Made by a program: the position numbers and the translations under genes. Positions 1-64,000 of a DNA stretch of 64,000 nt are shown here, piece by piece. The stretch spans positions 2,914,001-2,978,000 of the forward strand of contig OZ024849.1 in the NCBI GenBank assembly GCA_964017145.1, in the 5' to 3' direction. The notes under the pieces were generated by a model. The model was not told the DNA's origin, searched no databases, and saw only the letters and a program-made list of their open reading frames with translations. Source of the DNA: Agrocybe praecox (taxonomy: Eukaryota; Basidiomycota; Agaricomycetes; Agaricales; Agrocybaceae). The first letter of the stretch is position 1. Every line of letters begins with the position of its first letter.

Positions 1-61
1 GAGAAGTTGTGGTTGGTATTCCTTCAGCTCGAATGCATCATAGATATCTTATCTTTAATAG

Positions 62-617
62 GGCTGCACGACCTCTGCGTGTATTTGCACAAATAGCAAC
101 ATGGGGGACCTTCAGGATTGCTTGAATTGCTTTGGCGGGTCTACAATATCAGATGACGTCGTGACCGTTGCACAATGTACGTGCGAGGGGCTGTGTTCTC
201 AATTTCTACACACTCCTTCTATGCTCACAAATTGGACTATTTTATTTAGCCTTCAACGATAATTGTGTGGGCACAGCTACAGTGACGGCGGATGGATCCT
301 TACAATCAGTTTCCGACTCCGATTCTTTTGGTGATTCGGATTCCGTCGGTAATGATGATTCAGGGGGGGAGAAAACTGAAGGAGCTTCGGGGAGTATAAC
401 TACTCCTAGCGCTGGTAAATCTAGTGCAAAGCCCACTAGGACTACAGGAGGAGTCATCGGAAGCATCACCAAAAGTATCACCCTTCCAACAGAGAATACC
501 ACTGGCGGCAATTCTTCTACTATTGCTGGTAATTTACTAGGACGGTCTTCGACAATGAAGAAAGTCAACATTGGACTGCTGACATCTTTATTGTTACTGA
601 TGCCACAGTTACATTAA
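62..617 (+). CDS. Small secreted GPI-anchored Ser/Thr-rich protein, 5'-truncated by window edge (tandem paralog 1)
   Basis: Two exons are visible, 62-176 and 250-617, joined by a 73 bp GT-AG intron; earlier exons lie outside the window. The first visible exon opens with the family's cysteine pattern (GCTTSACICT, then CLNC about 12 residues on), the second with FNDNCVGTATVT. A low-complexity Ser/Asp/Gly/Thr tail follows, then a short hydrophobic C-terminus (IGLLTSLLLLM) typical of a GPI-anchor signal. The exon borders and cysteine positions match the two paralogs downstream at 1514 and 3066, so this is the first of three tandem copies. Such proteins are expected at the cell wall or plasma membrane; no enzymatic function is implied. 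The exact 5' part cannot be seen. Confidence 0.7.
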
Positions 618-1429
618 GAGAGAACCGGTGGAAGGAGTAGCTGAGCCGACATGGTTGTTCAAAGTAAAAGAGTGTAAATACTGTACAGGTATACCTTTGA
701 AAGCATTTGTATTGGCAGCCTAACAATGCACGTGCATGTCTCTAATTAATTTATGGCATAATCACGCACCCGGCGCTGACGCGACTTTGATTGTAAGGCA
801 GGGGATTTCTTTGCCTCACGGTAATCGAGTACTCCGGCCAACCTCCCTCCAGTCAAAGAAATAACGGTATGCATACTTAATTCGATAATCAATCATTTGG
901 GATCCATGGTACTATAACGGCTGCACGTCATCGGCATCTGGAGCAGCGTGATAAAGTTAACTCTGAGTGTAAGGAAAGAGCAACGTTAATTTGACAGTTG
1001 TAGACACAATGCGACCTCGTCAAGCCACAGTAGCATTCTGAAGAAGGTCCGAGTGGTGACCAAATGCCTTCAACCGATCGCATCAGCGCTAACGTTAAAT
1101 ATGGAACGCCCGTCTATAAATAGATTTTTATCATAACCTACCAAACAAAAATCTACGTATGATTGTCTTGCTATGTATAAACCACTGATATACAGAAAAA
1201 GACACTGAGAAAATATGCTCTATACTTGGGTAAATACTATGAATCATTTTTCTCGAAGTTACAACCACGTTAAGCGGAGGTTCTCGGGGCAGTATTTCAC
1301 CGCCTACCAAGACTTCAAAATGTCAGCGCCGACGGTCAATCAAACTGGCATCGAACAATACATCCCGAGACAGAGCTACTGTCATATTGCAGTATTGCCC
1401 CAACCATACTACTCACTGAGAGAATTATC
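618..1429. other. Intergenic region
   Basis: About 0.8 kb between paralogs 1 and 2. It holds a TATAAATA at about 1114-1121, which is far from the next start codon. A 75-codon open frame at 1215-1442 has no family resemblance and is not called. No repeats or RNA genes recognised. Confidence 0.5.
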
Positions 1430-1436
1430 TATAAAG
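1430..1436 (+). promoter_or_regulatory. TATA box of paralog 2
   Basis: TATAAAG lies 84 bp upstream of the ATG at 1514. The third paralog has its TATA element at nearly the same distance (about 75 bp), which supports both calls. Confidence 0.5.
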
Positions 1437-1513
1437 ACTTAAGGCACAACCCATGGTTCCTCACTTGCCTTTCCCCAATTTCATAGAAGTCTTTTGTAAA
1501 GTCTCTCATCACG

Positions 1514-2535
1514 ATGCATACTTCGGTATTTTTATTGACACTCTCACTTTTCTTGGGAGCTGGACGTAAGTAAAGCGCTATGCATACACATTGTATTTCC
1601 AACTAATAATATACTCAAGTCGTCAATGGTAAACCGCCGGCCAGGAAGGGAGCTTTGATCAATAGACAAAACGCTGCCGCAGATGGAGTATGTATCAACA
1701 ATACCGACAATATTCCAAGCTCATCGTGAATCCATTATAGTGCCAGTCTACCTGTACACCTTTTTTGCAGGACGCCCAGGTTCGTTTTTTTTTCAGGTTT
1801 AAATCTGCGAATAGAAACTCACCTAACTCCTAAATAATTAGGGTTGCACAACAGCGGCGTGCCTATGCACAGCTGCCATTCAAAGTTCCCTCCAAGTCTG
1901 TCTGAACTGCCTGGGCAGTATTTCCGACTCTTCCCTGACAAGTACCGTTACAGAGGCTGCACAAGGTAGGTCATAGAAACCTATACTTTCTTAAGCGATT
2001 CTCATTATGTCCAGGGTTTAACACGGACTGCGCTGGTACAGCTACAGTAACGCTAGCAGCAGGTGCTGCCTCTCCAACGTTTGCTGGTTCTGCTGGTAGT
2101 TTCAGTTCTGCCGATAGTGGTTTTGGTGGATCATTCAGCGACACGGCTGGCGACGATGGCTTTGGAGGAGCGAGCACTGCCGCTTCTGGAGCTTTCCCCA
2201 CCGGAGCTGCAGGAGGAGGCCTCACTGGCAGTGGAAGCACCGCCGGTGGATTCGGCGGAAGTACCACAGGCAGTACGGGCGGTGGACTCGGAAGTACCAC
2301 AGGCAGTACGGGTGGTGGACTCGGAAGTACCACCGGTGGTACTACAGGTGGTGGGTCAGCAGCTGGCGGTGGCTTGGGTTCTACCACTGGACAGGGTTCT
2401 ACCGGCGGATCCAACGACAATAACCCTCTTAACCCTCTTACGGCTGGTAAAAAAGCAGGAGAACCCTCGTCGATAAAGAAAGCCAGCATAGGAGTACTAG
2501 GAGCCGTATCGTTCGTTTTGCCTTTCTTCTTCTAG
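1514..2535 (+). CDS. Small secreted Cys-containing, Gly/Ser/Thr-rich GPI-anchored protein (tandem paralog 2)
   Basis: Exons 1514-1565, 1620-1687, 1741-1779, 1842-1965 and 2015-2535 give 267 aa. The N-terminus is a signal peptide (MHTSVFLLTLSLFLGAG). A basic stretch (ARKG ... INRQ) follows, then a compact cysteine domain: CQSTCTPF, GCTTAACLCT, SLQVCLNC and FNTDCAGTATVT. The long last exon is a Gly/Ser/Thr low-complexity stalk with imperfect repeats of GGLGSTTGSTG. It ends in a hydrophobic GPI-type tail (VLGAVSFVLPFFF). The likely role is a cell-surface or secreted structural or effector-like protein; I know no biochemical activity for it. Introns are 49-62 bp. Paralogs with the same intron positions flank it on both sides, so the array arose by tandem duplication followed by divergence of the stalk. 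Confidence 0.82.
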
Positions 2536-2981
2536 ATCGTCCAATACGGTCAATCAGTTCGATTTTTAATCATCACTTAACGACTTATTTATGTATGGGA
2601 TATTCCGACAAAACTGCCATTCCAAGGCTCCACTCCTTACGCAGAGCTCCATGTATAGATACTGTAACACTATATAATTTAATCATTCATTGCATTTTGA
2701 TACGACAAAAATATTGGACAATCACCTTTTAATTAGAAAGACTTTAGATGCGTACTTTGACACTTTTCACAAACTCTTCGTTCAAATTCGTGTATCTTGT
2801 GTCTTTTCTCAGAAATGATGTCGCCCAGTGCCCACCCACATCATCCGAGATGAGCATGACACCGCCACCACATCGCGTTCCCTACTTGCGGTATTGCTTG
2901 AAGGGTTAATCACAATAATTTTGTTTCAAGTTTTGTTATATCGGCGAATTCGAGTGGGCTGCTGCAAGGAGTCTGTAGAAG
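2536..2981. other. Intergenic region
   Basis: About 0.45 kb between paralogs 2 and 3. AT-rich directly after the stop. Nothing beyond the TATA element at its 3' end is recognised. Confidence 0.5.
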
Positions 2982-2991
2982 TATATATATA
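2982..2991 (+). promoter_or_regulatory. TATA box of paralog 3
   Basis: An alternating TATATATA stretch (within gtatatatataag) lies about 75 bp upstream of the ATG at 3066. Confidence 0.55.
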
Positions 2992-3065
2992 AGCGCAAGG
3001 GGGTTTGATGATGGGATAGGTGATCCGGACCCTGGCTTAGGATAACTTTGTACCACCACGACGAT

Positions 3066-3911
3066 ATGCGAGTTTCTGTCTTTTCGTTGTTGGCCGTTGC
3101 GGTGTCAAGCTGTCTGCAGGGTGCGTGAAAATCAGTTCTTTTGAATACAGGTTAACTGAATCCAAATGCATGATAGTTTCTGCGCAGAAGTTTTCCAAGA
3201 GGGGCACTATTGAGCATTTGGTATCAAGGCAGTCGACAGTGAGTTCAGGATGTCGTAACCTCTCGTATTGAAAGCTAAAAGTTTCTTGAATAAAGATCGG
3301 CCAACAATGTAGTGCTCAATGCGCACCTTTCATGGCCAGTCTTAATGTAAACTTTCCCCTATCTCTGCCTTTGTTCAGCCAATAACTTCGACCCCGATAG
3401 ACCTGTTCACCATCGACATGCTTGTGCACAACGACCACTGCAGCAAGCCTCCAGATCTGCATAAACTGCGCTGTTTCCATAGGACCTGGATCTGCTAGTT
3501 CTGCTCAGGCTGTTATTGACAGTGCGTGTTGATGATGTGGACTGGTTTCTCCGATCTTTCTGACCGAGGATGTTAGATTACATGGCTGTCTGCGCTGGAA
3601 AAACCGTTCCTCCGGTTACGACCCCGACTGGTACCAGCACAGGAAGTGGCGTCGTTAGCGGCGGTGCCAGTTCCACAGGGGCAGGACCAACCACGACGTT
3701 CAGCAATGGAAATCTCCCATTGTCGACTTTTTCCCAGATCACAATCACCGCAAACCCGACCTCCATAACTCCCACTTCGGATTCTGCTCAAACGACCTCG
3801 GCAGGGGATAATCCTCTGGGAACCCATTCGGGTGCCAGTGCAGTTGTAGTTGGGGGAGACATCGCAAAAGCGGTAATTGCAGGAGTTTTAGGTGCCTTTC
3901 TTGCATTGTAA
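3066..3911 (+). CDS. Small secreted Cys-containing GPI-anchored protein (tandem paralog 3)
   Basis: Exons 3066-3120, 3177-3238, 3296-3346, 3401-3521 and 3577-3911 give 207 aa. Intron positions and the cysteine layout follow paralog 2: signal peptide MRVSVFSLLAVAVSS, a KR-containing basic propeptide-like stretch (KFSKRG), QQCSAQCAPF, TCSPSTCLCT, SLQICINC and MAVCAGKTV. The Ser/Thr/Pro stalk is shorter than in paralog 2 and ends in a hydrophobic segment (AVIAGVLGAFLAL) fitting a GPI signal. Several nearer AG acceptors would bring stops into frame, so the acceptors chosen are those that keep both the reading frame and the family cysteines. Function unknown; cell-surface location is inferred from signal and anchor features. 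Confidence 0.8.
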
Positions 3912-4060
3912 ATTGATATTATGAGATGAATTTGATGTTTTTATGTAATAACAATGAATTGACGGAATGAAATTGTGAAAATTGTTCTGTTGTTGTTGTT
4001 GCACGGAGTAATTGCCTTCGAAGTTCCGACATCGTGTCGTCCGGTGTCGAGCATATTTGT

Positions 4061-4838
4061 ATGGAACATATATTGTGCAAAAAATCATCTGCACAAGTTT
4101 GTCCCCAATACACAAGTTGGACGACCACAAGTGATTTTTAGCACAAGTCCTGGTCCGTTGATTGTTTATACACAAGTTCCTTGGTCAGGTTACCCCTTTT
4201 TCGTACAAGTGATACGTAGTTCACACAAGTATCTTTGCAAGTACCAAGTGTATACAGGAGCCCAACAGGAGCCCTTCGACTAACGGCCCGTCCCGGAATA
4301 AATTTAAATAATATTAAATTTGCATTAAATGGCCATATTATGAAGTACTCTTAGTGTAGATTAGAGGTAGACGCCCTACAATTTTCCAAATAAAACTTGT
4401 ATTATTCTCCGCATAGCCCAGTTCGTTAATTACCTTGTCGACCCACTCACAGTACTTACGCCCTAGCATAGTCCCATCAATGTGAAGATTTGCCAACCAG
4501 GAGATCCTCTGTTCAATCCCAGATCCTGCCATGCATTTGGTTGTGGATGGCGTCTAACTACCATGCTGTGTATTTTATTGTATTTTTTTAAGTCCGAAAA
4601 CTTGTATTTTCTGGCCGACTTAAGCAAAACATACAACAGACATATGGACTTGTGTAGAATATTTTATTTTATTTTCTACTTGTGTCTGTCTTCATTATGA
4701 ACTTGTGTGAATTTGGTAGAACTTGTGCAAAAGTAAGCGTACTTGTGAAACTAGTACATTTTTGCCGAACTTATGTGAAGGGAGGCATTTTTAACTTGTG
4801 TTTTGGGAATACTTTTTGCACAATATATCTGCCATATA
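4061..4838. mobile_element. Fold-back / MITE-like non-autonomous DNA transposon with subterminal repeats
   Basis: Both ends carry matching inverted sequence (ATGG...ATATATTGTGCAAAAA near 4061-4085 and its complement near 4811-4838). Inside the left arm, ACAAGT-type hexamers recur about every 20-30 bp on the plus strand (near 4091, 4111, 4128, 4140, 4171, 4203, 4222). Inside the right arm the complement ACTTGT recurs (near 4599, 4645, 4679, 4699, 4720, 4740, 4795). Mirror-image subterminal arrays are typical of hAT- or CACTA-like elements, where the transposase binds them. No coding capacity is evident. The exact ends and target duplication are not resolved. Confidence 0.6.
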
Positions 4839-5143
4839 TTTGTCCGTGTTTATCTTCATTTCGCGTCCGCACACTCGTTTGTAGCGCTTGCGGCTTGGTA
4901 TGTCACTTCCAGAAACATTTCCACAAGGAAACCACAAACAACTATTTCGTTGTTCAGAGAGACGTTAGGACGACACCACACAGAAGACGTTATTTGCCAG
5001 CTGAATCGATTCCGGGCGTCAAAGATATTCGAATTATAGGGGTTTTCAAATTGGACATCATAATTAGTATGTTTCGAGATAGTTCGAGCGCTGCCCAAGT
5101 AATTCATCTGAAAACACAGGACTATATACCCACAAGGCTCAAG

Positions 5144-8100
5144 ATGAGCTCGCTCGCATTCTTAGTGACAGAACTACAAGTGAGGACGTGTACAGACATA
5201 CCTGTAAATATTGTCTGAACAATTCATCAGTCTCTAGCAAGTGAAACAAGGAGGAAACATCCAGAAATCCGCGAGGTGTTTGTCGATTAATACAGACGAT
5301 TTGGGTGCTTCTAACCTGCTAGTATCATGCGTAGGCAGCGGAAAAATCACTTGCGATATTGCGTGCATCGCCCGAGCAAGCAACGGCGAATTTGGCTTCT
5401 GGTGTGTGGATTTACTTCTTGTTCTAAAGTTCAACAATTTACTGTAATAGATGGACCACAATCTGACGACCTCCTGCGCCCTGTATTCATGGGATGCGCC
5501 ACGAAGAACGCGAAAGTTGTGGCCATTTCCTTGGGATCATTGCAGCGTCTAATATCACTCAAAGCCGTCCCTCAATCCGCAGTGCCACTTATAATCAAGA
5601 CGATGAGCGACGCAATGTCGCAAGGCGTCGATATTCAACTCCGCATCCTGCAAACTCTCGTGTCGCTCGTCCCCAATTTCCCCGCTATCCACGGCGATTT
5701 ACTAGGAGACGCTCTATTACTATGCTTCAAGCTTCAAGAGTCGAGAATAGCCGTAGTATCGTCTACCGCAGCCGCCACACTACGGCAGTTAGTCATGTTT
5801 GTGGTAGATAAGATGGTATTGGAGGATAGGGTGGCAGAGACCGAAGAAATACCATCGTCACAGCTATCCGACGTAGTTCTACCAGATGGAACATCCAAGA
5901 AACTTGGTCCCTCAGCAAGAGACGCGTATTCCGTCTTTGAAGACTTGTGCTTACTCGCCAACTCGGAGAAACCGCATTTCCTCAAATTAGAGTTTCTACA
6001 CAAAACTTTTGCACTGGAATTAGTGGAGAGCGTGTTGACTAATTACCATGAGTTATTCCGTCAAGTTAGTATATCCGTTCTCTAACTTTCTATCTTGTTG
6101 TTAATTGATGTTTCGTGCAGCACAACGAACTCATCCTTCTCCTCAGCCACCACCTATGCCCTTTATTGCTGAAATCACTATCTGACCGCCCCCATTTCCC
6201 ATTATTACTACGGTGTACCCGTGTCGTGTTTCTCCTTCTCAAAAAATTCTCATTCGAATTGAAGACGGAAGCAGAAGTATTCCTTATGATGCTAATCAGA
6301 ATCATTGGTGAAGAGGAAACGGGTGAACAACAACATCACATCCATTCCTCAAAGCCGACGTGGATGCGCGTCTTAGCCATGGAAATAATGAGAGGGTGAA
6401 TATGATAGACATAATTTTTCGTTGTCCTAAAATGCTGATTTCTTTCTTTCTATACAGATTATGCAGCGACGCCGAGCTGATCAGAAATATGTGGGATCGT
6501 TATGACGCCCAAGAAACTGGTTCCAAGGCAGTCAGCTCGTTAATAACAGCTCTCAAACGCCTAGTAACAGAAAGACCGGCTGTACTTGGAATTAGTCAAC
6601 AAATGGGTGGCATAGGCGTGCAGGCTGAATCCTCATCATCGTCGGCGATAGGTGCTGCTGGTGCTGCTGCGTATGGCTTGGATATGGCTGGAAGGGTTGC
6701 GAGCGCGACAGTGTCCGGCGTAGTTGGTATGATCGGTGGTGAGGCAGGCTTGAGCTTGCAGGGGTCATCGATGAAATTACAGTGGTCAGTAATGATAACC
6801 TTTTTGCTATCTGCGTACTGAATTTTGGACCGTCTGGACAGTATCGATCAACTAGATAAAGCAGACGCACCTGCTATACCTGAGTCATATATTTATCTTT
6901 TGGCAGTCCAGTGCATCATTTCCCTTTGTGAAGGTTTTGCGTCCTTCTCTGGACCTATATACAGCACCATCGCCATTCAGCGACCTAGAACTGCTGGAGA
7001 TGCAGTCGTCCGTGCCCCTCCAGCTCTCGATCTCAACACTTTACCTCAAGATGACGCACAAACTCATCATCTTCGCATTGTCCAATCTACCATCTCGCAA
7101 ACGTGGCCAGCATTCCTGGCCGCCCTTTCCTTCATCATCTCGACGAACTTGTCAGATGAACTGTTCGTAGAAGTTCTTGCCAGCTACCAGTCGATGGCAA
7201 ACGTATCGGGCATGCTCGGTCTCTCGACTCCACGAGACGCGTTTTTCAACTCTCTCTCGAAATTCGCCGTCCCTTCTCGTGTCGTGTCAAGTTTGGAATC
7301 ATGGGTTGAACATCCGCCTCTGCAAACACCTCGTTCAGCCACTACTGCTCTCTCGGAAGGACTTGGCTTGGGCGGCCCTGCTCAACCACCAGGACTCTCG
7401 GAGAGGAACATGGCATGCCTCAAGGTTCTTCTCGGTTGTGCGCTCTTTTTAGCAGGAAGTCTCGGCGAGAGCTGGTACGCGGTATTGGAAGCTCTGCAAA
7501 ATGCAGACGCCGTTCTCACTATGATGGTCAAGACGGGTGGAGGTCCTCTGGTAAAGAAAGGATTATTCAGTGCAGGGCCTGGTGTATCACATCCAGGGGC
7601 TACGGGTGTTACGAGGTCGAGTTCTATCAACGCTTCACAGTCCACGTCTGGGTCTGGTGCTGTGTCCAATTCAAGACATCATCTACTAAGTGATCTCGAC
7701 GTCGATACGATGCAGGCCGCTGTGCAAAGGCTCTTTGACTCTTCAAAAAACCTCGAAGACTCGGCATTCCGAGATTTCGTCAACGCACTTTGCAAACTCA
7801 GTGCAGAGATGATTGGTATGCAAACCACAGAAATGGTTCCCGTCAACGTCTCGGAAAGTGGAGAAGATGCATCTGGGTTGTTGACAGTGGGCACGTCTAA
7901 TAATAATAAGAGTAAGAGTCAGGAAAATGTTATGCATAGACGAAGGGTCAGTTCGATATACACCCCTAAGAATGTGGTATGTCCGTCAATTGTAAAGATT
8001 GTTGTTTCTGCTCACGACACTGTTACTTGGGTCATGTAGCGAACTGGGGATTTTGGTATCGCTAAACTGGGAGGAATCGCCATGCTGAACATACACCGTC

Positions 8101-11100
8101 TAATTTATCGCTCGCCGGATGTTGCTTGGAACGCAACGACGGGTCATTTACTCATGGTTATTCGACTTCCATTTGCACCTCAGCCGATACGCGTTCAAGC
8201 TGCGCGGGTACTAGACGAAATATTGCTCGTTGTACCTCGCAACCTTAGCTCGACTGGAGAACTTCAAGCTCAAGTACAACGTCGAGTGATTGATGTCCTG
8301 TCCGAGCAGGTTATCCCCGACCCATCCATCCCACTTTATCAACAAACTACTACGAGCGTAGAACTAAGACGGATGGGCTTAGAGACGCTGCATCAAATCT
8401 TGCAGGCAGCTGGGCACACTCTCGTGGTTGGATGGGAGACAATTTTTCAAATGCTCGGTAGTGTGTGTAGGCCCGCTACTTCAGCTTCTTCGACCACCCG
8501 GCACCCTGTTAGCTCCCAATCATCGGATTCTGTTTCTGTGTTAAGCGGGCCCCCATCTCCTGCTACCAGAATGAAACCTCTCCCTCTTGGTTTAGGAAAT
8601 CCTACAGAAAAGAGCTACAGTGGCCTCGTTAAAATTGCTTTCCAGTCTCTTACGCTGGTATGCGATTCCGTGTCCAATTTGTCCCCTGAACATCTTCGCC
8701 TCTGCATCAGTACTCTCGGGCAATTTGGCCAACAGGCCGATACCAATATTGCTTTGACTGCTGCTGCAAGCTTATTGTGGAGCGTGTCGGATGCTATCCA
8801 ATCCAAACGGAAGAATATGGATGAAGAACCCGAATATAGTGAAATATGGATGTTTTTGCTGCTCGAGGTTCTTGGTCTGTGCACAGACTCTCGAGCTGAG
8901 GTACGAGATGGCGCCATCCAAACATTATTCAGGACGATGCAGCTATATGGAGCCACGTTAAGCACAGATACATGGGAACAATGCATCTGGAAAGTTACGT
9001 TCCCGCTATTGGATGCATTGACGGGGGAGATTCGACAACTTACTGACCCAAATTACCAACACGATGAAGGCGTCGAACACGCCTGGGATGAATCCAAGGT
9101 TCTAGCCCTCTATTCTATAGGATCAATCTTTTCCGACTTCCTGGTCGACAAAATTATGCTCTTGGATTCGTTCACGAAAGCCTGGAATGTTTTTGTTGAT
9201 CATATAGAAGAGGCTGTTGTAATTGACGACAGGAGTGTCAGCGCCCCTGCTTTACGTTGTCTTGAGAAAGGAATCAAGGCTTTTGGTGGCACAGAAGGGG
9301 TTCTGAGAGTCCGTGTCATAGAATCGCTCGAACGAGTTTGGAAAGCCATTGATATCCTTGGAACTTCCGCTACCAAGAAATACACCTCCCAAGTGGATTT
9401 GGAAAACTCGCCAAGTCAGCCATTTACACAGGAAAGTCTTGTGGCATATGTTGACATGATTCAGGCTACGAGGAAAACGAGCAGAACTATGGACGGAAAG
9501 GAATGGGATCTGGTCAGATTGACGAGGATGATGGAAATATTGAAAGGTACCTTTTTAACATTTCGCGCTATTTTTACGTTATAGCTGACAGTGTTTTGCA
9601 GGGGTCCTCACTTATCCACATTCACCGGATTATAGGCCTGATATTGATGCTTTGCCTCCTGTTCAGGTATTGTTATTTTTTGTCTATTCATCGACACACT
9701 TTTTTTATTATCGATCTCCTCGCAGACTATCGTGTTAGATACAATTTCTGATATTGATCTAAGCGTTCCTGGCTCTCCATCTCTTGTCATGCGCGACCTT
9801 TCTGATTATGCCACACTACCGTTCCTTGCTGCATTTGACGTCCAACCGCTTCCTCAAAACCAGCAGATGCCTCAGACACCTCAGAAACGTATAACATATA
9901 TTGCCCTAACGAAAAAGATAATGCCAATGCTGGTCGATCTATTCCTCAGGTTCCAATCAACTGTGGATATTTATGTGGACGGAACATTGGAATCTATTCT
10001 ATCCGTGAGCAAAGACTTATGTGATTCCTTTTTTTGAAATGATCCTGACAATGCTTTCAGGCTTATTCAATACCTGTCAAACTCAAGTACGATTGCCCGC
10101 CGCCCTCGAAATATGGCAAAGATTTACCCCTGTGGAAAACAGCAACAACCAGCTTCCTCAGAATCGTCAAAGAGTGCACACATCAAATGAAATCTATTGA
10201 TGAGCAGATTCCGGATGACCGCATCGAAGGTATCTGGAGGCAAATCCTTGACGTCTTCAAGGGTGGTATTACGGCCGATTGGTGGGTGGCTTTTCTTCTT
10301 CGCAATAACAATGACATCTTACATCACACGTAGTTCTATTGCCGAAACATTCCCGTTGGAAGTACAAGAGGGTGAAGAAAACTTTGACCTTGCTCTCATC
10401 GCCTCTCTGGAGATCGATGTTGTGCCTCACCTGGGAGGAACTCGAGTGCCCGATGCACTGGTTTCCCAGCTAGGGAAAATACTACAACGAGGTAGCAAAA
10501 TCTATGAATTGGAAGATATGGACTTCCGTTCTTCCTCTTCGGGTCATTCCATTCCAAACTCTCCTAAGGGAGGTAAAACAAATGGAAGCTCGAAGCGGTT
10601 TCCTTCACCTCCCTTGAGTATGAGCCCACCTTCCGCAGTTTCCAAAGTATACCTCGACACACATTACCCCGACCTCGGTTCCACTGACTTTGGGAATCTT
10701 CTGCCACGCGAGAGGTTCTCGTATTGGTGCTTCGATTTATTATTCTTAATGTGCTCTGATGTCACTCGTGGTAAGCTGTGGAATATAATCGCAGCACTTC
10801 TAATTTCTGATTTTATTTTCTCCGTAGATCAAGAGGATTCTCGAAGACGCCTCGCTGCTTTGTGCTTGCCGTCTTTACTAAACCGTTGTAGAACGACGTT
10901 AGTGAGCTACGTAGCCGATGAGTCGCTTAGAGGCAATATGCCATTCCCAAGGTCCGCACTGCTTCTCGAATATATGTCATTTAGCGGGCATTCAACGATT
11001 CTTCTCTAGGGCGAAAGAAGAGGAACTTCTCTATGTGCTGCGAAAGATACTGGAACTTCGTCTTTGGTCTGGCTCTATGTGGGCGGCTTTGTCAGATAAA

Positions 11101-11517
11101 CCAACCGAATATTGTATCAATCAACCAGGTAATTCATCTTCCTTTTTGTTTCAAAAACAAAACATCATATAACTAATTTGTCTGTTTTATCAACTAGCGA
11201 TTGGTGCTGAGCTCCCTATACCCAAGAACCCAAGAGACCTCATAGCAGACTCAGTCAAGCGTTCTACAGTTGCCCATCTGTTCCACTTCTACCCCGTCTT
11301 ATGCGAAATTGCGTCCATCCCGCGGGGAAGCCCCTCGGAAATTCGCGGTGCTATAATAGCTAGTAGCCTACCGGTGAAGAAAGAAAAGAACGGTGTTCTA
11401 CCCGACAACAAAGAGGTTCTCAAGGCTGGTTTGAATGGAGATTCTGCCGAGCTCGATGCGCGGACTGTGGCTAGGCTGTGTTTGAAAGAAGTAGGAAGGG
11501 AAATGGGCGTTGAGTGA
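5144..11517 (+). CDS. MON2: MON2/Ysl2-family Arf-GEF-like trafficking protein
   Basis: Fifteen exons: 5144-5179, 5231-5275, 5335-5401, 5451-6064, 6121-6395, 6458-6784, 6842-7976, 8040-9546, 9602-9666, 9726-10004, 10061-10281, 10334-10770, 10828-10951, 11010-11128 and 11198-11517. They sum to 5571 nt, an exact 1856 codons plus stop, close to human and yeast MON2 length. The N-terminus (MSSLAFLVTELQ, KHPEIRE, AAEKSLAIL) and the stretch LLRPVFMGCATKNAKVV are the conserved DCB region; the HUS region and long HEAT-like helical repeats follow. MON2 relates to large Arf guanine exchange factors but lacks a Sec7 domain. It acts at the late Golgi/endosome with the Dop1-Neo1 machinery in recycling and vacuolar transport. 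Introns are 48-60 bp. Its 3' end is duplicated downstream as a dead fragment (14555-15450). Confidence 0.93.
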
Positions 11518-12022
11518 TATTAGCAATTTATTTCATCTTGACAAGTTAGTAGTACCTCGTAATCGTAATCCTGGCTTTTGGGGTTATTTAATACCTAATT
11601 TATTTACTTTTTCTGCTTTTCTTTTCTTTTTGTTCGCAAGTACAACAAGCAATGCTGTGGTTGAAAGTAGGAGCTAGAATCTATCATCCAGGCGCGACAC
11701 TTATCGCTAATTTGAAGGTAAGTAATGATGATATATTGTCCGTAGTTGAGCCGAGAGTCGAAAGCCAAACGAGTAAATAACGACGAACATGCGAACTACT
11801 AAATCAGTCTGTGGTACGTTAATAAGGAGTACGACAGCTCGTGCGTGCAGTTGGTTTCAATATCGTAAGTAAGTGAAGTAAAGAGCGGTATAGACGTGAT
11901 GACTCGTGCAGCATAGCATGGCAAGAGGTCATAGAATAGAAAAGTTCAAGTTCGTTCGAGGACACTGGCACTGTACCAACAATCCATAGTACATGTCGTG
12001 TTCATCGTGACGCTGCAAGCGC
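11518..12022. other. MON2 3' region with a conserved exon-like segment
   Basis: The segment 11641-11717 is bounded by a pyrimidine-rich AG acceptor and a GTAAGT donor. It reads open in one frame (QQAMLWLKVGARIYHPG...). Its copy at 15556-15632 differs at nine positions, eight of them third-codon and silent in that frame. That pattern argues for a coding exon under selection, but I cannot assign it to a gene. The rest of the interval is untranslated or intergenic. Confidence 0.4.
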
Positions 12023-13989
12023 CTAATGGAAGAGGACGACGGCGCCTACTCCAGCAAGGACCGACCAGAGAGCGACCAATGGGTACATCTGCCCACTCAC
12101 GTTGGTGCCTTTGGCCGAGCTGGAATTACCGGAGGATGTGCCGTTACTACTGGAACCTGCAGAGGTCGCCGCAGAAGAACCACCGGTGGACTGCGACCCA
12201 GCGTTGTTAGAAGTAGCAGTCACACCGCTCGCACCGCCGCTGGTGTTCTGGGTAGCACCTGAGGTAGCGGTCGGGTTCGCGAGGTCAACTCCGTTAGAGA
12301 TGGAGGCGGTGGTGACGCAGTTGGACGAAGAGGGCGTGGAGAATGCAGATGCGGGTGTCGAAAGGTCGCCGACTGTGTATACGCTCCCGCTGTCGAGGGT
12401 GCCGGTGAAGCGCTGGGCGAAGGTGGAGAATACGGGGGTACCGTTTACGGTAGCGGTTGGGTACCATCCTGGGGGGTCTGTGTTGGAGGTAGATAATTGT
12501 AAGCTTCAAGTGTAGGTATAGAGGGGGTGGGGAAATTTTAAGACTTACATGCAACGTCTGCATCACAGCTCTCGCTAAAGAAAAGAAGGAAAAACATCTT
12601 CAGTGGAGTGAAAATAATCCAGGAAAAATCGGACTCACAAAGTTCCATTGATGTTATAATTTCCAGGCATGACGAACCCACAGCCCATGAGGTCAAGTTC
12701 GTGCCAGCACATAGCAGCAGCGCTGTATGTAGAATTAGCATTCGTGCACACCCTCATACAGAATTGGCCGTTTCCCTGTAGCAATCCCAATGTTAATGAG
12801 GGCTGCGCGCCTTTAGAATTAAATAAATCTGGACTCACGATGTAAAGCTGGCGAACACACGCAAAAAATCATTACTATAATGAGCTCCGTGAACATAGAG
12901 AAGATAACGCGAAAACTTACCATCCATTCAGCAAAGTTCTCATCCGTCCCAGTGATATTTGAAGTGACATTTCCACCTACGGGGTTACCGTCTCCCAGCG
13001 CGCCGTGGGGGTCGAGTTCACTGCATTTTTTTAAACGTTGAGACCTCTAGATTTTTAGACAAGTTTATGGGTGAATTCAACTCACCCTCCGAAATCACCA
13101 GCGGGGATGTTGATCTTGGTCAAATCGCCGTATCCCATGACTTGGACGTAGAAGTCTGCATTAAAGTTCAAAAAATTGAGATCCTCGTCAGCATAGTACT
13201 AAATCACGCAGCAAACACAACCCACCCGTCTTAAGGAATGAAACACCCGTGATCGTACCATCAGGTATAAGACGCGCATTGTTGCGTGGTTTGGTGCACC
13301 AGGCGACTTCGAATGCCTATTTATAGACCAGATCAGTTCAGATATGTGTGTGATCTTTTATTAGATCCGGGTTTAAAAATATCCAAATAAATGATTTGTA
13401 TTAGATCGGAAAGGGATGGAAACGGGACTGAAGTTTTTTTTGAGATGTGGATAGGGACGAACGTCGGAGATGATGGAAACGAGGCACAGGACGGGTAGAT
13501 GTCGCCGTTTGTCTCTCAGTCCGTCCGTCCGCATATGTACGAGGAAGAGGGGAGAAATGCAAGGGGAAGAAAAAGGGAAGGACAACCACATACCTCTGAG
13601 TCCGAGATAGGCTGCACTGTAGGCGGAGCGAAGAGACAGAAATCCTACGATGAATAGTTAGTTTTTGGCACTGATACAAACGCAAACGTAGACACAAATG
13701 CAGGCGGGCGGGCGTGTAATGTACAGTAATTCCGTTCCCACCGGTACCGTCCAACTGTCCACCCTTCCACGGTTCATAACCAAAAAAAACGTACATCGAC
13801 CGAATTGACAGTCAACAACCTCGCCATACTCGTCTGGTTAATCGCCGTTCCAAGTGTAGGTTCGGGCGGGTTCGTCACGCCCATGGTGCCCGTGCCTAGG
13901 ACACCCACTGGGAAGGTCGTACCGTCAGCTGAGACGCCTGCGGGTAGGAGGAGCAGGGATGCTGCGAGGGGGAGGAGGGTAGAAAGCAT
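12023..13989 (-). CDS. Secreted GPI-anchored glycoprotein, 'macrofage activating glycoprotein' type, copy 1
   Basis: Nine exons on the minus strand: 13795-13989, 13594-13644, 13226-13316, 13086-13155, 12921-13020, 12839-12847, 12639-12775, 12549-12574 and 12023-12477. They sum to 1134 nt, 377 aa. A signal peptide (MLSTLLPLAASLLLLPAGVSA) precedes the body, which has conserved stretches DFCLFAPP, EVAWCTKPRNNARLIPDG, DFYVQVMGYGDLTKINI, CMRVCTNANSTYSAAAMCW and YPPGWYP. A Ser/Thr/Gly stalk and a hydrophobic GPI tail (LWSVLAGVGAVVLF) end it. I know this domain order from agaricomycete proteins labelled macrofage activating glycoprotein; its native role is unknown, presumably at the cell wall. Exon 6 is a 9-nt microexon encoding LYI. 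The gene runs convergent to MON2. The last exon needs the acceptor ...cacag before ACCCCCC, because the nearer AG leads to a stop. Confidence 0.85.
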
Positions 13990-14554
13990 TGTTTCAGATT
14001 TGTTCGTTTTTTGTGTGTGTTTTTGGGTTTGGGAGCGAGCGGTCGAGGTAGGACCTCAAGAAATTAGCGCTGGAGAAAAAAGCAAAGCAAAAGCGAGAAA
14101 GAGGAGAAGGGAGGTTAGTGATGGTAGTAGTAAAGAAGAAAGTCAAAGGCGTCAAATTTAAATCCTTTACTCAGGCCCAGGACAGCCCACGGCTGGTGGG
14201 GTGGTGACTGCGGAACCGTGTTCCACCTTGTTCCACCCTGTGGAGATATCATATGCGTCTACGTAAGTACACTGCATATCATAATGGTATTTTTAGTTTT
14301 GCCGGTGGGTTATAAATTATCATGCCGTGAGGTTATTATTAGATATTAATTGTACCCGACATTGAACCTCAAGCTCAAGGTCCATTGGGTAGAACACGGT
14401 TTTGTGTATAGAGCATTTCATGAAGCCCGCCAATTCTATGAGCGCGGAAAAGGAATTCGTTGCGCTCAGACGAAGAGATTTTCGTTAGACATGAAAACAT
14501 ATTTTTTCAAATAACATGACACAACGTGACGCGTGACGCGGGGCTCCCAGACAG
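13990..14554. other. Upstream region of the glycoprotein gene and duplication junction
   Basis: On the minus strand the 5' flank is pyrimidine-rich directly upstream of the ATG, with an AT-rich TTTAAATT near 14155. Unit 1 ends near 14545 and unit 2 begins near 14555 inside MON2 exon 12 sequence. Confidence 0.5.
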
Positions 14555-15450
14555 AAGGGAAGAAAACTTTGACCTTGCTCTCATCGCGTCTCTGGAAATC
14601 GATGTTGTGCCGCACCTGTGAGGACCTCTAGTGCCCGACTGATTTCCCAGCTATGGAAAATACTACAACGAGGTAGCAAAATCTATGAATTGGAAGATAT
14701 GGACTTCCGTTCTTCCTCCTCGAGTCAATCTATTCCAAACTCTCCTAAGGGAGGTAAAACGAATGGAACCTCGAAGCGGTCTCCTTCACCTCCCTTGAGT
14801 ATGAGCCCGCCTTCCGCAGTTGTCAAAGTATACCTCGACGCGCATTACCCAGACCGCGGTTCCACTGACTTTGGGAATCTTCTGCCACGCGAGAGGTTCT
14901 CGTATTGGTGCTTCGATTTATTATTCTTAATTTGCTCTGATGTCACTCGCGGTAAGCTGTGGAATATCATCGTAACAATTCTGATTTCTTATTTCATTTC
15001 CTCTGTAGATCAAGAGGATTCTCGAAGACGCCTCTCTGCTTTGTGCTTGCCGTCTTTACTAAACCGTTGTAGAATAACGTTAGTGAGTTACGTAGCCGAT
15101 GAGTCCGAGTCGCTTAGAGGCAATATGCCATTCCCAAGGTCCGCACTGCTTCTCGACTGTATATCATTTAGCGGGCATTCAACGATTCTTTTCTAGGGAA
15201 AAGAAGAGGAACTTTCTATGTGCTGCGAAAGATACTAGAACCGTCTTTGGCTTTGTCAGATAAACCAACCGAATATTGTATCAATCAACTAGGTAATTCG
15301 CCTTCCTTTTTTTTTTTTCAACAAAAAAACACATAACTAATTCGTCTGTAATATCAACCATCGATTGGTGCTGAACTCTCTATACCCAAGAACCCACAAG
15401 ACCTCACACCAGACTCGGTCAAGCGTTCTACAGTTACCCATCTGTTCAGT
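14555..15450 (+). pseudogene. Truncated MON2 fragment (exons 12-15 remnant)
   Basis: Copy of MON2 exon 12 (partial) through the start of exon 15. It lacks all upstream exons and has no promoter of its own. Exon 12 carries small deletions relative to the parent, which change the frame near 14620. Exon 14 is shortened (the LWSGSMW segment is missing). Most of exon 15 is deleted: after the equivalent of VTHLF, sequence jumps to the 3' flank. The open frame at 14618-15196 is only exon 12 read on through an intron. It is a by-product of the segmental duplication. Confidence 0.85.
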
Positions 15451-15932
15451 GAGTAGTACCTAGGTACCTCGTAATCGTAATCCTATTAGCTTTGGGGGTT
15501 ATTTAATACCTAATTTATTTTCTTTTTCTGCTTTTATTTCATTTTTGTTCACAAGTACAGCAGGCAATGCTGTGGTTGAAAGTAGGTGCCAGAATCTACC
15601 ATCCAGGCTCGACACTTATCGCGAACTTAAAGGTAAGTAAGATATATTGTCCGTAGTTAAGCCGAGGGCCGAAAGCCAAACGAGTAAATAACGACGAACA
15701 TGCGTACTACTAAATCAGTCAGTGGTAAATAATAAGTAGTACAAAAACTCTTGCGTGCAGTTGATTTCAATATGGTAAGTAAGTAAAGTAAAGAGCGGTA
15801 TAGACGTGATGACTCGTGCAGCATAGCATGGCCAGAGGTCATTGAATAGAGAAGTTTAAGTTCGTTGGCGGACACTGGCACTGGCCCAATTATACATAGC
15901 ACATGTCGTGTTCATCGTGACGCTGCGGGCGC

Positions 15933-17924
15933 CTAATGGAAGAGGACGACGGCGCCTACTCCAGCAAGGACCGACCAGAGAGCGACCAATGGGTACATCT
16001 GCCCACTCACATTGGCGCCCTTTGCCGAGCTGGGCCTACCAGATGCTGTACCGCTACTGCTTGAACCTGCAGAGGTCCCCGCAGAAGAACCACTCGTAGG
16101 CCGCGACCCGGCGGCATTATTAGAAGTGGGCGTCACACCGCTCGCACCGCCACTGGTGTTCTGGGAAGTGCCTCCAGTAGCGGTCGGGTTCGCGAGGTCA
16201 ACTCCGTTAGAGATGGAGGCGGTGGTGACGCAGTTGGATGAGGAGGGCGTGAAGAATGCAGATGCGGGTGTTGAAAGGTCGCCGACTGTGTATACGCTCC
16301 CTCCGGCGAGGGTGCCAGTGAAGCGCTGGGCGAAGGTGGAGAATACAGGGGTGCCGTTTACGGTGGCGGTTGGGTACCATCCTGGGGGGTCTGTGTCGGA
16401 GGTAGATAATTGTAAGCTTTAAGTGTATGTGGGAGGTGGGGGGTGTCAGGACTCACATGCGACGTCTGCCTCGCAGGTCTCGCTTAAGAAAAGAAAGAAA
16501 AATATCTTCAGTGGAGTGAAAATAATCCAGGAAAAATCGGACTCACAAAGTTCCATTGACGTTATAATTTCCAGGCATGACAAACTCACAGCCCATGGCG
16601 TCAAGTTCATGCCAGCACATAGCAGCAGCGCTGTATGTAGAATTCGCATTCGTGCACACCCTCATACAGAATTGGCCGTTTCCCTATTGTAATCCCGATA
16701 TTAATGAGGGCTGCGCGCCTTTAGAATTAAATAAATCTGGACTCACGATGTAAAGCTGGCGGGCACACGCATCAAAAAACATATAATGAGCTCCGTGAAC
16801 ATGGAAAAGATAATGCGAAAACTTACCATCCATTCAGCAAAGTTCTCATCCGTCCCAGTGATATTCGAAGTGACGTTCCCACCTACGGGGTTACCGTCTC
16901 CCAACGCACCGTGGGGGTCAAGTTCGCTGCATTTTAATAATGTTGAGATCTCTAAATCTTTAGACAAGTTTGTGGGTGAATTCGACTCACCCTCCGAAAT
17001 CACCAGCGGGGATGTTGATCTTGGTCAAATCGCCGTATCCCATGAGTTGGACGTAAAAGTCTGCATTAAAATTCAAGCCATCATCAGCATAGTACTACAT
17101 CACGCAGCAAACACAACCCACCCGTCTTAAGGAACGAAACACCCGTGATCGTACCATCAGGTATAAGACGCGCATTGTTGCGTGGTTTGGTGCACCAGGC
17201 GACTTCGAATGCCTATTTATAGACCAGATCAGTTCAGATATGTGTGTGATCTTTTATTAGATCCGGGTTTAGAAATACCCAAATAAATGATTTGTATTTA
17301 GATTAGAAAGGGGTGGGAACGGGACGAAGTTTTTTTTTGAGATATGGATAGGGACGGAGATGATGGAAACGAGGCACAGGACGGGTAGATGTCGCCGTTT
17401 GTCTTTCAGTTTGTCCATCCGCATGTGTACGGGGAAGAGGGAAGGAATGCAAGGGGACGAAAAATGAAAGGACAACCACATACCTCTGAGTTGGGGATAG
17501 ACTGCAGTGTAGGCGGAGCGAAAAGGCAGAAATCCTACGGTGAATCGTTAGTTTGGGGCACTGATATAAACGCAGACGTAGACACAAATACGGGCGGGCG
17601 GGCGTGTAATATACAGTAATCCCGTTCCAACGCTACCGTCCAGCCCAAGTCCAACTGTCCAAACTCAAACATTCTCAAATCCCACAAACTTCCTCAAAAA
17701 CCCAAATAGAAAGTAGAGAAAAAACGCACATCAACAGAGTTAACAGTCAACAACCTCGCCATACTCGTTTGGTTGATCGCCGTTCCAAGTGTAGGTTCGG
17801 GTGGGTTCGTCACACCCATGGTGCCCGTGCCTAGGACGCCCACTGGGAAGGTCGTACCGTCAGCTGAGACGCCTGCAGGTAGGAGGAGCAGGGATGCTGC
17901 GAGGGGGAGGAGGGTGGAAAGCAT
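15933..17924 (-). CDS. Secreted GPI-anchored glycoprotein, 'macrofage activating glycoprotein' type, copy 2
   Basis: Nine exons matching copy 1: 17730-17924, 17484-17534, 17122-17212, 16991-17060, 16827-16926, 16747-16755, 16547-16683, 16457-16482 and 15933-16390. They sum to 1137 nt, 378 aa. Every splice site, including the 9-nt microexon 16747-16755, is preserved and the frame is open throughout, so this copy is probably functional. Differences from copy 1 cluster in the Ser/Thr/Ala stalk (for example SGSSAGTSAGSSSSGTASG) and in introns. The signal peptide and GPI tail are essentially identical to copy 1. Two intact genes of the same kind in tandem may raise dosage or allow divergence. Confidence 0.85.
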
Positions 17925-18515
17925 TGTTTCAGATTTGTTCGTTTTTTGTGTGTGTGTTTGTGTGTAGGAGCGAGCGGTCGAGGTAGGACCTCAAAATTAG
18001 CGCTGGAGAAAAACCCAAAGCAAAAGCAAAAGCGAGAAAGGAGAATGGAGGTTAGTGATGGTAGTAGAAAGAAAGAAAGTCAAAAGAGTGAAATTTAAAT
18101 CCTTTACTCAGGCCCAGGACTCGTGGCATGGTGACTGCAGGACCGTGTTCCAGGCTTAACTTCCCTTCAAGTTTTGGCTCAACTTCTCTGCCAACTTCGT
18201 ACAAGTCGACATCAAAGTCGGAGTCAAAAGTTGGGCTAAAAGTTGGCCATTGTGAATCGCCCTAATGGTATTTTTAGATCCTGTGGGGTTATTATTAGAT
18301 ATTGATGTTATGTACATACCTGATATCAAACCTCAAGGCCTCAAGGCCCATTCGTAGAACACAGTTTTGTGTAATAGAGCATTTCATGAAGCCCGCCCAT
18401 TCTATTAGAGCGGGAAAAATCGATTTCTTGTATACAGATGAAGAGATTTTCGTGAGACTTGAAAACATATTTTTTACAAATAACATGACACGACGTGACG
18501 CGTGACGCGGGGCGC

Positions 18516-19842
18516 CCGGGCTGTGGGCCATATTTATAGCACTCGTTTGATCACATACATGTACATCGCCATAGATAGGTATAGATAGAATAGCAGTAGA
18601 TACACGGAGAAGGCGATCTTTCACCGTTTATTGAACTTCGTTATTACCATAATGCCCCATATGTACACTCGGTAGTGGTAGGAGACTTAGCGATACGAAA
18701 TTTTTTAAAACGCAGGATGAAATCCAGCGTCGAGAGAATGTGAACGAGCATCATGGAGATCACATGTAAATATGCCTTCCTATAGGGCAAATCAACCCAG
18801 AAACCTGAATCCGGAACTATCACGAACGTTGGATTTTAGAGTAGGAACTTGCTTGTCAAATTTTCGTGACAGGAGGTATTTATTAAGCAAGTGAATGATA
18901 CTAACAATACTAGGACGGTGTTGAAAAATGTCAACTACTCCGAGGCTGAAAATACTCTTCTTAGACAGATCGAATTTCGGACGAGTCGAGAGGAGGCTGC
19001 GTAACTTGAACTTTTGACTCGCTAGCACTGAGCAGTTCACATCCATATATGTTTCAGTAGTAGTATCTAACTTTTTCAAGGAAGACTCGCAAAGGTCATC
19101 TCGGCCGTCTAATAATCCATTTGGGAGATGGCGATGACTTGTGACTGTCGGTAAAGTAATCCATAGTCGAATAATCGTTAACGAGCTGGACGTGAGCGGG
19201 TGTCGTTTGCCGCGATCTGACGACCGAAGGACGATAATCGATTAGCCAGCCTCAGCCCCAGCCTCGACACCTACGCCTAGGCTTCCGTATAGTAGCTTGT
19301 ATCCAGACGTAGGTGCGCACCCTACGTACGATGCGGCTGCGGCTGCCCAGTACCAGTAAGTACCAGTACCAATATCAATACCAGTGCCTGCCATGTAAGT
19401 ATGTCGTCGGAGATGGACTGGTCGCGATTCAATTAATATTTAGCCTCAATCCAACAGGGTCGGGCAGTACAGCACCGACAGGGAATGAGGATCATTACGG
19501 AGGGTATAATGTGAGGAACAGAGCCAAAGACTCGGCAAGGACGGACGCGAATATTTTGGTGGGCGTGATGTGTAGTCTTAGTTTTTTTTTTTAAAAATCG
19601 ACAAAGGCGCGTGACCGAAATATGTATGTAAAAATAGTAATCAGATATCCGGTACGCCCGTATATCCTTTTCGCAACCGTTATACAAACATGACTCATTC
19701 TCCTTTAGTGAACGGCATAATAAATTGTAAACTGATACCTATACCCTCATTCACCTCTTAGACAAACAAATAAAATCATAAACATTTATCTCCTTCTCAC
19801 GGATTCGAAATCCCGAGACCAACCCCAGATCCAACAAGAAAA
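18516..19842. other. Intergenic region with duplicated fragments
   Basis: Sequence near 18797-18862 has a reverse-complement copy near 28838-28900. 19081-19335 has a direct copy at about 28920-29165. A short ACCAGT/CCAGTA microsatellite-like stretch lies at 19345-19390 and resembles, in inverted orientation, the tract near 32800-32850. A 95-codon minus-strand frame at 18792-19079 has no recognisable family and is not called. Confidence 0.5.
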
Positions 19843-21196
19843 ATGGCATCCGAACAAGCGCCCAGCTACGAAATAGTCGTAGTGCAGAATCTAGAGGAGC
19901 GCCAACAGTGCCACGATATGGTATTTGTTCCACCTTCAGCTCGATCCTATCTCCACTTGGGTTAATTCTTTTCCCCCATACTATGTTACTACAGTTGTCT
20001 CCCTCTTAACCCATACCCCTCATAACCCATAACCCCTTCTAACCCATACTTTTTTTGATCCACCAAGTTGGTTCGCAGGGAAAACCGACCCATAACCCAT
20101 AAACCCCTCATAACCCATACCCCATACCCCTTTTGGAAAAAAACCCATAAGTTTTGCCCTAAAAACTACCGTATTTATGCTACATGAGGAACATTTAGGA
20201 CGAATCTAACATGAGATTGTGTCATGAAACACCTTTTTAAGCTAGTTTATATGATCAAATGAAAGAAAAGTGCTGGTCCAGATGCCCAAACACCTTCAAC
20301 ATGCGTGAGAACATTCAATTCAAGGATCAAGACGACGTCGGCAACACTTTTATTAGCATATATGGTTCATATTGTAATAAAAATACAAGTTTCCGGCCAT
20401 TAACCATCCATTTATGACTAACTGTAACATGCTAAAGATTTGTTTTCTCTCGATTTTTATGTTTCTATTTTTAGCATATCCCTCATACCCCATGACCCCT
20501 CATAACCCATACTTTCAGCCGTCCACCGACAGGTATGGGTTATGAGGGAGACAACTGTAGCGCATGCAGGTATTCCATCATGAACAAGGGTCTCTTCGAG
20601 AAACCGAGGTCGATGAGTACGTTTTGACATAATCCCATGGAATCTCAACGAAAAATACCGAGACACGCTCGCTTGTCAGCTTGGAAGACATGGCTACACA
20701 TTTTCTCTTGAGGATGACTCCCTCCCTCACTCCCATGGGAACTATTCGCGCGGTCAAGTTCCCCGGAGAGGATTATTACAAGCTCACGCGCCTCGTAGTC
20801 CTCCCAGAGTATCGTAACTACAAGTTTGGCCGCGCTCTCGTGGAAGCCTTCCACGATTGGATCAGACGGGACGCACTGAAAAATCTCAAAGGAAACGATG
20901 TCAACTTTGTGGAAATAGTTTGTCATTCCCAAACTCAGGCGATGGGTTTCTATGCCAAGTGAGTTGGGTCCTCTTTAATGAATTCTGTACTGAGTTTGGC
21001 TCATCTTTGATCCCCGTTGTATCTCTTGTGTCTAGGTTGGGATATGAATCTGAAGTAAGCAAGCTCTCTGCCTCATGTATGATTGGCTCTAGATCTTGGA
21101 TCTCTCTTTCCTGTTTCTTAGGGTCCCGAATTCGACGAAGATGGAGGACCTCATCAAAAGATGATTCATCGTATGCCATTACGACCGTCGTCTTGA
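19843..21196 (+). CDS. GNAT-family N-acetyltransferase
   Basis: Exons 19843-19920, 20570-20616, 20680-20958, 21036-21054 and 21122-21196 sum to 498 nt, 165 aa. The start is the ATG in aaaATGGCATCC, giving YEIVVVQNLEERQQCHDM, a usual opening for small fungal GNATs. The acetyl-CoA binding region is LTRLVVLPEYRNYKFGRALVEA (motif A, with the R-x-x-x-x-G-R/K-A loop); the C-terminal CHSQTQAMGFYAKLGY matches motif B. Small GNATs transfer acetyl from acetyl-CoA to an amine; the substrate cannot be told here. The first intron is 649 bp instead of the usual ~50-60 because a MITE sits in it. Exon 2 uses donor GTACGT inside GATGAGTAC, which keeps the frame into exon 3. Confidence 0.82.
19992..20557. mobile_element. 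Tc1/mariner-type MITE in the GNAT first intron
   Basis: 566 bp flanked by a TA target duplication (19990-19991 and 20558-20559). The ends are inverted repeats starting CAGTTGTCTCCCTC. Subterminal sequence is filled with variants of AACCCATAA/CCTCATAACCC, repeated many times near both ends, and the middle is AT-rich. There is no coding capacity. TA duplication plus CAGT ends fits a non-autonomous Tc1/mariner derivative. Confidence 0.8.
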
Positions 21197-21513
21197 TGAC
21201 GTATACGGTATACGTCAAAGCGGAGAAATCACTGACCTATTAACGTAGATACTATGTATATGTTATTTACAGGACAGTTCTTATATGTAACAACATATAT
21301 ATATTAGGGGGGTATGTTATACACACGATGTCCAATATATCGTCAAAAAAGTTATAATAACACAAACCGTAAGGAATGATGCAATCCCTGAGCGCGAGAA
21401 AGGGCATGATGGGTCGTAAATGGTAGCACACATAGGAACGAAGTTACGAAAACGGCAAATCGGGAGAGAAATCGAAAAGATCAGGAACACATATGGATAA
21501 ATAAATAAAATGT
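21197..21513. other. Intergenic region
   Basis: AT-rich sequence after the GNAT stop, including a TATATATATT stretch near 21294. Nothing else recognised. Confidence 0.4.
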
Positions 21514-21849
21514 CTACGAGTGAATGGGTCGCTCCGAGCCGTCGTCAGTGGTAAATCCTTCAACGCTCGCGCTTTCAGACTCCATCTTGACGAATGGAAA
21601 GTGCGGACTTCCTGGCAAGATGCTGAAATTGATACTGGTACCAAAAGCAGTTGCACCTTCGTACAATCGTCTGGCAGCTTCGTATTCCATCTTCTCTTGT
21701 TCGGCTTGGGCCAAGAATGGCTAAACAATAGGGTGGTCGATCATGGACATAGAAATATGGAAGTCAAATAACGGGGGGTCGTTGGTGAATGCAAATTGAA
21801 TGTTGGCTTGAAAGGAGGACAATACATTGAGACTGGGGATGCGAGACAT
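21514..21849 (-). pseudogene. Fragmentary minus-strand gene with HMG-box-like tail
   Basis: From an ATG at 21849 a short frame (MSRIPSLNVLSSFQANIQF...) ends at a TAG that is also a good AG acceptor. The following frame down to 21514 reads PFLAQAEQEKMEYEAARRLY, reminiscent of the third helix of an HMG box, and continues to a Ser/Glu-rich end. The first two-thirds of an HMG box are missing, so this is either a remnant or a gene with exons I could not place. Confidence in function is low. Confidence 0.3.
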
Positions 21850-22310
21850 GGCGTAATACGAGGAGGACGAGTCCTTATATAATTACTAGGACTACTTGTA
21901 GAGGGGAAGAGCATTCGTTATCTGGAACAATGATATTAGTGTTTTCGCTGGTCTTGCTTTAAATCCTAACTTTAGGATTATAAATTATGCTCCATTTAAA
22001 CTCTTACATTTCCGATAACACAAGCAACGTTCGTTATGTTTCTCGAAATCAACAAGGTTAAAAAGATATCTAAGAAATCGAATTTGGGCGCGTTAGGTGA
22101 ATCCAGGGGATTTAGGCATGTGATGTCGACCGAAATGGGCCGAAACAGTCCATATCTTCTTACAAACCGACCACCATTCTGTTCCCGACGTCGACGACAT
22201 CCACCGCGTATCCAGCTAAGGCATTGTGTAAACTGAAAGAATACAATCATAGGAACCATGTTAGTCTTTCTGATTTCAGGATCGTTCGCCACTTACGACA
22301 TGATTAATTT

Positions 22311-23715
22311 CTAATCATCCCTGCGTTTGCGCTTACGCCCACCAGTCCTAAGTCGAATCGTGAGTGACGATGTGAGTAAAAGACATAACAGACTGACATG
22401 TCTCCTGTTTGCGAATTCTCGCCCGGTCTCTCTAGCAAGATCGTCCTACTAAACATGCCCGGTATTCCTTGTCCTTCTACTGGGAGTCGGTCCAGGTCAT
22501 AGTCCTTAGCCAGCTTTTCTTCGACTTCCTCGACGAAGCACGATCCGTACGGGTGGCTGAGACTATGATCTGAGTGTATATATCATTCCCAGAAGTAAAT
22601 TCACTTACTCTTTGGCTCGGGGCTTTCTTTTCTTTGGTAATATGGCAGGATTTGGACCGCTCGACGGTGAGAAAGATGGAGCGGGAGATAAACGGATTGT
22701 CTGCAAGGGGTAAGATGGGCGAGAGGGTGTCCCTGCCTCTAACGGGATGCCAGAGGGGGTGCCGGCGGGGGATGATGATTCCACGATTGCGCTCGTGTGC
22801 ACATCAATGTCAGTAACTGCTAGATGTAAAAACCTTTTTTATTACGTTAGTTCATATCTTGCCTCTCATTCGCCTTTGATGAAATGATTGCTTACTCTGC
22901 CTTCTCTGTTTCGTTCCCAGTGATGGAATTTGACGACGACGGCGAAGCAGCCGTTCCACAGTCCCATCTTTGCACAATCATGTGAGTAAAGGTTTCTTTT
23001 ATACAAGCTCAAAGAGCTTACTGTGCTTGATATTTTTCAGGGATTGAGAGGCTTGTAAGGAGCTGACTGGATATAGGGTAACGTGGGTATGGCGAATACA
23101 GGTTCGATGATATTGGCGGTTCAACGGGTGGATCCATGGACAACGGTCTCCGATAGGACACCGGTGAGCTCCACATTGGACTCGACGGTACTGCTGTTTC
23201 GTCAGAAAAGCTTTGCAGGTAAATCAGCAAACATCTTATGTTATTATAAGTGGATACCTTACCGTGTCCTCTTTGCCACCCTGTGGTAGTCTTCCCCAGA
23301 AAATCCAAACAAGGCCACCTGCAGAAAGGACAGCTCTGCTGCTGCTGTTGGGGAATCAAACGTGCCAATCCAAGAATTTCCCCCTTCCTCGATTAGCCTG
23401 GAGTGGGCATCAGTGCAAATCCATCAAGAGCTCGGTTCCCTTTACTTGCCTTTGGCCATTCCCCTGCATGTTGTCCATGTGGCACATCCTATTGGAGTGC
23501 GCGGGCCATTCATGTGAATGGCCAGACATAAATTGTAATGCGATGCTGAGCTCTTCATGTGAGCCGTTCCAATGATTCCCTCCATAGGTCAACGGGAAAG
23601 GTAGGCTGTGAGAAGTTGTTGGGTTGAACATATCCTTCCCCTTGTCATTTGAGTATGAGTCCATCCTAGGGCCTGCGTCCGTCATATAGGGGAAATTGGG
23701 GGTGTGATGGTTCAT
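22311..23715 (-). CDS. Unknown nuclear-type protein, copy A
   Basis: Seven exons on the minus strand: 23450-23715, 23263-23397, 23022-23210, 22896-22967, 22609-22791, 22398-22562 and 22311-22347, summing to 1047 nt, 348 aa. The first intron starts with GC (AG|GCAAGT), a regular minor donor type, and this is what keeps the frame. The N-terminus is polar and His/Met-rich. Exon 2 holds a short ordered-looking segment with WIGTFDSPTAAAELSFL, faintly like the end of an AP2-type fold. The middle is Pro/Ser-rich, and the last third has basic clusters (KKRKPRAK, GRKRKRR) suggesting nuclear import. I do not recognise the family. An intact, strongly diverged paralog lies at 29613-31088 in block B2. Confidence 0.68.
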
Positions 23716-25979
23716 CTTGAGGGAGAAGAAGATTGGCGCGTCTTGGTTGAGTAGCTAGCTATGCCGAGTAACTTTCCCAGACATTGTTCTTTTTTTTTTT
23801 GACAGTTGTCCTTATTACCTAACACTCGTGGGTATAGACATCTCTTATTAGGTATTCTCAGCCGCTCTAGAACATACTTTCATCCGTACTTACGCGCCCT
23901 TTTACAAACGACAATCAAAGTGATTCATTCGTGACGTCCTTAATATGCATACACAACTTGCTTCTTGATTATCGTGTTGATGATTTGTTTTACGACTGCT
24001 CTGATGGATATAAACATGCCGTACAAAAAGTCTTTTTTTAGGGCAAAAGAGTACTCGGATGAAGAAGTTGAACCGGTATCGCAATCCTTAAAATCACTAA
24101 ATTGCGGAGTGGCTGAGTCGCTTATTTACTTTTTTTTTGTTGCGTCGACGTCCGACAAACGCGCTCCCTGGAAGATATGAGAATTAAATTTGATTGGAAT
24201 GTTCTAATACCAAGCTCTTCTTTATATATCACCATCATAAAGTAGGTCTAGAAATACTTGATTGAAGTCGCAGGACAACCAAAGGACTCGGACGACCCCT
24301 TGAATTTGTGTAACGAAGACGAGGATACGGTGACGAGTCGCACGCTCGGACTGCAGATAATTGATGCGGACGCGGACGATTGGTTTCCGGCATTGGCTTG
24401 GAAGGTTGACGAGAGCTGGCGAACCGAGAGTAGCGCGACCCTGTAAACTTTGAGGATGACGCGACGCCTTGACGATCGACCTTAGCTAGTCACTGGCGTG
24501 TACTAGTCGGACGGGGCAGCAGTTCGTTCGTCCAAGAAAAGTCGGTCGACGGTCACTCAAGCTCCTCAAACTCAATCATCACCCCGATGCAGACCCCGGT
24601 CGGCCGCCTCTTCCAATAACTGCCTTTGCGCTTTCTTGTTTTATCGACGCCTGCGCACTCGGATATTTAGTAAACACGCTGTACGCTTGAGAGGGAACTA
24701 GAAACTTGGCTTTCTTGTTTTCAATTCACGGGGCTGAGTTTCACACAGATTCTGATGAAGAGTCAATACTTTTCATACGTATATAGACGCCGTATAATTA
24801 ATACGTACAGACTTACATACATGGATATAACGGAATCCATTCCGAAATCTAAGCGCTCGAGATTGACAATGAGAGGCTCAGGCGCCCATGAGTCTCTTCT
24901 GTGTCGAAACGGGCCAGGAATCAGGAAGCCTCCAGCTGGCTCAGGGAGTGAGCGAGAAACCTCAACACATCCGTACAATTGATGATCTTGAAATTAATCA
25001 TTAAGAAGCTCAGTAAAGTGATACTATCTGGTCGACCCAACTTGAAGGTAGGGATGGCGACTCCAGAAGATTGGTTATGTACTGGGCGCGAGGTTCACCT
25101 ATTTAAACTAATGGAAATATCAGATTTCATTCATAAGAGTATGTTACCGACAAAGGAGTAAAAGATGCGGTACTGCCAGCGCTCCAACCACGTCTTCTTC
25201 CTAACCTTGGAACAAGTCAATATTTTATGGTGGACGTCACGTAAACGTTTTCTATTCTCGCTTCCGCATTCCTCAGCGCGCGAGCATGACTTGACTCAGA
25301 TTCACAGATATCCCTGCCTTTTTATATGCACAAGTCACGTAGTGTGCCCGGGGAGTCGAACGTACTAATTTGTAAACAAAGTTGTCGTTCAACGACAACT
25401 TTCGTCTCTGCGTCACAGATTGGAGTCCACCGCTTCTATATGACTGCATTGGCAATATTTGGCCTGGGAATTTCGTCGTAGAATTGACCGAAGCGTCTGA
25501 AAAACAATTAGTTGAGCGTTAACGCGTTGACTCCTCCAAGCCCCGTGAGACATATGTTTGCCATTCAACTCCGCTATCAAACTCCGCCGGAACATCCGGA
25601 GCCGAGATTAGTTATAGCCTCTATTTCTTCTGCTCTGTTCCAGTAACTGCCTTGTGTCTATTACCTCGACCGTGCGTTCCGTTGTCTTTTCTCTCAACAC
25701 CGCAGCAAGATAAGGCTGTGCTTTCTTAGATAGATATACATATACATACCTGGGGACGGAACTTGGATTATGTTACCGCTTTCTTGCTGCCTTTTTACTA
25801 TAGGGCTTTGGAGAGCCTAGGATTCGCTTCGCTTCGATTCGATTTTTGGGAGGAAATATCTGGTGAGTTGTACATGTTGTCTTGGAGGATTAAACACAGG
25901 GCTTATTTACTCTATGGCATTCAAAGGCCGGCCAGCCACCCCCAAGTCTTAACATCGGACCAGTACAATACATAACACA
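23716..25979. other. Intergenic part of block B1
   Basis: 2.3 kb without a supportable gene. 23760-24430 matches 31130-31745; 24755-25530 matches 42340-43130; 25200-25980 matches 31745-32484. Short frames here (for example 24258-24446 and 24755-24982) show no family features. Confidence 0.5.
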
Positions 25980-26517
25980 ATGTCTAACGAGAACGGATAC
26001 TATCCACCCGTCGAGAAGCCCGTTCAGGCGCACTACAACTCTTGTGCGTATTCCTTCTCTCTCTCAGAACTTATGTCAAAGTCAAGACTAACGAAAGACC
26101 ACATATAACTATCAGACCAATCCCACCCACCGCCACACATGCCCCAAGCTCAGCCAAACTATCCTCAAGGGCCCCAACAGCATCAGCAGCAATATCAAGG
26201 GCAGCCCCAACCACAAATCATCTACGACCAACAACAGCCATCCGAACAGCAGCAGCCTAATAGGGAATCGCGGGACGTTGATTGGTGTGGTCTACCGTGT
26301 GCTTCGTGTGCTGCGTGAGTCATGGTTTTTAAATCTTCTATCATATTATTCGGTTCAATGACAGTGTCCAACTGTCATTGTATCCCATTCTATACCAGAA
26401 TTCTGATGATGAGATTGTTGCAACCGCTGGCTGACTGGAACATTTACTTTGAACAGCTGTATCGCGTGGACTGTGGCTGCCATTCTCTGCTGCCCTTTGT
26501 TAATGTGCTGCCACTAG
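25980..26517 (+). CDS. Small CYSTM-like Cys-rich transmembrane protein
   Basis: Exons 25980-26043, 26116-26314 and 26457-26517 give 324 nt, 107 aa. The N-terminal ~75 residues are Gln/Pro/Tyr-rich (YQGQPQPQ). They are followed by an acidic-basic linker and a C-terminal module WCGLPCASCAACIAWTVAA then ILCCPLLMCCH. A Gln/Pro-rich head with a cysteine-studded single membrane helix at the very C-terminus is the CYSTM layout, known as tail-anchored plasma-membrane proteins linked to stress or metal tolerance in eukaryotes. The last intron (142 bp) is longer than usual. A second copy at 32485 has lost the cysteine-rich exon. Confidence 0.72.
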
Positions 26518-27660
26518 TATGTATGTCCGGCAAGAAGATGAGTGTTGTCGTCAATAATGGCATCATCAAAATCTTTATTTATCATCACCATTCAAGGATC
26601 CGAGTTGTTTCCTTCTTTGACGGTTGGACATATACGTTGACATTTCTTCTGCTTCATCAAGTACAGTAGTTGGGTGTATCCATTACTAGCCTTTATTTAT
26701 AGTATGTTTAAAGTTCTATAAATATGACGCATGATTACATCACTGGTTTCCTGAAAAGGCATAGGCTCAGGCCCAGGCCCCCAAAGTCCTCGACATAAGG
26801 ACAATCATTCACCGGTCAATGAGGCGCCCAATTGAAGATCGGCCTCGGAAATTTTAAATACGAGGGATATAAATATTATGAACTGAGAGAATTATACGTA
26901 TACATCGTACCCTATGTAATATCTAGTTAAAAACTCAAATTCTAGTTGTTGAACACTATATCGCATGTTATCAGTGCCGCCAACACAGATGTCACGATGT
27001 CTTAATTTAGCCATTTTGCTTAGTTACTTTCCCCGCCATCCCGAATCCATCCGCTGACAGCTTACGACAGTGGCAAGTGTGATGGAATGTGACATTCCTG
27101 AGTCCTTATCTGCTCATCCCTTTTTAAGTGTGATGTGGTCCTTTCAGTGGTTTTTGGTTCACTGGAGTACTAACTCAAATAAAAATCCTGTAATTGCATA
27201 CTTATTGAATGGATTATAATATTCCTCTCCAAAAAATGGCCCTTTTCTGCAATTTAGCGCCAGGACCACTCAGATAATATTCAGTTTTGTGGTGAATGAG
27301 CACCTATTTGCAGATATCGAAAGATCAAAACATGCCAAACCTTAGACACTTGGGATTAATATAAAGATCATATATCCGCGCGCAACGCACAAAAAAGTAA
27401 AGAAATAGCTCAAGAACTGACCCCGGGAAAGTGTTTTGACTCATTCACCAGTCACTGGTGAATGACTGTATCTTTTCTACCTTATTGATTTTGAGAATTA
27501 ATGTTGCTTCTATTATCGGAAAAATTATAATCCTAAAGCTCAAGCGCTTAAAGTCTATAAAGCAAGAACCAGCGAGACTCTGCCGTTTCGTTTGTCCCAG
27601 CCGTTTCTTCGAAACCCTATCGGGGTTTGAAAAGAAACGGCTGGCCACGAGCCTACCGAG
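26518..27660. other. Intergenic region
   Basis: 1.1 kb, AT-rich, without a credible gene. It contains a near-perfect 25 bp palindrome at 27441-27465 (TCATTCACCAG / CTGGTGAATGA arms). The end of the region (cggctggccacgagcc, about 27638) recurs near 43311, marking a duplication boundary. Confidence 0.4.
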
Positions 27661-27671
27661 ATTATACAATC

Positions 27672-28850
27672 ACGATCACGGTGTTCTGGCCTGCCGCCTC
27701 TACCAACAGAGGATCTGAAAGAGGTAATACGAATACATCTGCTATGGATGGACACAGCCTGATATATGCGTAGCTGCACTGGTCCATAACCATTACCGTA
27801 TGTTTGACGATAGACCTGCTCATTTTCCTTCCCCAACTTGTTATTCCCCACAAAGCAACGCTTAGCGCACGCGGAAGAGCAGAAAGGGTTCACATACGTG
27901 CTATATGACCCAAGTCTTTGCGTTTTTATACCCTCTATTATCCGATACCCACACGAACACGCTCCCAAGAAGACTACTACCCCGCACTTGCACGACGCGA
28001 TTTCACCTATCAGCATGCACCAAAAGGCCCCGTGTTGAAACATAAGGTCATCAACCAGATTAACGCTGCTTTGTTTGTGCAGTTTTTGCTGGTCTCTTCT
28101 CCAGGAAAACAGCGGCTCCTCCCAGAAACAGCGACGTTCCTGCTCTCTCCGTCCCACAACCTCAGCAACGGCCTTCGCACTCCCCTCCTAACGCTCTACA
28201 CTATCCTCGGGCGTCTCACGAACCTCCATGTGTGGACATACACCGAGGAACGACAAGGAGGGAAAGTGAAAGTGAGGGTGAAAGTCAGATTGAAAGACAT
28301 TTCTGCTGTCGGTGTGTATTCTTTCTTTCCTTTTGTTCCAAAACACCAACCAACTACTACCCCACAGCCCAACACATCGACACCCAACTCTCCTAAGTTC
28401 GCTTCTTCTCCACTCAAGTAAGCACGCTGCAGCGCAAGGATATCGGGCGCGTGGGGGTGTATGCGTGGAGGTATACTCTACCTGCGTGAGTGTGCGGGTT
28501 TCTTTTTCTCTCTTTCCTTCAACTAACACCACGCATTGTCAGCTTTTTCAACACCGCCTGGCTCATCCTCAACGACATAACCCTCGGTGTCGCCTTTGGG
28601 TCTTACGTCGTCGATAACAACGAGCTGTTGGCACGGGTTTGGAATGGAATCGTTAGGGTGCGTTTCCACTTTCAATTAAAAAGGAGAGTACTAAAATTAG
28701 ATCATACATGACCAGGAATACATCTTCACGCATCTTGGAGCGTCCTCGCATGGCTAGACGCGTGGCCTGCGGGGCTCAAGCTTAATGCGGAGCTCAGCGC
28801 GTTCTATAATTATTCAAACAGCTATAATAGATACTTTCTGTGAAAACTGA
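27672..28850 (+). pseudogene. GPI1/PIG-Q fragment, start lost and 3' truncated
   Basis: The segment at 27672 matches the first codons of the copy at 32933 (TITVFWP), but the ATG has become ATC, and a 4-nt insertion shifts the frame within about 20 codons. Further on, 28530-28660 encodes FFNTAWLILNDITLGVAFGS and 28720-28840 encodes SVLAWLDAWPAGLKLNAEL. Both are hallmark blocks of Gpi1/PIG-Q, a subunit of the GPI-GlcNAc transferase that starts GPI-anchor synthesis at the ER. The joint between these two exons is one base out of frame. The sequence stops near 28850 where a duplicated fragment begins, so the C-terminal membrane half is gone. I read it as a decayed partial copy. Confidence 0.65.
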
Positions 28851-29612
28851 CAAGTTCCTACTCTAAAATCCAACGTTCGTGATACTTTTGGATTCAAGTT
28901 CTCGTAGTATTCAATGTTTTGAAGGGAGGCTCAGAAAGGCCGTTTCGGCCGTCTAATAATCCATTTGGAAGATGGCGATGACTTGTGACTGTCGGTAAAA
29001 TAATCCATCGTCGAATAATCGTGAACGAGCTGGTGTCGTTTGCCGCGATCTGACGACCGGAGGACGGTAATCGATCAGCCAGCCTCAGCTCCAGCCTCAT
29101 CGCCTACGCCTACGCTTCCGTAGAGCAGCCGGTATCCAGACGTAGGTGCGCACCCTACGTACTTACTACTAGGACTACTTGTAGATGGAGAGAGCATTCC
29201 GGGTTATCCATAATAATGTTCTTGCTGGTCTTGCTTTATATCCGGACTTTGGGATTATAATTTATGCTCTGTTTAGACTCTCATATTTCCGACAACACAA
29301 GCAACGGTCGTTATATTTCTGAAAATTTTGAATCAACAAGGTAGAAAATTGGTAGAAAAGATATATCTAAAAAAATCGAATTTCGGCGCGTCAGGTGAAT
29401 CTGGGGGAATCCAAGCATGTGATGTCGACCGGATGGGCCGAAACAGTCCATATCTTCTTACAAACCGACCACCATTCTGTTCCCGACGTCGACGACATCC
29501 ACCCCGTATTCAGCTACGCCATTGCGTAAACTGAAAGAATATATTCATAGGAACCATGTTAGTCCCTCTGATTTCAGGATCGTTCGCCACTTACGACATG
29601 ATTAATTTCTAA
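28851..29612. other. Junction of duplicated fragments
   Basis: 28838-28900 is an inverted copy of 18797-18862. 28920-29165 is a direct copy of 19081-19335. From 29160 onward it is block B2 (copy of 21880 onward), including the 3' flank of gene A'. Confidence 0.6.
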
Positions 29613-31088
29613 TCATTCCTTGCGTTTGCGCTTACGCCCACCAGTCCTAAGTCGAATCGTGAGTGACGATGTGAGTAAAAGACATAACAGACTTACATGT
29701 CTCCTGTTTGCGGATTCTCGCCCTGTTTCTCTAGCAAGACTGTCCTACTAAGCATGCCCGGTATTCCTTTTCCTTCTACTGGGAGTCGCTCCGGGTCGTA
29801 GTCCTTGGCCAGCTTTTCTTCGACTTCCTCGACGAAGCACGATCCGTATGGGTGGCTGAGACTATGATATGAGTGTATATCATTCTCAGAAGTAAATTTA
29901 CTTACCCTTTGCCTCGGGGCTTTCTTTTCTTTGGTAATATGGCAAGATTTGGACTGCACGACGGTGAGAAAGATGGCGCAGGAGATAAACGGATTGTCTG
30001 CAGTGGGTAAGATGGGAGAGAGGGTGTCCCTGCCTCTAACGGGATGCCAGAGGGAGGACTGTGGGGACGCGACCCATCCGCTGGGTATGTATCGGATGTC
30101 GGGGCAGATGCGCTCAGGGTGCTGGCAGGGGATGATGATTCCACGATTGCGCTCGTCTGCACATCAATGTCGGTAACTGCTGGATATAAAAACCTTTTTT
30201 AATACGTTAGTTCATATCTCGCTCCTCATTCGCCTTTGATGAAATGATTGCTTACTCTGCCTTCTCCGTTTCGTTCCCAGTGATGCAGTTTGACAACGAT
30301 GGCGAAGCAGCCGTTCCGTACTCCCATCTTGGCACAAACATGTGAGGAAAAGTTTTTATTTATACAAGCTCAAACGGCTTACTGTGCTCGATATTGTTCA
30401 GGAATTGAGTGGCCTGTCAGGAGCTGACTTGATATCGGGTAACGTGGGTGTGGCGCATACAGGTTCGATGAAATTGACGATTCAGCGGGTGGATCGATGG
30501 TCAACGGTCTCTGATAGGACACCTGTGGGCTCCACATCGGATCCAATGGTACTGCTGTTTCGTCAGAAAATCTTTGCGGGTACATCAGCAAACATCTTGT
30601 GTTATCTTAAGTGGATACCTTACCGCGCCCGCTTTGCTACCCTTTGGTAGTCATCCTCACAACATCCCAACAAGGCGGCCCGCAGAAAGGACAGCTCTGC
30701 TGCTGCTGCTGCCGCTGTTGGGGAATCAAACCTGTCAATCCAAAAATTTCCCCCTTGCTGGATTGGCCTGAAGGGTGCATCAGTGCAAATCCATCAAGAG
30801 CATGGCGCCCTTTACATGCCTTTGACCATCTCCCTGCATATGGTCCATGTTGCACGTCCATTCGGAGTGCATTGGCCATTCATGTGAATGGCCAGACATA
30901 ATTTGTAAAGGGTTGCTGAGCTCTTCGTGTGAGTAGCTGTTCCAATGATTCGCTCCATAGGTCACTGGGAACGGTGGGCTGTGAGAAGTTGTTGGATGGA
31001 GCATCTCCTTCCCCTTGTCATTTGAGTATGAGTCCGTCCTAGGGCGCGTGTCCGTCATATAGGGGAAATTGGGGATGTGATAGTTCAT
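29613..31088 (-). CDS. Unknown nuclear-type protein, copy A' (paralog of 22311-23715)
   Basis: Seven exons on the minus strand: 30820-31088, 30624-30767, 30383-30571, 30256-30327, 29906-30151, 29697-29861 and 29613-29646, summing to 1119 nt, 372 aa. All splice sites correspond to copy A, including the GC donor of intron 1 (AG|GCATGT). Compared with copy A it has an extra ~20 residues before PSGIPLEAG, two more alanines in the exon 2 segment, and a different end (GRKRKRKE, since the parental stop is shifted). Many substitutions change amino acids although flanking noncoding DNA remains very similar, so the protein seems to diverge fast. Function unknown. Confidence 0.68.
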
Positions 31089-32484
31089 CTTGAGGGAGAA
31101 GAAAAACAGCGCCTCTTGGTTGAGTGACTAGCTATGCCGAGTAACTTTCCCAGACCATGGTTGTTCTTTTTTTTTGTTTTTTGACAGTTGTCCTTATTAC
31201 CTAACACTCGTGGGTATAGAAATCTCTAATAAGATATTCTGAGCCGCTCTAGAACATACTTTCATCAGTATTTACACGCCCTTTTACAAACGACATTCAA
31301 AGTGATTCATTCGTGACGTCCTTAATATGCATACACAACACGCTTCTTGGTTATCGTGTTGATGATTTGTTTTACGATTACTCTGATGTATATAAGCATG
31401 CCGTATAAACAGTCTTGTTTACGCAAAAGAGTACTCGGATGAAGAACCGGTATCGCAATCCTCAAAATCACTAAATTGCGGAGTCGCTGAGTCGCAGGCT
31501 GTTTTACTTTTTTGTTTTGGCGCGTCGACGTCAAACGCGCTCTCTGGAAGATATGAAAAGTAAATTCAATTAGAATGTTTTTCTATATTACCGAGCTCTT
31601 CTTTATATATCACCATGATAAAGCAAATCTAGAACTCCTTGAAGGACAACCAAAGGACAACCCCTTGAAGTTTGTGTCACGAGGACGAGGATACGGTGAC
31701 GAGTCGCGTGCTCGGATTGCATATAATTGATGCGGGCGCGGACGATTGGTTCTTCTTTCTAACCTTCGAACAGGTCAATATTTTATGGTGAACGGGCCAC
31801 ATAAGCGTTTTCTATCCTTGCTTCCGCGTTCCTCAGCGCGCGAGCATGACTTGATCAAGTTTGACAGATATCTCTGCCTCTTCATATGCACAAGTATAGT
31901 GCGCCGGGAGTCGGACGTAATTCAATTATAAACAAGTTGTCGTTCAACGATAACTTTCGTCTCTGCGTCACAGATTAGTTCTTGAAGAGTCTGTTGCTTC
32001 TCTAGTATGACTGCGTTGGCAATATTTGGCTTGAGACTTTCCTCGTAAAATTAACCGAAGCGTCTGAAAAACATGAGTTGAGGGTTAAAACGTTAACGTG
32101 TTGACTCTGCCGTGAGACATATGTCTGTAATTCAACTCCGCTCTCAAACTCCGCCGGAACATCCGGAGATTAGTTATGTATATAGCCTCTATTTATTCTG
32201 CTCTCCTCTTCCAGTAACTGCCTTGTACCAATACCTGGACTGTACTTCTTGCCATTATATTCTTTCGACACCGCAGCAGGAGAAGGCCTGCTTGCTCAGA
32301 TATACATATACATACCTGGGGACGGAACTTCTTCACTTCGATTGTTGTGAACCGCGAAGAAAACAGGCGAGTTGTACATAATCTCTCTTGGAGGATAAAA
32401 AATAGCTTATGTGCGTCTATGACTTTCAAAAGCCAGCCAGCCACGCCCCAGACTTAACATCCAAGCAGTAAAATACATAACACT
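31089..32484. other. Intergenic part of block B2
   Basis: Corresponds to 23716-25979 of block B1 minus about 0.8 kb. No credible gene. Confidence 0.5.
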
Positions 32485-32865
32485 ATGTCCAACGAGAAAG
32501 GATATTACCCACCCATCGAGAGGCCCGGGCAGGCGCACTACAACTCTTGTGCGTATTCTCTCTCTTGGAACTTTGTCAATGTCAAGACTAACAAAATACC
32601 ACATGTAACTGCAACAGACCAATCCCATCCACCGCCACACATGCACCAAGCCCAGCCATACTATCCTGAAGAGTTCCAACAGCATCAGCAGTATCAAGGG
32701 CAGCCCCAACCACAACTTCAAAGCTCGACCAACATAAATTCCTCCTTGATATCGATCTTCAAGCTTCAATTCTTATTCGTGCTTCTCTGGGCCGACGATG
32801 GCATACTTACATGGCAGGCATTGACACTGGCACTGGGCACCGCACTGAGTGACGTCCGTACGTGA
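32485..32865 (+). pseudogene. Broken copy of the CYSTM-like gene
   Basis: Exon 1 (32485-32548) and the start of exon 2 (from 32618) match the gene at 25980, including YQGQPQPQ. After about 32740 the sequence diverges into unrelated DNA, so the Cys-rich membrane module is lost. An open frame does continue to 32865 but encodes an unrelated hydrophobic tail, so a chimeric product cannot be fully excluded. Confidence 0.65.
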
Positions 32866-32932
32866 GCACTTATATAACTCCGCCTGAATCGGACTTGACA
32901 AGCAAGTGTCGGCCATGTCGTTTGACACTACA

Positions 32933-33061
32933 ATGACGATCACGGTGTTCTGGCCTCGACCTACAGATCTGAAAGAGGTGGAATACACCTGCTATGGATG
33001 GACACAGCCTGATACATGCGTAGCTAAGCCTGGAATCCCACCCAAACTACTGAAGTTGTAG
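32933..33061 (+). pseudogene. GPI1/PIG-Q N-terminal fragment
   Basis: A 42-codon frame beginning MTITVFWPRPTDLK and including YGWTQPDTCVA matches the 5' end of the GPI1 fragment at 27672 but keeps the ATG and the frame. After codon ~32 it leaves the homologous sequence and stops. The two fragments are thus complementary broken copies; an intact parental GPI1 should lie elsewhere in the genome. Confidence 0.5.
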
Positions 33062-33778
33062 TGAGCTTAGACCTAGTTTCCGGCCTCGAGAAATCTGACA
33101 TGACGGTCGAAAAACAACCACGGGATTCGCTGGCATTGAAAAGGAAACATGCGCAAGCTCAGAACGCAGTGAATCATCACCGTTGTGGCAGTGCATTCTG
33201 ACTGAGTAGTCTAGATTAGATTAGATTCATTTACGAGTCTTTTACGTAAGTAAAAACGAGTCCTTTTAATCGAGGGCTTTCTGCGACTTTCTCTGACCCT
33301 TGTTGACCCCCATCAGTGATGGCATCAAATTGGCCATGTGTTAACAATGTAACCTATATACTCCGGTTGCTTTTGCCTTAAACAACAGTAAATAGAAAAT
33401 CAATAGTATGTATGTTCATTTTTCTTTCAAGGAAGATTCTATTAATCATATAATAATACATAAGCCCATATTTATTTTACGATTTACAGCTCGTGTAGTC
33501 CATCATTGTATTCGACTGCACACCGGTTATCGGTCGGCCCGGCATGGGAACGACCTGATTTGGGTTGGAATCACCGACATCAATCTGATTTCTTTTGGTG
33601 TCCCCCGCCACTACCGCTCTCACTCTGCCCCTCTCCTCGTTGCAGGGATGTAGGCGCGCATGTGGCTACTGTCGGTCGACAGCGAGCTGAGCAATTGTGA
33701 CGAATGTCCGAGTTCTACCACCACTGTATTGGCACGATACCCCCCGTGGGCCGTGGTGAAGACTGCAACGACTGCTGG
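33062..33778. other. Intergenic region before the gypsy insertion
   Basis: 0.7 kb. No gene supported. The last bases (GCTGG, 33774-33778) are the left target duplication of the retrotransposon. Confidence 0.5.
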
Positions 33779-34168
33779 TGTCAGGGTTTCCCCTATTTTT
33801 CCTTATTTTTCTATATTTATTTCGCATTTTTCCCTTTTGTAGATGTGTAGATATCTTATCTGTTTCATATCTTTGATTATCTCTTGATTATCTCTTGATT
33901 ATCATTTGATTAGATACTTATCACTTTAATTTCCCATGAGCATAGCCTCATTCATTCTACATCATTCTACATCATTCTTTTACTTTCTTTATGATGTCAT
34001 TGCCTTATTCATCATTCCTTTCTATGATGTCATGGAGGAATATTCTAGAATAGCTGTAGGGTATATATACTGGACATGTATGTAGCTGTAGCCCCAGCTT
34101 CAATCTCTTAGGATATCCACTATCATTGGTGTGATCTCTTAGAACCATTGAGTGTCTCTCTCTCTTCA

Positions 34169-34200
<32 letters not shown>

Positions 34201-34258
34201 CCTCTTGCTTTGTCTTTGTTGGTGGCCTTGTCACACTGATCTTAGTGTTGCCCTGACA
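33779..34258 (+). repeat. 5' LTR of the gypsy element
   Basis: 480 bp, TG...CA. Contains a TATA box at 34062-34069, a run of tandem 'ttgattatctc' repeats near 33871-33905 and a CT microsatellite near 34157-34195. RNA start is predicted near 34096 (see primer site). Confidence 0.95.
34062..34069 (+). promoter_or_regulatory. TATA box in the gypsy LTR
   Basis: TATATATA located 34 bp upstream of the AGCTTCAATCT sequence that pairs with the primer-binding site, consistent with transcription starting there. Confidence 0.65.
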
Positions 34259-34260
34259 GA

Positions 34261-34271
34261 AGATTGAAGCT
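34261..34271 (+). promoter_or_regulatory. Self-priming primer-binding site
   Basis: AGATTGAAGCT, two bases after the LTR, is an exact 11-nt reverse complement of AGCTTCAATCT at 34096-34106 in the LTR. Tf1 of fission yeast primes reverse transcription with the first 11 nt of its own RNA in this way. No tRNA-3'-end-like TGG sequence is present at this spot. Confidence 0.75.
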
Positions 34272-34766
34272 ATCTCAGACAACCCCACCACTCAGTATCC
34301 ATCATCTCACATTTATATACACCAATCTATTCATCTCTCTTTCCAACATTTATCCACACATCCCTTTACCACATATATCATTTTTCTCATCATCATCAAC
34401 CCTTCAACCTCCAATATCCTCCCAATCTTCTACATCATTTCTCCCTCCACAATTTCAACATCTCCTCAAGACACCTCTCTTTCTACTGGATTTCTCACTC
34501 TCTGCTGTGTGTTGTGTGTGAACTTGTAGATAGGGATACCAACTGTTGGGGCAGAATCAGGCCAACTGTTTCTGTCTTTGGTGGTCTAGGAAAATACCAG
34601 GTAGTCAATCCTGTGATCCTAGGTTTAGACCCACTGTGTTTGGGGTGACAACTGGGTATCCATTACATAGTCTTTTTTTAGTTACTTAGTATAGTCTCAA
34701 GGGCACTTTTTGTAGATAGCTTCTCCCACACACACACCAGAGAGCCTCTACTTTATCTGCACCAAG

Positions 34767-35840
34767 ATGGACACTACCCCTACCCCTACCACTACTCTTC
34801 CCTCTGTGGAGGAGCTCCTTCAACAAATCTTTCTCCTTACCCAGGAGGTGGCTCTCTTAAGGCAGCAGCAGCAACAGTCAGTCACATCTCCAACTACTCA
34901 ATCACCATTCTTCTCTGCTGCTAGAGAAGTCCATCCTCCCCCTGCCAGTCATGGTCCCTTTACCTTTGGTTCACAGTCTGGAATCAAAGTTTCCCCCCCT
35001 GAGCCATATGATGGCTCTATGTCAAAAGCAGAAACCTTTCTTAGTCAACTCAAATTATATTTCTATGGGAAAGGAATTACAGATGACCTTCAAAGGGTTG
35101 TTTGTGCCTTATCCTATATGAAAGAAGGTACTGCTGGGAAATGGGCACTTGACAAAACCAAAATTCTAGATGGAGATTATTCCAAAGAGGGCCTTTGGGA
35201 TGACTTTGTCTATGAATTCAGGGAGGTATTTGGAGACCCAGACCCTGCTAGCACAGCCAGACACAAAATGAATCTTCTGAAGCAGGGAAGTCAGACTGCT
35301 GATGAATATGTGGCTAGCTTTAGGGAATTGGTCTCTGATACTGGGTACAATGATGCTGCTTTGGTTGAGAAGTTTCAGACTGGGCTAAATAGGTCACTCA
35401 GGGAAAAGGTCTACAATGTCCCTGATATGCCTAAAACTCTGAATGGTTGGATATCTTGGGCTACTAAGTTGGACAGGCAATGGAGACAAATGGAAGCTTT
35501 TAACAAGTCTACATCTACTACCACTTCTTCTTTCTCAAAAGCTCCTAAACCTCAGCCTAAGCCAGCAGCCCCCAGTCCTTCTCCCTTCTCAAGCAATCAG
35601 AGAGGTTTTGTTGCTCAAGCAAGGCAACCAGATGTAGTTCCTATGGAAGTTGATTCAGGATGGAAGTCAGTCAGGCCCCTCATCTGCTTCAAATGCAGAA
35701 AACAAGGTCATAAGGCAGCTGATTGCAAGTCTTCAGTCAACATCAATGCCATGAACCATGAGGAGCTAAAGGATTTTTATGGAAAACTGATCAAGGAAGA
35801 AGAAGAATCCAACAAGGAAACTCCACAAAAGGATTTTTAG
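34767..35840 (+). CDS. gag: Gypsy Gag protein
   Basis: 357 aa. A retrotransposon gag (capsid) region lies around residues 80-240 (ETFLSQLKLYFYGKGITDD, then ADEYVASFRELV). One CCHC zinc knuckle, CFKCRKQGHKAADC, sits near residue 310. A Gln-rich leucine heptad-like stretch is near the N-terminus. Gag packages element RNA into virus-like particles. The stop codon at 35838-35840 is preceded by a run of five T; the Pol frame is already open across it. Confidence 0.93.
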   Translation: MDTTPTPTTTLPSVEELLQQIFLLTQEVALLRQQQQQSVTSPTTQSPFFSAAREVHPPPASHGPFTFGSQSGIKVSPPEPYDGSMSKAETFLSQLKLYFYGKGITDDLQRVVCALSYMKEGTAGKWALDKTKILDGDYSKEGLWDDFVYEFREVFGDPDPASTARHKMNLLKQGSQTADEYVASFRELVSDTGYNDAALVEKFQTGLNRSLREKVYNVPDMPKTLNGWISWATKLDRQWRQMEAFNKSTSTTTSSFSKAPKPQPKPAAPSPSPFSSNQRGFVAQARQPDVVPMEVDSGWKSVRPLICFKCRKQGHKAADCKSSVNINAMNHEELKDFYGKLIKEEEESNKETPQKDF

Positions 35841-35860
35841 AGGCACCATTGGTGAAGGAC

Positions 35861-38800
35861 ATGTCCCAATGGAATAAATTTAATGTATTAGAAGATGAAA
35901 GCAATAAACTCAATCTTTCCTCCTCAAATTCTAATACAGAAACCATGTCCTCTGATTATTCTTCTTCCACTCCTGAAAAAATCTATATCCTGGGTCACAA
36001 GCCTAAAACCTCTACTCATTTGTCAGTCATTCTAAAGACAATGGATACAGGCAAAAGGCTTTCTGTAGATGCTTTGCTTGACTCTGGAGCTACTGGTCTG
36101 TTTCTGGACACTGGTTTTGTAAAATATCATAATCTCAACACAAGAAAACTCCCTAGAGCCATTCCTGTCTACAATGTAGATGGTACTCTCAACAAGAGTG
36201 GCTCCATCCATGAGGAAGTTGACTTGATTATGATCTACAAGAACCATACAGAAAAGGCTACCTTTGCTGTTTGTGACTTGGGTGACAAGACTGCCATTAT
36301 TGGACACACCTGGCTCTATCTACATAACCCAAATGTTGATTGGAAGTCAGGGGATGTTCAATTCACTAGATGTCCATCTGACTGCCATATGGAAGTTATA
36401 AGAGCCAGGAGGAAGAGGCAGAGGATAGCTGCAGTACAGAGAAGACAGCTCCCTCAGTTTGATAATGAAGGTGTAGATCTTGTAGATCAGTCACCTGACT
36501 CTGACTCTGAGATTGAGCCTGAAGATAGGATTTTCATCTCTTATCTCCATCCTCAGAAGCAGTCTATCAATGCTACCTCAACTGTTTCCCAGAAATTGGC
36601 AGAAGAGTCTCACCAACAGGCTGAATCCCCTAAGACCTTTGAAGAAGCTGTCCCCAAGCATTATCACCAATTTAAGGGAGTTTTTTCAAAGGAGTCCTTT
36701 GACAGGCTACCTGACAGGAAGCCTTGGGATCATGCTATTGAGCTAAAGCCTGGGTCTGAGCCTTACAGATCAAAGATTTATCCTCTTTCCCCTAATGAGC
36801 AAAAAGAGCTTGATGCTTTTCTAGAGGAGAATCTGAAGTCTGGTAGGATTAGACCATCCAAGTCACCTATGGCATCCCCTGTTTTCTTTGTCAAGAAGAA
36901 GGATGGCTCTCTTAGACTAGTACAGGACTATAGGAAGCTGAATGAAATGACTATCAAAAACTCCTACCCTCTACCTCTCATTTCTGACATCATCACCAAA
37001 CTCAGTAAAGCTAAATACTTCACCAAGCTGGATGTCAGATGGGGATTTAACAATGTCAGAGTTAAGGAAGGGGATGAATGGAAGGCAGCCTTTAGAACTA
37101 ATAGAGGGCTGTTTGAACCATTGGTCATGTTTTTTGGCTTAACCAATAGTCCTGCCACCTTTCAAACTATGATGAATGACATCTTCATAGAGCTTATTGA
37201 TGGCAATGTGGTCATTGTGTACATGGATGACATATTGGTCTTCACTGAAACTATTGAGCATCATAGGGAGGTAGTCAAGAAGGTCTTGCAAATCCTGGAA
37301 GATAACAAACTCTACCTTAAAGCAGAAAAATGTGAATTTGAAAAGGAAAAGATTGAGTATCTTGGACTTATCATTTCACAAGGCAAGATTGAAATGGATC
37401 CTGTCAAGGTAGAGGGAGTTTCCAAATGGCCTGAACCTGAAAATGTCAAGGATGTTCAATCATTCTTGGGATTTGTCAACTTCTACAGAAGGTTCATAGA
37501 GGATTTTGCAGACATTGCTAAGCCACTTCATGAATTGACAAAGAAAGGGACAGTCTGGAGATGGGGACTTAGACATCAGGAAGCATTTGACCAGCTAAAG
37601 CTTAAGGTCACATCCTCCCCTGTTCTAATCTTCCCTGATGACAACAAACCTTATAAAGTTGAAGCAGATAGCTCTGATTATGCTACTGGAGCTGTGTTGT
37701 CTCAGGAAGGTTTGGATGGAAAATGGCATCCTGTAGCCTTTATGTCTAAGTCTCTCTCTGAAGTAGAAAGGAATTATGAGATCCATGACAAAGAAATGCT
37801 GGCTATTATCAGAGCACTAGATGAATGGAGACATTATCTTGAAGGGACTCAACATACCTTTGAGATTTGGACAGACCACAAAAATCTAGAGTACTTTATG
37901 ACTGCCCAGAAGCTAAGCAGGAGGCAGGCCAGATGGTCTCTATTTTTGTCCAGATTTGACTTCTCTCTTCATCATAGACCTGGTAAAAAATCTCTAAAGC
38001 CAGATGCTCTGTCAAGGAGATCAGATCATAAGAAGGGGGAGAATGATAATGAAAATGTAGTTCTCCTCAAACCTTCCTACTTCAAAATCCAAGCTCTCAA
38101 ACAGGGGCACACCATTTTGTCTGGTCCTGAGACTGATCTTCTGAAGAAAATCAGAGAAGCAAAAGACATGGATGAAAAGGTTGTGAAGGCAGTACAGGAA
38201 TTGAAGGGATCTTCAACCAAGAAGATAGAAGGACAGGAATGGGCAGAAGAGCAAGGACTTATTCTATACAGAGGGAAGGTGTATGTTCCCAAGGACAAAG
38301 ATCTTAGAAGGAAAATTGTGGAACTACATCATGATGCCTATATTGCTGGACATCCAGGAAAATGGAAGACAATAGAGCTTGTCTCTAGAAATTATTGGTG
38401 GCCAGGAATGTCTCACTACATTGCAGCCTACACTAGAAGCTGTGATAGATGTAACAGGACAAAGACATTCCCAGCTAAGCCTGTTGGCTTCCTGACTCCT
38501 ACTGAAATTCCTTCTGATGTCTGGCAAACCATTACTGTGGACTTTATCACTGGGTTACCTGAGTGTCAAGGGTACAATGCCATCATGATAGTTGTAGATA
38601 GGCTTAGCAAGATGATCCACATCATACCTACCACAGATGAAGTCACATCTGAAGGTACTGCTAAGCTCTACAGAGACTATGTCTGGAAATTGCATGGTCT
38701 ACCTATCAAAATAATCTGTGATAGAGGTCCTCAGTTTGTCTCCAAGTTCATGAAAGAGCTTAACTCTATACTGGGTATTCAGACTGCTTCATCTACAGCC

Positions 38801-39718
38801 TACCATCCTCAAACTGATGGTCAGACTGAAAGAGTCAACCAAGAAGTAGAACAATATCTCAGGCTCTTCATAAACCATAGACAGGATGACTGGGTAGAAT
38901 GGTTGGCCTTGGCTGAATTTTCCTACAACAACAGAGTTCAGGCCTCTACCAGACAGACACCATTCATGCTCAACAATGGTAGACATCCAAGAATGGGCAC
39001 AGAACCTCTCAGAGACAGCAAGATGGACACTGTAGATACCTTTGTGAAAAACATGGAAGAGGCCAGGAAAGAAGCAGAGTCTGCACTCAAAAAGGCTGCT
39101 GATGACATGGCTAGATTCTATGATAGAAACAGAGGTGCTCCTACTGAGTACAAGGTTGGAGACATGGTTTGGCTAGATGGCAAGGATCTAAAGACTGATA
39201 GGCCTTCCAAGAAACTGGATGACAAGAGATATGGACCATACAAAATCACCAAAGTTGTTGGTTCAAATGCCTATGAATTGAAATTGCCCTCTACCATGAA
39301 GATCCATCCTGTATTCAATGTGGTCAAGCTCATGCCCCATCATCCTGATCCAGTTGGTAGAAAGCCCCCTTCCAGACCTCCACCAGTTATCAAAGGAGAA
39401 AACCCTGAATGGGAAGTTGAGTATATCAAGGACAGCAGATTATTCAGAAATAAGCTGCAGTACTTGGTTAAATGGAAAAACTACCCAAATGAAGAAAGTA
39501 CTTGGGAACCTGCTGAAAATTTGAAGAAGGCAGCTAAATCAATCAAGGAATTCCATGCAAAACACCCTGCTGCTCCCAGAAAAATATCTGCTCTCACTTT
39601 TGATAGACTTTCATTTTCTCCTTTAATTAATTTTACTGAACCTCCACCTCCTCTGAAACCCTCCAAACTCAGTCATACATGTGCACATTGTGGGAAATGT
39701 GCCTTAGAGAGGGGGTGA
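35861..39718 (+). CDS. pol: Gypsy Pol polyprotein (PR-RT-RNaseH-IN-chromodomain)
   Basis: The frame is open from before 35849; the first ATG is 35861, 20 nt after the gag stop. The protease motif is DSGATGLF. Reverse transcriptase has LDVRWGFNNVRVKEGDEWK and the catalytic YMDDILVF. RNase H begins at EADSSDYATGAVL. Integrase has a zinc-binding HHCC region (HHDAYIAGH ... CDRC) and a DD35E core (TVDFITGLP). A C-terminal chromodomain, LQYLVKWKNYPNEESTWEP, marks a chromovirus and is thought to direct integration to modified chromatin. The stop codon abuts the right LTR. Frame relation to Gag is -1, so expression needs either a -1 slip at the gag end or reinitiation. Confidence 0.95.
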   Translation: MSQWNKFNVLEDESNKLNLSSSNSNTETMSSDYSSSTPEKIYILGHKPKTSTHLSVILKTMDTGKRLSVDALLDSGATGLFLDTGFVKYHNLNTRKLPRAIPVYNVDGTLNKSGSIHEEVDLIMIYKNHTEKATFAVCDLGDKTAIIGHTWLYLHNPNVDWKSGDVQFTRCPSDCHMEVIRARRKRQRIAAVQRRQLPQFDNEGVDLVDQSPDSDSEIEPEDRIFISYLHPQKQSINATSTVSQKLAEESHQQAESPKTFEEAVPKHYHQFKGVFSKESFDRLPDRKPWDHAIELKPGSEPYRSKIYPLSPNEQKELDAFLEENLKSGRIRPSKSPMASPVFFVKKKDGSLRLVQDYRKLNEMTIKNSYPLPLISDIITKLSKAKYFTKLDVRWGFNNVRVKEGDEWKAAFRTNRGLFEPLVMFFGLTNSPATFQTMMNDIFIELIDGNVVIVYMDDILVFTETIEHHREVVKKVLQILEDNKLYLKAEKCEFEKEKIEYLGLIISQGKIEMDPVKVEGVSKWPEPENVKDVQSFLGFVNFYRRFIEDFADIAKPLHELTKKGTVWRWGLRHQEAFDQLKLKVTSSPVLIFPDDNKPYKVEADSSDYATGAVLSQEGLDGKWHPVAFMSKSLSEVERNYEIHDKEMLAIIRALDEWRHYLEGTQHTFEIWTDHKNLEYFMTAQKLSRRQARWSLFLSRFDFSLHHRPGKKSLKPDALSRRSDHKKGENDNENVVLLKPSYFKIQALKQGHTILSGPETDLLKKIREAKDMDEKVVKAVQELKGSSTKKIEGQEWAEEQGLILYRGKVYVPKDKDLRRKIVELHHDAYIAGHPGKWKTIELVSRNYWWPGMSHYIAAYTRSCDRCNRTKTFPAKPVGFLTPTEIPSDVWQTITVDFITGLPECQGYNAIMIVVDRLSKMIHIIPTTDEVTSEGTAKLYRDYVWKLHGLPIKIICDRGPQFVSKFMKELNSILGIQTASSTAYHPQTDGQTERVNQEVEQYLRLFINHRQDDWVEWLALAEFSYNNRVQASTRQTPFMLNNGRHPRMGTEPLRDSKMDTVDTFVKNMEEARKEAESALKKAADDMARFYDRNRGAPTEYKVGDMVWLDGKDLKTDRPSKKLDDKRYGPYKITKVVGSNAYELKLPSTMKIHPVFNVVKLMPHHPDPVGRKPPSRPPPVIKGENPEWEVEYIKDSRLFRNKLQYLVKWKNYPNEESTWEPAENLKKAAKSIKEFHAKHPAAPRKISALTFDRLSFSPLINFTEPPPPLKPSKLSHTCAHCGKCALERG
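39704..39716 (+). promoter_or_regulatory. Polypurine tract
   Basis: Purine run AGAGAGGGGGTGA immediately upstream of the right LTR, the expected plus-strand primer; it overlaps the last Pol codons. Confidence 0.6.
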
Positions 39719-40108
39719 TATCAGGGTTTCCCCTATTTTTCCTTATTTTTCTATATTTATTTCGCATTTTTCCCTTTTGTAGATGTGTAGATATCTTATC
39801 TGTTTCATATCTTTGATTATCTCTTGATTATCTCTTGATTATCATTTGATTAGATACTTATCACTTTAATTTCCCATGAGCATAGCCTCATTCATTCTAC
39901 ATCATTCTACATCATTCTTTTACTTTCTTTATGATGTCATTGCCTTATTCATCATTCCTTTCTATGATGTCATGGAGGAATATTCTAGAATAGCTGTAGG
40001 GTATATATACTGGACATGTATGTAGCTGTAGCCCCAGCTTCAATCTCTTAGGATATCCACTATCATTGGTGTGATCTCTTAGAACCATTGAGTGTCTCTT
40101 TCTCTTCA

Positions 40109-40140
<32 letters not shown>

Positions 40141-40198
40141 CCTCTTGCTTTGTCTTTGTTGGTGGCCTTGTCACACTGATCTTAGTGTTGCCCTGACA
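39719..40198 (+). repeat. 3' LTR of the gypsy element
   Basis: 480 bp, virtually identical to the 5' LTR. It starts TATCAGGG rather than TGTCAGGG. Confidence 0.95.
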
Positions 40199-40203
40199 GC
40201 TGG

Positions 40204-41480
40204 CCACTAACCACGATGCCAATTGCCAGTACTTGCACCAGCACCTGTAGACTCATGAAAACCGCCGCAGCGGTGGGCTACAACATGAGACGCGAGCCCG
40301 GGCTAGCAGGAGCAGGACACAGGGAATCGAGGGGGGAGCGGAAAAAGTGGCCAGGGCAACGGCAGTCGGTGCAGGGGTGCCGAGTAGTAATGTGAGCAGC
40401 GAGACAGCGATTCAGGGTAGCGCAAACGATGACAAGACCAGGTTGAGGGCAGACGAGACGATGACGACGAGACGCGAGAACAAGAACTCGTACTTGAAGT
40501 CCTCAGTTCGCTTTGCCTTTCCTTGTCTTCCTCTCATTAGCTTCATTCCCACACCTTCCCTATCTTTCCTATTTTCGCTCTCCTTAGCTTCTTCCTTGTA
40601 CTTATTCCCTTACCATGGCACCTACAGGCTTTCAACTCCGCAACCTATCTTTACATGACATGGACGGCAATGGGTCTTCGTGAACTCCCTCGTATGACAT
40701 GGAAATATTATTGACCATCCAGCGATATGGTGCGATATATGTACGTTTTTGCAGTTTTCATATGCAAAAGATACTGAGCTCCTAATCCTTGTCTGTAGCC
40801 ACACGTCTAATGGTTAGTTACTGTCGTCCTGGAGTCGAGTCGGTGGTTACTAGTCTTTTGTGCCCTCATCTTCGCATTTTTTTGGATTTACAGAGGAAGC
40901 TCGCTGCAATTACCACTGTGCGTATCGGGCAGTTGCATCGTGCTTCGATGCCCAACTTCCCTAAAAACATAACCCCTCCAGGTAAGCCATGACATATACT
41001 ATGTGTTAATTTGCATGCTCATATACTCTAGGTTCTCTTAGCTTCAAAAACTTTGTACCCCCAACAAAGAATTCATCGGGTGTTTGCCAACATTCGTCAG
41101 ACCTACACTGGACCCACCTATAGAGCGCACCTCTTTTGAATCTATGACTTCACTTACCGGGGTTGGGTGCAGGGCTGCCGAGTGATAACACGAGCACCGA
41201 GACAGGGAGGTGGGATAGCGAACGACAACGGGACCAAGTTGAGGACAGACGAAGACATGTGAGAACAACACTTTGTTCGCTCTGCTTTTCTTCGTCTTCG
41301 TCTTGTTGCATTCATCGCCAGTCCCTGCTCTGTCTGTCTTTCCACTTATCCTCACCCCCTCACTCTTCTCTTTTTAATTTAAAATATCAACATGTAAAGT
41401 ACGATATTTCAAAGTATAGAATTTTTTTTATAGAATTTTTTTTAGTAAGTTCTTTGGTAGTGCAACATTTATTTGTCTTC
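40204..41480. other. Intergenic region with a diverged internal repeat
   Basis: Resumes the pre-insertion sequence. About 40358-40540 (ggtgcaggggtgccgagta...gagcagcgagacag) has a diverged copy at about 41163-41300. Open frames in this stretch have no recognisable features. Confidence 0.45.
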
Positions 41481-41483
41481 TAG

Positions 41484-41941
41484 GTACTTCTGCTGCTCCA
41501 GCTTCATATCCAGCTCCAGCTCCAGCAACGCCACCCTCAGCATCAACTCCAGCGGCACTACCCTCAGCCTCAGCCTCAGCAGTATCACCCTCACCACCAA
41601 CTAAAGTCAAATCAATGCCACACATGTCCATCACACCCACCACACCCACCGGTACGCGTCCAATGTGTTCCTTGAGACGATCACCATTGACGTAGTCGAA
41701 CCGGTGCTAGTTGGTCACTGGGAGAAGATCGATGTGATGGGGTTGATGCTGGAATGGGGACGATACGATTATTATATTCAGTGAGTCGCGTTGTACTCGA
41801 CATTATATTTACTCACACTTCGTAGGCGCGCGCACGCGGCAGCCGCTACTGACTTTCGTGTTTTGGTCATCGCATACGATGCCGCTGGAGTCGAACGATT
41901 CGTCTTCGAGATTTTTAACTCGAGGAAAAATTGTTTCAAGG
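41484..41941 (+). other. Possible gene fragment, Pro/Ala/Ser-rich plus a short ordered domain
   Basis: After an AG acceptor (41481-41483) a frame rich in Pro/Ala/Ser reads on. Further down, a second stretch reads LETITIDVVEPVLVGHWEK then DYYI before a GTGAGT donor (about 41780). An exon from about 41827 to 41940 reads FRVLVIAYDAAGVERFVFE before GTATGT. The frames do not join cleanly upstream, and no start or end is convincing, so this may be a decayed or partial gene. Not assigned to a family. Confidence 0.25.
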
Positions 41942-43709
41942 TATGTACTCGCGCGCTGTCGTTCAAAAAATATCGAGCGCTTACTGTCTCATCGCGTACT
42001 AAGATATGGTCGTTAATACATGTATATATATTGTGTTTTTTTTTTTGTTAATGCTACTCCCGTTTTTCTTGTCGCACATCTCTGAAAAAAAACATATCTG
42101 TGTCTATTTTTGTGTTAGTACACAGGTGCGACATAGTACACTAAAGATAAAATAAAAACAATAATAACTAAAGTTAAAGACTCGTACTGCCACGCGTAGC
42201 GGTGGCCCTGCAAAACAAGTACCTGTATGACAGCGACGCGCCCACAACCGAATCACATCCATCCTTTGACCACTACCGCCATCCTGCAAGGCTGCTCGAC
42301 GCGCTTCCGAGCCCTGCTCCACCGTGTGTTTGACGACAGACGAAGAGTCAATACTTTTTATACGTATATAGATGCCGTATAATTAATACGCACAGACTTA
42401 CATGCATGGGTATAACGAATTCCATTCCGAAATCTAAGCGCTCGAGATTGGGAGGCTCAGGCGCCCATGGTTCGTCTCTTCTGTTTTGAAGCGGGCCAGA
42501 AGTCAGGATGCTTCCAGCTGGGTTCGGGAGTGAGCGAGAAACCTCAACACATCCGTACAATTGATGATCTTGAGATTAATCATTAAGAAGCTCAGTAAAG
42601 TGATACTATCTGGTCGACCCAACTTGAAGGTAGGGATGGCGACTCCAGAAGATTGGTTATGTACTGGGCGGGAAGTTCACCTATTTAAACTAATGGAAAT
42701 ATGATATTTCATTCATTAGAGTATGTTACCGATAAAGGAGTAAAAGATGCGGTACTGCCAGCGCTCCAACCACGTCTTCTTCCTAACCTTGGAACAAGTC
42801 AATATTTTATGGTGGACGCCACGTAAATGTTTTCTATTCTCGCTTCCGCGTTCCTCAGTGCGCGAGCATGACTTGATTCAGATTCACAGATATCTCTGCC
42901 TTTTTATATGCACAAGTCACATAGTGCACCGGGAGTCGGACGTACTAATTTGTAAACAAAGTTGTCGTTGAACGATAGCTTTCGTCTCTGCGTCGCAGAT
43001 TAGAGTCCGCTGCTTCTCTATGACTGCATTGGCAATATTTGGCTTGAGAATTTCCTCGTAGAATTGACCGAAGCGTCTCAGGAAAAACAATTAGTTGAGC
43101 GTTAACACGTTGACTCCTCCAAGCCCCTAGATTCGCGACCAGTACGTCAGGTGGTGATTACTCATGTGTCAGAGTCTGTCATCTGAGTCTCTGATGCCTC
43201 ATTGTTTGGTCTTTATTGTGGATTTATTTGGCTTTCTCACATCAAGCGGAACTTAATCGGACTGTGAACACTGAAAGGCTGCTCTCGGCACTCAGCGGAG
43301 TTTGACAGGTAACGGCTGGTCACGAGCCTAGCTGTGGGCTACAGACTTTAGTCTTTCAAACTCCCAAGTGTGGTGTAACTAAGTATAGAATACCACCGCA
43401 AACGCCAAAGCTTTTGCCAGTGTTACCAAGGGATAGTTCAAGAGCTGTGCCTGAGCCTGAACGCCTGACCAGGACCAGTGTTGGACCAGTGATCATTGAC
43501 AAGGGCGGGCCTCCGCATTGCGTCACTATGTTGAAAGTACTTCTCACTCAGCCTAATCTGATTGTCCTATTCTCGTCAATTTATATAGCGTTGTCTCTTA
43601 CTTTTACTTCCCACCACAATACTCGCAAAGTCCAGCAGCCATGCAAGTCCTCTGATAAATCTTCGTGAATTTACAGGATTCTTGACACATTTTCATAGAA
43701 ATCACAAAT
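41942..43709. other. Intergenic region including a third copy of block-B1 sequence
   Basis: 42340-43130 matches 24755-25530 closely, including cgctcgagattg and the motif agtatgttaccga. 43311-43330 (cggctggtcacgagcct) matches 27638 onward. A TTTATATAG near 43580 could serve the gene at 43710. No other gene seen. Confidence 0.5.
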
Positions 43710-44597
43710 ATGTCCCTTCCGCCTCCTACCGCTGATCAGGCCTTTTGCAATGTATCTGCCCTCGAAGCAGGTCTGATCGACCTACCAGATGAAATGTTTA
43801 TCACCGGAGCTACCCCAGGCAAAATCGCATTAGCACCATCTTTATCCTTCCTCTTGCAACACTCTCAGACAAAAAAGAAATTTGTTTTTGATTTGGGAAT
43901 TCGAAAGGACTACCAGAACTATCCGCCAGTCACTGTCAAACGGATAAAAGGTACTTATCCCATCAAGGTGACTCAAGATGTTTTCGACTCTCTGGGGAAA
44001 GGAGGTCTTCAGCCATCTGACATCGATTATGTCTGCTTGTCCCATTGCCATTGGGATCATACCGGCGACACTCACCCATTCACCAACAGCAGGTTTTTAG
44101 TAGGGGGGGCATGTCAATCACTCTTTGCAGATGCCTATCCTGGTAACCCGAATGGTAGATTTGCGTCCGACCTTCTTCCCGAAGGACGTACCGATTTCCT
44201 TGACCCAAGTGATTGGAAACCCATAGGCCCGTTCCCTCGAGCCCTCGACTTCTTCCGAGATGGTAGTCTTTATATCATTGACGCCCCTGGACATTTATCA
44301 GGACATATAAATGCTCTCGCCCGCACTTCCTCAGACGGAGGATGGATATATTTAGCGGGAGATAGCGCTCATCATCGCAATCTTATTACCCTTGAATCCG
44401 ACATTGCTGTCGGCCATCGAGGCCATGTCCACAGTTGCGCTCATGAAGATAAGGAGGCTGCCCAGGAGACTATCTTACGCATCAATAAGTTCCTAGGGCT
44501 TCCGAGGGTTCAGGTCATCTTGGCTCATGACGAACCATGGTTCTCCAAACATCAAGGCGGGGATTCATTTTGGCCTGGAAAAATTGAATCTTTGTAA
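43710..44597 (+). CDS. Metallo-beta-lactamase-fold hydrolase (lactonase-like)
   Basis: An intronless 295-aa frame. The metal-binding signature HCHWDH (HxHxDH) is at residues 112-117 after LQPSDIDYVCLSH. Later ligand positions fit IDAPGHLSGH (about 190-199), AGDSAHH and LAHDEPW near the end. This spacing is the one seen in the AHL-lactonase (AiiA/AttM-like) branch of the superfamily. Fungal members usually hydrolyse lactones or other small esters, but the substrate is unknown. There is no signal peptide, so it is probably cytosolic. Lack of introns in an intron-rich neighbourhood may mean retroposition or horizontal origin; this is only suggestive. It stands alone between the duplication mosaic and the copia element. 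Confidence 0.85.
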   Translation: MSLPPPTADQAFCNVSALEAGLIDLPDEMFITGATPGKIALAPSLSFLLQHSQTKKKFVFDLGIRKDYQNYPPVTVKRIKGTYPIKVTQDVFDSLGKGGLQPSDIDYVCLSHCHWDHTGDTHPFTNSRFLVGGACQSLFADAYPGNPNGRFASDLLPEGRTDFLDPSDWKPIGPFPRALDFFRDGSLYIIDAPGHLSGHINALARTSSDGGWIYLAGDSAHHRNLITLESDIAVGHRGHVHSCAHEDKEAAQETILRINKFLGLPRVQVILAHDEPWFSKHQGGDSFWPGKIESL

Positions 44598-45570
44598 ATG
44601 TTAAACCATATGCCAACAAATAATCTTTTTACTTCGTCCAGAAAAACAGCCCAAAACATATTTAGTCATTCTATGCAAACTAGGGCCCGCAAAGGATCTT
44701 CATTTCGGTAGTGGTATATTGCCATGTTTCTCTTACGATAAATGCTCTTCAGGAGAAAATCCCTTTCATTAGGTTTCCTTCACACATCTTTCATTGTGTA
44801 TATCCTTATCACTTCAAACTCTGCTTTGCTGTTCAATGTCAAGACACCTCCGAAATTCAATGAAATGTCATCAAAACGATACATTACGAGTCCTCCTAAG
44901 AGGACGAGTTCTTATATTGCGCACGTCCTATATTTGATCTTGTCACAGTTAAGAGCCCGGATCAAAGTACCCGTCCGGTTGAGTCAGTAACCGGCTCGGT
45001 CATGTGATATTTGTCCATCTTGTTTCAACGTGTTAATTCTTATCTTCAGGTGTGCTCACTAGTTAGACAATGGTCAAATGTGTGCCATCACATCACTCCG
45101 GCTTTATGAATATATTACTGACAGTGCTTTGGCTCTATTCTTAGCAAACCGAGTCTTTTATTTTGCAGGATATGCTTCCTTGGCCGTTGTAGAAGCCATT
45201 TTGTAGGTTCTGCCACCTTCAACAGAAAGTAATTGTTTTAACAGAATACATTTTATGAGGAATTTTTGGTAATATTTTGAGCCAATAATTGGGACTCGTA
45301 CATGCCATGCTTTGCAATGGCCCACACCCACAAGTCGGTGTGGAGAACGGACCTCCTTTTCTTAATCCTGTGGGAGTATGATGTTCGCGGGCATTGGTCG
45401 GGTTGCTGCTATGAAATAATCAAAATTTCTCATGGATCACAAGTATAGCATGTCATGCTCTATTATTCCTCGCGATGGACTTACTTTGGATATATGAACT
45501 CCACGCCCTCACCGATATACCCAACCTTAGTCACCTATTCGGCTTTCCGCATCGCGCCGCTAGTAAATAT
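44598..45570. other. Intergenic region
   Basis: About 1 kb between the hydrolase stop and the copia LTR. No gene or repeat recognised. Confidence 0.45.
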
Positions 45571-45859
45571 TGTTAAAATATAGTAACTACTACGAACCCC
45601 TTAGCCTTACCTAGTTGCGCCTTACGCGCGTATCATTTACTTCACGTGTTTCGTGCAACCCATACCACTAGCTTTCTTTTCACTTCATCCCTCAGTTCGT
45701 CACTATACGCACTGAGGTATGCTTATAGTCTACGCATTCTCGATACCTTACTAATGCTCTCTATGTAGTTTCTCACTCCGTGCTTCATAGGTAGTATTAT
45801 TCATAAGTTCGTCACTATACGCACTGAGTTTCTCACTCCGTGCTTCATAGATTCTGACA
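45571..45859 (+). repeat. Probable 5' LTR of the copia element
   Basis: Begins TGTTAAAATA and ends TTCTGACA, directly before a recognisable primer site. It contains tandem duplications of tttctcactccgtgcttcata and gttcgtcactatacgcactg. The start is inferred because the partner LTR lies outside the window. Confidence 0.55.
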
Positions 45860-45871
45860 GGTTATGGGCCC
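45860..45871 (+). promoter_or_regulatory. Primer-binding site for a tRNA-iMet half molecule
   Basis: GGTTATGGGCCC follows the LTR directly. This is complementary to the anticodon-arm region of initiator tRNA-Met, as in Drosophila copia, which uses an internally cleaved tRNA-iMet as primer, rather than to the tRNA 3' end. Confidence 0.65.
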
Positions 45872-46050
45872 CGCTAGCGCGAACTAAACCAGGACTCACT
45901 TATACGAACTCAAGATACCCCACTGCCAGATTTTCCAAACTTCGAAAATTACAGGACCGTGGAACCTGCCGCTGTCACTGACAGCTGTCAGAACCAACCC
46001 CAGGTTCAACCACTCCGAGTCACGTCACTCGATAAACCCACATTCCGATC

Positions 46051-49000
46051 ATGGCGACGGAATCCTCCAGCTCGAATGCATGTCCGACCCTCACTGGACC
46101 GGAAAACTTCCAGATCTGGAAACTCCGGATCCTTGGGAAGCTTCGCCGTGACAAAGTGTACGACGTTATCATATCCCCCCGTCCTTCATCAAACCCACAA
46201 ACTGCAAGTACCGTTGCCGCATTAAATGCTGCAGCTGCAGTTGCTCGAAATACTTCCAATGCAAATCCACTCGACCTTAGCCTCCTGACTGCAGCAATTG
46301 ACGCCGAAACCGATGCAATTGCCGCCGCAAACGCGCTTGCCATTGCGGGATCAAACGCCCCCTTCCAGGATGCATGGGATGTACGCGATGCAAAGGCCCA
46401 TGGAATAATTGTCGACCACATCACCGACCGTCTCGCTCTCGAAACCTCAACCGAAACTACAGCAATCGGTCTGTACACAAGACTTGTACAAATCCACGAG
46501 AACACAAATGTTGGTGTCAGCGCATTTTACACATTCGTCGGAATGATGTCCCTGAAATGGGATGGTGATGTCTCAACGATCCAGGACCACATCTCAGAGC
46601 TTCGAGCCGCAGACGCCAAGCTCACGTCTATGAAACGACCTCTTGATCCTGAATTTCTAGCATTCATGCTTCTCCACTCCCTCCCAGACAATGACTCCTG
46701 GCAACAGTTCCGGATATCTGTCCTGCAGTCTATGCCGAAGGGATCAACCATCACATTCTCCGAAATTGCCGATAGGCTTGATTTCGAAGGAAAACGAATT
46801 CAAGGGAGCTCCTTGGCGGAGACGGCACTCAATGCAAAATCGTCTAAAGTCAAATCAAGGCCCAAGAACTCGAATTCAAGACCCCCAAAACACTGCGACA
46901 ATCATCCCGACTCTGTATCTCACGAAACAAAGGATTGCTTCGTAACGAAGAATAAGGAGAAGCAGAAACTGGGTAAAGGAAAAGAAGGTGGAAAAGGAAA
47001 AAGGAAAGAATCAGGTCACAAGGCGAAGCCAGCACAAAGTGCCTCTAGCTCCTCCGAATCCGAAAGCGATGACGAACGTGCCCAATTCGCTGCCTACGTT
47101 TCCCGTAATCCAAAGCCAAAATCTGTCTCCGTAAATAGAGCCTTAATTAAACGCATTCAGGGCTATCTCAGTGTGAACCAAACTAAGGACACCACAACTG
47201 ACTTACTGCTTGACTCGGGAGCCTCCACTCATATGACCTCGCAACGTGCATGGTTCAATCCAAAATCCTTTCAGACATTAGACCCTCCTCGAGAAGTTAA
47301 ATTTGGGGATGAATCACATGTACTTGCCACCGGAATTGGCTCTATCACTTTGTGCGACATTGTCGATGGCAAAATTGTTGAAACCATACTTCCCGACACA
47401 CTATACATCCCTTCATTCAAGTTAACATTAGTCTCTGTCAGAAAACTAGATAAGAAGGGGTATTATTCAATTTTCAAAGGGGGCAAATGCACTGTCAAGC
47501 TCTCGAAAGGTCGAAAACGTGTACTTGAAGGAAAAGACAACCATGGTCTTTACAAACTAAATGCCAAACCACGAAATTATAAGGAGGAACCCTTATCATC
47601 AGACACAGCTCTAACCTCGATTGATATAAATGTACTCCATCGTCAACTCGGCCATGTATCAACTGATCGTTTAAAGAAAATGATTTCGGAAGGACAAATT
47701 GCAAATATCACAGGAACCACAGGTGTCGCAAAATTTTGCGAACCATGTACACTTGCGAAGCTCAAAAAGCTACCTTTCAAATCACAGGAAAGTAGACGCA
47801 CCACTCGCCCTCTCGAGCTCATCCATTCAGATGTTGGTGGACCAATTACACCCAGTGATCGCCATAAATACCGCTATTGGATATCATTTATCGACGATAA
47901 CTCAAAATTCATTTGGATATACTTCATGAAACGCAAACGCGAGGCTTTCGGAATCTATAAACAATTTCGAGATGATGTTCAGGCCCAATTCAAAGAAGAA
48001 ATTGGAGAAATAAACTTCTCGAAGAATTTCGTAAAGTTCTTTCAAACCGATGGTGGAGGTGAATACCTTTCCAAGGAATTCGCCGCAGAGCTCAAATCTA
48101 CTGGTGTCTCGCATCGCATCACCGCACCCGACACCCCAGAGCAAAACGGTACAGCTGAGCGCATGAACCAAACGCTCGTAAACCTAGCAACAGCCATGTT
48201 AATTGACTCGGGTCTCCCTATGTCATTTTGGACAGACGCAATGCTCACAGCTGCATTCATCATATCTCGCACCCCTGCTAGCGGCACGGGTGGACAGGTG
48301 CCTTATGAAGTCTTATTCAAACTGAAAGTTGACATATCATGGCTTCGCCCATTCGGATGTAATGCATACGCATTAATCCCTAAAGACAAACGAAATGGGA
48401 AATTTGCTAAAAAGGGAACAAAGTCAATTCTTTTGGGGTACACATCAGGACGAAAGGCCTACCGTCTACTAAACCCCACCACACGAAAAGTTTTCCATTG
48501 CCGACATGTCCTGTTTGATGAGGCAGGTGATACACCTATTGATTTAAGTGCATACGACACAAAGTTCACACCAGAGAAGTGGGAGGACATTCTGAAAAAT
48601 AAATCCTCAAATCCGCTACACCCCAGTGTGGACTATGAATCGGATTCTGAAGAAGAAAGTGTCAGTAAACCATGCTCACAAATTCCTGGAGCAGTGGGAG
48701 ACATACAAACACCACAAGCAGTGGGAGAGATACCTCCAGAAACCCATGATCCTGTTGTACACCCACATCCACCGAATCCAACAAAACGCACCCGAAAAAC
48801 GTATATACCTGATCCAACATCAGTGGGAGCTAGTCGCCCAAAACGTACTGTCGCTCCCGTGAGACCAAATAACGACTATTATTGTGCAAAACGATTGGAA
48901 GAGACTCGCCGACAGACCACCAAAGTGGCACAAAAGCAAAGTCGAAACATTGAGAAAGAAATGGTTGCTGATGGACATATCGATAACGAAGCAAGCAGAG

Positions 49001-50435
49001 TCGGAAATCAACTCCCCGATGAGTCAGGGTCTGGTGACAAACCAAACCCTGAAAACTCCGCAAATGCCGATGCCGATACCGATACCAACAAATCCATCCC
49101 TGATGACATCGACGACGAAGTATACTTTGCCGGAATCGCAAATACAGGACCAAATGCACAACAAATACCTGATAACCCAATGGATGCCTTAAATGGACCT
49201 GACGGACATCACTGGAAAGCAGCATTAAGAGAGGAAGAACACAGCCTGATTGAAAACAATGTATATGAAGTAGTCAAAGTACCCAAAGGTGTAAAACCCA
49301 TCACTTCAAAACTTGTGCTACGAATTAAACTTGACGCAAATGGAAATATCGAAAGGTACAAAATTCGCATCGTTGCTCGCGGTTTCACTCAGAAACATGG
49401 CATCGACTACAAAGAAGTTTTCGCCCCAGTTGCAAATTTAGAGTCAATCCGCATCATTATTGCACTTGCAGCAAAATACGATCTCGAACTCGATCAAATG
49501 GATGTTGCGACAGCATACCTAAATGGAGAACTTGAAGAGGAACTATATATGTTCCCCCCTCCTGGAGTCACTATTCCCGAAGGTCACTGTTGGCGCTTAA
49601 AACGATCACTTTATGGTCTCAAACAAGCAGGTCGCACCTGGAACCACACACTCGATAAGAAGTTGAAAGAACTTGGATTTTTCCGCTTAAATGCAGAAAC
49701 ATGTCTCTATGTTTTCAAGGGTAAAAAGGGAGAAATATGTTTCTTAGTAGTCTATGTCGATGATTTTATTTTAGCCGCGAACTCAAGACCTTTCATGAAT
49801 TCAATAAAGGAGAAACTCTCGAGTACCTTCAAAATGCGCGATTTAGGTCCAGCCACTTATATACTAGGCATTCAGATCACACGCGATCGCAAAGCACGAA
49901 CGATTTCCTTATCACAAAAGCAATATATCCAAACCGTTATCAACCGCTGCGGAATGTCAAACTCGAAACCCACATACACTCCTATGACCCCAAACTCGCA
50001 TCTCACAACCGAAAATCCCAATGGAGACAACAAAACCGTACTCGAAATGATCATCGACGGAAAAAACGTCTCGTACGCCAGCATTGTGGGATCACTAATG
50101 TACGCCATGATGGGAACAAGGCCTGATCTCGCATATACAGTTGGTGTACTCGGTCGATTCAGCTCAAACCCCAAGGCGCATCATTGGATAGCCGCGAAAC
50201 GAGCCCTTCGATATCTAAACAGTACCTCTGACGTAGTTCTGACGTTCAATGGGAACGATGTTGCAATGGACTCCGATTACAAAGGGGCATTCAATTTTCA
50301 CGGTTTCTCCGATGCGGACTGGTCAGGCGACATTGACACTTCGAGATCCACTTCCGGTTTTGTTTTTATTTCGACACACGCCGCAATCGGATGGGGAAGT
50401 AAACGCCAAACACTAGTGGCCTTATCTTCGACCGA
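46051..50435 (+). CDS. Copia Gag-Pol polyprotein, interrupted
   Basis: A single frame of about 1460 codons up to the insertion point. Gag comes first, with a Cys/His cluster (CDNHPDSVSHETKDC). The protease DSGASTHMTS is near residue 388. The GAG-pre-integrase HHCC region (LHRQLGHVS ... CEPC) is near 530, the integrase core (HSDVGG, later TDGGGEY) at about 590-670, and reverse transcriptase (YVDD) near 1234. RNase H follows (FSDADWSGD ... VALSST). The PR-IN-RT-RH order is that of Ty1/copia. The frame enters the KDZ element after the second base of a codon and meets a stop seven bases later (TAG at 50440-50442). Coding resumes at 63716, so the protein is disrupted inside RNase H. Confidence 0.92.
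50429..50435. repeat. Target-site duplication of the KDZ element (left)
   Basis: CGACCGA, repeated at 63709-63715 directly after the right TIR. Removing one copy plus the element restores the copia reading frame, which confirms the boundaries. Confidence 0.93.
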
Positions 50436-50722
50436 CACATAGACTAGTTGATATGTACCTAACAATAACGTAGTAACCAAGGTGACATAATACACGTAGT
50501 ATACGTGCCAAATGGGGTGGGCCTATGACTACATTCATCACGTAGTGTATGGCTGGGCTGATCAGGGTACATTGTAACGTAGCATACGGCCTAGCGGATT
50601 ACGCTGGCAGGCAATCTAACAAATGTGTTGTTTCCGGCCTGGTTAAAACCATTACAGCTATTGCCGGATATCACACGCTCGGGAATAACGAGTAAGATTG
50701 ACATGTATTACAATTGAAATCA
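50436..50722 (+). repeat. Left terminal inverted repeat of the KDZ element
   Basis: 287 bp, near-identical to the reverse complement of 63433-63708 except for an 11 bp insertion (near 50625-50636) and a few substitutions toward the inner end. Contains ATTGCCGG (50660-50667) facing CGGGAATAAC (50680-50689). Confidence 0.9.
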
Positions 50723-50749
50723 CAAAGTGGCAAGTTCGGAATTTACGGA

Positions 50750-51763
50750 CTATTGAAAACGGTTCAGCCTCTGTAAGATGCCTTTGAGGAGACGCATCCC
50801 ATCATCCCATTCCTTATCAATTTGATTGAACACGTTCAGATAATAACTTTCCATCCGCAGCTGGTTTCGTCTACCTTCCTTCATCAAATCAAGCCTTCCT
50901 TTGTATAGCCTGGCATTCCAGGTGTCTAAATCGGGATTTGCGAGAAAATGAACCTCGTAAAGATTTTCTTCCGTAAAATGCTACCCTATTTTCAGTGAAT
51001 TGATCTTCGAAAGGACGTCTAAACCACTCACATAGTCATAGATAAATGCAGTATGTGAATCACAGACCAACTTGTCCATCGAAAATAACGAGGGATCTTG
51101 TTCTTCCTTCGAAAGTGATCGTTTGCGTACTCTGTTTACGTGACGGACAGATACCCTTGATGCCTCTACTGGAGGCGAGAAGACCCTACTTCCAGTGCGT
51201 TCCATGTCGCGGCTAATAAATTCCATCACCGTTGGAACAGGTTCCGGAATTGGCGGCTCGTTTCTTTTAGTTGGTGATTGAACGATGGGAGATAGAACCT
51301 GAACACGATCTGAAATATTCCCATCATCCGAACTTGAGGACATGATATCTTGTGAAAGCGCGAAATAACGATTGGATTTGTGATGATTATGGGTTCGAGT
51401 TGGTGATTCCATAGTCTGATCCTCAATGTCCGGAGATGGCGATAGAGGACCAGTATAGTATTGACCGGGATTGACGTTATCCATGTTTAATTGCATAATC
51501 AAAGGGGACGGAGATAGCGCCTCCCTGAAGTATCGGCCTTGGCCTTTGGGAGTGATAGGCGACAGTGATGGGGTTCTGTCATAGTGCTCAGATCGTAACA
51601 CCGGCGGTCCTGAAGGCATATCCAAAGCTGGTGATTGAGTCATCGAAATATCCGGACTTGCCATCCCTAATGATGGGGTTTTTTTCCTCTTCGCCTTCGT
51701 ACTTGCTGTGAATGTACCAACATTTGAGGCATTTGAGATGCGGCTATCCTTTTTCTTCGTCAT
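50750..51763 (-). CDS. K1: unknown Ser/Pro-rich protein of the KDZ element
   Basis: Two exons, 51032-51763 and 50750-50980, give 963 nt, 320 aa. I chose the ATG at 51763 (MTKKKDSRIS), giving a basic start; an in-frame ATG at 51871 is possible but would occupy most of the promoter shared with K2. The N-terminal two-thirds is disordered-looking with repeated SP dipeptides (LSPSP, SPITPKG), resembling phosphorylation-site tracts. The C-terminal exon is compact and helical (HFTEENLYEVHFLANPD, then a Met/Leu/Arg-rich amphipathic stretch), probably the conserved domain. Its stop lies 28 bp inside the left TIR. No known family recognised; a DNA-binding or regulatory partner of the transposase is possible but unproven. 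Confidence 0.7.
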
Positions 51764-51996
51764 CTGTCTTCTGTTGAGGTGAATTCCAAATAATCTGACT
51801 GTTGGTAAGCGGAGAAGTGGACAGAATGACAAGAAAGGTAAGTTAGGATTTATCGAGATAATCAGATTCATCCATCAATTCCCGTAGATCACGTGAACTT
51901 CCTGCTGGACTTTCTTGAATCGGAGTTGCCGGCTGTTCGTATCTTTCCAACATCTTGTTTCTGCCAGAATCTATTTCCCCCTCCTTCGACTTCACC
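51764..51996. promoter_or_regulatory. Divergent promoter region between K1 and K2
   Basis: 233 bp separates the two start codons. No obvious TATA box. A CCGG-type motif (gttgccggctg) sits near 51926. Confidence 0.4.
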
Positions 51997-54920
51997 ATGC
52001 AATCCGACATGCAGCGTAGCTACCTTATGTCGTCCCTTAAGCCTCGTATCAAGGTTGCCTTCGCTGCCAATGATAAAGGCGCCATTTCCGAACTCCAATC
52101 CGACATGTGCACTTACCTACGGAAATGGACTGCAACTCCATCCTGGCATGAGGACTGGACAAATGAGGAGTTTCGCGCCATGGACCGAAGTATTGTGAGT
52201 ACTTATAACCTTTATAAAAGAAATATCATTACTCACACCATTGTCCTTTCAAGATAATGCTCAACCGTCTTCGTATCACCTCTGAGTACAAGGAGAGCGA
52301 CATCTTCGCCGCTTTGGTGGATTGCTTGTCCGAGTGGGATGCCAAAAACCCCAACTCTCCATACCAGCCCTCCCTTATCCACCAGTTCTTCGCCTCATGG
52401 GACCAAGCACACAAACCTCCCACCCCGAAGAGCCGATACTTGGTAGGGTATGATCTTTCCGACGATGAGGAAGACGCGCCGCAACGTGTCCCATCAACAA
52501 GCGTCAAAACTGTCACCTTTGAGAAAACCCCCCGCCCCTCCCAAATCAGTACTATATCAAAGACGACGCTCACATCCAACCCCCTTGCAATTCCAAAGAA
52601 GAAAGCGCCTGGTTTGACAGAACTCATAAAACCTCCAAAGCACACCAGAGACACCAAGAGCTTTGGTGACTACATCAATGCCTCCAAGGAACGAAACATC
52701 GAGGCCGCCGAGAAGCTTGACAGGGAGAAGGAACTGAAGGTAAAGTCCGCACGAGAGAGAGTGGGTCACGATAAGGATACGGACCAGAATAGGGAGCCGA
52801 AGAAGAACGAACAACGCGACAACCTCAAAAAGGAAGAGGAAGCAAAGAAGCGGGGAGACAAGGCAAAAAAGATGAAAGAGGATGAAGCACGCCTACAGCG
52901 GGAGCGGGAGAAGGAGATCAAGGAAAGGGAGGTCAAGGCGAAAGCGGCAGACTCAAAGAAGGGAGACGCGAAGCCATACAAGGCCAACGAGGGAGCATCA
53001 AGCAAGAAAGTAGCAGCGAAAGCTGCCAAGTCCGCGAATGCCGTCCCTAAAGGCAAGGTACCAGAAGACACGGAAAGCGACGAGAATAGCGAGTACAGCA
53101 ACAAGCAGTATGAGGGCTCCGATGATCAGGATGAGGAAGAGGACGAGGACGATGAGGAGCAGGACGAGGACGAGGAAGAGGAAGAGGACGAGGACGATGA
53201 GGAGCAGGACGAGGACGAGGAAGAGGACGAGGATGAAACCCGCAATTCCCGGAAGCCAAAGATGGAGAAGATGGAAGCGTTACTCCCCAAGCCCAAGTCC
53301 GTCATTACCGCTTCTACGCGAAAAGGGAAGGTAATCAAGACTCCCAAGTATGTCGACAGCGATGGAGACGCTGAGATGGCAGCAGAGCCCTCAGATGACG
53401 AGTCCGACGCGGAGGTCACCAAAAAAAAGAAAGGTCGCGACAAAAGCTCAAGCAAAAGTGAGGCACCGGCACCCAAGGCAAGGAAGGCAAGGAAAAGGCC
53501 AGAACTACGTGCCGAATCCATTCTCGACATTCCCTGTAGCATATGCCTGGTGTATGGACGGCATTGCACGTATTCAAACAAGGATACACCACGATCGCTG
53601 AAGGCCCGATCCTCCTGCGACCAGTGTCTTGGCAAGAAGGCCAAATGCAGCTTTGCTGTCCCTACCCTCCCTCCTTTCTTCGAACGGACAGACATGGCTC
53701 CGGAGGCTCGGAAGGCTATTCCATACCTCACCGCCCTTTTTACGGGGTCTACCTCAACCATCAGAGTTCTACGTGAGTATATCATCTTCCTTCAAATATA
53801 AATTCTATTCTGACAGGTACTAATTGAAGCCGACGTCTCTGAAGAAATACGCCGTATCGAGAGACAAGTAAAGGAGACGAACACCCGCATCGATACAACA
53901 AACAAGATGGTGCAGAAGACGCTTACAGATCTCCAAGAGCATTTGGTGGATCAGATGCAGGGCCTCTATGATGGGCTAGTGGCGGACTTGAGCAGCGCAT
54001 GGGATGCGCATATAGAGGCTATGACTGCAAATCGCCAAGTGCAGGACGCGGTGTCCGAGAGTCCGGGAATAGCGGAGGTTTCACGACAAGCAGTCAACGA
54101 TGTGAGGCCTGTGGACGATGACCACAATATGGAGGACCCGGCTTCAACATTGCAGGAAAGTGAGGCACAGGACCCTAAGAGTCTTCATGTAACTACCGCG
54201 AAACCGACACCCTTCATGCCAAATGTGCCGGCAATTGCAACCTCGATCTCGGAACCGCCAAAAGCACCCTATTCACAACTGCCAGCAATACCCACCCCTC
54301 ACTTGCACATACCGGCAATCCCATCGCTAACTACTGAAATGCCGGCAATAACGACCTCTCACTCGCATGTCCCAGCAACAGCAACACCCATCCCAGAGGC
54401 TCCGGCAATAACGCCTACTATTACGCACAAGTCGGCAATGCCTACTCCAGTCACTCAGGGTCCGGCAATGCCACTGCAGGGACTTCACTCGCCTCCAGCT
54501 GCGAGTGCGTTATTGCCGGCTTTGCCCTTGCTGCCTTCGTCTTTACCTTCCCTCGTCATTCATTCCGCCATGCCGTCCTTCACACCTCATCCGCCAACTG
54601 CTTCTGCTGCTGCTGTCCCAACTCAACTTAATATCAATGTGCCCTCCATCGAAACACAAATGACAGCCCCATTGCTGCATACCCCTCGCGCTGAACTTGA
54701 ATCTCCCATGAATGAAAACGGTCCGTTGACCCCACTTCCTGACGAATTTGACAGTGAGCCTGAGGAATCCACTCGTCGTCGCTCCAAACGCAAGGTGGCA
54801 GAAGTTCAAGGTGCAAAAACTTCAAGACCAGCAAAGAAATCGAAAACGAAGAAAGCCATCAAATCTCAAGTTGATGGCCCTAATGCCGGTGATACAGCGG
54901 AGGCAGGTCCTAGCAACTAG
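51997..54920 (+). CDS. K2: large charged coiled-coil protein with a Cys cluster, KDZ element
   Basis: Exons 51997-52194, 52254-53772 and 53830-54920 sum to 2808 nt, 935 aa. Order: an N-terminal folded-looking domain (about 1-130, with YLRKWTATPSWHEDWTNEEF and LIHQFFASWDQA); a Lys/Glu/Arg-rich coiled-coil (about 200-330); a poly-Asp/Glu tract (about 358-392); a cysteine cluster (about 493-526: CSICLVYGRHC, then SCDQCLGKKAKC), reminiscent of fungal Zn-cluster domains; a second coiled-coil; a Pro-rich region with repeated PAI/PAM tripeptides (about 705-790); and a basic C-terminus (RRRSKRK, RPAKKSKTKK). This suggests a nuclear, chromatin- or DNA-binding protein. The last acceptor is the AG before CCGACGTC, since the nearer one gives a stop. 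Function unknown. Confidence 0.78.
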
Positions 54921-55062
54921 ACTGCGTTGGGGGTGGGCGTTTTTTATGTACATTTTTATTTTAGTTATGTCATTTTTTGCTCGTCATTTTTTGCTCAATA
55001 AATTCTTGGAACACTGATTGATGTTGTATTGTAAGCATGAGAAAGAATTGTAAGTACAAGCA

Positions 55063-57449
55063 TTACTTCTTTTGAAGTTTTGTCCTCTTCCTGTGCTCTT
55101 GCTGTTCTTCAGCAAGAGCGTATATATCCTTCTTTGGGGCTGAACGACGTCTTTTTGATTGGATGGACTCATCCGGCAATAGCGTTGTTTTCAATGTTTT
55201 ATCCGGTATTGGTGCCCCAGTGTGTGACTGTTCCGGCAATTCCTGTTCCGGCAATGCCTGACGTATAATTGACTGTTCCGGCATTGGCAGTGAAAGTAAC
55301 TCTCGACCCGGGAATGCCGCTCTTTGAACTATCCCAATCCTCAACTCGAGATCCAAGTGTTCTTGAAAGGGCTCAGGTTTCTTTAATGTTTGTGAAATCA
55401 CATGAGGATTGGCATGAGGCTGGAATATTTTTGGAATATTGTCCGGTATTGCCATACCTAGTGGACTTGGCACACAATCTGTAATTGGATTTGAATGTTG
55501 AACTTGAACAGTGGAATTGAAGTGATTGGTTCCTGGTCCAATAAGGGTAGAATGCTGTTTCATCGGCGGCCATTCTAGAGGAGAGGGAGGTCCATATGAG
55601 ATTTGAGTTGGAAATTTGAACATGTCATTTGGACCAGCCACTGCTTGATTGACAATTTCGAAAGCACTAGTACTTGTTCTGGGTTCTTGTCCGTCTGATA
55701 TAAGTGCGGCATTTCCGGACTCAGAAATATATGTGACGTCATTGCCGGACCCAAATTCTCGCATGGCGTTATTTCCGGCCGCATGAGGAGCGTCAATACT
55801 CGTTGTCACATGCTGCCGTCCGTCAATGACAGAATGATTTGCAGGAGTGCCTCCTATTACCGGTAGTTGCTGTAGCTGCATTGTTTCTATTTCTTCTTCG
55901 CTGCTGCTTACAGATGTTACTTTGGCATGCCGTGCGGGTTTTCTGACTTTGCTAGGCAAAGACCGCTCCGGTGGACTTCTTCCTGCTATTGCCGGATGTA
56001 GGCCAACTGGATAAGTTGCGCAGGCAACCTCATTGCGTATTACCACTGTGCTGAATTTAAACGGTATATCTCCATTTGTCTGTTTGTACCTCCACTGATC
56101 CAATAGTCCTTGACAATCTGTTCGGGTCATTTTGCTAGGGTCCTTGAAACTGGTTTCAGATGGAATGTACTTCAAATCAAAATATTTGGTTGCATTGATT
56201 TGTATGTCTTTCCAGGGCGCGCTTTTGACCCGGCCCTCGGTAGCAGTCTCTATATCCGTTATTAGCGCGAGTATTTTCATAACTTGTTGTTACTGACGAT
56301 AGTGAGCATTGATGAATACTCTTATAATCTCCTTTTGAGTATCAAGCAGCTCCATGTCACCAGGAGGACAGAAAGGAGCTGGCACTACCGGCAGTCCATG
56401 TTCATTCCAACCAATGTCAGACTTTGTAAAATGAGTACTTCCTGGTGCGCTAATCCCGTGCTCTATTTCCTGAATGTTTGCAACGTATTCCATGTAAGCC
56501 TCTTTGAAAGCTTCAAATGCCGGTCGATTGAATTCCTCAAATCTTGGTATATTTGGCATTTCTGGACGTCGATATTTATGACTGTTATCATGACTGAGCC
56601 TTATTTCAGTCTCCACAAACATATGCCGTCAATCGCGGGATTTAACTTACACAGCATATGCAATGTTGCCATTGACCCGGTAATGACATTCAAATGTGAC
56701 AGAACGCATTCCGAGGGTTTTAAATCGATGTTGGTCCATTCGTTGAACTATTGCATGTCCATAACGCTCTACCTGTCTGAGTATATAATGAAATTTGATG
56801 ATCTCGATTATATATTTGAATCACTCACTTTGCTTGTATTTCCGGTGGAACACCGTCCCTCTCCCACTTTGCAAGTTCCTCCTCTAGTTGCACCCGTTCT
56901 TCATCCTCGAGTTCGTCTTTGACGGCCTTTACTGATTTTTTGTAGTACTTCAACCATTCTCGCTGCCCTTGTTCCGCCCCATCTGATAAGAATGTGCACA
57001 TCTCCATAATTTCTTTCTTTTTCTTGTGCTCGACGACCTTTGTGAAAGTCATTTTGCTATGAAAGCCCAGATCACGTATGCTTTTTTGACCCCTGGAATG
57101 GTTGGCAAACCATGTAAGGATTTGCTGTAGATGATAATTTAGTTGGGAGTCACATTAATATTTATTGTGCTTTGACCTTTTTCTTCCTTTTCCATTCCGT
57201 CTTCCTATCACGATCCAGAAGTGCCCGTTTGACATATCTGTCGCCCCAAAGCTGTCTGATTGAATTCACAATTGAACCTTGCAACAAAACACCCTTCTCA
57301 GTACGAGTTTTTTTTGATTTGTATTCCTCGAGATATCCTCTTAGAATATCCTTTTCAGCATTGGTCCAAATCTCCTTAATTGGTCCCGATGTTACATCTG
57401 CAACTGCATTGGCTTCCTCGTCCTTCTTGGCCATCTGTTCTGGCTGCAT
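55063..57449 (-). CDS. K3: accessory protein recurrent in agaricomycete elements
   Basis: Five exons on the minus strand: 57177-57449, 56829-57124, 56651-56776, 56298-56581 and 55063-56249, summing to 2166 nt, 721 aa. The N-terminus has a helical domain with IWTNAEKDILRGYLEEY, LWGDRYVKRA and, across the first intron, EWKRKKKQILTWFANHSRG. I associate this W-x-N-H-S/T-R-G block with repeated basidiomycete genes near transposases. An acidic/basic helical segment follows, then a domain ending in a conserved VPAPFCPPG-like stretch. The last exon is long, Pro/Ser-rich and disordered, with many P-E-Q and A-I-A-G segments encoded over CCGGCAAT motifs, and ends in basic residues (SKRRRSAPKK). Runs convergent with K2 (142 bp apart) and divergent from K4 (211 bp). 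Confidence 0.75.
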
Positions 57450-57660
57450 ATTGGACGTCGTTCGTGAAACAAAGAAAGGAGAAATACAGGTGTGAAAGTC
57501 TAAACACGAGGAAAACATATGTACTATTCTTGTTATCTTAAACTGGATCTCACGCAAACTATAATTACTTTTGGAACTGCAGTCCCAGTAAGGAATCGAT
57601 CTCTAATAAATTACGGACATAAACTCAAGCTTAAGATTAACCTTTTCTTCCACCACCACA
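57450..57660. promoter_or_regulatory. Divergent promoter region between K3 and the transposase gene
   Basis: 211 bp between start codons, AT-rich in the half near K4 (tacgg, cttaagattaacc). No clear TATA box. Confidence 0.4.
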
Positions 57661-60600
57661 ATGCCGAAAGGATCGACACAGATCGCCAGAACAAAAGGGT
57701 TAGCTTCCTCAAGCGTGCAGCGGGTTAAGTGGTCTACCTCTGGACGAGTTGCTAAAACTGTGCGTGTTGCAAATACCTACAAGCGCAAACGTTCGGAAAG
57801 TCCGGACAATAAGAACTTGAATGATCGAGTGGGCAGTCCATATGTTGATTTGGGGATTAGTGCCGAGGACGCCCTAGAAAATATGAATGATGCTGCACAG
57901 CAACGGAAGCCAACAAAAGTGAGTAAAATATTGCAAAGGTTGAAATAAAGTTCTGAATCGTTGCAGTCGCAGAACGATTACCTTCGGGAATGGCTCTACA
58001 AGCGCCACGACGCAATTCACCGAATACTGAAGGGCAAAGCATACACATCCGGTGACTCGCAATGTACTACCTGCAGTCAAAAGAAAGGATTATGGCGGTG
58101 TCGATCGTGCATAGGTGGATCGCTTCTTTGTTCCTCCTGCCTAAGGCAATCCCATCAAATGCTATGGTATCACAGGGTTGAAAGGTGGAATGGATCATAT
58201 TTTCAGATTGGTGCACTTTGGCAAGTGGGTGTCAGTCTTAATCTCGGCCATAATGGACAACGCTGCCCTAGAATGAAGGAAGCGTCAATGCCGGATCTCA
58301 CGGAGACAGCGTTATTCCCGGACAGTGACGATGCATATGCGGGAATGCCGGCACTAGTTGACATGTCTGACAATATGTCAAACAACGTGTTGAGTGGGAT
58401 CGAACCTGACGATGATGATGACGACTATATTGGGGTAGATATGGATGAGGAGACCAATACTTCTCCAAAAATGCTGCCAAAGCCACCGCTGTCGGACGAG
58501 AGCGGAAATAAGTATGTCACAGTGGTCGACACTTCCGGTATTCACTACCTTGCGGCAATACCATGCTCTTGTGACAATGCTCCGGAATACGATATGCAAT
58601 ATCTTGATTTAGGCCTCCTGACATCAAGTTACGTGGACATCCAAACTGTTTTTACGTTGACCGTTCTAAAGGACTTTCGCCTATCAAACCTGGAATGCAA
58701 AACTACTGCATATCAGTATTACCAAAAACTTCGAAGATTAACATGCCCGGCATTTCCGCGCTTAGTCCCCAACCGATATGCAGAACTTCGTCGCGCCACT
58801 CGGCAATTCCGGGATTTGAAACGCAGACAGATTCATGATCACCAGCTTTACGGCATTAATGAAGGAACCGAGGGTAGTATGGCGCTGTTCTGTGCCGCTT
58901 GTCCTCAGCCAGGAGTAAATCTTCCAGATAACTGGAGAGATGACCCTAACCGAGACCTATATATTCGGAGTTTTGTGTCAGATGGAAATTTCAAGGCAGA
59001 TCACGTTAAACAAAGGAATGCTGCTGATGACGTGTTTCTCTCTACAGGTGAAGCATACCTAACGGAGCCAAATGAATATGCGGCACACGTTGAAGAAATG
59101 GTTACTATTGCACCAAAGTACAAAACTGTGAGTATTTCAGTTTTGCACGTAATTGCCGAGGAACTATTTTATCTCCCGTTAATAACGTGCCAATATGTTA
59201 GCGCCAATAGCGTGTCTTATGATTTTGAGGCGTTATTGCCGGAATTACATTAATTCATAACTCGCTAATGACGGTCTTTCTTACTGCCAATAGAAGGAAA
59301 CTTGCCATACTTATCATGCTATGCAGGATGCATCCAAAACAATTGCCAATTGTGATGTGACTGGACTTGGTACCCATGCTTGTGGTCGGCATGGCTGTTT
59401 TTGCCCAGGAAGTGCGGTCGACTTTCAAAAAGGCGAACGTCAAATGAACATGGACTGGTCACTGTGCGAGGCTCTGAAAACTACTCATCTCGATGGAATT
59501 ACTGACGTGCTTCTAATCTACGATGTTATGTGCCAATATCACGTCCATTTGTATGAACGAGTTGCAGAATCTACCAACATGTCGCTCCCTGACACTATAA
59601 AAATCATCAAGGCAATTGGACAGTTTCATGTTCATGGACATCAGGAGGAATGTCTTTACAGATTCTCCACCAGCTTCATTCCCGGCATTGGCGTAGTGGA
59701 CGGCGAAATCTTGGAAACTCTTTGGTCTACATTAAATGAAATTTCCCGCAGTACCCGGACCGCAACTCTCGCTCATCGAGCTGAAGTCCTTGATGACCAC
59801 ATGGGTGATTCAAATTGGAAAAAGGTTATCAACACTGGTATTTGACAGCCATCTTCATACATTGTAGGCTATTCTAATGTTCTTTAGGGCCAACGATTCT
59901 CAAGAAATACAAACGTGGTGTCATTGAACAAGAATTAAGCGAAGAGTACTATAATGAGCTTTCTCACCGGATAGCCCCTGAAGACAAGGAAACGTGGACC
60001 TCGGAGATTGAGCTGGCCGAGTCTCGGCGTCAAGGTGACCTAACTTCGATGGACATTATGCGTAATCGCATTAAAAAAGGTTTGTCATGGAATTTCATCC
60101 AAACACTTGTCTGACATCATTTATTCAGCCCCTGGGAAAAAAGCAACAGAACTTTCTTTGTCTGAGGGAGAACTACAGAACGGAGAGCAAGGTGGCCAGT
60201 CTGCCTGGTTGTCAAGTGGAATTAAAATAGTAGAGGACCAGTGCGTTATTCCTTTTTTACTCTTGCCATTATTCAAAAATAGTGTGCTAATTGCGGACAG
60301 ACTCAAATTACAGGCTCATGTCCGAGGTCTAAGCTTGCATCCAACAATGGATGAAAAAATTGATCTGACCGCCAGGCGCCAGCGTCTCCGGACAAGGATA
60401 GAATCCTACTCCAAATTAGTTTATGATTATATGGATGTTGACTCCGTTCAATCAGCTGTAAACGCACTGGAAGGTTGGACGGGAATTGCGGATCCATTGA
60501 TCGACAGTCCGGAAGATGCGGATATAGATATTGGAAGCTCGGAATTACCACCTTTAGGATTTGATCAAGTCTCGGCTGAGCCTGAGAGACAGCAACTCAT

Positions 60601-61429
60601 TTTCCCCTCATCGGTTCCGGCGCAGTATTCAAATACGGTGCCGATGATCAGCCTCCGACAAAAGGAAAGTCTATTACTCAAGGGCCAAGCAACGGATTGT
60701 TTAGAGGGAATCAAAGAGATCTTAGTTCAGATGTCATGGGAGTTCACCACTAAAGTTCGACAGGCATCCAATAATAAACAGACATCAAGGGCATGGAAAG
60801 GAGTCAAAGCTTTGAAGCGAAGTCTCCGTCATTACCGCGCACTCTACAATTATTGCCGCCGCCAATTGCGACATTTGATACGACCAGAAGACATTGATCA
60901 GGACTTCCCAGTGCTATCTGACAAGGATTGCGAGACGAGTAAGGCCGTTGGTGATCCAAATGCACCTGGACTTCGAAAGCAAAAACTATCTTGGATTTGG
61001 ACATGGATAAGTCCGGACGGCATTAACGGCGTACAAAATGGGACACTTTCGAACAATGTAGTGAATTACCAAAAAGAATGTAAGTTGCTTTCCTCCTTAG
61101 TTACATTGTACTGAAGTGATTGTAAAGTTTATCGCATACATTGGCTACGCGCAAGAGCCCAACGTAACAGATGGACGGAGGAACTAACACTTACGCAACG
61201 TGAGATGGAATGGACTGTCCGATTTTACATGCACATGGCGACACGTTGGGCAGCAAGGAGGGACAATAACAGTGGCAATGCCGGTCTCCAAGCTTATGCC
61301 GAACAACAAATTGATTTGTGGAATGAACTTGGTCGGATTACACAAAATCTCTTTCATTCAAACAACTTCGCATATGAACGAATATGGATTCCCGTTCCAG
61401 CGCTCGGTAGAAGTATAGTAAATACTTAA
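57661..61429 (+). CDS. K4: KDZ transposase with CxC2-type cysteine cluster
   Basis: Seven exons: 57661-57918, 57967-59127, 59294-59837, 59888-60079, 60129-60240, 60301-61079 and 61128-61429, summing to 3348 nt, 1115 aa. The N-terminus is basic. Residues about 119-170 form the CxC2-like zinc cluster (CTTCSQ, WRCRSC, LLCSSC, then HRVERWNG). The transposase core has CDVTGLGTHACGRHGCFCPG, the catalytic-type block LIYDVMCQYHVHLYERV (about 549) and the DGEILETLWSTLNEIS block (about 608-620), holding the expected acidic residues of a DDE-type nuclease. Helical, KYKRGV- and WxK-rich regions follow. This is the catalytic protein that cuts and joins the TIR ends. Frame is intact across all introns, so it may be active. 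Intron 2 (166 bp) is unusually long and contains a CCGGnAAT motif. Confidence 0.92.
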
Positions 61430-61595
61430 CTCATTTGTCTGTTAATTACGTCCATTACGATGCTAATGCCGGAACACTTAATAAACTCGGTTGTATTTTC
61501 CCGCGATCCCCGGAGATTATTTATATCATGTGATATCAAACCTTGCTCATCGATTTGTGCGATGATAACCATTACATTGATAACTTTCCATCACC

Positions 61596-62945
61596 ATGAA
61601 CCCATATGCCAACATGAGCGGCAACAAAGTGACTGCCCCTCCTGTCGACTACGAGCTCGACCGGATGTTGCCCCGTAATAAGCGAGAAGAACTTGCGGTG
61701 CTCGAACTGCATTTCATGCATGCCCATTTGAAGACTGGTCTCCGGAACTTCTGGAATCGAGTTACAGGCCAACATTTTGATCTCTACATCACGCTGCAAT
61801 TATCTCTCGCGGATATGGTAGTAAGTCTTTATTGTAAATACTGTTTATTTCGTTCACTGAGTATTCTAGACCTGCGTGTTGGCCCACATGGGTTACTGTT
61901 CGATCATGGGATACAAGTTCGAAGTTCCATTCTACTTTCGGGAATTAGCGGACGTCTTCGCTACCCCCGTTCAAAACGTGAAGCCGGTGTGGAGGTGTGA
62001 ATCCGCAATTAACAATGAATCAGATATTAATCTCGATTTGTACATTCTTCGTGGTTTTGAATCTCGTCTGGATTGGTGGAATGCCAATGAGAAATATCCG
62101 GCAATAACATTGAACTTGGTCCATGACATATTTACTCTCTGGGTTACGAAGGTAAGTTATTAGTCCTTTGGGTTGAGAGTAGTCTAAAAATATCATGTCA
62201 TCTTTAGGTGAAACAAACCGAAACTTTGGATGTCGTAATGGACGAAATTGCGAAAAAGGACCCCGTCTCGCATATCACTGAAGCCCTGGTGGAGTTTGGA
62301 CTATCGCGGGACCGCAAAGGCAAGGGAAAGGCCGACGATCCGTCATTACCTGGCCCTAGTACAATGCCAAGCATTCCGCAGGAGCCGGTCAACATTGATG
62401 CGCTCAAAACAGCTTTGCAGGCCAGTTTTGAATCATTTTCCAAAGGAAGAGAGGTCCTCGCCGCAGCGAAAAGTATTGTGGAAAATGGTGTTCATCAATC
62501 CACACACCGTATTCAGGCAATCTCTATTCTAGAAAACATACATGCCGATGTTGGAAACCCCTTTCCAAATGACCGACTACATTCAAAATATTGCAAACAG
62601 TACCCGAGCGTTCCTCGAAATAATTCCAAGCGAGGTGGAACATCAACCAACTATATCAAGCCACCAAAAAAACCTCGAATGCGCCGTAAACCTATTCCAT
62701 CCTCGCATAACGTCAAATCCGGGAATGCCGATGACATCGTCAATAGCGGCTACGCGACCATGACCACCATGAGTGGTTTATCTGACCTCTCTGGTAGCTC
62801 GAATGACTCAGAATACCTTGGACCTCACATCCCAACTTCAAACTCGGATATTGTGGAAATTATCCGTGTCGTAAATCATCCGGACTCTGAGCCCGCTATT
62901 GACAGCCCTGATGATTTTTACACTAGTAACTCCGAAGATAATTAA
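61596..62945 (+). CDS. K5: unknown protein of the KDZ element
   Basis: Exons 61596-61820, 61870-62151 and 62208-62945 sum to 1245 nt, 414 aa. The N-terminal ~170 residues look folded and conserved (LDRMLPRNKREELAVLELHF, TCVLAHMGYCSIMGYKFEV, WWNANEKYPAITLN). The C-terminal half has a helical stretch (about 215-270), then basic clusters (KPPKKPRMRRK) and an acidic Ser-rich end (SDSEPAIDSPDDFYTSNSEDN), as in nuclear proteins. I recognise no family. It lies 166 bp downstream of the transposase stop in the same orientation and may be a transposition cofactor, but that is inference. Confidence 0.72.
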
Positions 62946-63432
62946 ATTTCGCAGCAGTTGTATTTCCATTACAAAGTATATCTGTCTAAATATAGTGCGC
63001 GGTCTTCATCTGGGTGTATTCAGGGCCCAATAAGTGCTGTCATGAAATCGGATGCAAATGCTCTGGATAAATGTGGTGTTTAACGCCGCAATTGACGTGC
63101 GATATTTCATAATTTTGCGGGACATCAACAGTCGATGACATACCTGCAAACCAAACAGGGCTTTAATATTTTCTTTGTGGTTTCAAATACCGGAGGAAAT
63201 GGATCATCCAGGTGGTGCTTTAATTTAACATTTTGGATGGAATGGGCTTTGTTTTGCCCTTAATATTAGAGAGGAATTTTGTATTCACATAATTAGCAAT
63301 GGCTTCAGTCAACGCAAGGATGTGCAATGGTATACTGCATAAGAGTAGTGGCTACTAGTAACAAGTCCCACCCATGCGCGAACTTAACTCGTCATTCCCG
63401 AGAGTATAATATCCGGCAATAGCCATGATGGT
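62946..63432. other. 3' subterminal region of the KDZ element
   Basis: Noncoding. Near the right TIR (63392-63415) it contains ATTCCCGAG ... ATATCCGGCAATAGC, an imperfect repeat of the motif pair inside the TIR (63464-63490). Confidence 0.6.
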
Positions 63433-63708
63433 TGATTTCAATTGTAAAACTGTCGATCTTACTCGTTATTCCCGAGCATGTGATATCCGGCAATAGCTGT
63501 AATGGTTTTAACCAGGCCGGAAACAACGATTGCCTGCCAGCGTAATCCGCTAGGCCGTATGCTACGTTACAATGTACCCTGATCAGCCCAGCCATACACT
63601 ACGTGATGAATGTAGTCATAGGCCCACCCCATTTGGCACGTATACTACGTGTATTATGTCACCTTGGTTACTACGTTATTGTTAGGTACATATCAACTAG
63701 TCTATGTG
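63433..63708 (-). repeat. Right terminal inverted repeat of the KDZ element
   Basis: 276 bp, reverse complement of 50436-50722 apart from one 11 bp gap and scattered changes near the inner edge. Confidence 0.9.
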
Positions 63709-63715
63709 CGACCGA
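63709..63715. repeat. Target-site duplication of the KDZ element (right)
   Basis: CGACCGA, identical to 50429-50435. Confidence 0.93.
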
Positions 63716-64000
63716 ATCAGAATATATCGGCCTTTGTTATGCAGGTCAACACTTAGCTTGGTTACGAAGTTTCTTTGAAGACATTGGGCACGAGCAAAAC
63801 AAACCAACGGACCTATTTTGCGATAATCAAGCCGCCATTACTCTTACGAAAGATGCTCAATTTCGAGCGCGAACAAAACATATTCAGCGAAAATATCATT
63901 TCCTCAGAGATGACATCGTTGGAAAAGGCCAGGCTGTTGTTCGTTTTGTACCAACAGAAGACAACGTTTCGGACATTTTCACCAAATCCCTTTCACACGA
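63716..64000 (+). CDS. Copia Gag-Pol, 3' continuation of RNase H domain (partial)
   Basis: Open to the window end. It carries the RNase H C-terminal blocks EYIGLCYAGQHLAWL, FCDNQAAI, RTKHI and NVSDIFTKSLS, the usual end of copia Pol. It is in frame with 46051-50435 once the transposon and one target duplication are discounted. It cannot be expressed as part of the polyprotein while the KDZ element is present. Confidence 0.9.

Follow-up and report, generated by a model that had tools for sequence, protein, structure and literature searches.

The question raised by this locus is whether a KDZ DNA transposon that carries four genes besides its transposase is a transposase with passengers or a self-contained system, and what such a system might do. 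The element (13,273 bp) occupies positions 50436-63708 of the window, i.e. the whole 64-kb stretch of Agrocybe praecox OZ024849.1 that was analysed (table 1). Its terminal sequences are CACATAGACTAG (first) and CTAGTCTATGTG (last). The outer 180 bp of the left and right TIRs are identical, and further in they differ by one 10-bp indel, one 1-bp gap and three mismatches. The element interrupts a copia reading frame (46036-50442) within its RNase H region, and the copia sequence resumes past the second CGACCGA. Moreover, the two flanks match abutting stretches elsewhere, as expected of an uninterrupted paralogous site. These data bear out the initial annotation, which had described a 13.3-kb element with both TIRs and a 7-bp duplication nested in a copia RNase H domain, and had proposed a search for empty sites.

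Table 1. Features of the KDZ element in window coordinates; K1 to K5 are gene models predicted from sequence alone.
Feature	Position	Strand	Description
Target site duplication, left copy CGACCGA	50429-50435		7 bp, read directly
Left TIR	50436-50722	+	287 bp; local alignment of element with its own reverse complement
Dispersed word CCGKNAWTNMCGG	50655-63499		span, first to last site at at least 8/9 fixed positions
Example sites of CCGKNAWTNMCGG	51244, 53240, 54063, 56626, 59230		
K1	50750-51763	-	320 aa; one intron 50981-51031; no Pfam family
K2	51997-54920	+	about 935 aa, encoded by three exons; carries a Zn2Cys6-like cluster, an acidic run of 36 residues and C-terminal PAI decapeptide repeats
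K2 zinc cluster CX2CX6C...CX2CX6C	53535-53648	+	both halves align with Pfam Zn_clus, but their order is swapped
K3	55063-57449	-	725 aa; five exons; no Pfam family
K4	57661-61429	+	1115 aa; seven exons; CxC2/KDZ transposase
K5	61596-62945	+	414 aa; three exons; no Pfam family over cutoff
Right TIR	63433-63708	-	276 bp; local alignment of element with its own reverse complement
Target site duplication, right copy CGACCGA	63709-63715		7 bp, read directly

All five genes previously described as open and spliced were recovered as predicted models. K3 is fully open once a 48-nt intron (56250-56297) is included; a claimed nonsense TAA in this gene was dropped because comparison with a second copy, on contig C12, revealed an intron at that place. 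Two acceptors of the third K2 exon scored equally, giving 930 or 935 aa, and the 935 aa form was adopted; the PAI decapeptide repeats were identified by eye. The Pfam matches of K4 to the KDZ domain (PF18758, E 8.5e-47, 160.1 bits against a cutoff of 26.6) and to CxC2 (PF18803, E 1.1e-19, 71 bits against a cutoff of 27) support its placement as a KDZ/CxC2 transposase, and a B-box-like stretch of K4 matched under the Pfam cutoff. The statement that three of the accessory genes could not be assigned has to be given up as regards K2, with its Zn2Cys6-like cluster. Database searches returned one relative of K3, in Agrocybe pediades, and none for K5 or the K2 zinc region.

The C12 copy is complete, and all five genes are present with order and orientation unchanged, the reverse of finding copies with only the transposase and TIRs, which the initial annotation had named as evidence against its view. 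It has 239-bp TIRs and its own 7-bp duplication (AAATAGG), and shares the termini CACATAG..CTATGTG. The two copies are 63.7% identical in DNA and 31-85% identical in protein, depending on the stretch. At seven further TIR-bearing loci (C2a, C2b, C4, C8, C11, C5 and C9) the stretches retrieved contained nothing matching K1-K5 at E 1e-3, indicating that TIR relatives without the genes also exist. The idea of a self-contained system fits the C12 gene set and the word common to both copies (see below), and is qualified by the seven loci.

Kyakuja, within the KDZ superfamily, is described as having 7-bp duplications and CA..TG termini (Kojima 2025, PMC12730594), which it shares with the present element along with a KDZ transposase and an Agaricomycete host. 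According to the same description (PMC12730594), two Laccaria Kyakuja families are without TIRs and carry TET/JBP, whereas the element studied here has 287/276-bp TIRs and no TET/JBP match, and combines its transposase with four further genes and the dispersed word. Set against that published description, and because of its TIRs, the element was filed as KDZ with Kyakuja-like ends, outside Kyakuja. A TET/JBP dioxygenase gene, the mark of TET+ transposons, was not detected in the Pfam scan of K1-K5 (proteins scanned in pieces; a very distant PE type could escape).

The mobile KDZ1-KDZ3 elements of Cryptococcus neoformans are about 9-11 kb long with TIRs of 139-241 bp and 4-8 bp duplications (PMC12810828), resembling this element in large size, long TIRs and short duplications. 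They differ in having CxC1 instead of CxC2 and in the 4-8 bp range of their duplications, and neither a K2-like gene nor a dispersed word appears in the passages describing them (PMC12810828). Such elements lend some support to the view that the locus is an unremarkable KDZ transposon that moved recently and carries passenger genes, within known KDZ biology. This was considered very unlikely, since the C12 copy retains the five-gene set and order at its level of DNA identity and since the word is family-specific.

The main finding, overlooked in the earlier reading of this DNA, is a 13-bp near-palindrome, CCGKNAWTNMCGG, scattered along the whole element. Sites at at least 7/9 fixed positions numbered 107 in the 13.3-kb element versus 75 in the remaining 50.7 kb of the window, and those at at least 8/9 numbered 44 versus 5 in the flank. 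At the lower threshold the density was 8.0 sites per kb in exons, 8.9 in introns, 7.8 in spacers and 9.0 in the TIRs, which contain five sites. The sites occur on both strands and in all reading frames, and a 166-nt intron of K4 (59128-59293) holds three at at least 8/9. The top 8-mer reached a z of 21.2 in this element (15.7 in L056 and 29.5 in L060), versus 7.9-10.7 in five 10-kb flank stretches. In C12 the degenerate motif gave 35 sites versus a mean of 3.3 in three shuffles, and the best single 8-mer (z 10.8) did not stand out. Genome-wide, TATTGCCGGA has 91 copies, eight of them in this element and two in C12, and no further cluster as large as that in this element was found. It was also observed that AAAGACGCG occurs at 825 places, 100 of which were among the matches listed.

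The word is under selection at the DNA level, as shown by both codon usage and conservation. Exonic sites numbered 84, whereas 200 shuffles that kept amino acids and codon pools fixed averaged 34 and reached at most 53. Between this element and C12, third codon positions were 65% identical inside sites (n = 197) versus 46% outside, noncoding bases were 73% identical inside (n = 153) versus 55-59% outside, and 63% of CpGs were kept in sites (n = 139) versus 33% elsewhere (n = 436). A functionless by-product of protein repeats (the K2 PAI decapeptides) or of CpG-linked mutation bias is accordingly hard to credit. Distances of 30 and 60 bp are among the commonest, and 53 of the 73 pairs within 60 bp are spaced by multiples of three, indicating that some exonic sites fall in decapeptide repeats, as such a by-product would. 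However, the similar density in introns, spacers and TIRs, the occurrence on both strands and in all frames, and the excess of strong sites over the flank argue against it, as do the synonymous shuffles and the fact that site bases are conserved at third codon positions and in noncoding stretches. The word as a coding by-product was rejected on the synonymous and codon shuffles and the noncoding density.

Most likely, with a probability of roughly 0.45, CCGKNAWTNMCGG is a self-tag on the five-gene KDZ transposon and is recognised by K2, the predicted Zn2Cys6 protein that the element itself encodes. CGG triplets are a classical target of Zn2Cys6 proteins. The likeness to Gal4-type fungal regulators of this class lies in the six-cysteine cluster of K2 and in the CGG triplets of the word; K2 differs from them in its swapped halves and in the location of its gene within a transposon. 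Its cluster has the CX2CX6C-linker-CX2CX6C arrangement and departs from the canonical half order, the first half aligning to positions 16-37 of the Zn_clus profile and the second to 2-18. The score against Pfam Zn_clus (PF00172) was 23.6 bits versus a cutoff of 21 for the two stretches together, and 18.1 and 16.5 bits, each under the cutoff, for the halves singly.

Four word-bearing elements with a recognised K2 (this element, C12, C12b and L060, with three words among them) were examined. A zinc-cluster gene was present in all four of these elements with a recognised K gene set, and the six cysteines are invariant across their K2 proteins, although the C12b cluster alone scored 16.0 bits, under the Zn_clus cutoff of 21. 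Cluster identity is 87% between this element and C12, which have a word in common, whereas the clusters of the elements with other words are at 36% and 27%. For one query, 10 of the 15 places with a K2 relative lay no more than 10 kb from a listed KDZ match, and for a second query 4 of 4 did; each count includes the query's own place, and together they give 14 of 19 places.

The distant relatives C12b and L060 carry other words, TCCCGMY and AAGACGCG, respectively, and cross-counting showed that each of the three words is dense in its own family only. Neither the C12b word nor the L060 word is palindromic, so a single dimer model does not fit all, and a search for half-site dyads in C12b found none. 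In both relatives the recognition of K3 and K5 relied largely on position, and no K1 was detected. The bounds of C12b were taken from a 33-bp inverted repeat, without a clear duplication or CA..TG ends. TCCCGMY sites run beyond them (up to 3 kb on the left and about 1 kb on the right; 81 in 21 kb), suggesting that the true ends lie elsewhere or that the flank contains a related piece. Speaking against the self-tag reading, words are also present where the K genes are absent: the C2a-type relatives have a variant word, and the C9 stretch shows strong enrichment of two private words (8-mer z 22.0).

Because K4 diverges along with the word, sequence covariation does not single out K2 as the reader. 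It is possible, if unlikely, that the transposase K4, with its CxC2 and B-box-like stretch, or K3 binds the word for transposition, many internal contacts serving self recognition, folding and end pairing of the 13-kb element. The divergence of K3 and K4 with the word, like that of K2, the sites in the TIRs and the lack of word enrichment around KDZ genes of another group all fit such a role. Against it, the TIRs are hardly denser than the interior, whereas DNA transposons usually have their transposase sites concentrated towards the ends; a CGG-based site is more in keeping with a Zn2Cys6 protein, and the B-box match of K4 was under its cutoff.

An improbable alternative is that the word is a host-protein site exploited for transcription, nuclear position or replication, other families using other host proteins. 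Fungal host regulators typically use sites of the CGG type, and relatives of the C2a type have a variant word without the K genes, which is in line with this. Host regulator sites would, however, be expected mainly at promoters and not equally in exons, and every element with a recognised K gene set includes the zinc-cluster gene.

If K2 reads CCGKNAWTNMCGG, it may bind the palindrome as a dimer, and its acidic run may loosen chromatin. Coating along the element by K2 would then perhaps shield copies of its own family alone from silencing, by analogy with VANC and VANDAL; K4 would cut and paste the element, and K1, K3 and K5 may be partners of K2 or K4. More generally, there is about an even chance that these elements represent a class of KDZ transposons with five genes, each family of which spreads a private word over its whole body, coding DNA included, at about 125 bp per site, and encodes a zinc-cluster reader. 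Word and reader would co-evolve, bending synonymous codons and disordered peptides, and would form a eukaryotic whole-element address code. The DNA uptake sequences of Neisseria and Haemophilus are likewise short self-identity words in coding and noncoding DNA, read by the uptake machinery; they are similar in this spread and differ in being bacterial, compared with the eukaryotic transposon here.

In Arabidopsis VANDAL elements anti-silencing by VANC has been shown, the motifs lying in noncoding tandem repeats (PMC5735166, PMC10398659). Both systems have a family-private short word that is replaced in relatives and, as proposed here, an element-encoded reader. VANDAL is Mutator-like, whereas K4 is a KDZ transposase; the word described here also occupies coding DNA, and anti-silencing, demonstrated for VANC, is here suggested by likeness (PMC5735166, PMC10398659). 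A literature search turned up no publication describing words dispersed through KDZ elements, and the original KDZ paper (PNAS 2014) may mention such genes. Should K2 read the word, this would be a second, separately built case of sequence-specific transposon self-recognition, in fungi, with a label that shapes even protein-coding sequence. It would show a means of telling a large element from host DNA over its full length, suggest a way for a KDZ element to manage without a TET enzyme, and provide zinc clusters with their matching DNA words as material for studying the evolution of recognition.

Other KDZ genes, in eight stretches of 3.6-3.8 kb (L001-L008, 29.7 kb in total), contained no site of the first word, no AAGACGCG and four TCCCGMY (1.3 per 10 kb, below the 2.4 of the flank). 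Likewise, none of the three words was present in the 8 kb surrounding one of them (L062), and the top words of L008 are a microsatellite. Such words as a general KDZ feature were therefore rejected for the group seen. The CpG observed/expected ratio was 0.90-1.13 in the four word-bearing elements versus 0.31-0.55 in L001-L007. The adjoining copia frame, which is without the word, gave 1.02 and the first 25 kb of the window gave 0.96, and the higher values of the word-bearing elements may stem from age or base composition. The words by themselves offer a new means of finding and sorting such elements.

The 13,273-bp KDZ DNA transposon described in the initial annotation was confirmed: it is bordered on either side by a CGACCGA duplication and carries TIRs at both ends (287 and 276 bp), whose outermost 180 bp are identical and whose inner parts differ by one 10-bp indel, one 1-bp gap and three mismatches. 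Its nesting also held, the copia frame being interrupted by the element in the RNase H region. The two flanks, queried separately, both hit the minus strand of contig C13 (73% identity), where the left-flank match stops at 2057587 and the right flank's base 3 falls at 2057591. Adjoining matches are expected of an empty site, and by these coordinates C13 is predicted to hold an uninterrupted paralogous site with one 7-bp copy. As in the Kyakuja elements of PMC12730594, the ends show a 7-bp duplication and CA..TG, but unlike the families described in that source, which are without TIRs, this element has them; it is classed as a KDZ transposon whose ends resemble those of Kyakuja.

All five genes were open, as had been claimed, with no stop in any spliced prediction. 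Pfam scans gave nothing above cutoff for K1, K3 and K5, and no TET/JBP domain in any of the K1-K5 proteins. K2 exceeded the Zn_clus cutoff. Scanned singly, the first half of its cluster matched profile positions 16-37 and the second 2-18 (each sub-cutoff alone); the order of the halves is thus swapped. K2 also contains a 36-residue D/E/Q run. Protein-database searches returned one relative of K3 (Agrocybe pediades, 37% identity, 59% of the query covered) and none for K5 or the K2 zinc region; the K3 relative is the basis for regarding the host as a likely mushroom former.

The element is filled with a dispersed word. The 8-mer ATTGCCGG occurred 16 times against 0.42 expected, and an iterated matrix led to the 13-bp near-palindrome CCGKNAWTNMCGG, likewise obtained in a second complete element on contig C12 from its own seed. 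Sites of this first word (at least 7 of 9 fixed positions) numbered 107 in the element versus 75 in the remaining 50.7 kb of the window; at 8 or more of 9 there were 44 versus 5. Density per kb was similar in exons (8.0), introns (8.9), intergenic DNA (7.8) and TIRs (9.0). In 2-kb steps the count climbed to 7–25 per step at the element, the sparsest element step (52-54 kb) lying over the charged middle of K2. The 10-mer TATTGCCGGA had 91 copies genome-wide, with 8 in the element (Poisson P about 4e-19 for the clustering) and 2 in the C12 element, and no cluster of comparable size was found elsewhere in the whole genome. Apart from one K4 intron, the introns across K1-K5 measured 48-60 nt. The disordered-looking protein of K2 exon 3 is apparently shaped by the DNA label.

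Features of the element and its predicted, spliced genes
Feature	Window position	Size	Remarks
KDZ element	50436-63708	13,273 bp	
K1		320 residues	
K2		935 residues	
K2 Zn2Cys6-like cluster	53535-53648		linker of 16 residues
K2 exon 3	53830-54920		PAI decapeptide repeats, the DNA word in frame
K3		725 residues	
K4		1115 residues	CxC2/KDZ transposase
K4 intron	59128-59293	166 nt	unusually long; three word sites at 8/9 or more
K5		414 residues	

Synonymous codons were shuffled inside each gene (200 rounds), with proteins and codon pools held constant; the real exons held 84 sites, versus a shuffled mean of 34 and maximum of 53. Spacings of 30 and 60 bp were among the most frequent, and 53 of 73 close pairs were multiples of three apart; protein repeats account for part of the site pattern. 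The words occupied either strand and every reading frame, certain frames predominating in K2 and K3.

The alignment with the C12 element covered 12,323 columns at 63.7% identity. Position was shared by 48 of the 107 sites, versus a mean of 2.0 and maximum of 7 in 500 shifted controls. For sites picked from the window element alone, core bases were more often identical than those outside at third codon positions (65% versus 46%) and in noncoding DNA (73% versus 55-59%), and were nearly equal at first and second codon positions (77%/79% versus 70-73%/75-78%). CpG was retained at 63% (n=139) in sites versus 33% (n=436) outside. By the codon shuffles and this alignment, selection acts on the DNA itself.

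A TIR query of the genome gave 13 matches, three in the element itself and ten across eight other loci, of which two had both ends and six only one. One of the two-ended loci, C12:2708515-2722578, is a complete second element with TIRs of 239 bp (99% identical), an AAATAGG duplication and all five genes, ordered K1(-) K2(+) K3(-) K4(+) K5(+), with protein identity of 31-85% by stretch; the other TIR loci gave no K1-K5 matches, at the six one-ended loci within the stretches fetched. Genome queries with K5 and the K2 zinc region matched these two elements only; K1 had one further match (E 3.6e-8) and K3 one weak one (E 5.5e-4). The 11-kb locus C2a (C2:719544-730622) has 1075-bp TIRs, 99.7% identical, and a GTAAACT duplication; it gave no K1-K5 matches and was probably mobilised by the transposase of another element.

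C2a is densely filled with TCTGGTAWTACCAGA, a variant word also carried by the TIR relatives C2b, C4 and C8, which looks like the first word after CpG to TpG/CpA change; C2a retains nine first-word sites besides.

Two distant relatives bearing K2 have other words. C12b (contig C12, about 212-226 kb; transposase 29-37% identical to that of the window element) held 66 TCCCGMY sites within the 13.7 kb taken, and L060 (C12:2520200-2533199) held 29 exact AAGACGCG within 13.0 kb. Each family owns its word, and cross-counts per 10 kb are low: 0.7 (C12b) and 0.0 (L060) for the first word; 3.0 (window element), 6.4 (C12 element) and 2.3 (L060) for TCCCGMY, with 2.4 in the flank; and 0.8, 0.0 and 0.0 (window, C12 and C12b elements) for AAGACGCG, with 0.8 in the flank. 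No word enrichment was found in a different group of KDZ genes, sampled as L001-L008 and as L062, an 8-kb stretch surrounding one of these. In all, 12 distinct KDZ loci were examined, among at least 176 KDZ matches. No description of a dispersed word with private variants in KDZ elements was found in the literature searched.

The word's likely reader is K2. C12b and L060 each encode K2 with a zinc cluster, and six cysteines and three more residues are invariant among the four aligned proteins; the six-cysteine layout is common to K2 and its three relatives, whose linkers span 16-20 residues. Zinc-cluster identity to the window element is 87% in the C12 element, which shares its word, versus 36% and 27% in the other two. 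The main rival reading, with which the sequences are also compatible, is that the transposase itself reads the word. K3 and K5 were identified in both distant relatives from position and weak likeness; K1 was not found there.

K2 relatives lay within 10 kb of a KDZ match, among the matches listed, at no fewer than 10 of 15 places for one query and 4 of 4 for the other, counts that include the two query loci and in which two KDZ matches each serve two places. Altogether 19 places were seen, at least 14 of them near KDZ; the other five may have a KDZ neighbour outside the matches listed. These relatives form a sizeable family suited to a word survey.

K2 is proposed to bind the word throughout the element; as a self-tag, this would spare copies bearing that word from silencing. 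VANC of the Arabidopsis VANDAL elements is a precedent, and words are reported there to differ among related families (PMC5735166, PMC10398659), as they do here; unlike the VANC sites those papers describe, the present ones lie outside noncoding tandem repeats, which argues against a plain VANC copy. CpG observed/expected was 0.90-1.13 in the four word-bearing elements versus 0.31-0.55 in L001-L007. This slight CpG loss is in favour of the anti-silencing proposal; age is an alternative cause, since the neighbouring copia, which is without the word, stands at 1.02, so age could explain the contrast.

The best-scoring KDZ matches, L001-L007, are poor in G+C (0.36-0.38) and have lost much of their CpG; the open frames of L062 show no companion genes resembling K1-K5. 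A relic at C8:3097500-3103499 retains fragments related to K1 and K2, and none of its words is strongly enriched. At C9:1323600-1339000, where no K genes were found, a TIR-like end precedes two further enriched words, GCCACTTAG and TCCTAGGA (a palindrome), which are partly repeats.
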